From: Phycisphaerales bacterium
GTDB lineage: Bacteria > Planctomycetota > Phycisphaerae > Phycisphaerales > SM1A02
Length of the DNA stretch: 44,134 bases
Direction of reading: 5' to 3'
Assembly: GCA_022447205.1 (NCBI GenBank)
Contig: JAKVBQ010000026.1
Coordinates: 1-44,134, forward strand
Below are positions 1 through 44,134 of the stretch, piece after piece; within the stretch, counting starts at the first letter, position 1; each line of letters begins with the position of its first letter. The notes beneath the pieces are model-generated. The model did no database searches and had not been told where the DNA came from. It saw only the letters and a list, made by a program, of their open reading frames with translations. The translations under genes and the position numbers were made by a program.

Positions 1-1181
1 AGCATGTCCCTGGCTCGTTCCCGCGCCAGAGCGTCCGTCTGAAGTACGTCCGCGAGGTCGTTCGGTTCTGGTGCATCGACTTCATCAAGCGTTCGTCGGA
101 CCACATCGATGATCCGTCCGAACCCGATGCCTCCGTCGAGGAATGCCTGCACGGCCACCTCGTTGGCGGCATTGAAGACCGCTCCAGAGCCTCCTCCCCG
201 GTCGATCACCTCGAGGGCGGTCCGGAGTGAGGGAAAACGGTCGTGGTCCACGGGCTCGAATCGCAGGTCCCCGAAGTTCCCCCAGTCGATGCGGGGGGAA
301 CAGCCTCGTGTCCGATGCGGCCACGTGAGGGCATACTGGATGGGCATGCGCATGTCCGGAGGCGAGAGCTGCCCGAAGACCGAGCCGTCGATGAATTCCA
401 CGAAGGAGTGCACGATCGACTGAGGGTGGATCACCGCATCAAGCCGGGAGGACGGGAGCCCGAAGAGCCAGTGCGCTTCGATCAGCTCCAGCGCCTTGTT
501 CATCATCGAGGCCGAATCGATGGTCACCTTGGGCCCCATCGACCAGGTCGGATGGTCGAGTGCTTCCTCCACCGATGCTCGCTCCATTCGGTCCCGGTCC
601 CAGGTTCGGAACGGTCCGCCGCTCGCGGTGAGCACCAGTCGTTCGATCTCCTCGGGGGAGCGACCTCCGCGCAGGCACTGGTAGATGGCACTGTGCTCGC
701 TGTCGACGGGGATGATTCGGGCGTGGCTTGCTCTTGCCGCATCCAGCACGAGCCTGCCTGCGGCGACGAGCGTCTCCTTGTTCGCAAGGGCGATGTCGCA
801 ACCACGTTCCACTGCCGCCAGGGTGGGGGCGATTCCCGCTGCTCCGACGATCGCTCCGACGACGAGGTCCCCCGGTCGTGCGATCGAGTCCACGAGTTCA
901 AGGGCGGCATCCGGACCCGCATGAACGGTTCCCATGCCATCAAGTTGTTCGCGTTTCGATGGGTCCGCGATCGCGAGGTCCCGGACCCCGAGTGCCATGG
1001 CCTGGTCACGAAGCAGATCGGCCCGTCCGCCCGCGGCGAGCCCGACGATCTCGTAGGCCGGCCCTCCCTCGGCAGCAAGGTGCTTCACCACTTCCATGGT
1101 GTTCTGCCCGATCGAGCCGGTCGAGCCGAGCACGATGATCCTGCCTGTCCTTGGTGCCGGCTCGTTGTCCACCATGTCCAT
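1..1181 (-). CDS. dxr: 1-deoxy-D-xylulose 5-phosphate reductoisomerase, C-terminus cut by window edge
   Basis: Cytoplasmic enzyme of the non-mevalonate isoprenoid pathway. It rearranges and reduces 1-deoxy-D-xylulose 5-phosphate to 2-C-methyl-D-erythritol 4-phosphate with NADPH. The minus-strand translation starts MDMVDNEPAPRTGRIIVLGS and continues into the dinucleotide-binding loop GSTGSIG. Further in are the family hallmarks ANKETLV, the metal-site segment IDSASMMNKALELIEAHWLF, and HPQSIVHSFVEF followed by DMRMPIQYALTWP. About 393 codons lie inside the window; the family is usually 385-400 residues, so only a few C-terminal residues are missing. I chose the ATG at 1179-1181 because GAGG lies 8 bases upstream; the ATG at 1173-1175 is an alternative. 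The frame is the same as rne, whose stop is 27 bases upstream, so the two are very probably co-transcribed. Confidence 0.95.
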   Translation of the reverse strand, partial: MDMVDNEPAPRTGRIIVLGSTGSIGQNTMEVVKHLAAEGGPAYEIVGLAAGGRADLLRDQAMALGVRDLAIADPSKREQLDGMGTVHAGPDAALELVDSIARPGDLVVGAIVGAAGIAPTLAAVERGCDIALANKETLVAAGRLVLDAARASHARIIPVDSEHSAIYQCLRGGRSPEEIERLVLTASGGPFRTWDRDRMERASVEEALDHPTWSMGPKVTIDSASMMNKALELIEAHWLFGLPSSRLDAVIHPQSIVHSFVEFIDGSVFGQLSPPDMRMPIQYALTWPHRTRGCSPRIDWGNFGDLRFEPVDHDRFPSLRTALEVIDRGGGSGAVFNAANEVAVQAFLDGGIGFGRIIDVVRRTLDEVDAPEPNDLADVLQTDALARERARDM

Positions 1182-1208
1182 GTGCAGATCCTCGACCAGG
1201 ATGCGGTG

Positions 1209-4200
1209 TCATCGACCCGTGTTGGTTTGCTCGCCCGGGCCCACTCGACGGATGCGTCCGCCATAGAGCGTTCTTGGCTTCTGAGGGGCTTGCTTGGGTT
1301 CCTTGGCGGCCACGGAAGTCGTCTTCTCCTTCGGGGGAGCGTCGGCCTTCTTGCCCTGATCGGTCCGGGGTTCCTGGGGGGAGTCACTGCTCGAACCCTC
1401 GCCGTCACCATCATTGCGGTTGCGTGAACGCCTCCTTGAGCGACGACGCTTGGGTTTCGATTCGACATCGCCAGCTTCGCCCGTCGTGTCCGTTTCGGAA
1501 GCCTGTTCGGCGGAAGGTGCCTCCGAAGATCCCTCCTCGGTGGACCGTTCGCCATCGGCTTCCGTGTCGGCATTCCCGCGGCGCCTGCGACCACGCCTTC
1601 TTCGGCGTCGCTTGCGGGGCGCATCCCCGTCTTCCTTCGGGGTTGCTTCCTCGTCGTTTTCGGCTTCCGGTTCCTTCGTCTGCGGTTCCTCGTCAGCGGA
1701 TTCGCCCGACTCCGGCGTCTGGTCATCCTCGCTGCGGTTCCTGTTGCGACGGCCACGCCGTCTTCGACGTCGCTTTCTGCGGCCTCCGCCGTCCTCCGAA
1801 TCCTGTCGTTCCTCGCCATCCTCGCTTGCTGCCGGGTCGGAGGTGTCTGACGTGGTTTCCGGTTCTTCCTGTGGCTTGAACCAGTTTCGAATGGTCAGGA
1901 TCGACTCGCCCGAGACCGAGGACATGTGGTTCTTCACCTCGATGTCCGTGCTTTCCGCACACTTGTCGAGGATCTCTCGCGAGGTCACGCCGAGCTCCTT
2001 TGCGAGCGCGTGTATGCGAATCGGCTCGAGTGTCGCGGGATCCGGATCCTGGGACTTGCGTCTTCGGTTGCGCCGACCTCTTCGGCGTCGTCGCTTTCGT
2101 CCGCCACCCTCGTCCTTCTCGTCCTCGGAACCTGAAGCCTGATCCCCACCCTCAGTCTTGATGTCCTCGTCCTCTTCCTCTTCGATGTCGAATCCGCCGG
2201 CAAGTGCGATCGCCGTCGCGTCCGCAGGAGCGGTCTTGCCACGGCGCCTTCGCCGTCGCTTGCCCGTCTTGCGGTCTGCGGCGGCGGCCTTGAGATCCTC
2301 TTCGTCGAGGGATTCCGGGAACTCGTCGAAGTCGGGGAACTTTCGGCGGCCCTTCTTCTTCACCTCGATGTCGGCGCCCTGGCCGTCATAGGCGTAGAGG
2401 TCGACCCGATCGTTCGGCATCGTTTCGCTGACCCGGACGGCGATGCTCTTCTGGAATCGTTCCTCGAGCACCGCGATCGTCTTGCGTCGGTCGTTCATGA
2501 GGGCGGAGGCCACCTCACTCGAGCAGACGAGTTCGACGGTCTTTATCACTTCATCGTCGAGGACCGCGGCGGCTCTTCGGATCGCATCAGCTGCAACGGC
2601 ATCGACACGAAGCAGCACGCCTCGACCCGAGCAGGTGGAACAGGTGTCGTAATTCGCCTTCTGCGTGTTCGGTCTCATGCGCTGGCGCGTCATCTCGACG
2701 ATGCCGAACTCGCTGATGGGAAGCACCGTGGTCTTGGCGCGGTCCCTGCCGAGGTTCTTGACCAGGCGGGCTTCGATGTCCTGCCGGTGCTTCTGCTGGC
2801 GCATGTCGATCAGGTCGTTGATGATGACTCCGCCGAGATCCCTCAGGCGAAGTTGCCGACAGATCTCGTCGACCGCTTCGATGTTCGTCTCGTAGGCATT
2901 GCTTTCCGAGTCCTTGGCCGAGCGGCTTCGTCCGCTGTTCACGTCGATGGCGACGAGCGCTTCGGTCTGCTGGATGACCAGTGCTCCCCCCGACTTCAAC
3001 GGGACCGTCTCCTCGTGGATCTGGTCGATCTGGCGTTCGACGTCGTAGGCGCTGAAGATCGGCATGCTCTGGTCGTAGTACCTGACGTCCGGGGCGGAAC
3101 GAGGGGCCGCCACCTTCAGGAAGCCGGTGGCTCGCTCGAATGCCGATGGATCGTCGATGAGAATGCGGGTCACCGTCGAGTCGACGACGTCCCTGATCGT
3201 CCTGATGAGGACATCGCTTTCCGCGTAGAGGAGGCAGGGGGCTCCGGTATTGCTCTTGCGCCGGTCGATCTGCTCCCACAGCCTGTTGAGGTAGGCGACG
3301 TCCCGCTTCAGCTCCGCCTTCGATGCCTTGAATCCGGCGGTTCGGACGATGAAGCCGAAACCTTCCGGGAGATCCAGCGAGTCGAGGATTTCCCGCATCG
3401 ACTTGCGTTGGTCGTCGTTCGCGACCTTCCGGCTCACGCCGACCCGGTCCATGTTCGGCATCATGACCATCAGGCGGCCCGGAATCGAGAGGTAGCTGGT
3501 CAGGGTCGGTCCCTTGGAACCGATGCCCTGCTTGAGGACCTGGACGAGGATCTCCTGCCCCTTGGTGAGGGCATCCTGGATCGGAGGACGCTGGCGGCGG
3601 GGGATCTTCTTGCCGACCTGTTCCACCATCGAGTCACCGGGGAAGTACTGGGGGTGCAGGTCCGAGACGTGGAGGAAGCCTGATTCGCCCAACCCGAAAT
3701 CGACGAATGCAGCCTGGATCGCCGGTTCGATGTTGGTGACTCTGGCCTTGTAGATGTTGCCCACGACGGTTGCGCTCGAGGAGCGTTCGACGAAGTATTC
3801 ATCGAGTCGGTTCTGGTCGAGGATCGCGATGCGACATTCCTCTCCCGGGACCTCGTTCACCACGAGGAGTCGGTTTTCGGGTGCCGATGAATCGGTCGCA
3901 TCAGGCAGGGCTCTCGTGGACCGCCCCCAGGAGTTGGTCCTGCGGCCGTCGCGAGGCTTGTCGCTCTTCTTCCTGGAGCGCTTGTCGGTCTTCTTGTCGC
4001 CGGTCTTCTTGGTGGTCTTCTTGGCAGCGGCCTTCTTCGAAGTCTTCTTGGCAGCGGCCTTCTTCGAAGTCTTCTTGGCGTCGACCTTCTTGGTGGTCTT
4101 CTTGGCAGCAGCCTTCTTGGTGGTCTTCTTGGCAGCAGCCTTCTTGGTGGTCTTCTTGGCAGCGGCCTTCTTGGTGGTCTTCTTGGCAGCGGCCTTCTTG

Positions 4201-4442
4201 GTGGTCTTCTTGGCGGCAGCCTTCTTGGTGGTCTTCCTGGCAGCGGCCTTCTTGGTGGTCTTCTTGGCAGCAGGGGAGTCCGATGTCGCTGCGGGGACAG
4301 CCTCCGGCTTTGATGCAGCCGTCCCGGATGTCTTCGTACTCTTCTTCTTGCCGGCCGACCTGGCCTTCTTGGTTACCGGTGATGATCCGGAGGTGTCAGT
4401 GTCGGTCGTGTTGTCCTGGGTCTGTCGCTTCCTGCGATCCAC
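1209..4442 (-). CDS. rne: Rne/Rng family ribonuclease (RNase E/G) with basic N-terminal repeats and an IF2_N-like domain
   Basis: Endoribonuclease of mRNA decay and rRNA processing, 1077 residues. Residues 57-146 are ten copies of a nine-residue AAAKKTTKK-type repeat, like a histone H1 tail. An S1 RNA-binding domain follows (about 222-320; GNIYKARVTNIEPAIQAAFV, FLHVSDL). The catalytic DNase I-like region has D500 in VAIDVNSGR and D543 in INDLIDM, matching the two metal-binding aspartates of E. coli RNase E (D303, D346). The Zn-link is CSTC at 601-604. The rest is acidic and arginine-rich low complexity (KRRRRRR blocks), interrupted at about 806-855 by a segment closely resembling the IF-2 N-terminal domain. 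The start is GTG at 4440-4442, with AAGGAG seven bases upstream. dxr follows 27 bases after the stop. The catalytic part is certain. The tails are unusual, and a degradosome scaffold or RNA/nucleoid-binding role for them is inference. Confidence 0.93.
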   Translation of the reverse strand: MDRRKRQTQDNTTDTDTSGSSPVTKKARSAGKKKSTKTSGTAASKPEAVPAATSDSPAAKKTTKKAAARKTTKKAAAKKTTKKAAAKKTTKKAAAKKTTKKAAAKKTTKKAAAKKTTKKVDAKKTSKKAAAKKTSKKAAAKKTTKKTGDKKTDKRSRKKSDKPRDGRRTNSWGRSTRALPDATDSSAPENRLLVVNEVPGEECRIAILDQNRLDEYFVERSSSATVVGNIYKARVTNIEPAIQAAFVDFGLGESGFLHVSDLHPQYFPGDSMVEQVGKKIPRRQRPPIQDALTKGQEILVQVLKQGIGSKGPTLTSYLSIPGRLMVMMPNMDRVGVSRKVANDDQRKSMREILDSLDLPEGFGFIVRTAGFKASKAELKRDVAYLNRLWEQIDRRKSNTGAPCLLYAESDVLIRTIRDVVDSTVTRILIDDPSAFERATGFLKVAAPRSAPDVRYYDQSMPIFSAYDVERQIDQIHEETVPLKSGGALVIQQTEALVAIDVNSGRSRSAKDSESNAYETNIEAVDEICRQLRLRDLGGVIINDLIDMRQQKHRQDIEARLVKNLGRDRAKTTVLPISEFGIVEMTRQRMRPNTQKANYDTCSTCSGRGVLLRVDAVAADAIRRAAAVLDDEVIKTVELVCSSEVASALMNDRRKTIAVLEERFQKSIAVRVSETMPNDRVDLYAYDGQGADIEVKKKGRRKFPDFDEFPESLDEEDLKAAAADRKTGKRRRRRRGKTAPADATAIALAGGFDIEEEEDEDIKTEGGDQASGSEDEKDEGGGRKRRRRRGRRNRRRKSQDPDPATLEPIRIHALAKELGVTSREILDKCAESTDIEVKNHMSSVSGESILTIRNWFKPQEEPETTSDTSDPAASEDGEERQDSEDGGGRRKRRRRRRGRRNRNRSEDDQTPESGESADEEPQTKEPEAENDEEATPKEDGDAPRKRRRRRRGRRRRGNADTEADGERSTEEGSSEAPSAEQASETDTTGEAGDVESKPKRRRSRRRSRNRNDGDGEGSSSDSPQEPRTDQGKKADAPPKEKTTSVAAKEPKQAPQKPRTLYGGRIRRVGPGEQTNTGR
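4005..4274 (-). repeat. 27-bp tandem repeat, ten units, coding for lysine-rich nonapeptides in rne
   Basis: Ten consecutive 27-base units encode (P/A/V)(A/D)AKKT(T/S)KK nonapeptides inside the RNase E N-terminus. Five central units are identical at protein level; the outer ones carry R-for-K, VD-for-AA, PA-for-AA and T-for-S changes. The array stays in frame and is therefore a coding minisatellite, not a CRISPR or an intergenic repeat. Such arrays change copy number by slippage, so the length may vary between strains. Confidence 0.9.
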
Positions 4443-4887
4443 GGTATTGCTCCTTGCGTGCGGTCGTGGCGCAGGAATGGAATCGCATGACCGGCCCGGA
4501 TGCTCGTACGAGGAGCCCCGCCACGTTCGTGGCGCTGGTCCTTGTCATCGCAGATGCTCCGAAGCCGAATTCCATTCATCCTGACGTCACCTGGACACGG
4601 CTCAAGCGCTCTCGTCGAAGGCACGTGGTGCGAACCGTGTTGCCATCTGGTCCCCAGGTCATGTGGTGGGGGGATGGGTTCATCACGCGGTTCGCCCTCG
4701 TGTCATCGGGGCGTGCTCTTCGTCGTGCCGACCGACGGGGTCCTTTCGTCCCGGCTCTTGAATGGAACCCGGGACACGTTCCTTTGATGACCCGAATCCG
4801 CCACTACTTCCGCTTGCGTCTCACTTCGCCGTTCTTGCCGTGACCTGTGCTTCGAACGTAGCTACGAAGCTGTCGATTTCGGCTGGC
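4443..4887. other. 445-base intergenic region between ptsI and rne, no gene seen
   Basis: Both flanking genes lie on the minus strand. The open frames here are short and lack family features or good ribosome binding sites, so I call no gene. It must carry the ptsI 3' end and probably the rne promoter and leader. An imperfect inverted repeat GCTTCG...CGAAGC lies at 4849-4870 just after the ptsI stop. It has no U-rich tail, so it is at most a weak terminator. AAGGAG just upstream of 4442 is the rne Shine-Dalgarno. I could not fix a promoter with confidence. Confidence 0.6.
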
Positions 4888-6648
4888 TCAGGAGTCGCCG
4901 TTCGTGGTGATGGAGGACTCGGGGTCCACTTTCCGTAATTCGTCGCGCAGGCAGTTGAGGACCTGACGCTCCGAGTCGAACGTGCCGATCTTGCGAGCGA
5001 CACGTTCACAATGTTCGACGTCCACCGACCTGATCACCCTCTTGATGACGGGGATCTGCGCTGGAACCATGGACAGTGTACGTATACCGAGCCCGATCAG
5101 CAACATCGTGTAGATCGGGTCCGCGGCGATCTCTCCGCAGATGGACACGTTGACGCTCTTGCGCCGGGCGGCCCGAACGACGGTTTTTATCAGCTGGAGC
5201 ACCGCTGGATGGGCTCCGGTGTAGAGGTTGGCCACCCGCTCGTTCCCTCTGTCGACAGCCAGGGTGTACTGGATCAGGTCGTTGGTGCCGATCGAGAAGA
5301 AGGAGACTTCGCTTGCGAAGACCTTCGCCATCAGGGCTGCACTCGGGACCTCCACCATCATGCCGGCCTCGAGGTCCCGGTCATACGGGATCGATTCCTC
5401 GTCCAGTTCCTCGCACACGTCTCGCAGGAGCATCTTCGTCTGTCGGAGCTCCATGACGTTCGATACCAGGGGGAACATGATCTTCATGGTCCCGAATGCG
5501 GAGGCCCGCATGATCGCCCTGAGCTGCGTCTTGAACATCGGCAGGTTCTGCAGGCAGTAGCGGATGCTCCGGCACCCGAGGAACGGGTTGCGTTCGGGCT
5601 CCTCCGCACGTTGCTGCGTGTACTTGTCGGCACCAAGATCGAAGGTTCGAATCGTCAGGGGGCGACCTTCAAGCAGTTCGATGGTGCGTCGGTAGGATTC
5701 GAACTGCTCCTCTTCGGTCGGTGAGTGGTCGTTGGTGAGCCAGAGGAACTCGGTTCGATAGAGACCGACTCCGTTCCCGCCGTTTCCAAGGACCGTGGCC
5801 ACCTCGTCGGGGAACTCGATGTTCCCGAGCAGTTCGATGTTCGTGCCGTCCAGGGTCTTCGAGTCGAGATCGACCAGCTCTCGATAGGACGCCACGCGAA
5901 CGAGGCGCTCCTCCTGGAGCTTGCGGTAGGTCTTGATCTCCTCTTCGTTCGGGCGGATCACGACCTTTCCGGTTTCGCCGTCCACGATGATCTGGTCACC
6001 GGTCTGGATGACGCTGGTCAGTTCGTGGCATCCGACCACTGCGGGGATCTCGAGTGCACGCGCGACGATCGAGGTGTGGCTTGTCCTGCCGCCGGCGTCG
6101 GTGGCGATGCCGAGGATCTTGGTTCGATCCATGGAGGCCGTCTGGCTCGGGGTCAGTTCATGGGCGACGAGGACCACCGGCTCGCTGACCTGTTCCAGTC
6201 GGTTGTCCGACTGTCCCAGGAGCTTGCTGAGCACACGTCGATCCAGGTCGATGATGTCGTTGACCTTCTGGCGGAAGACGGCGCTGCCCATCCCCCTGAA
6301 CTGCCTGGCGAGTTCCTCGAAGCGTTCGGCGACCGCACGCTCCGCATTGACCAGTCCGGTTCGGATCCGGTCATGCATCGGGCTGACCAGGGTGGGGTCC
6401 TGAAGCACTCCGATATGGAAGTCCAGGATCTTCGCCGGATCGGCGCCGAGCTCCTGCTCGGTCTTGTTCCGAAGTTCGGTGAGTTCGTCCAGAACGGACC
6501 CGATCGCCTCCCAAAGGCGCTCGATCTCCGCCTCCACGGCGTCTTCAGGAATCCTGCGCTCAGGCACGTAGCGTTCCACGGCATCGAGGACATGCGCCCG
6601 GCCGATGACTACGCCTGAGGAAACCGCGATTCCTGTGAGTGACTCCAT
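4888..6648 (-). CDS. ptsI: Phosphoenolpyruvate-protein phosphotransferase (PTS enzyme I)
   Basis: First enzyme of the phosphotransferase system: it takes phosphate from PEP onto a histidine and passes it to HPr in the cytoplasm. The 586-residue length fits the family (about 570-590). The HPr-binding N-terminal part leads to the phosphorylated histidine H191 in GGRTSHTSIVARALEIPAVV. The C-terminal PEP-binding barrel has TIRTFDLGADK, NPFLGCRSIRY, MMVEVPSAAL, FSIGTNDLIQYTLAVDR and the SICGE loop with the conserved cysteine. I start at the ATG at 6646-6648 (MESLTGIAVSSG), where homology begins. The frame stays open upstream to 6702, but that extension is not family-like. No HPr or enzyme II gene is visible nearby, so its partners lie elsewhere; a regulatory rather than sugar-uptake PTS is possible. 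Confidence 0.95.
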   Translation of the reverse strand: MESLTGIAVSSGVVIGRAHVLDAVERYVPERRIPEDAVEAEIERLWEAIGSVLDELTELRNKTEQELGADPAKILDFHIGVLQDPTLVSPMHDRIRTGLVNAERAVAERFEELARQFRGMGSAVFRQKVNDIIDLDRRVLSKLLGQSDNRLEQVSEPVVLVAHELTPSQTASMDRTKILGIATDAGGRTSHTSIVARALEIPAVVGCHELTSVIQTGDQIIVDGETGKVVIRPNEEEIKTYRKLQEERLVRVASYRELVDLDSKTLDGTNIELLGNIEFPDEVATVLGNGGNGVGLYRTEFLWLTNDHSPTEEEQFESYRRTIELLEGRPLTIRTFDLGADKYTQQRAEEPERNPFLGCRSIRYCLQNLPMFKTQLRAIMRASAFGTMKIMFPLVSNVMELRQTKMLLRDVCEELDEESIPYDRDLEAGMMVEVPSAALMAKVFASEVSFFSIGTNDLIQYTLAVDRGNERVANLYTGAHPAVLQLIKTVVRAARRKSVNVSICGEIAADPIYTMLLIGLGIRTLSMVPAQIPVIKRVIRSVDVEHCERVARKIGTFDSERQVLNCLRDELRKVDPESSITTNGDS

Positions 6649-6727
6649 GGTTCGAATGCCCGGCCGGGGTTGAACAAGCGTTCCAGACCGGAGCCCAGCC
6701 ATTCTACAGGATCAGACTTCATCAGGG

Positions 6728-6733
6728 TATAGT
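6728..6733 (+). promoter_or_regulatory. Possible -10 element upstream of the Ser/Thr kinase
   Basis: TATAGT lies in the 143-base divergent space between ptsI and the kinase gene, about 58 bases before the chosen kinase start. No good -35 hexamer sits at 16-18 bases upstream, so this is weak. Confidence 0.25.
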
Positions 6734-6791
6734 GGCCTCAGGGCTTCTGAGCGCGGTAATCAGGCATTCCAGGCAGGTATCGGTTGCAGCC

Positions 6792-9416
6792 ATGTCCGGT
6801 CCAGAATCGCAATTCTCGAGAATCGAACACCTCCTCCGGGAGGCACGCGAGGTCTCTCCGCCCCAGCTGGAAACCTGGCTCTCGGGTCTGGATGATCCGC
6901 CCGAGATCGTGGATGCCGTCCGCCGCACCCTGAAGGCTGTTTCGGATCGGACCTCGGACATCCTGCCCACCGAGGCCACCAGAATGGAGACCAGCGCGCC
7001 ATCCGGTGACCGGCTGAAGCCGCCCGGGGGCCTCGAACCCGATCCCCTGACCATCGGGCCCTACGAGGTCAAGCGTCGCCTCGGCGAGGGTGGATTCGGT
7101 GTCGTCTTCCTCGCCCATCAGGAAGAGCCCATCCGGCGTGATGTCGCGATCAAGGTCGTTCGAGCGGGGCTTGGCGGTTCGAACGTGCTCGTGCGTTTCG
7201 AGGCGGAGCGGCAGGCGCTCGCGATGATGAGCCATCCCGGCCTGGCCACGGTCATCGACGCGGGTGCGACCGAGGATGGCGATCCCTACTTCGTCATGGA
7301 GTACGTCGCCGGGAGCCCTGTGGACGAGCTCTGTGATCGGTTGCAACTCGACGTTCGTGGTCGGATCGAGCTCTTCATCGAGATCTGCGAGGCGATCCAG
7401 CATGCACATGGCAAGGGCATCATCCACCGTGATCTCAAGCCGGGGAACATCCTTGTCGCGCCGGACGGAAAGCAACTGCTTCCCCGGGTGATCGATTTCG
7501 GGATCGCGAAGGCGCTCGATCCCGACACCATCGGCACTGGATCGGTGACCGTTGAAGGTCAGTTCATCGGCACGCCGCACTACATGGCTCCCGAGCAGAC
7601 CGGCTTCACCGGACAGGATGTGGACGTGCGGGCAGATGTGTTCTCGCTGGGCTCGGTCCTCTACGAACTGCTCGTCGGACGCACGCCCATCGACCTCGAC
7701 ACGATCGCGCGGGCAAGGGAGGAAGGCGGTCTCGGTGCACTGCAGCAGGTTCTCTGTGAGCGACCGGCGATCAGGGCCAGCACGTGCTTGAACCGCATCC
7801 TTCGTGAGGAGCCGGAACGGGGCGAGTCGATCGCCCGCAGGCGAGGATGCGATGGTCGCGGGCTGGTGCGCCAGCTCAAGGGCGATCTCGACTGGATCCT
7901 CCTCAAGGCACTGGAGATCGATCGTGATCGCAGGTACGAGACACCGCTCGGCCTTGCCGATGACCTGCGCAGGCACCTCGGGCACGAACCGGTCAGGGCG
8001 GGGCCTCCGAGCCGGGCGTATCGGTTCTCGAAGTTCGTTCGCAGGAACCGCGCCGCAGTGGTCGCGGTCGTGGTCGTCTTCGTCGTCCTCGTCGTTGCCG
8101 CCATCTACAGCAACTCCGCTCGGCTCACTGCCGAACAGCGCCTGCAGGAGACGGAAAGCACGCTGACCTACGTCGACAGTTCCATCGGGAAGGCGGTCGA
8201 TCCGTCTTATGGGGGTGGTCGTGACCTGCTCGCCGTCGACTATTTTTCCAATGCGTACGATTCCATCGAGAGTGACGCTTCCCTGTCGCCTCGAGTGAAG
8301 GTCCGTCTCTACCTGATGTACGCCAGGGTGCTCATTGCGCTGAACGACTACGAGAAGGGGGCCGAGTGCGCGCTTGCCGGGCTTGCGGTGATCGAGGAGA
8401 ACGATCTTCAGCAGGACTTCATCGATTCCGCCAATGAGCTGCGTTTCCATCTCGCACAGGCCTGGCGCAGTCAAGGGCTCCAGTCGGATGTCGCCGCCCT
8501 CGAGGAGACGATCGACACCAGCACCCCGGAGTTCATGGCATCGCGTGCGTTCACGCTGCACAACGCCGGTGACTATGACGGTGCTCGCTGGTTCTACGAA
8601 CAGGAACGGGCGAAGCGTTCTCCCGACGGTGATTCCTTCCCGCTTTCCGAATGCCTCGGTTTCCTCGGTCGACTCGACATTGATGAGGGCCGACTCGATT
8701 CCGGCACGGCTCTCATCCGTGATTCAGCGGAGATGTGCGCCCGACTCTCCGAGAACAACGGGAGTTCCGTCGCCGCGAGCTGGCTTGCACTCGGCTCTGC
8801 GGAAGCCGCCGCTCTGCGGCTCGAGGCGGCGCTCGAACACTATGAGAACGCACATGCGCTCTACCTGGACCTCCACGGAACCGGGGAGGTCTTCATGGTG
8901 GAGGTGTGCAGGATCGAGATCGAGGGCCTTCTCGAGGATGCCATGGTGCTCGGCATCGACCTCGAGGCGACCGTGCCTCCGCCGAACGGCATCGCCAACA
9001 CCGATTTTCTCCAGGCGATCATCCTTCGGAACCGAGCCCGGATCCTCCAGCGTGCGGGGCACGGTGATGCGGCGCTCGACCTGATCGAGAGATCCATGGC
9101 TGTCGAGGGTGTCGACGGGGACTACCATCGCCACACTCGACTCGCACTGGCGAGGATGTTGCTCATCGATGGACGAGCGGAGCAGGCGCTCGAGGTGATC
9201 GACGAGCTTCTTGCCGAACTTCCCTTCGAGTCCGCGGACGCCCTGCCAGGGGAGCCCCCGGCCCGGGCGATGCGAGTGGGGATCCTCATCGAGCTCGATC
9301 GCCTGCCTGAAGCTCGACTTGAACTGGACCGGCTCCGCGCACTTCGAAGTGCGTTTCCGGCGGAGTCGCCTCCCCAGGCCACCATCAACAACTATCAGTC
9401 GCTCCTGAACGAGTGA
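6792..9416 (+). CDS. Membrane-anchored serine/threonine protein kinase with TPR-like C-terminal region
   Basis: Hanks-type protein kinase of 874 residues. The kinase domain spans about 88-400: glycine loop LGEGGFGVV, ATP-binding K121 in VAIKVV, catalytic loop IIHRDLKPGN with D214, DFG D235, and GTPHYMAPEQ of the activation/P+1 loop. An insertion at about 310-365 precedes the last kinase helices. The HLGHEPVRAGPPSRAYRFSK stretch before the membrane is a pattern I associate with planctomycete kinases. One hydrophobic helix follows (about 421-438), then about 430 residues of helical, alanine/leucine-rich sequence consistent with TPR repeats, which would lie outside the cytoplasm. I start at the ATG at 6792 (MSGPESQFSR); the open frame back to 6639 overlaps the start of ptsI and is not credible. 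Substrates are unknown. The next gene encodes a large exported protein, but a functional link is only suggested by order. Confidence 0.9.
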   Translation: MSGPESQFSRIEHLLREAREVSPPQLETWLSGLDDPPEIVDAVRRTLKAVSDRTSDILPTEATRMETSAPSGDRLKPPGGLEPDPLTIGPYEVKRRLGEGGFGVVFLAHQEEPIRRDVAIKVVRAGLGGSNVLVRFEAERQALAMMSHPGLATVIDAGATEDGDPYFVMEYVAGSPVDELCDRLQLDVRGRIELFIEICEAIQHAHGKGIIHRDLKPGNILVAPDGKQLLPRVIDFGIAKALDPDTIGTGSVTVEGQFIGTPHYMAPEQTGFTGQDVDVRADVFSLGSVLYELLVGRTPIDLDTIARAREEGGLGALQQVLCERPAIRASTCLNRILREEPERGESIARRRGCDGRGLVRQLKGDLDWILLKALEIDRDRRYETPLGLADDLRRHLGHEPVRAGPPSRAYRFSKFVRRNRAAVVAVVVVFVVLVVAAIYSNSARLTAEQRLQETESTLTYVDSSIGKAVDPSYGGGRDLLAVDYFSNAYDSIESDASLSPRVKVRLYLMYARVLIALNDYEKGAECALAGLAVIEENDLQQDFIDSANELRFHLAQAWRSQGLQSDVAALEETIDTSTPEFMASRAFTLHNAGDYDGARWFYEQERAKRSPDGDSFPLSECLGFLGRLDIDEGRLDSGTALIRDSAEMCARLSENNGSSVAASWLALGSAEAAALRLEAALEHYENAHALYLDLHGTGEVFMVEVCRIEIEGLLEDAMVLGIDLEATVPPPNGIANTDFLQAIILRNRARILQRAGHGDAALDLIERSMAVEGVDGDYHRHTRLALARMLLIDGRAEQALEVIDELLAELPFESADALPGEPPARAMRVGILIELDRLPEARLELDRLRALRSAFPAESPPQATINNYQSLLNE

Positions 9417-9427
9417 CGGCCTGCCAA

Positions 9428-9471
9428 GTGACCTTTTCGCTTCAATCTCGGCGGTAAGTCGGTCACATTTT
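9428..9471 (+). terminator. Weak stem-loop after the kinase gene
   Basis: GTGACC (9428-9433) can pair with GGTCAC (9461-9466), which is followed by ATTTT. The loop is long (27 bases) and the stem only 6 bp, so termination here is plausible but not strong. Confidence 0.3.
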
Positions 9472-9538
9472 CCCGGTTCGCATCTATTTTGAAGTGCCTG
9501 CTCAAGGGCTGGGTCGAGAGTCTTCTGGAGCTCACTGG

Positions 9539-12500
9539 ATGATGCAACCTGCCGCAACCGGATCAGCTGCCCTGGTCATCCTTTGCCTTGCACTGTCCGC
9601 GCATGGCCAGGAGGATCGATTCGAGGACTTCATCATCACGCCCGAGACCACCTCGACGGTGAATCGACAGCTCGGGTCGGTGATCGCCGCGGACGAGGAA
9701 CACCTCGCCATCGGGCTCAAGGATCCGGCCGACGGTTTCGATGGTGGGACCCTGCTCTTCATGAAGCGACCGTTCCCGGGTGACAGCTGGGTCGAGATCG
9801 ACAGCATCGCCGGACCGGGCGACGGCGGTGACGAGATCGCGGCGGTTCTCGCCATGGATGACGGTTCCCTGGTCGCCACCAGCACTGAATTCGGTGCGCT
9901 CCCCGAGGTCACGCTCTACCGCTATTCAAGCCAGTCCGACGACTGGACCGGCTGGACCCGGGTGCTTGCACGACCGGTCTCCGCGTCCGAACAGTTCGGT
10001 TCGAGTCTCGATATCGACGGCGATCTCATCGCGGTGGGTGACCCCGGTGCGAACCGGGTCTTCATCTATCGGTTCACGACGGATTCGGTGGGACTCATCG
10101 ATACCGTGCTGCCCCAATCGGGAGCCTCCCAGGTCTTCGGCTGGTCGGTCGGCATCGACGGCGACTGGCTCGCGGTCGGTGATCCACGGGATGGCACGGG
10201 GCGAGTCGAGGTACACCGACTCAATGACGGATCCGGCAGCTCGATTCACAACGTCCTCGAGGGGGATCCCGGAGAGCTCGTCGAGGGTGATGAGTTCGGC
10301 GCCGTGGTCTCGATGGATGAAGGGGCTCTTGCCGTCGGTATCCACAGGTTCGGCGGCACTCCCGGCAGGATCAAGATCTACAACCTGGTCGCGTTCGAAG
10401 GTGGGGAGTCCTGGTACTTCTACCACCAGGCGGATGCCGTCGACGGCATCGAGCGTTTTCCGCGTTCGATCGATGTCGAGGCCGGTGTCGTGATCGCCGG
10501 TGCGCCGGGGCAGTTCCTCGGATCCGACAGTGGTGCGGTCATGGTGTTCAGGTTCAGTGGGAATGCATGGAACAATTCGGAGAACTTCCGGCTCCAGGGT
10601 GATGATTCGGGGTTCCAGATGGGTGACGCCGTCGCGCTTGCCGGGACCCAGGCCCTCGTCGGCATTCCTGCGCGCGAACTCGGGGGATTTCCCCCCCAGT
10701 TGGTGGGTGGCATCGCCTCCTACGACATGGACTGTGACGGCAACGGCGTTGCCGACGCCCTCGAGATCATGCTCGGTACCACGGCGGACTACGACCAGGA
10801 CGGGATCCCGGACTTCTGCGAGTTCGACGAGTTCGTCCTGGTGCCCTTCGACTTCGAGACGATCCAGTCCGCGATCGACACGGGTGGTGGGCGGGTGATC
10901 CTGCTCGAGCCGGGCACTTTCGCGGAGGAGGTCGTCGCCGACGGTGTCGACGTCGACATCAGGGCTTTCGACCCACAGGACCTTCCGATCTGGAGAACTT
11001 CGTTCGCGGCTGGAACGGCCATCGCCATCGAATCGGGTGACCTGCATCTCGAGAGGATTCTCTTCGACGGCAATCGGACCGCGGTCGATGCCGCTTCATC
11101 GGAACTGACGACGATCGAATGCGGTTTCACGGCGAACGGCTACGGGATGCAACTCCTGGACGTCTCGCTCGATGCCACGAGTTGCGTCTTCAATGGCAAC
11201 ATCTCGATCGGCGATGGTGGATCGGCGATCAAGGCGGACCGGACCGACCTTGACCTGGACACCTGTGAGTTCCGCGCCAATGGCGGGAACTCCTCCGACA
11301 GTGACTCGCACCTGGGAGGTGCCATCCAGATCGGTTCCGGGAACGGCAACGGCATCAGGGCGCGGAACTGCCTCTTCGCCGGCAACCAGGCGCTCGTCCG
11401 CCATGCCCTGCTTCCGGTCGCTGACCAGGGCCAGGCCATCGGCGGGGCGGTTCATGCATCATTGCTTGATGGGCCTTCGTTCTTCTACCAGTGCACGTTC
11501 TCCGACAACTTCGCCGAAGCCAGCCTCGAGCGCCTTCCGGGTGGATCATCGGCCAGCAACAACGCGAAGTGCGGTGCGCTCTGGACGAGAATCGATGGTC
11601 GAACCCTCGGCATCAGCGAGTGCATCTTCGAGCGGAACGAGAGCCGGGCCCTCGACATCCTCGGTTCGACCGGCTTCGCGAGCGAGGGGACGTTGCATGT
11701 CGCCGCTTTCGCGAGCGGGGACGTCGATTTCACGAATTCCACGGTGCGTGACTCGGTGTGCACGATCGCCTATCCCGACGGGACCATCACCGAGACCCCG
11801 AGGGTTCTCGCTGCGTCCGTGAAGTTCTATTCCCTCGACAGCGTGTCGATCGCGCAGAGTCGTTTCGAGCGATCGGGATACCTGGACTGCAGTGGCATCG
11901 GCCTGGCGGACATGTTCATCGGCATGACCGAATCGGAGTTCGTGGACTGCGGTATGGCCGACCTCCAGAAGCCGGCCAACGCCGTCAGCTGCACGTTCAT
12001 CGGAACCAGGCTCAAGATCAGTGGCGATGTCATCGGATGCGATTTCGAGAGCATCACCAGCGACTCTTCGAGCGCACTGCACTTCTACGTCCAGGACGAG
12101 CCCCGGGCACTCATCAACAGCGACTTCCACCGGATCTCCGCCGAGACCGTCATTTCGGGTCCCAGTGCGGCCCTGCCGGTGAACCTCGTCGGGACCACGA
12201 TCTGCGGGAACGCCACGCCTCCCTTCGAGTCGGACCTGGTCTGGAACAACAATGGTGGGAACATGGTCGAGGGTGGCGGCAACGGGGCCATGCCCTGCCC
12301 TGCGGGAGGGACGCTGTCCGTTCCGGGTGATCATGCAACGATCGAGGATGCACTCCTGGCGGCGAACAACGAGGACACCATCCTGCTCGGATCCGGTCTC
12401 TTCATGGAATCGATCGACCTCCGTGGATTCGGGAGCCTGACCATTGCCGGTTCGGGGGCCGCCCAGACCACCATCGATCCCCCTTCGGGTGAGGCCGGTG

Positions 12501-15253
12501 TGCTCGTCCATGGCGGTGCCGTCTCGATCCGTGATCTCACGATCTCCGGTGCTTCCACGGGTGTCCTTGCACACAGCGGGACGCTCGTGATCAACGATGT
12601 CGTTCTCGAGAACAACACGGGGAGCCGTGGTGCCGGCATCAACCTCGGTTCCGGTTGGGATGAGACCGTCGGTGATGGCGCCGAGGCGTATCTCCTTGAC
12701 ACGATCATCCGCAACAACAGCGCTGTCGGGGACGGTGGTGGCATCTTCGTCGCTTCCGACGCGGCCCTGGTCGTCGAATCCTCGTTGTTCGACACCAACA
12801 CCGCTGGCGGTGGTGGGGGTGGCGCGTGCATCGAGGAAGGTGCGCGAACCGTGTCGTTCGCAGGGACGGACTTCGACTTCAACATCGCATCCGACAATGG
12901 TGGCGGACTTCTTGCCGGTGAAGTCGAGCTTCTGGAACTCGTCGAAGTCGACATGTCCGGCAATTCGGCGGGGATGTTCGGTGGAGGGGCTCGCGTGGTG
13001 GCCGCCGACCTGGTCGACTGCGCCTTCGTCGGGAACACCGCCGGCGAGGTCGGTGGTGGCGTGCGCTCCGACGGATCGTCCTTCCTTGAAGGCTGCTCAT
13101 TCCAGCTGAACGTCGCCGGTATCGGTGGTGGCATGGCGTCCACCGCCATTCCCAGCTTCGTCGACGGGTTCACCGCCTGCGGGAACATCGGTGGTGACTG
13201 GTACGGTGACCTGCGCGAAATGAACGGGGTCGTTCTCTTCTGTTCCACTGACTGCAACAGCAATGGTGTCCCTGACGAGGAGGAGATCGATGGTGGTCTG
13301 GTCGACGACTGCAACGACAACGGCATTCCCGATGTCTGCGAGGATCTCCCTGATCTCGATGGCAACGGCATTCCCGATGAATGTGATTCCGCCTCCGACA
13401 TGAAGGTTCTCGTTTCGGTTCTGGATGTGGTCGATGGTCTTCCCGCCGGTGCGATCGATGTCCAGGGGCGTCCGCTCTTCAGGAGTGGCGAGCGCACGCA
13501 CGACATGCTGGTCCTTGATCCGGACGGGGCGGGTTCGGTCGTGTCGATCCGGCCCGACGGCCTCGGTGGCTATGAAGCGGGCACCACGTTGTCCGGCGAT
13601 GCCTTTGAACGCTGCTGCGTGACGCCCTTCGATGTCGAGGGCATGTGCATCAACAACGGTCCCGCAGGTGGCGCGAGCCTGGCCTTCGCGCGTGGTGATG
13701 TCATGATCTCCCATCCCACCGGTGACACCGGACTCTTCGACGAGGAACTGGAGATGTACTACGCCTGCGATGCTCCGGCAGGCTCCGGTCTTCCCTCGCC
13801 AATCACCGACTTCGATCTTGCTCCCGAGACGAACCACCTGGTCGCGGTCAGGTACGTCGAGGAGAACGAGGATGAAGGTGGTCTCGCACGAGCACGTCCC
13901 TCGAGGCAGGGTCAGGTGCTGCTTGCCGCGCCCACCGCCAGTACCGGTTCGAAGCCGTCTTCCAGTCGGCGCGGTTCCGGGCAGGGGGGTACCGGTCCCT
14001 ACCCCGGAGTCGATGCGGAGAACGCCTACGGGCTCTCGATCAGGACGTTCTCGACCGGGACGTTCGATGGGGACCTGAACGACGATCTGATCACGTTGCA
14101 TCCCGACGAGAACAGCTTCTCGATCCGCAACTTCACCGGTCTCGCCGACTACATCGATCCCGACACGGACGAGCTCATTCCCTCCGGCGCGACCTGGAGC
14201 GAGCCGACCTTCGTCTCGACCGTCGATGCCGGGCTTGGCATGGTCGTCGGGAGCTTCATCGATTTCGCCGGAGACGAGGATGACGGCCTCGATGATGTCG
14301 CCGTCGTCGTCGACGCGCCATCGGGTCCTGCACTCAGGATCTGGGCGAGCACCGGCCCGAACACCATGGTTCGTCTGGGCGGTGACTACGTCCTGATCGG
14401 TGAGAACTTCAGTCTCGGCAAGACTCGCATCGACAGTTCCGGCACCGAGGCGATCCTGCTTGCACAGCGTGATCCCGGCGGGAACGCCTACCTCGATCAT
14501 GGCGTGTTCGATCCCCTGGACGAATCGATGGAGTACGGGTGGATCGCGCTGGGTGGTGGAGAGGTCCTTGCGGTCAGCAGCGCACCGGTTCGCTTCGGTG
14601 TGTCCGACCGTGAAGTGATCGCCGTTCTGCTGGATGTGGGGACAGGCACCTCGATGACTCTCGTCGAGATGAGCAAGCGTCCCGGCATGCTTCCCCCTTC
14701 CAACGACGAATGCCTGTCGGCCGAGGTCGTTGCAACGGGATCGGTTCCGTTCTCCACCGTCGGTGCCACCACCGGGGGTTCCCTGCTGCCTGCCGAGTGC
14801 CAGTCCGATGGCAGTCTTCAGATTCGCAACGACATCTGGTTCAGCTGGACCGCTCCCTGCTCCGGTGAGGTCTCGATCTCCACCTGCGGGACCGCGGATT
14901 TCGACACATGGCTCGTTGCATACGCCGGTGGCTGCGAGGGTGCGGTCGTGGGATGCAACGACGAGAATGTCGACTGTCCTGATTCGACTTCATCGATGAC
15001 GATCGATGCGATCTCCGGCGAGACCTACCTCATTCGCGTCGGTTCATGGTCAACCATCGGCGAAGGCGAGGGAACACTCGTCATCACCTGTCCCGGCACG
15101 TCATCCGACATCAATGGTGACGGCCTGGTCGACGGTGCGGATCTCACCCTGTTGCTCGGCAACTGGGGGCAGCCGGGTGCGACCGACCTTGACAAGGACG
15201 GAGACACCGACGGTGCGGATCTCGCCCAGCTCCTGGGTGACTGGGGAAGTTGA
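9539..15253 (+). CDS. Large exported beta-propeller/beta-helix protein with C-terminal dockerin-like doublet
   Basis: A secreted protein of 1904 residues. It begins with a signal peptide (MMQPAATGSAALVILCLALS, probable cleavage after AHG). Residues about 25-400 are FG-GAP-like beta-propeller repeats (DGDLIAVGDPGANRVFIYRF, DGDWLAVGDP). A DCDGNGVADALE...DYDQDGIPDFCE spacer leads into a long right-handed beta-helix region (about 445-1230) rich in NNTG, GGG and DFDFN turns. A second spacer has DCNSNGVPDEEE and DCNDNGIPDVCE. Then comes an FG-GAP/unknown region, a cysteine-containing domain (about 1720-1850; NDECLSAEVV, WFSWTAPCSGEVSISTCGT), and finally two EF-hand-like loops, DINGDGLVDGADL and DKDGDTDGADL. 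GGAG lies 8 bases before the ATG at 9539. Surface display or adhesion is inferred; no enzymatic motif is seen. Confidence 0.9.
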   Translation: MMQPAATGSAALVILCLALSAHGQEDRFEDFIITPETTSTVNRQLGSVIAADEEHLAIGLKDPADGFDGGTLLFMKRPFPGDSWVEIDSIAGPGDGGDEIAAVLAMDDGSLVATSTEFGALPEVTLYRYSSQSDDWTGWTRVLARPVSASEQFGSSLDIDGDLIAVGDPGANRVFIYRFTTDSVGLIDTVLPQSGASQVFGWSVGIDGDWLAVGDPRDGTGRVEVHRLNDGSGSSIHNVLEGDPGELVEGDEFGAVVSMDEGALAVGIHRFGGTPGRIKIYNLVAFEGGESWYFYHQADAVDGIERFPRSIDVEAGVVIAGAPGQFLGSDSGAVMVFRFSGNAWNNSENFRLQGDDSGFQMGDAVALAGTQALVGIPARELGGFPPQLVGGIASYDMDCDGNGVADALEIMLGTTADYDQDGIPDFCEFDEFVLVPFDFETIQSAIDTGGGRVILLEPGTFAEEVVADGVDVDIRAFDPQDLPIWRTSFAAGTAIAIESGDLHLERILFDGNRTAVDAASSELTTIECGFTANGYGMQLLDVSLDATSCVFNGNISIGDGGSAIKADRTDLDLDTCEFRANGGNSSDSDSHLGGAIQIGSGNGNGIRARNCLFAGNQALVRHALLPVADQGQAIGGAVHASLLDGPSFFYQCTFSDNFAEASLERLPGGSSASNNAKCGALWTRIDGRTLGISECIFERNESRALDILGSTGFASEGTLHVAAFASGDVDFTNSTVRDSVCTIAYPDGTITETPRVLAASVKFYSLDSVSIAQSRFERSGYLDCSGIGLADMFIGMTESEFVDCGMADLQKPANAVSCTFIGTRLKISGDVIGCDFESITSDSSSALHFYVQDEPRALINSDFHRISAETVISGPSAALPVNLVGTTICGNATPPFESDLVWNNNGGNMVEGGGNGAMPCPAGGTLSVPGDHATIEDALLAANNEDTILLGSGLFMESIDLRGFGSLTIAGSGAAQTTIDPPSGEAGVLVHGGAVSIRDLTISGASTGVLAHSGTLVINDVVLENNTGSRGAGINLGSGWDETVGDGAEAYLLDTIIRNNSAVGDGGGIFVASDAALVVESSLFDTNTAGGGGGGACIEEGARTVSFAGTDFDFNIASDNGGGLLAGEVELLELVEVDMSGNSAGMFGGGARVVAADLVDCAFVGNTAGEVGGGVRSDGSSFLEGCSFQLNVAGIGGGMASTAIPSFVDGFTACGNIGGDWYGDLREMNGVVLFCSTDCNSNGVPDEEEIDGGLVDDCNDNGIPDVCEDLPDLDGNGIPDECDSASDMKVLVSVLDVVDGLPAGAIDVQGRPLFRSGERTHDMLVLDPDGAGSVVSIRPDGLGGYEAGTTLSGDAFERCCVTPFDVEGMCINNGPAGGASLAFARGDVMISHPTGDTGLFDEELEMYYACDAPAGSGLPSPITDFDLAPETNHLVAVRYVEENEDEGGLARARPSRQGQVLLAAPTASTGSKPSSSRRGSGQGGTGPYPGVDAENAYGLSIRTFSTGTFDGDLNDDLITLHPDENSFSIRNFTGLADYIDPDTDELIPSGATWSEPTFVSTVDAGLGMVVGSFIDFAGDEDDGLDDVAVVVDAPSGPALRIWASTGPNTMVRLGGDYVLIGENFSLGKTRIDSSGTEAILLAQRDPGGNAYLDHGVFDPLDESMEYGWIALGGGEVLAVSSAPVRFGVSDREVIAVLLDVGTGTSMTLVEMSKRPGMLPPSNDECLSAEVVATGSVPFSTVGATTGGSLLPAECQSDGSLQIRNDIWFSWTAPCSGEVSISTCGTADFDTWLVAYAGGCEGAVVGCNDENVDCPDSTSSMTIDAISGETYLIRVGSWSTIGEGEGTLVITCPGTSSDINGDGLVDGADLTLLLGNWGQPGATDLDKDGDTDGADLAQLLGDWGS

Positions 15254-15350
15254 TTGCCGATCGGATTCCGTTGGCTTGTCGAGGCCGTTCATTTCCTGCA
15301 AGGTATGTGCGTGGTGGGGTGCGTCGCCTCACGCCCAGGCGAGCAGTCCG

Positions 15351-16007
15351 ATGCCACGCTTTCTCGACCGGGAACGTTCGCTTCTCGTCACCACCAACAT
15401 GAAGGTGCTCTATTCCTCGCTCTGTCGTCAGGCGGATCTCCAGCTGATCGGTGAAGCGAGATTCCTTCGGGAGATCCTGTCCGGTCGTCGGCATCTGCAC
15501 CTGATGTTCGCCAGGGATCCCTACGATCGCCTGGTCTCCGCCTGGATCGACAAGTTCCAGACCCATCCTCACTGGTTGGGCACGCCACGCTTCAAGGGAT
15601 GGCAGAAGATCCAGTACCGCTGTCTCGACACCCTCGGCATCCGAAGGGATGCCGGTGACGAGGTGATCCGGGATGCCCTGCTCGGGGTGGACTTTTCCTT
15701 CTTCATGAAGCAGCTGCCCTCGCTCTACTGGCGTGACGCTCATCTGCGACCACAGCATTACCGCATGTCCCTCTCGGTCAGGATGCTCGTTCGTCTCTTC
15801 CCGCTGAGGATCGACGAACTCGTCAGGATCGAGGACATGGACCATGGCCATCTCCTTGCCGACCATGGGATCGACCTCGGTTCGATCCGGGAGAACGCCA
15901 CATCACACGGACCTTCTTCCGAGTACTTCACTCCGGCACTTCGTGCGATCGCCGATCGAATCTACCGGAAGGACTTCGATCGCCTCGGCTATTCGCGACA
16001 CCGCTGA
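15351..16007 (+). CDS. Small sulfotransferase-family protein
   Basis: A protein of 218 residues that looks like the carbohydrate sulfotransferase group using PAPS as donor. The N-terminus LLVTTNMKVLYSSL has the position and shape of the 5'-phosphosulfate-binding loop, and FARDPYDRLVSAW (residues 53-65) is the 3'-phosphate-binding motif with R55 and S63. Downstream helices such as FFMKQLPSLYWRDAHLRPQH fit the family. I start at the ATG at 15351; the frame is open for 115 codons further upstream, but that part overlaps the dockerin gene out of frame. There is no clear Shine-Dalgarno, only a small TCGCCT/AGGCGA stem at 15324-15342. It has no signal peptide. It follows the dockerin gene by 97 bases, which suggests co-transcription and perhaps sulfation of a surface glycan. 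The acceptor is unknown. Confidence 0.75.
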   Translation: MPRFLDRERSLLVTTNMKVLYSSLCRQADLQLIGEARFLREILSGRRHLHLMFARDPYDRLVSAWIDKFQTHPHWLGTPRFKGWQKIQYRCLDTLGIRRDAGDEVIRDALLGVDFSFFMKQLPSLYWRDAHLRPQHYRMSLSVRMLVRLFPLRIDELVRIEDMDHGHLLADHGIDLGSIRENATSHGPSSEYFTPALRAIADRIYRKDFDRLGYSRHR

Positions 16008-16035
16008 GTCCGTGCCGAACTGTCCGATCAATGAA

Positions 16036-16072
16036 AAGGGACGAGCCCGTATGGGCTCGTCCCTTGCTGTTT
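16036..16072. terminator. Strong bidirectional intrinsic terminator
   Basis: A perfect 13-bp stem (AAGGGACGAGCCC, loop GTAT, GGGCTCGTCCCTT) lies between the convergent sulfotransferase and dnaK genes. A short T-rich stretch follows on the plus strand, and an AAAA on the left gives TTTT for the minus-strand transcript, so it should serve both genes. Confidence 0.9.
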
Positions 16073-16096
16073 CTGTCCTCTCGGGTCGACGGGAAC

Positions 16097-18004
16097 TCAG
16101 TTCTCGTCCTTGACCTCGAACTCCGCGTCGATGACATCGTCATCTCCGCTGGGACCGGCATCCGCTTCCTCGCCGGAAGGCTGGTCGTTCCCAGCTTCCG
16201 CCGAAGTCGCCTCGTAGACGGCCTTGCCGAGTTCGAGTGATGCATCCGAGAGCTGCTTCATCGCGGCGTCAAGTGCGGGCTTGTCGTCCCCCTTGACCTT
16301 GTCCTCGAGGTTGCTGATCGCGGATTCGATCGAGCTTCGCGTCTCGGCGGACACCTTGTCGCCATGCTCCTCCAGGGACTTCCTGGTGGCGTAGATGAGT
16401 TGCTCGGCCTGGTTGCGGGCCTCGACCAGCTCTCGCTTCGCCGAGTCCTCGCTCGCATGCGCTTCGGCCTCGCTCTTCATCCGCTCGATCTCCTCGTTGG
16501 AAAGACCGCTCGAGCCGGTGATCTCGATCTGCTGGCTCTTGTTGGTGGCCTTGTCCGTCGCGGAGACGTTGAGGATGCCGTTGGCATCGATGGCGAACTC
16601 CACCTCGATCTGCGGCATGCCTCGCGGAGCGGGAGCGATGCCCGCAAGGTCGAAGCGGCCGAGTGACCGATTGTCCGTGGCGAAGTCGCGTTCGCCCTGC
16701 AGCACGTGGATGGTCACCGAGGACTGGTTGTCCGATGCGGTGGAGAAGATCTCCTTCTTGCTGGTGGGAATGGTGGTGTTCTTCTCGATGAGCTTCGTCA
16801 TCACGCCACCCTGGGTCTCCACACCGAGCGAGAGAGGAGTCACGTCGAGCAGGAGCACGTCCTTGACATCGCCCTGGAGGACGCCGCCCTGGATCGCCGC
16901 ACCGACCGCGACCACTTCGTCGGGGTTGATGCTCTTGTCGAGCGAATCGGTCTTGAAGATCTCCTGGGCGAGCTCCTGGACCCTCGGGATCCGGGTGGAG
17001 CCACCCACCATGACCACTTCAGCGACGTCACTGGCCTTGAGGCCGGCATCGGAGAGCGCGGTCTCGCACGGAGCCTTGAGCCGGTCGAAGAGATCCGCGC
17101 AGAGCTCGTCGAACTTCGCCCGGGTCAGGGTGACCTGGAGGTGCTTCGGTCCGTTCTGGTCGGCCGTGATGAACGGAAGGTTCACCGCGGTCTCCAGCTG
17201 CTGGGACAATTCGACCTTTGCCTTCTCTGCAGCTTCCTTCAGTCGCTGAAGCGCCATCGGATCCTGGCGGATGTCGATGCCTTCGGTCTTGCGGAATTCG
17301 TCCGCGAGGAAGTCGATGAGCCTCTGGTCGAAGTCATCACCACCGAGGTGCCCGTCACCGTTGGATGCGAGGACCTCGAAGACGCCGTCGCCGACGTCGA
17401 GGATCGAGATGTCGAACGTTCCGCCACCGAGGTCGAAGACGGCGATTCGCTCGTTCGAATTCTTCTCCAGTCCGTAGGCAAGAGCGGCCGCCGTGGGTTC
17501 GTTGATGATCCGCTCGACCTTCAGGCCGGCGATCTCGCCGGCATCCTTGGTCGCCTGGCGCTGGCTGTCGTTGAAGTACGCCGGGACGGTGATCACCGCC
17601 CGGTCGACGGTCTCGCCGAGGTAGTCCTCGGCGGTCTTCTTCAGGTCCTGGAGGATCATCGCCGAGATTTCCGGCGGGTTCATGGTCTTGTCACGAACCG
17701 TGACGCTGACCAGATCGTCCCCGCCGCCCTCGACGGTGTAGGGCACGAGCTTCTCCTCGTGCTCGACTTCGCTGTGGCGACGGCCCATGAACCGCTTGAT
17801 CGAGAAGACGGTGTTCTGGGGGTTGGTGACCTGCTGGTGACGGGCGGGCTGTCCGACGAGCCGCTCACCCTTGTCGGTGAATCCGACCACTGATGGCGTG
17901 GTGCGGTTCCCCGAGGAATTGATGACGACCTTCGGCTCTCCGCCTTCCATGACGGCGACGACTGAGTTGGTCGTTCCGAGGTCGATTCCGATGATTTTTG
18001 ACAT
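16097..18004 (-). CDS. dnaK: Chaperone protein DnaK (Hsp70)
   Basis: ATP-dependent chaperone that binds unfolded segments with DnaJ and GrpE. It is 635 residues (family about 610-640). The N-terminus [20 protein letters not shown] is the ATPase phosphate loop; [46 protein letters not shown] and [11 protein letters not shown] are the Hsp70 signatures. The substrate-binding domain has [17 protein letters not shown]. The tail ends in the acidic [15 protein letters not shown] typical of DnaK. I start at the ATG at 18002-18004, preceded by AAAGGAAATCAATC with a good AGGA; the open frame up to 18259 is an artefact. No grpE or dnaJ is adjacent. I saw no CIRCE repeat or clear heat-shock promoter in the 236 bases upstream. 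Confidence 0.98.
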
Positions 18005-18240
18005 GATTGATTTCCTTTCTGCCGAGGATCCCTCTGCCCGGCCCTGGCCGGTGCCGTGGATCGGCTCGGTTGCGTGCTGGCCCGGAACCCGGGCACGCCA
18101 CCGGTCATGTGCAAGGGCGGTGCCAACATCGGCCCCCCCGTAGAGGCACAAAAAGGGCTCTTGTTGCGCCTTGAGGGCACCATGGGCCGGAATCCCTGCC
18201 AGATTGGCACGGGACACTCGATCTTCGGAGCACGGTCTTG

Positions 18241-19233
18241 ATGCGTCAGAAGGCAACACCTGATCAGGAGCTGGGCCGAGGTGTTCTCTCGTGGATGGGA
18301 CTCTTGTGCTCGATCCTGCTTCTGACAGTCACCCTTGTGGTGCTTGCCGGCTGGGTGGGTGGTGACGAGCGTGTCTGGTCCAAGTGGTTGTCCTGGGTTC
18401 CCGCCGCGTTTCTCCTTCCGATCTCCTTGATCGGGCTCATGACCTGCTGGTGGGTCCACGGCCGGGCCGCAAGTCGCGTTCGTGCCGCGCACGGGCTGCT
18501 GTCCGTTTTTCTCCTGAGCTGGATCCTTGGTTCCGACCTGGGACTGTTTCGTGCAAAGTCGGTCGCATCGACTGACGCGGTTCTCGTTCATTGGAATGCA
18601 TCCTGGCCGAATCGAAAGGTGGAACTCCCCCTTGCCTACGAGGTGCTCCGGGACCTTGATGCCGATCTTGTCGTCATCACGGAGTCAGGTCAGTTTGGCT
18701 GGGGCACGGTGGGTTCGGACCTCAAGGATGAATGGCCGCACGATGCCAGGGCTTCCGGCGCACTCCTCCTGAGCCGGGAACCGATCCTGGAGGTCCGGCC
18801 GATCCTCTACAGCAAGGGGGTCTCCCTGGTCTGGGCACGCCTCGAGCTTTCTGGTGTCGAGCGTTCCATCTGGATCATCGACCTGCCATCCGACCCTGGT
18901 CGTTCGAAGGGCCTCATCTTCGAGAAGCTCCTCCAGGCAGCGCGTGACGAAGGGCTGGAGATGCCTGACATCGTGGTCGGCGACTTCAACGTGACTCGGC
19001 GCAGCCGCGCGCTTCAGTCTGCGTTTCCCGAGATGAGGAACGCCTTCGACGAGTCTGGAGTGGGTTGGTCGGGAAGTTGGCCGAGAGAGTGGCCATTCTG
19101 GCAGCTTGACCAGCTCCTGCTCGGCCCTTCGATGCAAAGTCGGCGCTACGAGATCATCGATCCAGGAGTGGGGAGACATCGGATGCAACGTGCCGTCCTC
19201 CGCTCAAGGGCTTCCGGCCCTGCGGAGGAGTGA
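18241..19233 (+). CDS. Membrane protein with endonuclease/exonuclease/phosphatase (EEP) fold
   Basis: A protein of 330 residues. Two or three hydrophobic segments occupy the first 110 residues ([58 protein letters not shown]). A soluble domain with EEP features follows: [18 protein letters not shown] with the metal-binding glutamate, VVGDFNVT with D248 and N250, and a closing GVGRHRM in place of the usual SDH-type motif. EEP enzymes cleave phosphodiesters in nucleic acids, inositol phosphates or lipids; the substrate here cannot be read. The active site would lie outside the cytoplasm if the usual topology holds. The start is ATG 18241; TTG 18238 is also possible, both behind GGAG at 18227-18230. 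The variant final motif leaves catalytic activity unproven. Confidence 0.75.
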
Positions 19234-19258
19234 ACGGTCGGTGTCATGTCCTGTCGGA

Positions 19259-20020
19259 TCAGCGGCGGTCGTTCTCTTGGAACTCGCTCCAGGCCCTGGC
19301 GAAGCAGGAGAGCTGTTCCTCGGATGAGATCAGCGGGACCTCCGGAAGCTCGTTGTAGAAGCTGTTCTCGACGTCCTGCCACCATGCGATCGAACCGTCG
19401 CCATAGAGCCTGTTCATGCCAAGCTGATGGTTGAAGTCCTGCTTGGTTCGGAAGCCGTCGGTCACCAGCAGGTCCTCGTCGTCGAGGAATTGAACGGAGT
19501 CCGGTGGATCGAAGTCGGAATCGTGCTGTCCGTTCTGCCCCACGTACTGGTAGTTCGCCCAGACCTGCTGGTCGAAGGACAGCAGGAAGTTGGTCTTGTC
19601 CAAGGTGCCCTCGTACCGCTCGTAGGTGTGCGTGTTGGCGTGGGAAGGACAGAAAAGGCACTCCGAAGCATCGCAGTAGCAGCCGAACTTGCCGCCACCC
19701 ACGAGCAGTCCGAGGCCATCGAGGACGAATCGTGTCTCGCCGGGCTCTGCTTCCGGATCCTGGACGGTGACCGCCATCTGATCGAACGGCCGATCCATTT
19801 GCGACATCAAGCTGCCGGGAATCCGGTCCCGGTGATCACTCGAGTAGAGGATGATGCCGGTACCGATCTGCCTGAGATTCGAGGCGCACATCAGTTTGTG
19901 GGCCGTGTTCCGTGCCGTGTTCAGGCCGGGGAACATGATCGCCGTCAGCAGGGCGGTGATCGCGATGACGACCACCAGCTCGAGCAGGCTGAAGCCTCTC
20001 GTGGGCATCGAACAATTCAT
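19259..20020 (-). CDS. Type II secretion/type IV pilin-like pseudopilin (prepilin N-terminal methylation motif)
   Basis: A protein of 253 residues with a prepilin leader MNCSMPTRG cut before FSLLELVVVIAITALLTAIM, with the essential glutamate at mature position 5. The hydrophobic helix continues into the extended amphipathic helix FPGLNTARNTAHKLMCASNL. The globular part contains a cysteine-rich patch (CYCDASECLFCPSH) resembling the 'CPS' motif of planctomycete pseudopilins, then a tail with MNRLYGDGSIAWWQD. Such proteins are processed by a prepilin peptidase and assembled as pseudopili or minor surface components; no other secretion gene is nearby. Start is uncertain: ATG at 20018-20020, ATG at 20006-20008 (MPTRGF) or earlier in-frame ATGs near 20056 are possible. 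The 3' end converges on the EEP gene with a 25-base gap. Confidence 0.8.
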   Translation of the reverse strand: MNCSMPTRGFSLLELVVVIAITALLTAIMFPGLNTARNTAHKLMCASNLRQIGTGIILYSSDHRDRIPGSLMSQMDRPFDQMAVTVQDPEAEPGETRFVLDGLGLLVGGGKFGCYCDASECLFCPSHANTHTYERYEGTLDKTNFLLSFDQQVWANYQYVGQNGQHDSDFDPPDSVQFLDDEDLLVTDGFRTKQDFNHQLGMNRLYGDGSIAWWQDVENSFYNELPEVPLISSEEQLSCFARAWSEFQENDRR

Positions 20021-20078
20021 GCCTTGGCGTGTGTGCCGCATCATCACTGGCATCATACCGCCCCGTACAAGTCTCAAA

Positions 20079-20093
20079 GTCCAGTGTCTGGAC
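20079..20093. promoter_or_regulatory. Perfect 15-base palindrome upstream of the pseudopilin gene
   Basis: GTCCAG-TGT-CTGGAC is a perfect inverted repeat in the 267-base divergent region between the pseudopilin and the sigma factor. Its size and position suit a dimeric repressor or activator site. No regulator is assigned. Confidence 0.35.
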
Positions 20094-20250
20094 CTTGAAT
20101 CGGAGATTGAGGAACCATAATAGGATCGCTGAAAACCCCGGATATTCGCCTGGAATGTTCAAATTTGAGGCGGAATTGTTGACCTTGGAGGTATATTTTC
20201 GCAGCCCTGAAAGCTGGCCGTATGGCTCCCTGAGGGTAGACTTCACAGTC

Positions 20251-20257
20251 TGGAACC
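20251..20257 (+). promoter_or_regulatory. GGAACC-type motif before the sigma factor gene
   Basis: CTGGAACC occurs about 37 bases before the sigma factor start and again at 21065-21072 before the anti-sigma gene. GGAAC is the common -35 core for ECF sigma factors, so autoregulation is conceivable. The -10 part is not recognisable, and an 8-base match can arise by chance. Confidence 0.2.
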
Positions 20258-20287
20258 GGTTTTCTGGCCGGAACAGGGCTTTATTGG

Positions 20288-20872
20288 GTGCCCAAGGAGC
20301 TCATCATCGCCTCGACGCACACAGATGACTGGAAACTGATGCAGCGCATCGCGTCCGGCGATGAGCAGGCTGTCGAGGAGCTTTACGACCGCTTTGCGCC
20401 CCTGATCTTCAAGGCGTCTCGGCAGGTGCTTCCGACCCTCGCAGAGGCCGAGGATGCTGTTCAGGAGGTCTATCTGAGGCTCTGGCAGACCGCAGACCGG
20501 TACGATCCGAGGCGGGCGAAACTGGTGACCTGGGTCATGCTGATCACCAGGCGGCACCTGATCGACCGTCTGAGGAGGAAGAGTGCCCGGCCATCGCCTG
20601 GCAAGCTGGATGAGTCGACTGGAATTGCAGCCGATTCGGACCCCGGGGAGTCCCGATTGGCGGACGGAGAGTCCGCTGAGCTGCTCAGAAAGCGTATTTC
20701 GGAGCTTCCGGAGCTCCAGCGGATGGTCATCGAGCGGGCATACCTCCAGGGCTTCACGCTCCGAGAAGTTGCCGCTCAGCTCGATGCGCCCCTCGGTACG
20801 GTGAAAAGTGCCCTCAGTCGTGGGCTAAATCGGCTACGTGAACGGATCCGTTTGGACCGTTCCATCGGATAA
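20288..20872 (+). CDS. ECF-type RNA polymerase sigma-70 family sigma factor
   Basis: Alternative sigma factor of 194 residues that redirects RNA polymerase to a specific promoter set. Region 2 spans about 18-95 (QRIASGDEQAVEELYDRF, DAVQEVYLRLWQ, WVMLITRRHLIDRLRRK), and region 4 about 130-185 (LPELQRMVIERAYLQGFTLR, then EVAAQLDAPLGTVKSALSRG as the helix-turn-helix). There is no region 1 or 3, as in ECF factors; the spacing resembles the SigK-like group. I use the GTG at 20288 (P-K-E-L next). The ATG at 20339 (MQRIASGDE) would still keep all of region 2. The next gene, 278 bases on, encodes a membrane anti-sigma candidate, so activity is probably held by protein-protein binding. Its target genes are not known. 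Confidence 0.9.
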   Translation: MPKELIIASTHTDDWKLMQRIASGDEQAVEELYDRFAPLIFKASRQVLPTLAEAEDAVQEVYLRLWQTADRYDPRRAKLVTWVMLITRRHLIDRLRRKSARPSPGKLDESTGIAADSDPGESRLADGESAELLRKRISELPELQRMVIERAYLQGFTLREVAAQLDAPLGTVKSALSRGLNRLRERIRLDRSIG

Positions 20873-21150
20873 GTCTCGGGATGGCGCAAGGTTCCGACCG
20901 GCCGTCCCTCTGGTACTGATTTTCGGGTTCTTGCTGAGTTCCACGTCCCATGTTCTGCAGATGCAGCTCCAGCGTCCGATGCCTTCAGACGCGGTTTCCG
21001 GCCAGGAGGGCCGCATGGGTCCAGATTCACATTTCTGGCTGAATTCGGCCTTGTCCCGAATAGGCTGGAACCAGAGCGAACCCTCATGCGGACTGCGTTG
21101 GACTCCTTGTATTTCCGCCATCCCTGATGGCACACACTGGATGAATCGTG

Positions 21151-22053
21151 ATGCACGGCTACGAACCAATGACTCTTTCCGAGCTCCGTGAATTTGCGGA
21201 CCTTGATGCACTCGGTCTTCTCGATGAGATCGACGCGAAGCGCTTCGAGCAGGGCCTCGAGGCAGCGACCATCAACGAACAGGAGATGGTTCGCACGCGA
21301 CAGGCGACCCTGATCCAGCGTCTGGTCGGTACGCCTGAGGAGGAGCTTCCGCAGGAACTCCGTGAACGAGTGCTCGATTCCGTTCGCGAGGAGATCGCGA
21401 TGCAGGACGAGGCGCTCGCCCCGATTGCCACCATCGGCCGTCGGCGCCGCGAGCGATCAGATGCCGCAGCTGGTGTTCCGACGATGACCGGTACCGAGGC
21501 CCTGGCGACTTCCGTCAGTTTCGACCCCCTTGAAATCACAAGACTCCGTCGCTCGTCCGTCATCTGGCGGGCGGCTTCTTTTGGTCTGACGGCAGGACTG
21601 GTCGCCGCGGTGCTCTTCGCGATGTCCACCAGGAACTGGGTCGCCACCGGCAAGGAGGTCGCTTCCCAGAAGGAGAGTCTTGCCGCACTCGAGGATCAGT
21701 ATGCCCAGGACTTCGGTGAGCTGACCAACGAGACGAGTTCCGACCGCATCTTCGGACTCAGCACGCCGCGCGATGCACACCTTGCGGTCACCGCTCTGAT
21801 CCAGACCGATCCCGAGAAGTGCCACCTCAAGCTTCAGCTCACCGGTTTCGATCGTGGTACCTACGAAATCGGTCGCATGGAGGAAGGCGTCTTCACGCCA
21901 TCCCACTCCTTCGAGGTGTTCGAGGGCAATTCAGTGGTCTCGATCAGCGGGATCACCCCACAGGATGCAGTCGCCTTCGCCGGTTCGGACTGGGTCATCC
22001 GCGACTCCGAAAGCAACATCATCGCGCGCGCGGTCGTCGACGTCGTCGCCTGA
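21151..22053 (+). CDS. Putative membrane anti-sigma factor
   Basis: A protein of 300 residues encoded directly downstream of the ECF sigma gene. The N-terminal 100 residues are charged and helical (LSELREFADLDALGLLDEID; EEELPQELRERVLDSVREEI), as in anti-sigma domains, but I see no HxxxCxxC zinc motif, so it belongs to a zinc-less type. A single membrane helix lies near 137-158 (WRAASFGLTAGLVAAVLFAM). After a short coiled-coil stretch (EVASQKESLAALEDQYAQDF), a C-terminal domain of about 110 residues follows with YEIGRMEEGVF, comparable to the anti-sigma-K/RskA C-terminal domain. The sigma would be held at the membrane and released by an outside signal; this is inferred from order and topology. 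Starts at GTG 21148, ATG 21151 and ATG 21169 are all possible. Confidence 0.8.
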   Translation: MHGYEPMTLSELREFADLDALGLLDEIDAKRFEQGLEAATINEQEMVRTRQATLIQRLVGTPEEELPQELRERVLDSVREEIAMQDEALAPIATIGRRRRERSDAAAGVPTMTGTEALATSVSFDPLEITRLRRSSVIWRAASFGLTAGLVAAVLFAMSTRNWVATGKEVASQKESLAALEDQYAQDFGELTNETSSDRIFGLSTPRDAHLAVTALIQTDPEKCHLKLQLTGFDRGTYEIGRMEEGVFTPSHSFEVFEGNSVVSISGITPQDAVAFAGSDWVIRDSESNIIARAVVDVVA

Positions 22054-22087
22054 CCCTTGGGGCGGGGCGAACGACTGCGCGACGTCG

Positions 22088-24028
22088 TCACTCGAGCTCT
22101 GCTCTCCGAGACCATTCGAATTCAAGCGGCTCCAGCTCGTCCTGGAGCTTCTGCCTTTCCTCCTGGAGTCGGCTGCTCCTGGACTGGTCGCTCCATGCGT
22201 CCGGATCTGACAGCTGCACGTCGATCGCGCCTATGCCTTCGGAGAGCTCCTCGATCCTGTTCTCGAGTACTTCCGTGGTGAGCCTTGCAAAGGGGTCCTT
22301 CTTCGCCGCGGGTTTCTGCCTGCGCCCCTTCTTTTCGCTCTTCGGCTTCTTCTTCGATTGCCGAGTACCTTCCCTCGTCTTCGCTTCCTGCTGTGCGAGG
22401 TAGTCGCTGTAGCGGCCACGGAAAAGCCTTGGTTGCCGGTCTTCCTCGAAGACGATCAGTTGCGTGCAGGTCGCCTCGAGGAGCGCGCGATCATGGCTCA
22501 CCAGCAACAGCGCACCACCCTGCCCGCCGTCGTCCCCGTACTGGAGGAGCGCCTGTTCGAGTCGTTCCGCCGATGGAATGTCCAGGTGGTTGCTCGGTTC
22601 ATCGAGCACCAGCAGGTTGTGCGCGGAGGAGACCAGCCCTGCAAGCAGGGCTCGAGCGCGTTCGCCCCCTGAAAGCAGGTCGAGCGTCTTGTCCTGCTCC
22701 TCTCCGGAGAAGAGAAACGCACCTGCGAGGTTCCGGGCCTGCTGCTCCGAGGCCTTGGCATCACCATCCGTCGAGACGATCACCGACTGCAGGTACTGCC
22801 AGGCCGTCAGCGAAAGGTCCAGGTGTTCGTGCGTCTGCCGGAACCAGCCGACGCTCAGCCTCGGACTTCGACGGACCTCCCCGGATTCCGGGTCCAGATC
22901 GCCCAGCATGGTTCGAATCAACGTGGTCTTGCCGATCCCGTTGGGTCCGATCACCCCGATGCGATCTCCCGGTCGGATCGAGATCGAGAAGTCCTCGAAC
23001 AACGTGCGGTCGGGAATGCGTCGAGTCAGGCCTTCCCCTGCGATCACGACATCACCGACCCTGGGGGGGCTCGGCAGGTCGAGCTTCATCACATCCAGTT
23101 CCAGTGGTCGCTCGACGAGTTCCTGTTCCTTGAACCGTTCGAGCCTGCCTGCACGGCCTCGTGCCTGCTTGGCACGCTGGCCTTCCTTGTACTTCCGGAT
23201 GAAGGCTTCTTCCGCACGGATCTTGTCGAGCTGCTTCGCGTGTCGTCGTGACTCCGTGAGCATCCGCTCGTGTCGAAGTTCGATGTACGCCTTGTAGTTG
23301 CCCGGATAGTCCCTGAGGGTGCCGCGCTCGACTTCCACGATCCTGTTGACGACTCGGTCCAGAAGCCAGCGGTCGTGGCTGATGACCAGTACCGCTCCCT
23401 CGTACTCCTCGGAGAGGAACCGCTCGAGCCACCTTCGTCCATCGATGTCGAGGTGATTGGTCGGCTCGTCGAGCAGGAGAAGCCCCGGCCGTTCGAGCAG
23501 CAGGCGCGCCAGCCCCAGGCGTCCTCTTTCCCCGCCGGACAGTGTCTCGACCGGCTGGTTGAACTGCTCCGAGGTGAAGCCGAGGCCCGACAGGGTTCCG
23601 TCGATGAGATGGTCGACCGCGTACCCGCCTTCGCTGGCGATCTCGTTCTCCAGCTTTGCCTGGCGAGCCAGGAGCCTGTCCAGCTCCACGCCGTCCGCAT
23701 CCGCCATCGACTCGTAGACCTCGGCAAGGTCCTGATGCAGCTGGTGCAGCTTCTCGAAGGCTCGCTCCGCCGCACTTCGGACGGTGTCACCCGGTTCCAT
23801 TTCCTGGTGCTGGCCCAGATAGCCCACTCGGACGCCCTTCTGGACCTGCACCGTTCCCTTGTCAGGCTGGAGGTCCCCCCTGATTGCCGACAGCAACGTC
23901 GTCTTTCCCGTCCCGTTTCTTCCCACCATGCCCACCTTCTCCCCCTGTTCGATCGACAGGGTCGCGCCATTCAGAATGACCCGGGTGCCGAAGGCGTGGT
24001 GGATGTTCGAGACGGTCAGGAGGGGCAT
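22088..24028 (-). CDS. ABC-F family ATPase (Uup-like), two ATP-binding cassettes
   Basis: A soluble protein of 646 residues with two nucleotide-binding domains and no membrane segment. Domain 1 (1-about 250) has Walker A GRNGTGKTT, signature LSGGERGRLGLARLL and Walker B LLLLDEPTNHLDID with the switch ISHDR. A charged linker (YKAYIELRHERMLTESRRHA ... KQARGRAGRLERFKEQE) is the ribosome-facing P-site tRNA interaction motif region of ABC-F. Domain 2 has GPNGIGKTT, LSGGERARALLAGLV, LLVLDEPSNHLDIP and VSHDR. The C-terminal tail after about 560 is lysine-rich and coiled coil (ENRIEELSEGIGAIDV, RLQEERQKLQDELEPLEFEW), as in Uup. It probably acts on stalled or DNA-associated ribosomes; the exact subfamily is not settled. 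The ATG at 24026-24028 has GGAG six bases upstream, so the longer open frame to 24826 is an artefact. Confidence 0.93.
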   Translation of the reverse strand: MPLLTVSNIHHAFGTRVILNGATLSIEQGEKVGMVGRNGTGKTTLLSAIRGDLQPDKGTVQVQKGVRVGYLGQHQEMEPGDTVRSAAERAFEKLHQLHQDLAEVYESMADADGVELDRLLARQAKLENEIASEGGYAVDHLIDGTLSGLGFTSEQFNQPVETLSGGERGRLGLARLLLERPGLLLLDEPTNHLDIDGRRWLERFLSEEYEGAVLVISHDRWLLDRVVNRIVEVERGTLRDYPGNYKAYIELRHERMLTESRRHAKQLDKIRAEEAFIRKYKEGQRAKQARGRAGRLERFKEQELVERPLELDVMKLDLPSPPRVGDVVIAGEGLTRRIPDRTLFEDFSISIRPGDRIGVIGPNGIGKTTLIRTMLGDLDPESGEVRRSPRLSVGWFRQTHEHLDLSLTAWQYLQSVIVSTDGDAKASEQQARNLAGAFLFSGEEQDKTLDLLSGGERARALLAGLVSSAHNLLVLDEPSNHLDIPSAERLEQALLQYGDDGGQGGALLLVSHDRALLEATCTQLIVFEEDRQPRLFRGRYSDYLAQQEAKTREGTRQSKKKPKSEKKGRRQKPAAKKDPFARLTTEVLENRIEELSEGIGAIDVQLSDPDAWSDQSRSSRLQEERQKLQDELEPLEFEWSRRAELE

Positions 24029-24076
24029 GGCAGGCTCCGAGTATATCGAGGGCCGACGGCTGCTAGACTTCGCCGC

Positions 24077-24538
24077 ATGGTTCACGCACCGACACGTTCC
24101 TCGGGCGGGCGCAGTCTTCTCCGACGCAGGCTGGCCTGGCCGATCCTCATCCTCGCCGTTGCCGTTCCCGTCGCATTCATCAGCGGCAAGCTGGAGCGCG
24201 ACCGCCGTTCCGCCGCAGAGGAATTCGGTCAGAAGGTCGTTGCGTGGGATGCTCGTTCCAGCAGTGCGCCTGTCTGGCTCGACGAGTGCGCCGCCCATCC
24301 GATTCTCCTCGTCGATCTCCGGCGGCGTCTCTCCGCGAGACAGGCTGCCGGCGGCACGCCATCCGTCAGTGCCACCATGGAGGAGAGCTCGACCGGACAG
24401 CCACGCTGGCGCGTTCGGCTCGACTGGCCGGATGAACCATCGATCAGTCTCCTGCTCGCCTTCGAGGATCTCGACGCCACGCCGCACCTGGTGAGCGTGG
24501 GGGGGGAGCAGCCAATGACCTTCGGAGCCACACCATGA
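24077..24538 (+). CDS. Small single-pass membrane protein of unknown function
   Basis: A protein of 153 residues that I do not recognise. It has a basic N-terminus (RSSGGRSLLRRR), one membrane helix (LAWPILILAVAVPVAFISG, about 19-37), and a soluble remainder with EEFGQKVVAWDARS and RVRLDWPDEPSISLLLAFED, which could be a small extracytoplasmic domain. It is divergent from the ABC-F gene (48 bases between starts), and its stop overlaps the next gene by four bases (ATGA), so it is very probably translationally coupled to the aminotransferase. A TGCTAGACT stretch at 24060-24068 looks like an extended -10 close to the start, so the transcript may have a very short leader. No Shine-Dalgarno is evident. 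Confidence 0.7.
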   Translation: MVHAPTRSSGGRSLLRRRLAWPILILAVAVPVAFISGKLERDRRSAAEEFGQKVVAWDARSSSAPVWLDECAAHPILLVDLRRRLSARQAAGGTPSVSATMEESSTGQPRWRVRLDWPDEPSISLLLAFEDLDATPHLVSVGGEQPMTFGATP

Positions 24539-25482
24539 CCGATGAACCGACCGCACAGGAGACACGACCGCTCGAGGTCTGGATGAACGGTCGGTTCGTG
24601 CCGGTCGAGCGTGCCGGGATCTCGGCATTCGACATGGGCTTTCAGCATGGTGTCGGTCTCTTCGAGACGATGCGTTGTGCGCACGGCCGGATCTTTCGTC
24701 CCGAGGCACACATGGCGAGGCTTGCCGAGTCGGCGCGTGAGTTGATGTTGACGGATTCCCTGCGCACTGGTCCTCTCGCCGATGCTGCCCAGGAGACCGT
24801 CGAGCGGAACGGACTGGTGGATGCACGAGTCCGTCTCACACTCTCCGGCGGGCCGATGAACCGCAGACCCGACCAGGCAGCGGAGACCGACCCGACGATC
24901 CTGATCCATGCGCAACCGCGCACCGTCTATCCCGATGCCTTGTACGAACAGGGCATCAGGGTGATCATCGCCAACGAGCGGTTGAACCCATTCGATTCCC
25001 ACGCCGGTCACAAGACCCTGAACTACTGGTCTCGGCTGACCGCCCTCCAGGAAGCCGGTTCGAAGGGGGCCGCGGAGGCACTCTGGTTCACCGTCAGCAA
25101 CCACCTTGGCTGCGGGTCCACCTCGAACGTCTTCGTGGTGCAGGATGGTGCCCTGATCACGCCGCCGGCGCGTGGAGAGGAGGCTTCCGGGGCACTGCCG
25201 GCGCCGGTGCTTCCGGGCATCACCAGGGCAGCACTCCTGGAAGTCGCTCGTGAGAACGGTCTCACCGTTGAACAGCGCTTGCTCGACATCGGGGATGTAC
25301 TCGGCGCTCAGGAGCTGATGCTCTCCAATTCCGGCTGGGGGCTCCTGCCCGTCATCGGGGTGGAGCGTGAATCGGTCGGGGAGGGTGTGCCGGGGCCGGT
25401 CTTCAAGATGCTCCGCTCCGGTTTCGAGGAGCTCCTGGATCGCGAGACCCGCTTCGGGATCGGCGCCGACATGGGCGAATAG
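24535..25482 (+). CDS. Class IV (branched-chain/4-amino-4-deoxychorismate lyase-like) PLP-dependent aminotransferase
   Basis: A fold type IV PLP enzyme of 315 residues. The N-terminal domain has WMNGRFVPVERAGISAFDMG and FQHGVGLFETMR, the family opening. The PLP lysine is K160 in HAGHKTLNYWSRL. GCGSTSNVFVVQDG (about 192-205) and PVLPGITRAALLEVA follow as the phosphate and substrate-binding segments, with DVLGAQELMLSNSGWG near the end. The class includes branched-chain aminotransferase, D-amino acid aminotransferase and aminodeoxychorismate lyase (PabC); the sequence alone does not decide between them, although GFQHGVGLFETMR is closer to the PabC/DAAT style. It overlaps the preceding small membrane protein gene by four bases and converges on a small gene 13 bases away. 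Confidence 0.88.
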   Translation: MTDEPTAQETRPLEVWMNGRFVPVERAGISAFDMGFQHGVGLFETMRCAHGRIFRPEAHMARLAESARELMLTDSLRTGPLADAAQETVERNGLVDARVRLTLSGGPMNRRPDQAAETDPTILIHAQPRTVYPDALYEQGIRVIIANERLNPFDSHAGHKTLNYWSRLTALQEAGSKGAAEALWFTVSNHLGCGSTSNVFVVQDGALITPPARGEEASGALPAPVLPGITRAALLEVARENGLTVEQRLLDIGDVLGAQELMLSNSGWGLLPVIGVERESVGEGVPGPVFKMLRSGFEELLDRETRFGIGADMGE

Positions 25483-25495
25483 CGGCCTCGCGTCT

Positions 25496-25810
25496 TCAGC
25501 CGCGTGGCCCTCGTTGCACGACCCGGACGTTCTCACGTCCGGCCCCCTCGGCCGTCGAGCCGGGGCCCGATCGGAATCGCCGCTTCAACCAGAGCACGGC
25601 CGCCATGCCGAGGCCGATGATCGATCCGATGATCAGGACCACCGCACCGATCCCCAGCAGGATGAGCAGCAGCGGGATCCCCAGGAGCACGGCCAGGACC
25701 AGCAGGGCGACCTGTTCGAATCGGGAGCGCCCGGCGACTGCGGTCCGGGACCTCCGGTGGGCGTCTGCGCCCAGGTTGATGATTCTGACGGTGGTTGAGT
25801 TGCGCATCAT
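25496..25810 (-). CDS. Small membrane protein of unknown function
   Basis: A protein of 104 residues. It has an arginine-rich N-terminus (MMRNSTTVRIINLGADAHRR), two tightly spaced hydrophobic segments (FEQVALLVLAVLLGIPLLLI; GIGAVVLIIGSIIGLGMAAV) and a basic tail (LWLKRRFRSGPG). This pattern is a genuine membrane protein, not a frame shadow, because the hydrophobic runs coincide with a clean GAGG Shine-Dalgarno six bases before the ATG at 25808-25810. It shares no recognisable family. It lies divergent to dnaE and convergent to the class IV aminotransferase. Confidence 0.7.
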   Translation of the reverse strand: MMRNSTTVRIINLGADAHRRSRTAVAGRSRFEQVALLVLAVLLGIPLLLILLGIGAVVLIIGSIIGLGMAAVLWLKRRFRSGPGSTAEGAGRENVRVVQRGPRG

Positions 25811-26001
25811 CCGGTTCCTCTCCAGAGCCTAGCCTCTGCCGCTACGTCCGTCGCCTGCCATCGGATCGAGCATTCCGGCAATCCTCGTGTACAGCCTGTC
25901 GCAAGGGATTTTTCGATTTCGGCAACCGTTCCGAAGGGGTACCATCGGTGCAGTTGTTCGGAATCCATCCGGGCATGTTGCATGGACGCAGAGGACGCCG
26001 G

Positions 26002-29000
26002 ATGCCCAAGGCCCCGACACCCAAAGGGAGCGCCAATGCCGGATCGGCAGGGGCTGCCGGTCGGTTCGCCCACCTCCATCTCCACAGCGAGTATTCACTG
26101 CTTGATGGCGGGAACACGATCCGACGCCTGGTCGACCGGGTCAAGGAACTCGGAATGGATTCCGTTGCCGTCACCGATCACGGCAACCTGCATGCGGCGA
26201 TCGAATTCCATGACTGTGCGCGTGCGGCCGGCATCAAGCCGATCCTCGGGATCGAGGCGTTCGTCGCCCTGGACGACCGGACGAATCGAGTCTCCTGCGG
26301 CGATCGCAAGCTTGATCGAGGATTCCACCTCGTACTCCTCGCGGAGACGATGAAGGGCTGGGAGAACCTGGTCAAATTGTCTTCCGACGCCTTCGTGAAC
26401 GGTCTCTACTACGTCCCGAGGATGGACAAGTCGACGCTCGAGCAATGGTCCGATGGCATCATCGCGATCAACGGGCACCTTGGATCATCCCTTGCACATC
26501 ATCTCGTTCGCTACGAGCGGGAGAGGTCCGATGTCCACTGGGAGGCTGCACTCGAGGAGGCGCGCTGGCACCAGTCGGTCTTCGGGCCCAACGGATCCGG
26601 TGATCCCTGCTTCTACGTCGAGCTGCAACGCCACATCCCCGAGCAGGAGGCGATCAATCCCCACCTCAAGCGGCTTGCCGATGTCATCGGTGCGCCATTG
26701 GTCGTCGACAACGATGCGCACTTCCTCCTGAAGGAGGATCATGACGTTCACGACACCCTCTGCTGCATCGTGAAGCAGGACGACAAGGACGACACCGATC
26801 GATTCCGGTATCCCGAAGGGCTCTACGTCAAGAGTCCCGACGAGATGTCGGAGCTCTTTCCCGAAGAACCGGAAGCGCTCGCGAACACGGTCGCCATTGC
26901 TGATCGATGCTCCGTCGACCTCTCCACCGATGCGAATCATGCGCCGGTCGTCAAGGTCGTTCATCCAGGTCAGCCTCCCTCCTACGAGAGTGGCGACCTG
27001 ACCGAGTGGTTCAAGGATTACTGTGCGCGCTTCGAGCTCCTGCCGTTCGATGCGGAGAAGGAGCCCGAGATCTCGACCGATGATCTCAAGGAGGGGTGCG
27101 ATGCCGCACTGCGTGACCTCTGCGAGGCGGGGCTCCTCTGGCGCTACGGTCCCGAAGGGATCACTCCGAAGATCCGCGAGCGACTCGAGCGGGAGCTCAA
27201 GATCCTCGCTGACAAGCTGATCAGTGCGTACTTCCTCATCGTCTGGGACTTCGTGAACTGGGCCCGACAGAACGGCATCCCCACCAACGCTCGTGGCTCC
27301 GGTGTCGGGACGATGGTCGGATACGTGCTCGGTCTCTCGAATGCCTGTCCCGAGAAGTACGGTCTGCTGTTCGAGCGCTTCACCGATCCGGATCGGGCGG
27401 AGTACCCCGACATCGATATCGACATGTGCCAGGACGGCCGTGGTGACTGCATCGACTACGTGAAGAAGAAGTACGGTCACGTCGCGCAGATCATCACCTT
27501 CGGTCGACTGAAGGCGAAGTTCGCCATCAAGGATGTCGCGCGCGTGATGGGGTTCACCCCGTTCGACGGACAGCGTCTTGCGAACCTGGTCCCGAGCGAA
27601 CTGGACATCACGATCGACGAGGCCCTGGAACGCGAGCCGAAGCTGCGCGAGGAGTGCCGGATCGATTCCCGGGTCGCGCGGGTGATGGAGCATGCACGCG
27701 CACTCGAGGGCCATGCCCGACATACGAGCGTGCATGCTGCAGGCGTGGTCATCGCAACCCAGCCGCTCGACACCATCGTCCCCCTGTACAAGCCGGGAGG
27801 CAGTGACGACATCGTCACCCAGTGGGATGGTCCGACCTGCGAGCGACGCGGGCTGCTCAAGATGGATTTCCTCGGACTCCGCACCCTCTCCACGATCGAA
27901 CGTGCGAAGCAACTCGTCCGCGACTCGCTCTCCGAGGATGAGATCTGGCGTTCGGTCGGTCAGGAGCCGCCGCGCAAGGGTGAATCGGACGCACGTGCCC
28001 ATCCGCTGGACCTCGAGCGCCTGGTGTACGACGACCAGAAGGTCTTCGGGCTGTTCTCCCGGGCCGGGACGGACGGTGTGTTCCAGTTCGAGTCGGATGG
28101 CATGCGGAGGCTGCTCGTCGAACTCCAGCCGGATCGTCTCGAGGACCTCATCGCGGCCAATGCCCTCTTCCGACCGGGACCGATGGATCTCATCGACGAC
28201 TTCGTGGCACGGAAGCACGGTCGCGAGGCGGTGCCGCTGGTCAACGAGGTCGTGGACCACTACACCGCCGAGACGTACGGGATCATGGTCTACCAGGAAC
28301 AGGTGATGCAGGTCCTGCATCACCTGGGTGGCGTGCCGCTCCGTGAGGCGTATTCGATCATCAAGGCGATCTCGAAGAAGAACGAGAAGAAGATCGGAGC
28401 TGCGCGCTCCGGCTTCATCGCCGGTAGTGCGGAACGGGGGATGGAGGAGGCTCAGGCCGACGAGCTCTTCGACCTGATCGAGAAGTTCGCCGGCTACGGT
28501 TTCAACAAGAGCCACTCCACCTGTTACGCGATCATCGCCTACCAGACCGCCTACCTGAAGACCTACTTCCCCGCGCAGTACATGGCTGCGGTCCTGACCT
28601 TCGAGAGTCAGGCGAAGAAGGTCGAGGACTGGGTCTCCTACAAGGCCGGATGTCGAAGGGTTCCCTGGCCGGATTCCACGCCGGAGCGACCCCATGTCGG
28701 TGTCGATGTCCTGCCGCCAGACATCAACAGTTCAGTGACCGACTTCTCGGTCGCGTTCGCCGATGGAGAGTCCCGGAACGCCAGCAGCGGTCACATCAGG
28801 TTCGGGATCGGTGCGATCAAGGGTGCCGGTCGCGATGCGATCGACTCGATCATCAGTGAACGTGAGGAGAACGGCTCGTTCCGGTCGCTGCATGAGTTCT
28901 GCGAACGCGTGGATCACCGCAAGGTGACGGCCAAGACGATCGAACTCCTGATCAAGGCCGGGTCCTTCGACACCGTTCACGGCATCGAGAACCGCGCTTC

Positions 29001-29871
29001 GATGATCGAGACGATTCCGGACGCGGTGGGGGCCGGCAAGCAACTGGCCCATGACCGGGCCGTCGGTCAGGAAGTGCTCTTCGGAGGCCCTTCCGATGGC
29101 GGGTTGGCCGTGGACACCGTGGAGATGGCGCTGCGCGAAGCACCGGCGTGGGATCGGATGACCACGCTTGATCATGAGAAGGCGACGCTCGGTTTCCATG
29201 TGTCGGGGCACCCGCTTGATGAGTTCGACGAGGTCATCCGCGAATACTGCAACACGACCGCGGGCTCGCTCGGCGCCTTGCAGCAGGGTTCTCGCGCGGT
29301 CATCTGCGCTTCGATCAATCGACTGCGTCCAACGGTCACCAAGCGTGGCGACCGGATGACGATGCTCACCCTGGAGGATGAGTTCGATTCCGTGGACGCG
29401 GTCGTCTTCCCCGAGGCATTCGCTCGCTTCGAGACGCTGCTCGAAAAGGATCAAATCCACCTCTTCTGCGGTTCGGTCGATCTCGAGCGTGCCCAGCCGA
29501 GTCTCCAGATCGATCATGTCATCGAGGTCGAGAATGCGGCGAATCACCTGGCAAGCTGCATCGAGATCCTCTTCGAGGATGGAGCGGAAGACGATCCCGT
29601 TCGAATGGAACGCATGCGGTCGGTCGCTGGGATGCTGAAGGATGCTTCGGAAGCCGCGTTCGAGGGGCATCGCGTGGAACCATTGGTGCGCGTCGATGCC
29701 GACGGTTCCCGAGTCTCACTTCGAACCCGTCGATTCTCCGTCGTTCCGACCGAGGACCTGGTGTCCCGGATCAAGGGGGTCGTCGGCCAGGAGTGCGTTC
29801 GCGTGGTGGGGGGGTACATCCCGTCACCACCACCACGGCCCAAGCGGGGGCGGCCCCGGCGATTCGACTGA
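26002..29871 (+). CDS. dnaE: DNA polymerase III alpha subunit
   Basis: Replicative DNA polymerase catalytic subunit, 1289 residues. The N-terminal PHP domain has HLHLHSEYSLLDG and VAVTDHGNLHAAIEF. The polymerase core has ARGSGVGTMVGYVLGLSNAC and YPDIDIDMCQDGRGDCIDYV (about 469-488), which carries the two catalytic aspartates in the PDxDxD motif. The fingers and beta-binding region include FQFESDGMRRLLVELQP, FRPGPMDLIDDF, YGIMVYQEQVMQVLHHLGGV and FNKSHSTCYAIIAYQTAYLK. A tandem helix-hairpin-helix segment and a C-terminal OB fold follow (about 1095-1160; RAVICASINRLRP, KRGDRMTMLTLEDEF). The ATG at 26002 has GAGG seven bases upstream; the frame open back to 25795 runs into the divergent gene. 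A short Pro/Arg-rich tail closes the protein. Confidence 0.97.
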   Translation: MPKAPTPKGSANAGSAGAAGRFAHLHLHSEYSLLDGGNTIRRLVDRVKELGMDSVAVTDHGNLHAAIEFHDCARAAGIKPILGIEAFVALDDRTNRVSCGDRKLDRGFHLVLLAETMKGWENLVKLSSDAFVNGLYYVPRMDKSTLEQWSDGIIAINGHLGSSLAHHLVRYERERSDVHWEAALEEARWHQSVFGPNGSGDPCFYVELQRHIPEQEAINPHLKRLADVIGAPLVVDNDAHFLLKEDHDVHDTLCCIVKQDDKDDTDRFRYPEGLYVKSPDEMSELFPEEPEALANTVAIADRCSVDLSTDANHAPVVKVVHPGQPPSYESGDLTEWFKDYCARFELLPFDAEKEPEISTDDLKEGCDAALRDLCEAGLLWRYGPEGITPKIRERLERELKILADKLISAYFLIVWDFVNWARQNGIPTNARGSGVGTMVGYVLGLSNACPEKYGLLFERFTDPDRAEYPDIDIDMCQDGRGDCIDYVKKKYGHVAQIITFGRLKAKFAIKDVARVMGFTPFDGQRLANLVPSELDITIDEALEREPKLREECRIDSRVARVMEHARALEGHARHTSVHAAGVVIATQPLDTIVPLYKPGGSDDIVTQWDGPTCERRGLLKMDFLGLRTLSTIERAKQLVRDSLSEDEIWRSVGQEPPRKGESDARAHPLDLERLVYDDQKVFGLFSRAGTDGVFQFESDGMRRLLVELQPDRLEDLIAANALFRPGPMDLIDDFVARKHGREAVPLVNEVVDHYTAETYGIMVYQEQVMQVLHHLGGVPLREAYSIIKAISKKNEKKIGAARSGFIAGSAERGMEEAQADELFDLIEKFAGYGFNKSHSTCYAIIAYQTAYLKTYFPAQYMAAVLTFESQAKKVEDWVSYKAGCRRVPWPDSTPERPHVGVDVLPPDINSSVTDFSVAFADGESRNASSGHIRFGIGAIKGAGRDAIDSIISEREENGSFRSLHEFCERVDHRKVTAKTIELLIKAGSFDTVHGIENRASMIETIPDAVGAGKQLAHDRAVGQEVLFGGPSDGGLAVDTVEMALREAPAWDRMTTLDHEKATLGFHVSGHPLDEFDEVIREYCNTTAGSLGALQQGSRAVICASINRLRPTVTKRGDRMTMLTLEDEFDSVDAVVFPEAFARFETLLEKDQIHLFCGSVDLERAQPSLQIDHVIEVENAANHLASCIEILFEDGAEDDPVRMERMRSVAGMLKDASEAAFEGHRVEPLVRVDADGSRVSLRTRRFSVVPTEDLVSRIKGVVGQECVRVVGGYIPSPPPRPKRGRPRRFD

Positions 29872-29886
29872 CTCGGAACCGCTGCC

Positions 29887-30492
29887 TCAGGGGGAGAGGC
29901 GACAGGTCTCCCAGCGGTCATTCACTCTTTGACAGACCAGCCGGTCATGAATCCTTGCCGGCTGTCCCTCCCAGAACTCGACCTGGTCGAGCGACACGCG
30001 GTATCCGCCCCAGTGTTCGGGTCGAGGGACTTCACCACCTTCGAATTCCCTGGTGTACCGTTCGATCTCGGCTTCCAGAGCGGCCTTGTCCTCGAGGATC
30101 TCGGACTGTCGACTCGCCCAGGCACCGATCCGACTCTCCCGGGCACGCGTCGACCAGTACGCGTCGGACTCCTCGCCGGACACCCGGCTGACCCGGCCTT
30201 CGATCCGTACCTGACGCTCGAGTTCGTCCCAGTGGATGACGAGTGCCGCGTTCCGGTGTGCATCGAGGGCTCGGCCCTTCCGACTTGCGTAGTTCGTGAA
30301 GAAGACGGCGCCCCGCTCATCAAGACCCCTGAGCAGCACGATTCGTGCACTCGGTCTTCCATCCTGATCGACCGTCGCCAGGGTCATCGCGTTGGGGTTC
30401 GGCAGGTTGGTCCGGACCTTCGCGTCTTCCAGCCAGGTGTGGAGAAGCTCGACCGGATCCGTGGCCTGGTTGTCGAAATCGAGGGTGCTCAT
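29887..30492 (-). CDS. pdxH: Pyridoxamine/pyridoxine 5'-phosphate oxidase
   Basis: FMN-dependent oxidase of the vitamin B6 pathway: it converts pyridoxine or pyridoxamine 5'-phosphate to pyridoxal 5'-phosphate. It is 201 residues, within the family norm of about 200-220. Diagnostic stretches are NAMTLATVDQDGRPSARIVL, LRGLDERGAVFFTNYASRKG, AALVIHWDELERQVRIEGRV, the helix DAYWSTRARESRIGAWASRQ, and the closing WGGYRVSLDQVEFWEGQPAR with RIHDRLV and the terminal CRLSP. It is the second gene of a minus-strand unit, ten bases after the yacP-like stop, and ends 15 bases from the dnaE stop in convergent orientation. Confidence 0.96.
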   Translation of the reverse strand: MSTLDFDNQATDPVELLHTWLEDAKVRTNLPNPNAMTLATVDQDGRPSARIVLLRGLDERGAVFFTNYASRKGRALDAHRNAALVIHWDELERQVRIEGRVSRVSGEESDAYWSTRARESRIGAWASRQSEILEDKAALEAEIERYTREFEGGEVPRPEHWGGYRVSLDQVEFWEGQPARIHDRLVCQRVNDRWETCRLSP

Positions 30493-30502
30493 TGTGCGGA
30501 GT

Positions 30503-31168
30503 CTAGATGTCCTTGGGTGACTCGTCCTGCCCGCGCTCGTACCTTCGGAGCAATTCCTCGGTATCGAGCGCCTCCCATTCCTCGGATGGCGCAGGTGGCC
30601 CGGCCGGTGGAGTGGCTTGCTGCTCAGATGCAGGCTCGGGCTCGGGTGGAGGATCCGGAATCTGGCGTTCCGTGGACGGTATGGCTGTCAGCGCATCATC
30701 GACCCCGAAGCGCCTGACCCAATCCTCGACATCGTCGGATCTTTTCTTCCCCGGACCCTTCATGCCATCGGAGTCTCCCACGTTTCGTCTGGTCAGGTCG
30801 AATGCGATCTGCTCAAGGAAGGTGTCGGAATCCAGCGTCCTGCATCGCCTTTTCCGTGCGCTGGCCAGGATTTGGCGATCTGACGTGACGATCAGCAGTC
30901 GCTTGGGAGCGCTTGACTTCACGATCAGATCGATGATCAGGTCATCCGCGCTGGTGCCAGGCCCACCAAAGACATATCGGACGTTGTGCTCAGTTCGTGA
31001 AATCCGTTCCTCGGCTGGCCCGCCATCGCAGACCAGCAAGGCTTCGTATTGCGCGTAACGGCTTCTTGGCAATAGACTTGCGAGTGATCGCTCGTCGATG
31101 CCAGCCAGGTCCGGAGGCAGGATTCCGGTTCGATGCAGGACATTGCAGGTGTCGATGATGAGGCTCAC
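30503..31168 (-). CDS. YacP-like NYN (PIN-fold) domain protein, possible endoribonuclease
   Basis: A protein of 221 residues. Residues 1-about 120 form a NYN/YacP-like domain: MSLIIDTCNVLHR with D6, LLVCDGGPAE, RYVFGGPGTSADDLIIDLI and LLIVTSDRQILASARKR. These acidic positions form the metal-binding site in PIN-like nucleases; Bacillus YacP (Rae1) cuts mRNA on the ribosome. The usual GYN of the first motif is TCN here. The remainder is a charged, proline-rich tail (PDPPPEPEPASEQQATPPAG) without a fold I can name. It heads a two-gene minus-strand unit with pdxH and is divergent from rpsU. RNase activity is a family-based inference. Confidence 0.8.
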   Translation of the reverse strand: MSLIIDTCNVLHRTGILPPDLAGIDERSLASLLPRSRYAQYEALLVCDGGPAEERISRTEHNVRYVFGGPGTSADDLIIDLIVKSSAPKRLLIVTSDRQILASARKRRCRTLDSDTFLEQIAFDLTRRNVGDSDGMKGPGKKRSDDVEDWVRRFGVDDALTAIPSTERQIPDPPPEPEPASEQQATPPAGPPAPSEEWEALDTEELLRRYERGQDESPKDI

Positions 31169-31226
31169 AAGCCGATCCTAACAACGGCCCGGTGAAAATC
31201 GGAGCCCTTCGGCGGTCGAAAGAGGG

Positions 31227-31255
31227 TTGCGTTCCCCCTCAGGATCCCGTGTAAT
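31227..31255 (+). promoter_or_regulatory. Candidate sigma-70-like promoter of rpsU
   Basis: TTGCGT (31227-31232) and TGTAAT (31250-31255) are separated by 17 bases, the best housekeeping-type promoter match upstream of a gene start in this window. The distance from the -10 to the rpsU ATG is about 33 bases, and AAAAAGGA precedes the start. Confidence 0.5.
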
Positions 31256-31288
31256 GTCCCGCTTTCCCGCAAAAAGGACCAACACCCG

Positions 31289-31474
31289 ATGGCGATTCGA
31301 ATCAAGGCCCGTGGCAGCGAAAGCGTCGAGCAGATGCTCAGACGATTCAAGAAGCTGTGTGAGAAAGAGGGCCTGACCAAGGAAGTGAAGAAGCGACAGT
31401 ACTACGAGAAGCCCTCGGAGCGCCGTCGTCGAGATGCACGCAAGAACGCAACGCGCGTCGCGCGTGGCCGCTGA
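31289..31474 (+). CDS. rpsU: 30S ribosomal protein bS21
   Basis: A small basic ribosomal protein of 61 residues on the 30S platform near the anti-Shine-Dalgarno of 16S rRNA. The sequence MAIRIKARGSESVEQMLRRF, KKLCEKEGLTKEVKKRQYYE and KPSERRRRDARKNATR is unmistakable for bS21. It lies alone between the divergent yacP-like gene and hppA, with its own promoter-like sequence. AAAAAGGA ends about nine bases before the ATG. Confidence 0.96.
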   Translation: MAIRIKARGSESVEQMLRRFKKLCEKEGLTKEVKKRQYYEKPSERRRRDARKNATRVARGR

Positions 31475-31553
31475 GTCGCCTCTTGCAACCAGCTCCTGTC
31501 GCCCGTGGGCGCAAACATATCCAATCCATCGTGTCCTTCATCAACATGAAGCG

Positions 31554-31567
31554 GCATGAATTCATGC
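31554..31567. promoter_or_regulatory. Perfect 14-base palindrome between rpsU and hppA
   Basis: GCATGAATTCATGC is a perfect palindrome 66 bases before the hppA start. The half-site CATGAA also occurs just upstream at 31545-31550. It could be an operator for hppA, but no regulator is known. Confidence 0.35.
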
Positions 31568-31632
31568 AAACCCGATCGCTTCCCGCGTGGGACAGCGATT
31601 CCTGAACAACCTCAGAGAAGGCAGCAGATCAG

Positions 31633-34230
31633 ATGATGCTCCACCTGCTCGAAGCACCCAGTATTCTCGAAGCGGCTCCGTTCTGGTTCCTCGCCCCAAT
31701 CGGCGGGGTCCTGGCACTCGTCTTCGCCATGATCTTCTATGGCGGACTCATGAAGAACACGGAAGGCGAACCGGAGATGGTCCGGATCGCCAAGGCAGTG
31801 CGCGAAGGCGCCTACGCCTACCTCAGCCGTCAGCGCAACGTCGTGATCGTGGTGTTCCTCATCCTGATCGCAATCCTCTTCCTGATGGCCTTCGGTGGGC
31901 TGCAGAACATGCTGACCCCGTTCGGCGTGGCGGTTGCTGGCCTGCTTTCCGGTCTGTGTGGCTGGTACGGCATGAAGACCGCGACCAACGCCTCCGCTCG
32001 TACCACCGCTGCTGCCAAGGAGTCGCTGAACAGCGGCCTCAAGGTCGCCTTCCGCGCTGGTGCGGTCATGGGCCTCAGCGTGGTCGGCTTCGCCCTGCTG
32101 GACGTCTCCATCTGGTTCTTCCTGCTCTATCAGGTCCTTGAGTTCGGATCCCTGGTCGACATCACCACCGTCACGATGACCTTCGCGATGGGTGCTTCCC
32201 TCCAGGCGCTCTTCGCACGCGTCGGTGGCGGCATCTACACCAAGGCTGCCGACGTCGGCGCCGACCTCGTCGGCAAGGTCGAGGCAGGCATCCCCGAGGA
32301 TGACGCCCGAAACCCCGCCACCATCGCCGACAACGTCGGTGACAACGTCGGCGATGTCGCCGGCATGGGTGCGGACCTCTATGAGAGCTACTACGGTTCG
32401 ATCCTCGCCGCCATGGCACTTGCTGCCGCGGCCTGCGTCGGCATCTTCGCCGGTCAGGACGAGGCATCGGCCGGCATCTGGTCGCTGAAGCTCGTGGCCG
32501 TCCCGCCGGCACTCGCCGGTCTCGGCATCGTCTGCTCGATCGTCGCCGTCTTCTTCGTCAAGGCCAAGGAGGGCGCGAGCTTCTCGCAGCTCCTGAAGAG
32601 CCTGCACGCCGGAGTCTGGCTGTCCTCGGCACTCATCATCGTCCTCGGCGCGGTCCTCCTCTACTTCATGCTCGGCACCGCTGCCGAAGAGGAACTCGGA
32701 CTCGCCTGGTGGCGTCCCCTCGTCGCGATCTCCGTCGGCCTCCTCGGCGGCCTGGTCATCGCATGGGGTACCGAGAAGTTCACCAGCTACGAATACGCAC
32801 CGACCCAGCGCATCGCGGAACAGGCCGAGACCGGTTCGGCAACCGTGATCATCGCGGGTGTCGCTGAAGGCATGCGGTCCACCTGGATCCCGCTGCTCAC
32901 CACCGTGGTCGCGATCCTGCTCGCCTTCAGCTTCTGCAACGGCAGCGAGAGCTTCCTGCTTGGCGTCTTCGGCGTGGGCATCGCCGCGGTGGGCATGCTG
33001 TCCACCCTCGGCATCACCCTCGCAACCGATGCCTACGGTCCCATCGCCGACAACGCCGGTGGCAACGCTGAGATGACGCACCAGCCCTCGTTCGTTCGTG
33101 AACGAACCGACATGCTGGATTCCCTCGGCAACACCACGGCAGCGACCGGCAAGGGCTTTGCGATCGGTTCCGCGGCGCTGACCGCCCTCGCGCTCCTGGC
33201 TGCCTTCGCGATCACCGTGAAGACCAACCTGAACTCGATGGCCGTCACCGGTCAGACCGACGCGTTCTATTCATCCGTCGATGACACCGCCCCCGGAGCC
33301 GGCCAGAAGTATGCTCGCTATGCGGGTGACGGCCTCTTCGTCCTCGCCGAAGGCAAGGACGAGACGGGTCGCGTCGGCGGCCTCGTCGTGGACGCCAAGA
33401 CCAGATCCACCCTGAATGACAGTGGCGACGAGGGTGTCTGGACGACCGTGGACTGGCAGGAGGGTTCCGGGGCCTATCTGGGCTCGTTCCCCGGGGTCAA
33501 TGATGACTCGGTCCAGGTCGAGATCGTGGCCGTCGAGTCGGCGAGTCTTCCCGACGTCCTGGCCTACTACAACGTGACCCTCATGAATCCGCGCGTGCTC
33601 GGCGGGCTCTTCATCGGTGTGATGATGGTGTTCGTCTTCTGTGCGATGACCATGAACGCCGTGGGCCGTGCTGCCTTCCAGATGATGCAGGAATGCCGTC
33701 GGCAGTTCGACATCATGAAGCGTGGCTTCAAGGCCAATGGCATGAGCGACGAAGAGATGTCGAACCCGTTGAACTGGCCGTTTGAGGTCGAGGTCGATGG
33801 CAAGAGCTATCCGGACTACGCCTCATGCGTGGCGATCTCCACCAATGGCGCGCTCCGTGAGATGGTCGTTCCTTCGCTCATGGCCGTGATCATCCCGATC
33901 ACCGTCGGCGTCGTCCTCGGTGTCGCCGGCGTGATGGGCATGCTTGCAGGTGCCCTGGTCTCCGGCTTCGCAGTCGCCATCTTCATGTCGAATGCGGGTG
34001 GTGCCTGGGACAACGCCAAGAAGTACATCGAGACCGGCAAGCATGGCGGCAAGGGCTCCGATGCCCACAAGGCCGGCGTGGTCGGTGACACCGTCGGTGA
34101 TCCCTTCAAGGACACCTCGGGTCCCTCGCTCAACATCCTCATCAAGCTCGTCAGCGTGGTGTCGGTGGTGTTCGCGGGACTGACCGTCAAGGCAAGTCCG
34201 ATCGTTCTCTCCGCACTCGGCCTCAACTGA
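31633..34230 (+). CDS. hppA: Membrane-bound cation-translocating pyrophosphatase, K+-dependent type
   Basis: Integral membrane enzyme that splits pyrophosphate and pumps protons and/or sodium ions outward. It is 865 residues, against the usual 660-770, with many hydrophobic helices. The active-site region is clear: GGIYTKAADVGADLVGKVEA, GIPEDDARNPATIADNVGDN, VGDVAGMGADLYESYYGS; later DAYGPIADNAGGNAEM and, at the end, KAGVVGDTVGDPFKDTSGPS. The segment LGNTTAATGKG has Ala and Gly at the two positions that are Lys and Thr in K+-independent enzymes, so it should need potassium. Whether it pumps H+ or Na+ is not decided. Residues about 540-640 form a hydrophilic insertion with YARYAGDGLFVLAEGK and VWTTVDWQEG between two helices, probably outside the cytoplasm. 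A strong hairpin follows the stop. Confidence 0.95.
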   Translation: MMLHLLEAPSILEAAPFWFLAPIGGVLALVFAMIFYGGLMKNTEGEPEMVRIAKAVREGAYAYLSRQRNVVIVVFLILIAILFLMAFGGLQNMLTPFGVAVAGLLSGLCGWYGMKTATNASARTTAAAKESLNSGLKVAFRAGAVMGLSVVGFALLDVSIWFFLLYQVLEFGSLVDITTVTMTFAMGASLQALFARVGGGIYTKAADVGADLVGKVEAGIPEDDARNPATIADNVGDNVGDVAGMGADLYESYYGSILAAMALAAAACVGIFAGQDEASAGIWSLKLVAVPPALAGLGIVCSIVAVFFVKAKEGASFSQLLKSLHAGVWLSSALIIVLGAVLLYFMLGTAAEEELGLAWWRPLVAISVGLLGGLVIAWGTEKFTSYEYAPTQRIAEQAETGSATVIIAGVAEGMRSTWIPLLTTVVAILLAFSFCNGSESFLLGVFGVGIAAVGMLSTLGITLATDAYGPIADNAGGNAEMTHQPSFVRERTDMLDSLGNTTAATGKGFAIGSAALTALALLAAFAITVKTNLNSMAVTGQTDAFYSSVDDTAPGAGQKYARYAGDGLFVLAEGKDETGRVGGLVVDAKTRSTLNDSGDEGVWTTVDWQEGSGAYLGSFPGVNDDSVQVEIVAVESASLPDVLAYYNVTLMNPRVLGGLFIGVMMVFVFCAMTMNAVGRAAFQMMQECRRQFDIMKRGFKANGMSDEEMSNPLNWPFEVEVDGKSYPDYASCVAISTNGALREMVVPSLMAVIIPITVGVVLGVAGVMGMLAGALVSGFAVAIFMSNAGGAWDNAKKYIETGKHGGKGSDAHKAGVVGDTVGDPFKDTSGPSLNILIKLVSVVSVVFAGLTVKASPIVLSALGLN

Positions 34231-34256
34231 GTCGGACACATCCATCAGTCAACTTC

Positions 34257-34290
34257 GCGAGGGGCGGTTGAAAGACCGCCCCTCGCATTT
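34257..34290 (+). terminator. Strong GC hairpin between hppA and rsfS
   Basis: A perfect 12-bp stem (GCGAGGGGCGGT, loop TGAAAG, ACCGCCCCTCGC) followed by ATTT lies 26 bases after the hppA stop and ends only 15 bases before the rsfS GTG. It probably terminates hppA transcripts, with some read-through possible. Confidence 0.8.
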
Positions 34291-34301
34291 GGAACACAAA
34301 C

Positions 34302-34703
34302 GTGGCTCGTTCCCGCTCCAATGCAGATCCCGAACTCGTCGAGGCCTTCGCGGTACAGGCCGCACGCTCCATGCGTGATGACAAGTGCGAGGATGTCGTT
34401 CTTCTCGATGTGCGAGGCCTCAGTCAGGTCTGCGACTACGTGCTGATCGGTTCAGGCACCAGTCAGCGGCAGATGAAGACCGTCGCCCAGTCCGTCGAGG
34501 ATCTCGGCAAGGAGCGTGGAGAGCCACCCTTCCGTTCGACCGCGGATACCGGGACGACCTGGGTCGTCGTCGACTTCGTCGAGACGGTTGTCCACATCTT
34601 CGAGCCCGAGCACCGCATGTACTACGATATCGAGTCGCTCTGGGGCACCGCGCGACGTGTCGACTGGGAGTCCTCGACGTCCCCTGACTCCGACACGGAG
34701 TGA
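34302..34703 (+). CDS. rsfS: Ribosomal silencing factor RsfS (YbeB/Iojap family)
   Basis: A protein of 133 residues that binds uL14 on the 50S subunit and blocks joining with the 30S when nutrients are short. Family stretches are AARSMRDDKCEDVVLLDVRG, CDYVLIGSGTSQRQMKTVAQ, WVVVDFVETVVHIFEPEHR and YYDIESLWG. It begins with GTG at 34302, with GGAACACAAAC before it. It is the first gene of a likely three-gene operon with the exported hydrolase (38 bases on) and trmB. The strong hairpin just upstream could act as hppA terminator and leave rsfS dependent on read-through or on a promoter hidden in that area. Confidence 0.94.
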   Translation: MARSRSNADPELVEAFAVQAARSMRDDKCEDVVLLDVRGLSQVCDYVLIGSGTSQRQMKTVAQSVEDLGKERGEPPFRSTADTGTTWVVVDFVETVVHIFEPEHRMYYDIESLWGTARRVDWESSTSPDSDTE

Positions 34704-34741
34704 CCTGGCCCCGAGCCACGCGCTCGAAAGGTGGGTCTGCC

Positions 34742-36523
34742 ATGCTTCGATCATCGTCTTGCGCCGTTGCCTTCTGTGCCTCGGCATTGCTGCTGTCCGG
34801 CCCTGCCGGAGGAGCTGATGACCTTGCTGGTACCAGCTGGATCGTCACCCCGTCCGCGGAGTCCACGTTCATCGCGATCGAATTTCCGGAGGAGGTCGAT
34901 GCCGATGTGCCGGTCACCATGCCGACCATGCTCGGCATGCGTCGTCCGATGGTGCGTGGTGGAACCGAGGAACAACCAACACTCACCCTGGAGGATGGAG
35001 CGGCTTCGGTCATCCTCACACTCGACCGGGGAACGGATCGAATCGATGGTCGGTTGGAGGCACGCGGCGGCTTCCCTGGAATACAGGAGATGGCCTTCGC
35101 ACTCGTCCGCTGGACGCCGCCAGGTGAACATGCCACGACCGCGGTCTTCGCCGGCGACCTCGAACTGCCTGGTGGCGCGACGATGGAGATGATTCTCGAG
35201 CTGGGGCATTCCGAGAATGGTGCGTCCGCTGCGATCGGCATTCCCGCCCAGATGATCGAGTCGTATCCTGCCGTTGCCACGTACGTCGATGGTTCCTGGA
35301 AGATCGATGCCAATTTCGGCACGATGGTCAGCATTCGCCTGTCAGGGAATGGAGCGGAGGGAGCCCTTGAAGGCACGATGTCCCAGTCGGGATTCGACAT
35401 GAAGCTCCGGCTTGATGAACTGACCGAGGAGGAGATTGCGGTCGATCCACGACCCCAGACGCCGAAGCCACCCTTCCCCTATTCGGAGGTGGAGGCACGT
35501 ATCCCCGTTCCGCAGGGTCATGAGCTGGCAGGCACGCTGCTGATTCCCGATGGGGTGGAGGATCCTCCGGTCGTCGTGCTGGTGACTGGCAGCGGGCCTC
35601 AGGATCGCGACGAGACGCTCATGGGGCACAAGCCGTTCCTGGTCCTTGCCGACGCCCTCGCACGTCGAGGTATCGCAAGCCTCAGGTATGACGATCGCGG
35701 TGTCGGTGAGTCGACCGGAGACCATGCATCGGCGCTCACGGTGGATTTCGCCGATGACGCACTGGCCGCCGTCGTCTGGTTGAGGGCACAGGACACTGTC
35801 GACACCGAGTGGATCGGCATCATCGGGCACAGTGAAGGTGGCCTGGTGGCTCCGATCGCGATCGCCCGGGATCCCGGGATCGCCTTTGCCGTCCTCATGG
35901 CGGGGACGGGTGTTGATGGTGGTCGGATCCTGACCTCCCAGACCGAACGAATCATGGAGATTGGTGGCACGCCCCCCGAGGTGATCGAAGCATTGGCCGT
36001 GCAGCAGGAGGCGCTGATGGATTCGGTTCGCGATGAGGCCTCCGAAGACGAGATTCGTCGTCGAATGCTCGAACTGAGCCTTGCCCAGGTCGAGGCTGGT
36101 CGTGCGACGGTGGGTGACAAGGTGACCGATCAGCTGTTGGCCAGCACCCGACAGCAGGTCGAAACGATGGAACCACCGGTCTCGGACTGGCTGGCCGCCT
36201 TCATCAGGATGGATCCACGCGTCTATCTCTCCCAGATGCGTTGCCCGGTCCTCGCCCTCAACGGCACCACCGATGTCCAGGTGCTCTCCGATCTCAACCT
36301 GCCGGAGATCGAACGGGCGGTCACCACGGGTGGAGGGCAGGTGACCGTGATCGAGTACGAGGGGTTGAACCACCTCTTCCAGCGATCGGAGACCGGATCG
36401 ATCCAGGAGTACGCCTTGATCCGGACCACCATCGAGCCGGAGGTCCTGGAGGACATCGCCGGTTGGATTGATTCCGTTGTCGGGCGTTCGGAACCGATTC
36501 ATGTCCAGGGTGGGGAGGGTTGA
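34742..36523 (+). CDS. Exported alpha/beta hydrolase (serine aminopeptidase/esterase type)
   Basis: A protein of 593 residues with a signal peptide (MLRSSSCAVAFCASALLLSG, likely cut near GPAGGA). The first 240 residues form a beta-rich domain of unknown role with TSWIVTPSAESTFIAIEFPE. The C-terminal half is an alpha/beta hydrolase: VVVLVTGSGPQDRDE (oxyanion strand), GIASLRYDDRGVGESTGDHA, nucleophile S364 in GHSEGG, acid D511 in LNGTTDVQV and base H544 in GLNHLFQ, so the triad is intact. The GSGPQDRDE and DDRGVGES motifs resemble CocE/FrsA-like and dipeptidyl-peptidase-like hydrolases. The substrate is unknown. The start is the ATG at 34742, with AAAGGTGGG upstream; the open frame from 34700 overlaps rsfS. 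trmB follows after six bases, so it sits inside an operon with two translation genes for no obvious reason. Confidence 0.88.
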   Translation: MLRSSSCAVAFCASALLLSGPAGGADDLAGTSWIVTPSAESTFIAIEFPEEVDADVPVTMPTMLGMRRPMVRGGTEEQPTLTLEDGAASVILTLDRGTDRIDGRLEARGGFPGIQEMAFALVRWTPPGEHATTAVFAGDLELPGGATMEMILELGHSENGASAAIGIPAQMIESYPAVATYVDGSWKIDANFGTMVSIRLSGNGAEGALEGTMSQSGFDMKLRLDELTEEEIAVDPRPQTPKPPFPYSEVEARIPVPQGHELAGTLLIPDGVEDPPVVVLVTGSGPQDRDETLMGHKPFLVLADALARRGIASLRYDDRGVGESTGDHASALTVDFADDALAAVVWLRAQDTVDTEWIGIIGHSEGGLVAPIAIARDPGIAFAVLMAGTGVDGGRILTSQTERIMEIGGTPPEVIEALAVQQEALMDSVRDEASEDEIRRRMLELSLAQVEAGRATVGDKVTDQLLASTRQQVETMEPPVSDWLAAFIRMDPRVYLSQMRCPVLALNGTTDVQVLSDLNLPEIERAVTTGGGQVTVIEYEGLNHLFQRSETGSIQEYALIRTTIEPEVLEDIAGWIDSVVGRSEPIHVQGGEG

Positions 36524-36529
36524 CTGATC

Positions 36530-37204
36530 ATGTCATTCGGACTTTCCAGGGGCAGGGAACTGGACACCGAAGGCTGGGGTTTTGCGTCCCGGGATCTGCC
36601 ATCCTTCGAGGAGGGCAGGCTTGATCCACGGTCCTGGTTCGATGATGCGGATCGTCCTTTCGAGCTCGAGATCGGTTCGGGGAAGGGCACGTTCCTCGTG
36701 CAACAGGCCGAGCTTCAGCCGCAGACGAACTTCCTCGGCATCGAATGGGCTGGTGAGTTCTATCGATACGCCGCGGATCGAATGCGACGTCGAAACCTTG
36801 CGAACGTCCGGATGCTGCATGCGGACGCGACGGAGTTCATCCGATTCTGGTGCCCGGACGGGATCGCGGACGTCATTCACCTCTACTTCTCCGATCCATG
36901 GCCGAAGTCAAGACATCACAAGCGTCGTGTCGTGCAGGACGCTTCTCTTCGGGAGTTCCACCGACTCTTGCGCCCTGAAGGTGAACTTCGAATCGTGACG
37001 GATCATGACGATCTCTGGGCGTGGTACGAGGATCATGCCGAACGGAATTCGAACCTGTTCGCGCGACAAACGTTCTCGAAACCGGATTCAGCCGGCGCGA
37101 GTGAAGTGGTGGGGACCAATTTCGAGCGGAAGTTCGCTCGAGAGGGACGCCCCTTTCATGCCATGACTCTTCTCAGGATCGACGGCAGCGGTGATTCCGG
37201 CTGA
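36530..37204 (+). CDS. trmB: tRNA (guanosine(46)-N7)-methyltransferase
   Basis: SAM-dependent enzyme that makes m7G46 in the tRNA variable loop. It is 224 residues, within the family size. The class I methyltransferase glycine loop is FELEIGSGKGTFL; IEWAGEFYRYAADRMRRRNL and VRMLHADATEFI follow. The TrmB signature is LYFSDPWPKSRHHKRRVVQD, with RIVTDHDDLWAWYEDHAERN and the terminal TNFERKFAREGRPF. The start is the ATG at 36530, six bases after the hydrolase stop. Its TGA (37202-37204) touches the stop of the convergent zinc-ribbon gene with no intervening base. Confidence 0.97.
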   Translation: MSFGLSRGRELDTEGWGFASRDLPSFEEGRLDPRSWFDDADRPFELEIGSGKGTFLVQQAELQPQTNFLGIEWAGEFYRYAADRMRRRNLANVRMLHADATEFIRFWCPDGIADVIHLYFSDPWPKSRHHKRRVVQDASLREFHRLLRPEGELRIVTDHDDLWAWYEDHAERNSNLFARQTFSKPDSAGASEVVGTNFERKFAREGRPFHAMTLLRIDGSGDSG

Positions 37205-37519
37205 TCAGCTTCGTCGTACCGGGCCTGGCGCATTCCAGTCCGTGTCATCCTTGCGGAGTGCCTGGGCCGAGACCCTGATGCAGCGTCGGCAGATGAATGC
37301 CTCTTCGTGTGCGGGTGATCGATAGCATGGATCCTCACGATGTTCGAGACACATCGTGCACTTCCAGTCCTTCACCGAATCATCGAGTCCACCTTCGACG
37401 ACGGCACTCCATGCGACGTCGAGGCAGCGGCCGCAGATACACGAACCCTGGTGGCCTTCGACCATGGCGATCTCATGGGTCCAGGTTCGTTGGCAGAAGT
37501 CGCACAGCACGTCGCTCAT
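37205..37519 (-). CDS. Small protein with two zinc-ribbon-like cysteine clusters
   Basis: A protein of about 104 residues that I do not recognise by name. Counting from MSDVLCDFCQ, it has cysteine pairs CDFC, CICGRC (in VEGHQGSCICGRC), CTMC and CRRC, enough for two zinc ribbons; the first pair with the GHQGSCICGRC segment recalls ClpX-type C4 zinc fingers. Such proteins are often RNA/DNA or protein adaptors, but no activity can be stated. The start is ambiguous: ATG at 37517-37519 (MSDV) or at 37553-37555 (MRRPG); I prefer the first because the cysteine-containing part begins there. The stop directly abuts trmB in convergent orientation. Confidence 0.7.
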   Translation of the reverse strand: MSDVLCDFCQRTWTHEIAMVEGHQGSCICGRCLDVAWSAVVEGGLDDSVKDWKCTMCLEHREDPCYRSPAHEEAFICRRCIRVSAQALRKDDTDWNAPGPVRRS

Positions 37520-37630
37520 CTGCACGTCTTCGGGGTCTGTTCCAGGCCGTCTCATGTCGACACGATAGCGCCGTCTCGGGTCGCACCGGGGAGGGTCCTT
37601 CCTCCCGGGAAGAGGCTCGGCCAAGGGAAA

Positions 37631-37660
37631 GGCCCTCGTCGGCTTGAGCCGACGAGGGCC
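37631..37660. other. Isolated perfect GC hairpin upstream of the mini-ORF and histidine kinase
   Basis: A perfect 13-bp stem GGCCCTCGTCGGC / GCCGACGAGGGCC with loop TTGA. It has no T-run on the plus strand and only TTTCCC on the minus strand. No gene ends here in either direction, so it is not an obvious terminator. It lies just before an AGGAGG ribosome binding site. Confidence 0.75.
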
Positions 37661-37672
37661 TAGGAGGAAGAG

Positions 37673-37774
37673 ATGAAGACCTCCCCAATATCGGTTTTTG
37701 AGCTGGAATCTGTCCAGTTCTCGGACACTTTCTTGTGGCTCGATGCCTCCAGATCAGTGGAAATCCGCTGCTAA
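37673..37774 (+). CDS. Possible 33-residue leader peptide with perfect Shine-Dalgarno
   Basis: The ATG at 37673 is preceded by AGGAGG five bases upstream, the best ribosome binding site in the window, and opens a 34-codon frame ending in TAA (MKTSPISVFELESVQFSDTF, ...LWLDASRSVEIRC). It has no membrane helix or recognisable fold. The AGGAGG can pair with CCTCC at 37680-37684 just inside the ORF (GGAGG...CCTCC), which would hide its own ribosome binding site. It may be a real small protein, a leader peptide for the histidine kinase gene 91 bases on, or chance. Confidence is low because short ORFs occur by chance. Confidence 0.4.
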   Translation: MKTSPISVFELESVQFSDTFLWLDASRSVEIRC

Positions 37775-37865
37775 GCCCTTCCTTCGCATGGGGATGGGGT
37801 TTTGAAAGGAAATGTGGAATTTCAACTGCGCATGGGCACTGGTTAGCATGTGTCTGGAACCACGC

Positions 37866-39350
37866 ATGTCTTCAGGTCTCTCACTCGCCAACAAGTGCCA
37901 GCTCCTCTTCGGAGCCGCCGTCATCCTGCTCCTGGCGGGTGTGCTGGCCGTGCCCTGGTTTCGTTCGGGCTCCCTCGTGCAGGACGCACAGCTCGAGATC
38001 GTCAGGCAGCTCGCCGACACGACTTCGGAATCCTCGACTCGCGCCCGGACCACGGTCAGGACGCTGACCTCGGAAGAGGCCCGGTCATCCAGTGATCCCT
38101 TCGTTGCAGATGCGTTCGCGGCATTCGAGTCGGAACCCGACCGTGCCGAGGACTTTCTCGAGGTCGCCGAGGATGGCGAAGTCCGACTCCTCTACGTGCG
38201 TGCGATACGAGGCGACGACGGCCTGACCGGGGTGGTGCTCGTGGAACGTCCGGGCGCATTCGGTGCCGGGCAGCTTTTGACGAGCAGGATCTTCATCGTC
38301 GCAGCGGGTCTTGTTGCAGGACTGATCGCCGTTCTCGTCTTCTACCTGGTGCTGACCAAGCTGATCTTCTCACCGGTACGTGCCCTGCGTGAGACGACCG
38401 AACTGATCGAACGTGGAGACCTGCACGTCCGGAGCCAGATCCGGACAGGTGATGAGTTCGAGCAGCTCTCCCGTGCATTCAACAGCATGCTCGATGAACT
38501 GGGGAGATCGCAGGAACGTCTGACTTCGATGAACCAGAGCCTGGACCTGAAGGTCACCGAGCTTGCAGAAGCCAACATCGGGCTCTACGAGTCCAACCGA
38601 CTCAAGAGCGAGTTTCTTGCGAACATCAGTCATGAATTGAAGACACCGCTGAACTCGATCATCGGATTCGCGGAGCTCCTCGAGGAGATGTCCTCCCAGG
38701 ACGGGGAGCCGGACGAGAAGCAGTTGCGTTATCTCCGGAACATCGTGACGAGCGGCAGGAGCCTGCTCGACATGATCAACGAGCTCCTGCAGATGGCCAA
38801 GATCGAGGCGGGCAGGGTGGAAGTGGCTCTCGAGCCTTCCAGCATCGCCGATCTGCTGGAGGGGTTGCGAGCGATCATGCGTCCGCAGGCGGAGGCGAAG
38901 TCGATCGATCTGCAGGTCCGGGTGCCTGAGGGCATACCCGCCGTCGAGACCGACCCGGGGAAGTTGCAGCAGATCCTCTACAACTTCCTCTCGAACGCGA
39001 TCCGCTTCTCGCCCGACCAGGGGACGGTCCTGATCTCCGTTCACAGGGTCAGCAGGCAGGATGGAAAGCCTGGAGTCCGGATCGGCGTGACTGATGAGGG
39101 ACCCGGGATCCCGTATGACATGCAGGACGCGGTCTTCGAGAAGTTTCGTCAGGTCGATGCGAGCCACACCCGTGCGCACTCCGGTACCGGTCTCGGGCTG
39201 GCCATCTGTCGAGAGCTTGCAGGTCTGCTCGGGGCCACGGTGTCCCTGGTCTCCGAGCCGGGCAATGGTGCGACCTTCTCCGTGGAGATCCCCCTCGTCT
39301 GGCAGAACGAGGATCTTCTTCCCCTGATCGAGCAGGTTCGTCGAACCTGA
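37866..39350 (+). CDS. Membrane sensor histidine kinase with HAMP domain
   Basis: Two-component sensor of 494 residues. It has two membrane helices (about 10-28, LLFGAAVILLLAGVLAVPWF; and about 142-165, IFIVAAGLVAGLIAVLVFYL) enclosing an outside segment of about 110 residues. A HAMP linker and dimerisation coil precede the H-box FLANISHELKTPLNSI with phospho-acceptor H256. The ATPase part has the N-box LYNFLSNAIRFSPDQG, G1 DEGPGIP, F-box FEKFRQVD and G2 GTGLGLAICREL. All catalytic motifs are intact. No response regulator is encoded nearby, so it is an orphan. The start ATG 37866 (MSSGLSLANKCQLLFG) is a family-like beginning; ATGs at 37848 and 37812 are alternatives. Upstream is the hairpin/mini-ORF region. 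Confidence 0.92.
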   Translation: MSSGLSLANKCQLLFGAAVILLLAGVLAVPWFRSGSLVQDAQLEIVRQLADTTSESSTRARTTVRTLTSEEARSSSDPFVADAFAAFESEPDRAEDFLEVAEDGEVRLLYVRAIRGDDGLTGVVLVERPGAFGAGQLLTSRIFIVAAGLVAGLIAVLVFYLVLTKLIFSPVRALRETTELIERGDLHVRSQIRTGDEFEQLSRAFNSMLDELGRSQERLTSMNQSLDLKVTELAEANIGLYESNRLKSEFLANISHELKTPLNSIIGFAELLEEMSSQDGEPDEKQLRYLRNIVTSGRSLLDMINELLQMAKIEAGRVEVALEPSSIADLLEGLRAIMRPQAEAKSIDLQVRVPEGIPAVETDPGKLQQILYNFLSNAIRFSPDQGTVLISVHRVSRQDGKPGVRIGVTDEGPGIPYDMQDAVFEKFRQVDASHTRAHSGTGLGLAICRELAGLLGATVSLVSEPGNGATFSVEIPLVWQNEDLLPLIEQVRRT

Positions 39351-39362
39351 GCAGGACGTGCT

Positions 39363-39668
39363 TCAGGCGCCCATTTCCCTGATCAGACGGTTGATCACGT
39401 CATCCGCGGTGGAATCGAGCCGTCGTGGATGCGAAGAGTCGACACGCCCGGGCAGGGGTGTGAAGGCCTCGTGTCCCGTGATGAACTCCAGGATGGCTTT
39501 GGCGACACGGACCGGCTCGATCGAGCCGTCACGGACCCAGAGGTCGTAGTCGGCCCATGAGAGCCGGACCTGGTGTCGTGTCGATTCGCCTGCAGGATCG
39601 CCAAGGGTGACCTCGTAGATCCAGCAGTCCGCACCTTCGTCTTCGGAGAGCACTTGATAGTCGGGCAT
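39363..39668 (-). CDS. Small protein of unknown function
   Basis: A protein of 101 residues. It reads as a compact, ordered domain (YQVLSEDEGADCWIYEVTLG, HQVRLSWADYDLWVRDGSIE, AKAILEFITGHEAFTPLPGR) with conserved-looking tryptophans and no membrane segment or signal peptide. I do not recognise the family. It ends 12 bases from the histidine kinase stop (convergent), and its start is 48 bases from the divergent MacB-type permease, which may share a control region. Confidence 0.75.
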   Translation of the reverse strand: MPDYQVLSEDEGADCWIYEVTLGDPAGESTRHQVRLSWADYDLWVRDGSIEPVRVAKAILEFITGHEAFTPLPGRVDSSHPRRLDSTADDVINRLIREMGA

Positions 39669-39716
39669 CGCCTGAAAAGCTTATCATGTCACGTGAACTC
39701 CCAAGAGCGCAGGTCA

Positions 39717-41045
39717 ATGGCATTTCTTCTCGAGATCATCGGTGTCGGACTCGGCAACCTCTCCTTGCACAAGTTGAGGACTTTCCTCACCAGTCTCGGC
39801 ATCATTCTGGGGGTCTCCGCGGTCATCGTGGTGGTCTCGATGGGCGAGGGAAACAAGCGGTCCGCCCTTCGCGACATCGAGGCGCTGGGCGCGACCAACG
39901 TCATCCTGAGAAGCAGCCGGCCGACGACCAACAAGTCCGGGTCACAGGCGAACTCGTGGATCTTCAACTACGGCCTGAGCAGGCTCGACCAGCGTCGTAT
40001 CGAGGCGGCCTTCGAGGGTGAGGCGCTGGTCGTCCCCCTGAAGGCGACCGGTGGGGAGGTGCGACGAGGTGGCGAGCGACTCGTCTCCCAGGCCTTCGGG
40101 ACCATGCCCGGGTTCCAGGATGTCGCGAACCTGCGCCTCACGCCCAGGAGTCGCTACCTCACCCAGGAGGACATCCTCAACAACAGCCCGGTGGCGGTGG
40201 TGGGTCATGAGGTCGCCCGCAAGTTCTTCCCTCTCGAAGACCCGATCGGTTCCCAGATTCTGATCGACGAGGTCGTGTTCACGGTGGTCGGCATCCTCGA
40301 ACCGATCGGATTCGCCGGTGGTTCCGGAGCCGCCCAGTTGGATCGTGACCTCAACAAGGACATTCATGTTCCGATCACCACCGCCTACGAGCGATTCGGG
40401 GACCTGCTCGTTCGTCGGGATTCCGGTACGTTCAGCGGGGAGGAGATCGAGGTCTCCGAACTCTACATCAACACGCGCAGCACCCAGGAGGTTCTTGCCG
40501 CTTCACAGCGGGCAAGGAGAATCGTCGAACTCACCCACCCGGGCTTGAAGGACATCGACCTGATCGTCCCCTGGGAGCTCCTCGAGAATGCCAAGCGTTC
40601 GATGCTGGTGTGGAACATCATGCTCGTCGCCATTGCCGCGATCAGTCTTCTGGTCGGCGGTATCGGTATCATGAACATCATGCTCGCCTCGATCACGGAA
40701 CGGACCCGTGAGATCGGCATCCGGCGGGCGATGGGGGCGACCCGAAATCACATCGTGCTTCAGTTCCTCGTCGAGACGGGCAGTCTCTCGGCGGTGGGTG
40801 GGCTCATCGGCATCCTGCTCGGCATCTCCGTGTCGCTCGGACTGAAGACACTCGTGCCCTGGATCCTCTCCCTTGCGTTCTTCAAGGGAACATTCGAGGG
40901 GAACCTGTCGGTCGAACCGGTGGTCACCCTCTGGTCGATCGTGGTCTCGTTCCTCGTTGCAGCCGGTGTCGGGTTGATCTTCGGCATCTACCCGGCGATC
41001 GTCGCGAGCCGGAAGGATCCGATCGTCGCACTACGCCACGATTGA
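39717..41045 (+). CDS. MacB/FtsX-family ABC transporter permease
   Basis: A protein of 442 residues. The N-terminal transmembrane helix (KLRTFLTSLGIILGVSAVIV, near 15-38) is followed by a large outside MacB periplasmic core domain (about 45-280; SMGEGNKRSALRDIEALGAT, RRGGERLVSQAFGTMPGFQD). The C-terminal FtsX domain has three helices (LVAIAAISLLVGGIGIMNIM, AVGGLIGILLGISVSLGLKT and VSFLVAAGVGLIFGIYPAIV) and the cytoplasmic TERTREIGIRRAMGATRNHI. This group works as a mechanotransmission pump with a separate ATPase and, often, a periplasmic adaptor and outer-membrane tunnel; none is encoded nearby, so the ATPase is elsewhere or beyond the window. The start is ATG 39717 (MAFLLEIIGVGLGNL), with AGGT before it. 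Confidence 0.92.
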   Translation: MAFLLEIIGVGLGNLSLHKLRTFLTSLGIILGVSAVIVVVSMGEGNKRSALRDIEALGATNVILRSSRPTTNKSGSQANSWIFNYGLSRLDQRRIEAAFEGEALVVPLKATGGEVRRGGERLVSQAFGTMPGFQDVANLRLTPRSRYLTQEDILNNSPVAVVGHEVARKFFPLEDPIGSQILIDEVVFTVVGILEPIGFAGGSGAAQLDRDLNKDIHVPITTAYERFGDLLVRRDSGTFSGEEIEVSELYINTRSTQEVLAASQRARRIVELTHPGLKDIDLIVPWELLENAKRSMLVWNIMLVAIAAISLLVGGIGIMNIMLASITERTREIGIRRAMGATRNHIVLQFLVETGSLSAVGGLIGILLGISVSLGLKTLVPWILSLAFFKGTFEGNLSVEPVVTLWSIVVSFLVAAGVGLIFGIYPAIVASRKDPIVALRHD

Positions 41046-41053
41046 GCGGCAAG

Positions 41054-42793
41054 TCACGGCCTCTTCGCCTTCTCGAGCAGCAGCGCGCCATCCATGTGAT
41101 CGATCCATCCCTGGATCATGACCGACTCGAGGTGATCCTCCCCGTCATCCGTCCAGCGTTCGTTTCGGCTGGGGTAGGCGTGGATCAACCAGCCCACGTC
41201 CGACCTTTCGAGACGCAGATCGGCATCGTCGACGTGGGGCCCGGCATCGATCACTCGATTGGCGGCATCCTCGAGGTACCAGCCGATCACGATCGGCATG
41301 TCCGGGATTCCGGTGGATGCCACGAGCGTCCCGTCATCGGGGACCTGTTCAACGAGTTCACGAATCGGTTGTCTTGGTATATCCCACAGATTCAAGAGAG
41401 CCAACGTCCACGCGAAGCACAGGAGTGTGGCCGGGAGTTGCTTCAGCACCCTGCTCCTCCCGCACGACAGGGAGGAAGCGGTGATCGCCAATGCGATGAA
41501 GGGCAGGCCGAAGACGAAGAACCGGGCATACACCCAGGTGCCGAGCACGGCGACGAGGAGGATGCCAGTCACGATCGGCAGGCCCGCGACGAGAATCATC
41601 AGTCGCGTGCGTGGCTCCCTCAGCGTCACCCAGACCCCGGTCACCATGAGGATGAGGCCCGGGAGCGCGGAGGCCAGGCCGAATCGGCCCATCGGCCAGA
41701 CGCCACCCAGGCCGAGCAGCATCGATCGACCCTCCTTGCCGAGGAGGGTCGGCTGGTCGCTCGTGGTCGCGGCGAGCCCCTGCTGTCCCGCTATGAGATC
41801 AGGCAGCACCGGAGCCAGCAGCATCAGTGTGGTGATGGCTGCGAGGGCGATGCCACCAAGCGCGGCAAGTGCGATCTGGCGGTGTGTTCGGGAGCATGCG
41901 ACAAGTCCGACAAGGACGAGCGCATGGCCGATCGGGACCACGACCGTGACCAGGTGGCTCCAGATTCCGAGCGTGCAGAGCAGCGCATAGAAGGGGAGCA
42001 GCTCCACCCTGCGGTCATCAAGTGCTGCAAGCAGGGTTGCGCTTGAGGCGCCTGCAAAGAGAAGCATGAATGCATACCCGCGTGCCTCGGTACCTTCCGC
42101 GATCGCGATGGGCATGAAGAGCAGGATCATCATCGCGACCACCCCACCAGATGGCCCGAAGAAGCGACGCCCGATGCAGTACAGCGGCCATCCTGCAAGG
42201 AGGCCGACCACGAGTGCAGGGAACCGGATCACCCACTCATCAAGCGAGTCGCCGGCGAAGCTGACCGCCGCCCACGAAGAGAGGGACTGGAGCTGGTGAT
42301 TCGCCGGGGTGAACATGTTGCCGATGATCGGTCCCGGTCCGTACTGTCCGTAGTACCAGAACGCCACGATCTCGTCGTACCACAGGCTCTGGTCCATGAG
42401 CGGGGCCCGCACGATGAAGGCGATGCCGATGATGCAGAGCACCATCAGCGCTCGGCCTCGCAGGGGCGAGGTGTTGTCTGCAACAGTCGGGCGGCCGATA
42501 CCCAGGCCACGGATGCGCCCGAGCAGGGCTCCGGTCGCGAGCCAGGATGCTCCGGCCACCGGGAGCATCACCATCAAGAGGCGTATGCCGTCCCTGGTCT
42601 CCGGGGGGATCGGGGCTCCAGGTGCCGAACGGAGTGGATGTTGGAAGAAGGATGCCCAGAAATCGGAACTGGTGAGGGAGGCAAGGAGCAGCCCCGCACC
42701 GAAGGCCATCGGCCAGAGCGCCCAGGGTGAGCATGTCGACCGTGCGCACACGGTCTTGCTCGCGAGATCTTCTCTGGTGCGTGAGTCGTTCAA
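41054..42793 (-). CDS. GT-C fold membrane glycosyltransferase (ArnT/PMT-like, GT39 type)
   Basis: A protein of 579 residues with about a dozen hydrophobic helices. The first long periplasmic loop carries QSLWYDEIVAFWYYGQYGPG, with the acidic D140-E141 pair as the putative catalytic site of lipid-linked sugar transferases. WVIRFPALVVGLLAGWPLYC and RRFFGPSGGVVAMMILLFMP are typical of the family. The C-terminal 110 residues are soluble (DGTLVASTGIPDMPIVIGWY, ...GWIDHMDGALLLEKAKR). Its donor and acceptor are not known. The start is TTG at 42791-42793, touching the TAA of the upstream gene, which suggests coupled translation; an ATG at 42709 (MAFGAGLLL) is an alternative if TTG is not used. It converges on the MacB-type gene with eight bases between stops. 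Confidence 0.85.
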   Translation of the reverse strand: MNDSRTREDLASKTVCARSTCSPWALWPMAFGAGLLLASLTSSDFWASFFQHPLRSAPGAPIPPETRDGIRLLMVMLPVAGASWLATGALLGRIRGLGIGRPTVADNTSPLRGRALMVLCIIGIAFIVRAPLMDQSLWYDEIVAFWYYGQYGPGPIIGNMFTPANHQLQSLSSWAAVSFAGDSLDEWVIRFPALVVGLLAGWPLYCIGRRFFGPSGGVVAMMILLFMPIAIAEGTEARGYAFMLLFAGASSATLLAALDDRRVELLPFYALLCTLGIWSHLVTVVVPIGHALVLVGLVACSRTHRQIALAALGGIALAAITTLMLLAPVLPDLIAGQQGLAATTSDQPTLLGKEGRSMLLGLGGVWPMGRFGLASALPGLILMVTGVWVTLREPRTRLMILVAGLPIVTGILLVAVLGTWVYARFFVFGLPFIALAITASSLSCGRSRVLKQLPATLLCFAWTLALLNLWDIPRQPIRELVEQVPDDGTLVASTGIPDMPIVIGWYLEDAANRVIDAGPHVDDADLRLERSDVGWLIHAYPSRNERWTDDGEDHLESVMIQGWIDHMDGALLLEKAKRP

Positions 42794-43738
42794 TTAGGAA
42801 TCTTTGACTGGTTCGACCACGGGCAGTTTCCAGTGTCCCGGATCCGGCATCACCGCCCTGGGGTAGCCGTTGAGTGCACGGTGGATGAAATCAGGCGCTG
42901 TCACCAGCAGGTCGTCGCGATGGTAATGCATCCTGCCCCATCGGCCGATCGTGAAGAGTTCGAGTGACTTGAGCTTCCGTCCCGTACTCCTCTCCAGCAG
43001 GTAGGGGGCCAGGTTGGCCCACTCCGTTCCACCATTGGGCGAGGAGGGCGGCACGGCCTGGTCGTCATCCAGGGTTGGAGGGAGCCACCCCTCCGGGTGG
43101 ACGCTCGTCGCGATGTGGTGCATCAGTTGTGCTGCCAATTCGCGAGGCGTTTGTCGCTCGGTCTGATTGTTCGGGTGCGGGGAGCTGTCGAAGTAGGGGA
43201 TGTCCAGCGTGAGGTCCTTCAGCGGATAGACCACGGGCCGCTTTTCACCTGAACGTGCCAGCCTCGACTTGGTTCCGACTTCGACGATGCTGCCTCGAAG
43301 CTGCCATGTGTACGACTCGCCGAGTTCCGCGGTCGCCAGGATCAGGTCGAGGCCTCGGTGCGCGCTGATCGACGCGGTCTCGATCGTGATCGGGGTCTCT
43401 CCGACCATGCCGCTGTCGGAGCTGGGGCCTCGGAAGTACGGCGCGTAATCAAGTTCGAGTGCCTTGAAGAATGTCCGCAGTGCCTCCTTCAGTGGCGTCT
43501 CGTCGAAACTCATGCCGACCCTGAAGTAGGAGAGCTTGCCTTCGGCAACATGCCGTCGGGTGGTCTTCTTCGTTGCTCGTGGCCCGGCTTCGATGGCGAC
43601 GGGGGCGACCGCACCCTGGTTCGCAGGTGCGGGGACAGGAGGGTCCTCCTGACCGGCGGCACCCAGGAGCACCAGGCCTCCAAGGATCAGAAGAGATCGG
43701 CTCAGGCGGGTTCCGAGGGCAAGGGGGCGAGGCATCAT
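42794..43738 (-). CDS. Exported protein with secretin/TonB short N-terminal (STN)-like domain
   Basis: A protein of 314 residues with a signal peptide (LSRSLLILGGLVLLGAAGQE). The segment LSYFRVGMSFDETPLKEALR, FFKALELDYAPYFRG, ITIETASISAHRGLDLILAT and YTWQLRGSIVEVGTKS matches the beta-alpha-beta pattern of an STN domain, usually found at the N-terminus of secretins and TonB receptors. A later part has HHIATSVHPEGWLPPTLDDD and ends in GRWGRMHYHRDDLLVTAPDF, IHRALNGYPRAV. The same C-terminal pattern occurs in the gene upstream. No secretin channel domain is present. The function is unknown; it probably acts in the periplasm or envelope. A hairpin separates it from its paralog, and it overlaps into the GT-C gene. 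MM at the start leaves two ATG choices. Confidence 0.8.
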   Translation of the reverse strand: MMPRPLALGTRLSRSLLILGGLVLLGAAGQEDPPVPAPANQGAVAPVAIEAGPRATKKTTRRHVAEGKLSYFRVGMSFDETPLKEALRTFFKALELDYAPYFRGPSSDSGMVGETPITIETASISAHRGLDLILATAELGESYTWQLRGSIVEVGTKSRLARSGEKRPVVYPLKDLTLDIPYFDSSPHPNNQTERQTPRELAAQLMHHIATSVHPEGWLPPTLDDDQAVPPSSPNGGTEWANLAPYLLERSTGRKLKSLELFTIGRWGRMHYHRDDLLVTAPDFIHRALNGYPRAVMPDPGHWKLPVVEPVKDS

Positions 43739-43777
43739 GTGTCTCCTGATCCAAGAACGGCCACGAGCAACGATACG

Positions 43778-43808
43778 ACAAGCGGCACGAACTTGTCGTG
43801 CCGCTTGT
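43778..43808 (-). terminator. Hairpin between the tandem exported-protein genes
   Basis: A perfect 13-bp stem ACAAGCGGCACGA / TCGTGCCGCTTGT with a five-base loop lies between the upstream stop (43854) and the start at 43738. In the minus-strand direction it is followed by CGTATCGTT, only moderately T-rich, so it may be an attenuator or a partial terminator. Confidence 0.6.
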
Positions 43809-43853
43809 GTGATTCATTGAATTCGCCGGCCATTCGAGGCCGATGGCCTCGGA

Positions 43854-44134
43854 TCAATAGTCCTGGGCCGGGGCGAACTGGTATCCGCTGATTGCGCGGT
43901 GGACCCAGTCTGGAGCACGAACGATGTAAGCGCCCTGATAGAAGCGCATCTCGGCGTAGTAGCCCCATGCTTCGGGTTCCGCGAACACTTCGATGAGGTC
44001 CCTGCGGAGTTCGTCAGCGCGTTCCTTCTCGTCATCCTCACGGGGATCTTCGCCCGGTGAGCCGAAGAGGCCGCCGCCGCGCGAGGAGGAGGAGCCGGCG
44101 GCGGCCACGCCGGGTGCAGTGCCGCGCGTGGTCG
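43854..44134 (-). CDS. C-terminal part of a second exported-protein paralog, cut by window edge
   Basis: The minus-strand frame is open to the right edge, so the N-terminus is missing; about 93 codons are visible. The start is glycine/serine-rich (AAAGSSSSRGGGLFGSPGED), then charged helix DEKERADELRRDLIEVFAEP. The end, WGYYAEMRFYQGAYIVRAPD followed by WVHRAISGYQFAPAQDY, matches the end of the next gene, WGRMHYHRDDLLVTAPDF followed by IHRALNGYPRAV. It therefore looks like a tandem paralog with the same C-terminal module and probably the same STN-like upstream part. Function unknown. Confidence 0.75.
   Translation of the reverse strand, partial: TTRGTAPGVAAAGSSSSRGGGLFGSPGEDPREDDEKERADELRRDLIEVFAEPEAWGYYAEMRFYQGAYIVRAPDWVHRAISGYQFAPAQDY

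Follow-up and report, generated by a model that had tools for sequence, protein, structure and literature searches.

How the enzymes of mRNA decay meet ribosomes is an open question. It is raised by a gene for RNase E in the stretch of 44,134 nucleotides that was analysed here (the window; GenBank assembly GCA_022447205.1, contig JAKVBQ010000026.1, from a Phycisphaerales bacterium). The protein was noted to carry, in its arginine-rich tail, a small stretch resembling the N-terminal domain of translation initiation factor IF-2. What is this stretch, how widely is it kept, where does it come from, and what could it do in a ribonuclease?

The features of the gene and its product are compiled in Table 1. 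The protein belongs to the RNase E/G family: the NCBIfam model TIGR00757 (Rne/Rng) gave 471 bits (cut-off 325.95), PF10150 likewise scored above its cut-off, an S1 domain was found, and the translated sequence shows the catalytic motifs IDVNSGR and NDLIDM. These motifs presumably hold the catalytic Asp pair, an assignment that we carry over from E. coli RNase E. When the core was compared by BLAST with 80 of the at least 117 RNase E loci obtained by a pattern scan across bacterial genomes, it matched a Planctomycetales contig best (405 residues, 47.9% identity). The Lys/Ala-rich N-terminal tail yielded weak HC2 and histone H1-like matches below the cut-offs of Pfam and NCBIfam. A catalytic core with a long charged tail is also seen in the degradosome RNase E of E. 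coli and of Caulobacter, whose tails bind partners; to our knowledge, these tails contain no IF2_N domain. Uncut RNase E frames in the family of the window genome comprise about 790 to 1376 residues, compared to 509-588 in a table row for Planctomycetes that we read as RNase E/G lengths (PMC3071783, 2011).

Table 1. Features of the RNase E/G gene and the encoded protein (window coordinates)
Feature	Residues	Position	Strand	Basis or remark
RNase E/G gene		1209..4442	minus	1077 aa, GTG start; open frame 1111 aa
Lys/Ala-rich N-terminal tail, TTKKAAAKK-type repeats	29-163	3954..4358	minus	translation read
S1 RNA-binding domain	227-304	3531..3764	minus	Pfam PF00575, 28.2 bits, cut-off 22
RNase E/G catalytic core	319-589	2676..3488	minus	Pfam PF10150, 320.4 bits, cut-off 25.5
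RNase E/G thioredoxin-like domain	600-680	2403..2645	minus	Pfam PF20833, 40.4 bits, cut-off 26.8
Linker motif PADATAIALAGGF	739-751	2190..2228	minus	translation and family comparison
Arg-rich block preceding IF2_N	782-796	2055..2099	minus	sequence read
IF2_N, folded stretch	about 804-856	1875..2033	minus	Pfam match 1899-2027 and fold
Arg-rich block following IF2_N	888-903	1734..1781	minus	sequence read
Two more Arg-rich blocks	943-956 and 996-1009	1416..1616	minus	sequence read
C-terminal motif KPRTLYGGRIRR	1055-1066	1245..1280	minus	sequence read

The preliminary description had placed an IF2_N-like domain at about residues 806-855, between Arg-rich blocks, and had proposed a profile search, a structure prediction and a survey of RNase E proteins. 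Both the domain and its position were confirmed. In the whole protein, PF04760 (IF2_N) matched residues 806-848 significantly (37.4 bits, E 2.2e-9, cut-off 25.3), and Arg-rich blocks lie on either side. The 50-residue stretch alone (residues 806-855, window 1878-2027, minus strand) scored 44.1 bits, and the domain was matched with 42.5 bits in a six-frame search of the genome. This genome (3.25 Mb, 86 contigs) contains three copies of IF2_N, two in IF-2 on contig C1 and one in RNase E. The Pfam list for the window protein at E <= 1 comprised only RNase_E_G, RNase_E_G_Thio, IF2_N, S1 and a sub-threshold HC2, and thus neither a GTPase nor any other IF-2 domain. The protein is not itself an IF-2: GTPase and C-terminal IF-2 domains are missing from this list, and IF-2 is encoded on contig C1. 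With a profile of 22 RNase E IF2_N domains, IF-2 chains were retrieved from the PDB (E 3.8e-12). What the window protein carries in its charged and weakly conserved tail is an IF2_N domain; in other respects it is a normal RNase E.

Structure prediction yielded the IF-2 N fold. AlphaFold2 was supplied with a shallow alignment of four rows, the window stretch and three mycobacterial sequences. The best model consists of three helices and two short strands (pLDDT 80.1, pTM 0.58), with block means of pLDDT between 82 and 91 across the first 50 residues; the remaining four models had pLDDT values of 77.3, 68.3, 65.6 and 55.5. Foldseek alone returned no match at E <= 0.001 for this model, and its top ranks went to DNA-binding domains, one of plasmid partition and that of RacA; IF-2 (4b43) came fourth (E 0.18, probability 1.00, TMq 0.68, rmsd 1.6). 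In a second structural comparison, which is a re-ranking of Foldseek's best chains, the top five matches were crystal structures of IF-2 (1-363) with Z 8.4-8.6, 64-65 aligned residues and rmsd 2.2-2.4; for 4b44, the values were Z 8.6, rmsd 2.3 and 64 aligned residues. We take 4b44 and 4b3x to be structures of Thermus IF-2. The N2 domain of P. aeruginosa IF-2 on the 30S subunit (PDB 7uiu) gave Z 6.3 and rmsd 2.0 over 52 aligned residues. For the domain of a mycobacterial RNase E (best model pLDDT 77.1), IF-2 was the best match as well, with Z 9.0. The fold of the window domain is also similar to that of DNA-binding RacA/MerR domains, and with Z near 8 it is not decisive on its own, though sequence and fold agree.

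In order to determine how widely the domain is kept, it was searched for together with RNase E in 41 near relatives and then in 61 genomes of the same family, which span 40 genera; four genomes of the first set (G010, G011, G014, G024) lie outside this sample. Matches in the 61 genomes were paired by contig, strand and distance after removal of two rows that were fragments of RNase E (G238 C168, G223 C7). G218 had no RNase E match, so 60 genomes were counted; G239 was counted once despite its two RNase E genes, one of which is almost identical to that of G022, perhaps by contamination. An IF2_N domain follows the catalytic core in frame, 553-937 nt downstream, in 46 of the 60 genomes. Seven further genomes contain a diverged copy after the core, chosen by eye (G002, G006, G017, G219, G220, G228, G242). 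IF2_N was matched in none of the six stretches tested (from G002, G006, G017, G219, G220 and G242; that of G002 differs from the one in A4), and the local A2 and seed profiles detected none of the seven. These copies were nonetheless kept as homologous on account of a profile-profile comparison with the domain (probability 90.3, E 1.5e-6). In three genomes the arrangement is cut by contig ends or split, with the domain on another contig (G226), a split over two contigs (G223) or an end at the contig edge (G231), and no domain was found in four (G009, G204, G217, G240).

Beyond the family, three local profiles detected the domain in none of 16 order-mates from five other families. The phylum-wide part of the survey, with 148 genomes, is suggestive only: by the counts per genome, the window genome alone had more than two IF2_N matches, the survey included a single genome of the family, and IF2_N was paired with RNase E among the matches listed. 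Most sampled members of the family have thus kept the domain. In a tree of the catalytic core, the family (44 rows) is separated from the 16 order-mates (97/91), and the seven diverged copies group together (84/95). The label of an intact domain requires five changes on this tree, so the simplest reading is one old gain, with the domain present in the family ancestor and subject to decay and losses later.

The constraint on the domain was compared with that on its surroundings by means of 27 family sequences, using mean pairwise identity and the unaligned fraction. The values were 0.38 and 0.04 for the IF2_N domain, 0.33 and 0.34 for the first linker, 0.24 and 0.47 for the second linker, 0.17 and 0.69 for the N-terminal tail (61 of 351 pairs comparable), and 0.66 and 0.00 for the catalytic core. 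Across the family, the domain is barely more identical than the first linker. When the window genome is compared with a genus-mate, identity is 0.80 in the domain and 0.62, 0.40 and 0.53 in the three tail regions. Across 22 RNase E domains from both lineages, that is, the planctomycete family and the Mycobacteriales described next, two positions never vary, Ala11 and Ser18, and 20 domains have Lys or Arg at position 19; Ser18 and residue 19 belong to the turn that joins the first and second helix. The window domain is slightly acidic, with 6 Lys and Arg and 8 Asp and Glu residues.

The statement that this domain belongs to IF-2 in known proteins proved too narrow, since part of the Mycobacteriales has a copy in RNase E that exceeds the Pfam cut-off. 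Of the at least 117 loci from the pattern scan, 93 show the N-terminal end of the RNase E frame and 78 both ends. A first home-made profile, seeded with 3 RNase E and 16 IF-2 sequences, performed weakly and gave way to hand-anchored seeds. The loci were searched with a profile of window-family RNase E domains and planctomycete IF-2 N1 (the first N domain). Among the loci listed, five gave a match, all from Mycobacteriales (L149, L156, L160, L182, L233); they are five of the seven Mycobacteriales loci with a visible N-terminal end, and the domain was found in none of the 24 other actinomycete loci with a visible N-terminal end. In L182, IF2_N and the RNase E core are in different frames. The Pfam cut-off was passed in two of four mycobacterial loci tested, the other two scoring 21.4 and 20.1 bits. 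The isolated window domain matched positions 21-65 of NF052588, the NCBIfam model for mycobacterial RNase E, with 18.6 bits.

In a sample of 41 Mycobacteriales genomes, RNase E was found in 40. The pairing covered all RNase E rows, the nine Pfam rows sharing the RNase E frame and all rows of profile A3, in which the sequence of the centre genome itself is included. IF2_N in the same frame was detected in 9 of the 40 by Pfam and in 11 by A3, located 1039-1714 nt upstream of the core in the latter; the other 29 gave no match even with A3. The domain therefore occurs in part of the Mycobacteriales and not in the whole order. A 'predicted N-terminal scaffold domain' has been described for M. smegmatis RNase E, and the construct used in vitro lacks residues 2-145 (PMC10641625); neither 'IF2' nor 'initiation factor' was found by a term search of the main text of that paper. 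Judging from related species, residues 2-145 should include IF2_N. Because Pfam scores some mycobacterial copies above its cut-off, these are probably already contained in domain databases. Neither of the two fusions of RNase E with IF2_N was found described in the titles, abstracts and passages of open-licence literature that were searched.

The origin of the domains was assessed with three profiles, representing planctomycete IF-2 N1, actinomycete IF-2 N1 and planctomycete IF-2 N2. The window domain scored 58.7, 35.1 and 6.6 bits, respectively, and is thus closer to N1. It shares with N1 (PF04760; 4b44, 4b3x) a profile match above cut-off and the predicted fold, and differs in its location amid Arg-rich blocks of an RNase E tail. 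Planctomycete N1 was preferred to actinomycete N1 by 19 of 20 RNase E domains of the family (mean 40.3, 29.9 and 2.9 bits for the three profiles), although the planctomycete N1 profile includes IF-2 rows of this family and is somewhat favoured for it; the exception is G022, with 11.7 versus 20.3 bits. All four mycobacterial RNase E domains preferred actinomycete N1 (mean 44.9 bits) to planctomycete N1 (16.6 bits), with -0.8 bits for N2. A tree of the domains placed the mycobacterial RNase E copies with actinomycete IF-2 N1 (94/87). This tree is weak, with only 52 columns, excludes the incomplete G011 and leaves most family rows unplaced; it was set aside as evidence of origin in favour of the profile scores. 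The mycobacterial domain lies upstream of the core and the window domain past it. Together with the profile preferences, this opposite placement makes two captures likelier than one, and the copies look like separate captures. In the ancestor of the planctomycete family, N1 of its own IF-2 would have been duplicated into the RNase E tail.

A candidate function is suggested by IF-2 itself. Residues 266-312 of P. aeruginosa IF-2 (N2) form a three-helix bundle on helix h16 of 16S rRNA, with Ser277, Val278, Lys279 and Arg259 as the main interface (PMC9192638). A 2026 preprint locates N2 of IF-2 alpha in the minor groove of h16, with the part upstream of Ser294 not resolved; N1 is not resolved on the ribosome, and N2 is the domain seen on h16 (PMC13345285). 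In an alignment with the PDB structure, residues 277-279 fall in this same turn of the fold, where the RNase E domains are conserved most strongly along with a few other places; only 5 of the 22 domains, though, have Lys or Arg at the position equivalent to Lys279. N2 on the 30S shoulder (PDB 7uiu) has the same fold and serves as our docking model, but differs in sequence type, as seen from its low scores with the family domains. The RNA degradosome is reported to cut mRNA in 30S initiation complexes, and binding to polyribosomes is cited in the same source (PMC12820379).

A link between mRNA decay and the ribosome through IF2_N of RNase E is plausible, because the homologous N2 docks on h16 (PMC9192638, PMC13345285). 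Taking together N2 docking, the conserved turn and degradosome action on the 30S subunit, we tentatively favour the reading that IF2_N is a docking module, most likely for the small subunit. The domain and the flanking Arg-rich blocks would help RNase E to sit on the small subunit or the initiation complex, via rRNA or via a partner bound by the N domains of IF-2, and mRNA might then be cut during translation or when translation fails. That part of the Mycobacteriales appears to have captured such a domain separately argues for a use common to both lineages. Points against docking are the N1 type of the domain, its slight acidity, the rarity of a basic residue in place of Lys279, the similarity of the fold to RacA/MerR domains, an identity across the family hardly above that of the first linker, the 11 family genomes in which it is diverged (seven) or missing (four), and the 29 of 40 Mycobacteriales genomes that gave no match. 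A wider proposal would have RNase E acquire N1 from its own lineage's IF-2 at least twice independently, as a ribosome address tag that docks the enzyme on ribosomes during initiation, both in one family of planctomycetes and in part of the Mycobacteriales; we regard it as possible but doubtful. The apparent move of a domain from IF-2 to a decay enzyme in two distant lineages points to a specific, removable contact.

Two close rivals of docking have to be weighed. The domain may be a scaffold element that binds a protein partner, such as one that also meets IF-2 N1 or a member of the RNase E complex, and has no role of its own at the ribosome. In E. coli RNase E, the C-terminal region is described as such a scaffold (PMC3071783), and an island of fixed length that is not basic within a poorly aligned tail would suit this role; no partner is known, however, and the sister domain N2 docks on the ribosome through rRNA, so we consider this rather unlikely. 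Less probable still, and in our view distinctly unlikely, is a generic RNA-binding or condensate-promoting module that adds valency to the Arg-rich tail irrespective of ribosomes. The flanking Arg-rich blocks agree with it, as do reports that the disordered N-terminal region of IF-2 and Caulobacter RNase E phase-separate (PMC11838494), whereas neither a fixed length nor conserved turn residues are needed for valency driven by disorder, and the domain is slightly acidic.

A neutrally captured gene piece that drifts in a tolerant tail might account for the diverged and missing copies, but is quite improbable given retention in 46 of 60 genomes across 40 genera, conserved fold positions and a domain of the same kind in a second lineage. 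A single origin, with IF2_N ancestral in RNase E or a fused gene transferred between planctomycetes and mycobacteria, would explain why both lineages combine the same two parts, but is very improbable because the domains lie on opposite sides of the core, each resembles IF-2 N1 of its own phylum, and the domain is absent from the 16 order-mates and, among the loci listed, from the 24 other actinomycete loci with a visible N-terminal end.

Several further observations were made during the searches. Four Xanthomonadales-type loci (L141, L142, L155, L172) gave matches near the C-terminal end of RNase E/G with 3.2-3.9 bits (E 0.24-0.40), which were discarded as noise, as were still weaker ones. 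In one Mycobacteriales genome (G274; C2:1835224-1835994), an RNase E frame of 1305 residues contains two IF2_N-like copies according to A3. Two other loci of the Mycobacteriales sample (L290 3-707, minus strand; L291 538-1395, plus strand) have an IF2_N-like stretch at the start of a protein that is neither IF-2 nor RNase E; one of them adjoins a gene for a DnaB-like helicase, as named by reading the sequence. In L140 (Planctomycetales) and L184 (Acidobacteriaceae), the N-terminal S1 region of RNase E was seen by eye to hold several hundred charged residues. Five genomes of family f45 (G098, G110, G120, G140, G147) show the core match in two parts in the same frame (profile positions about 1-130 and 121-269), which looks like an insertion of about 70-150 residues in the catalytic domain. 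Within the family of the window genome, many RNase E proteins have variants of the linker motif PADATAIALAGGF, which follows the thioredoxin-like domain. Most complete proteins of the family end, by eye, with an RR(S/T)LYGxxxRR-like motif, represented in the window protein by KPRTLYGGRIRR; its LY form was also seen in 8 of the 16 order-mates, and it may be a partner-binding site.
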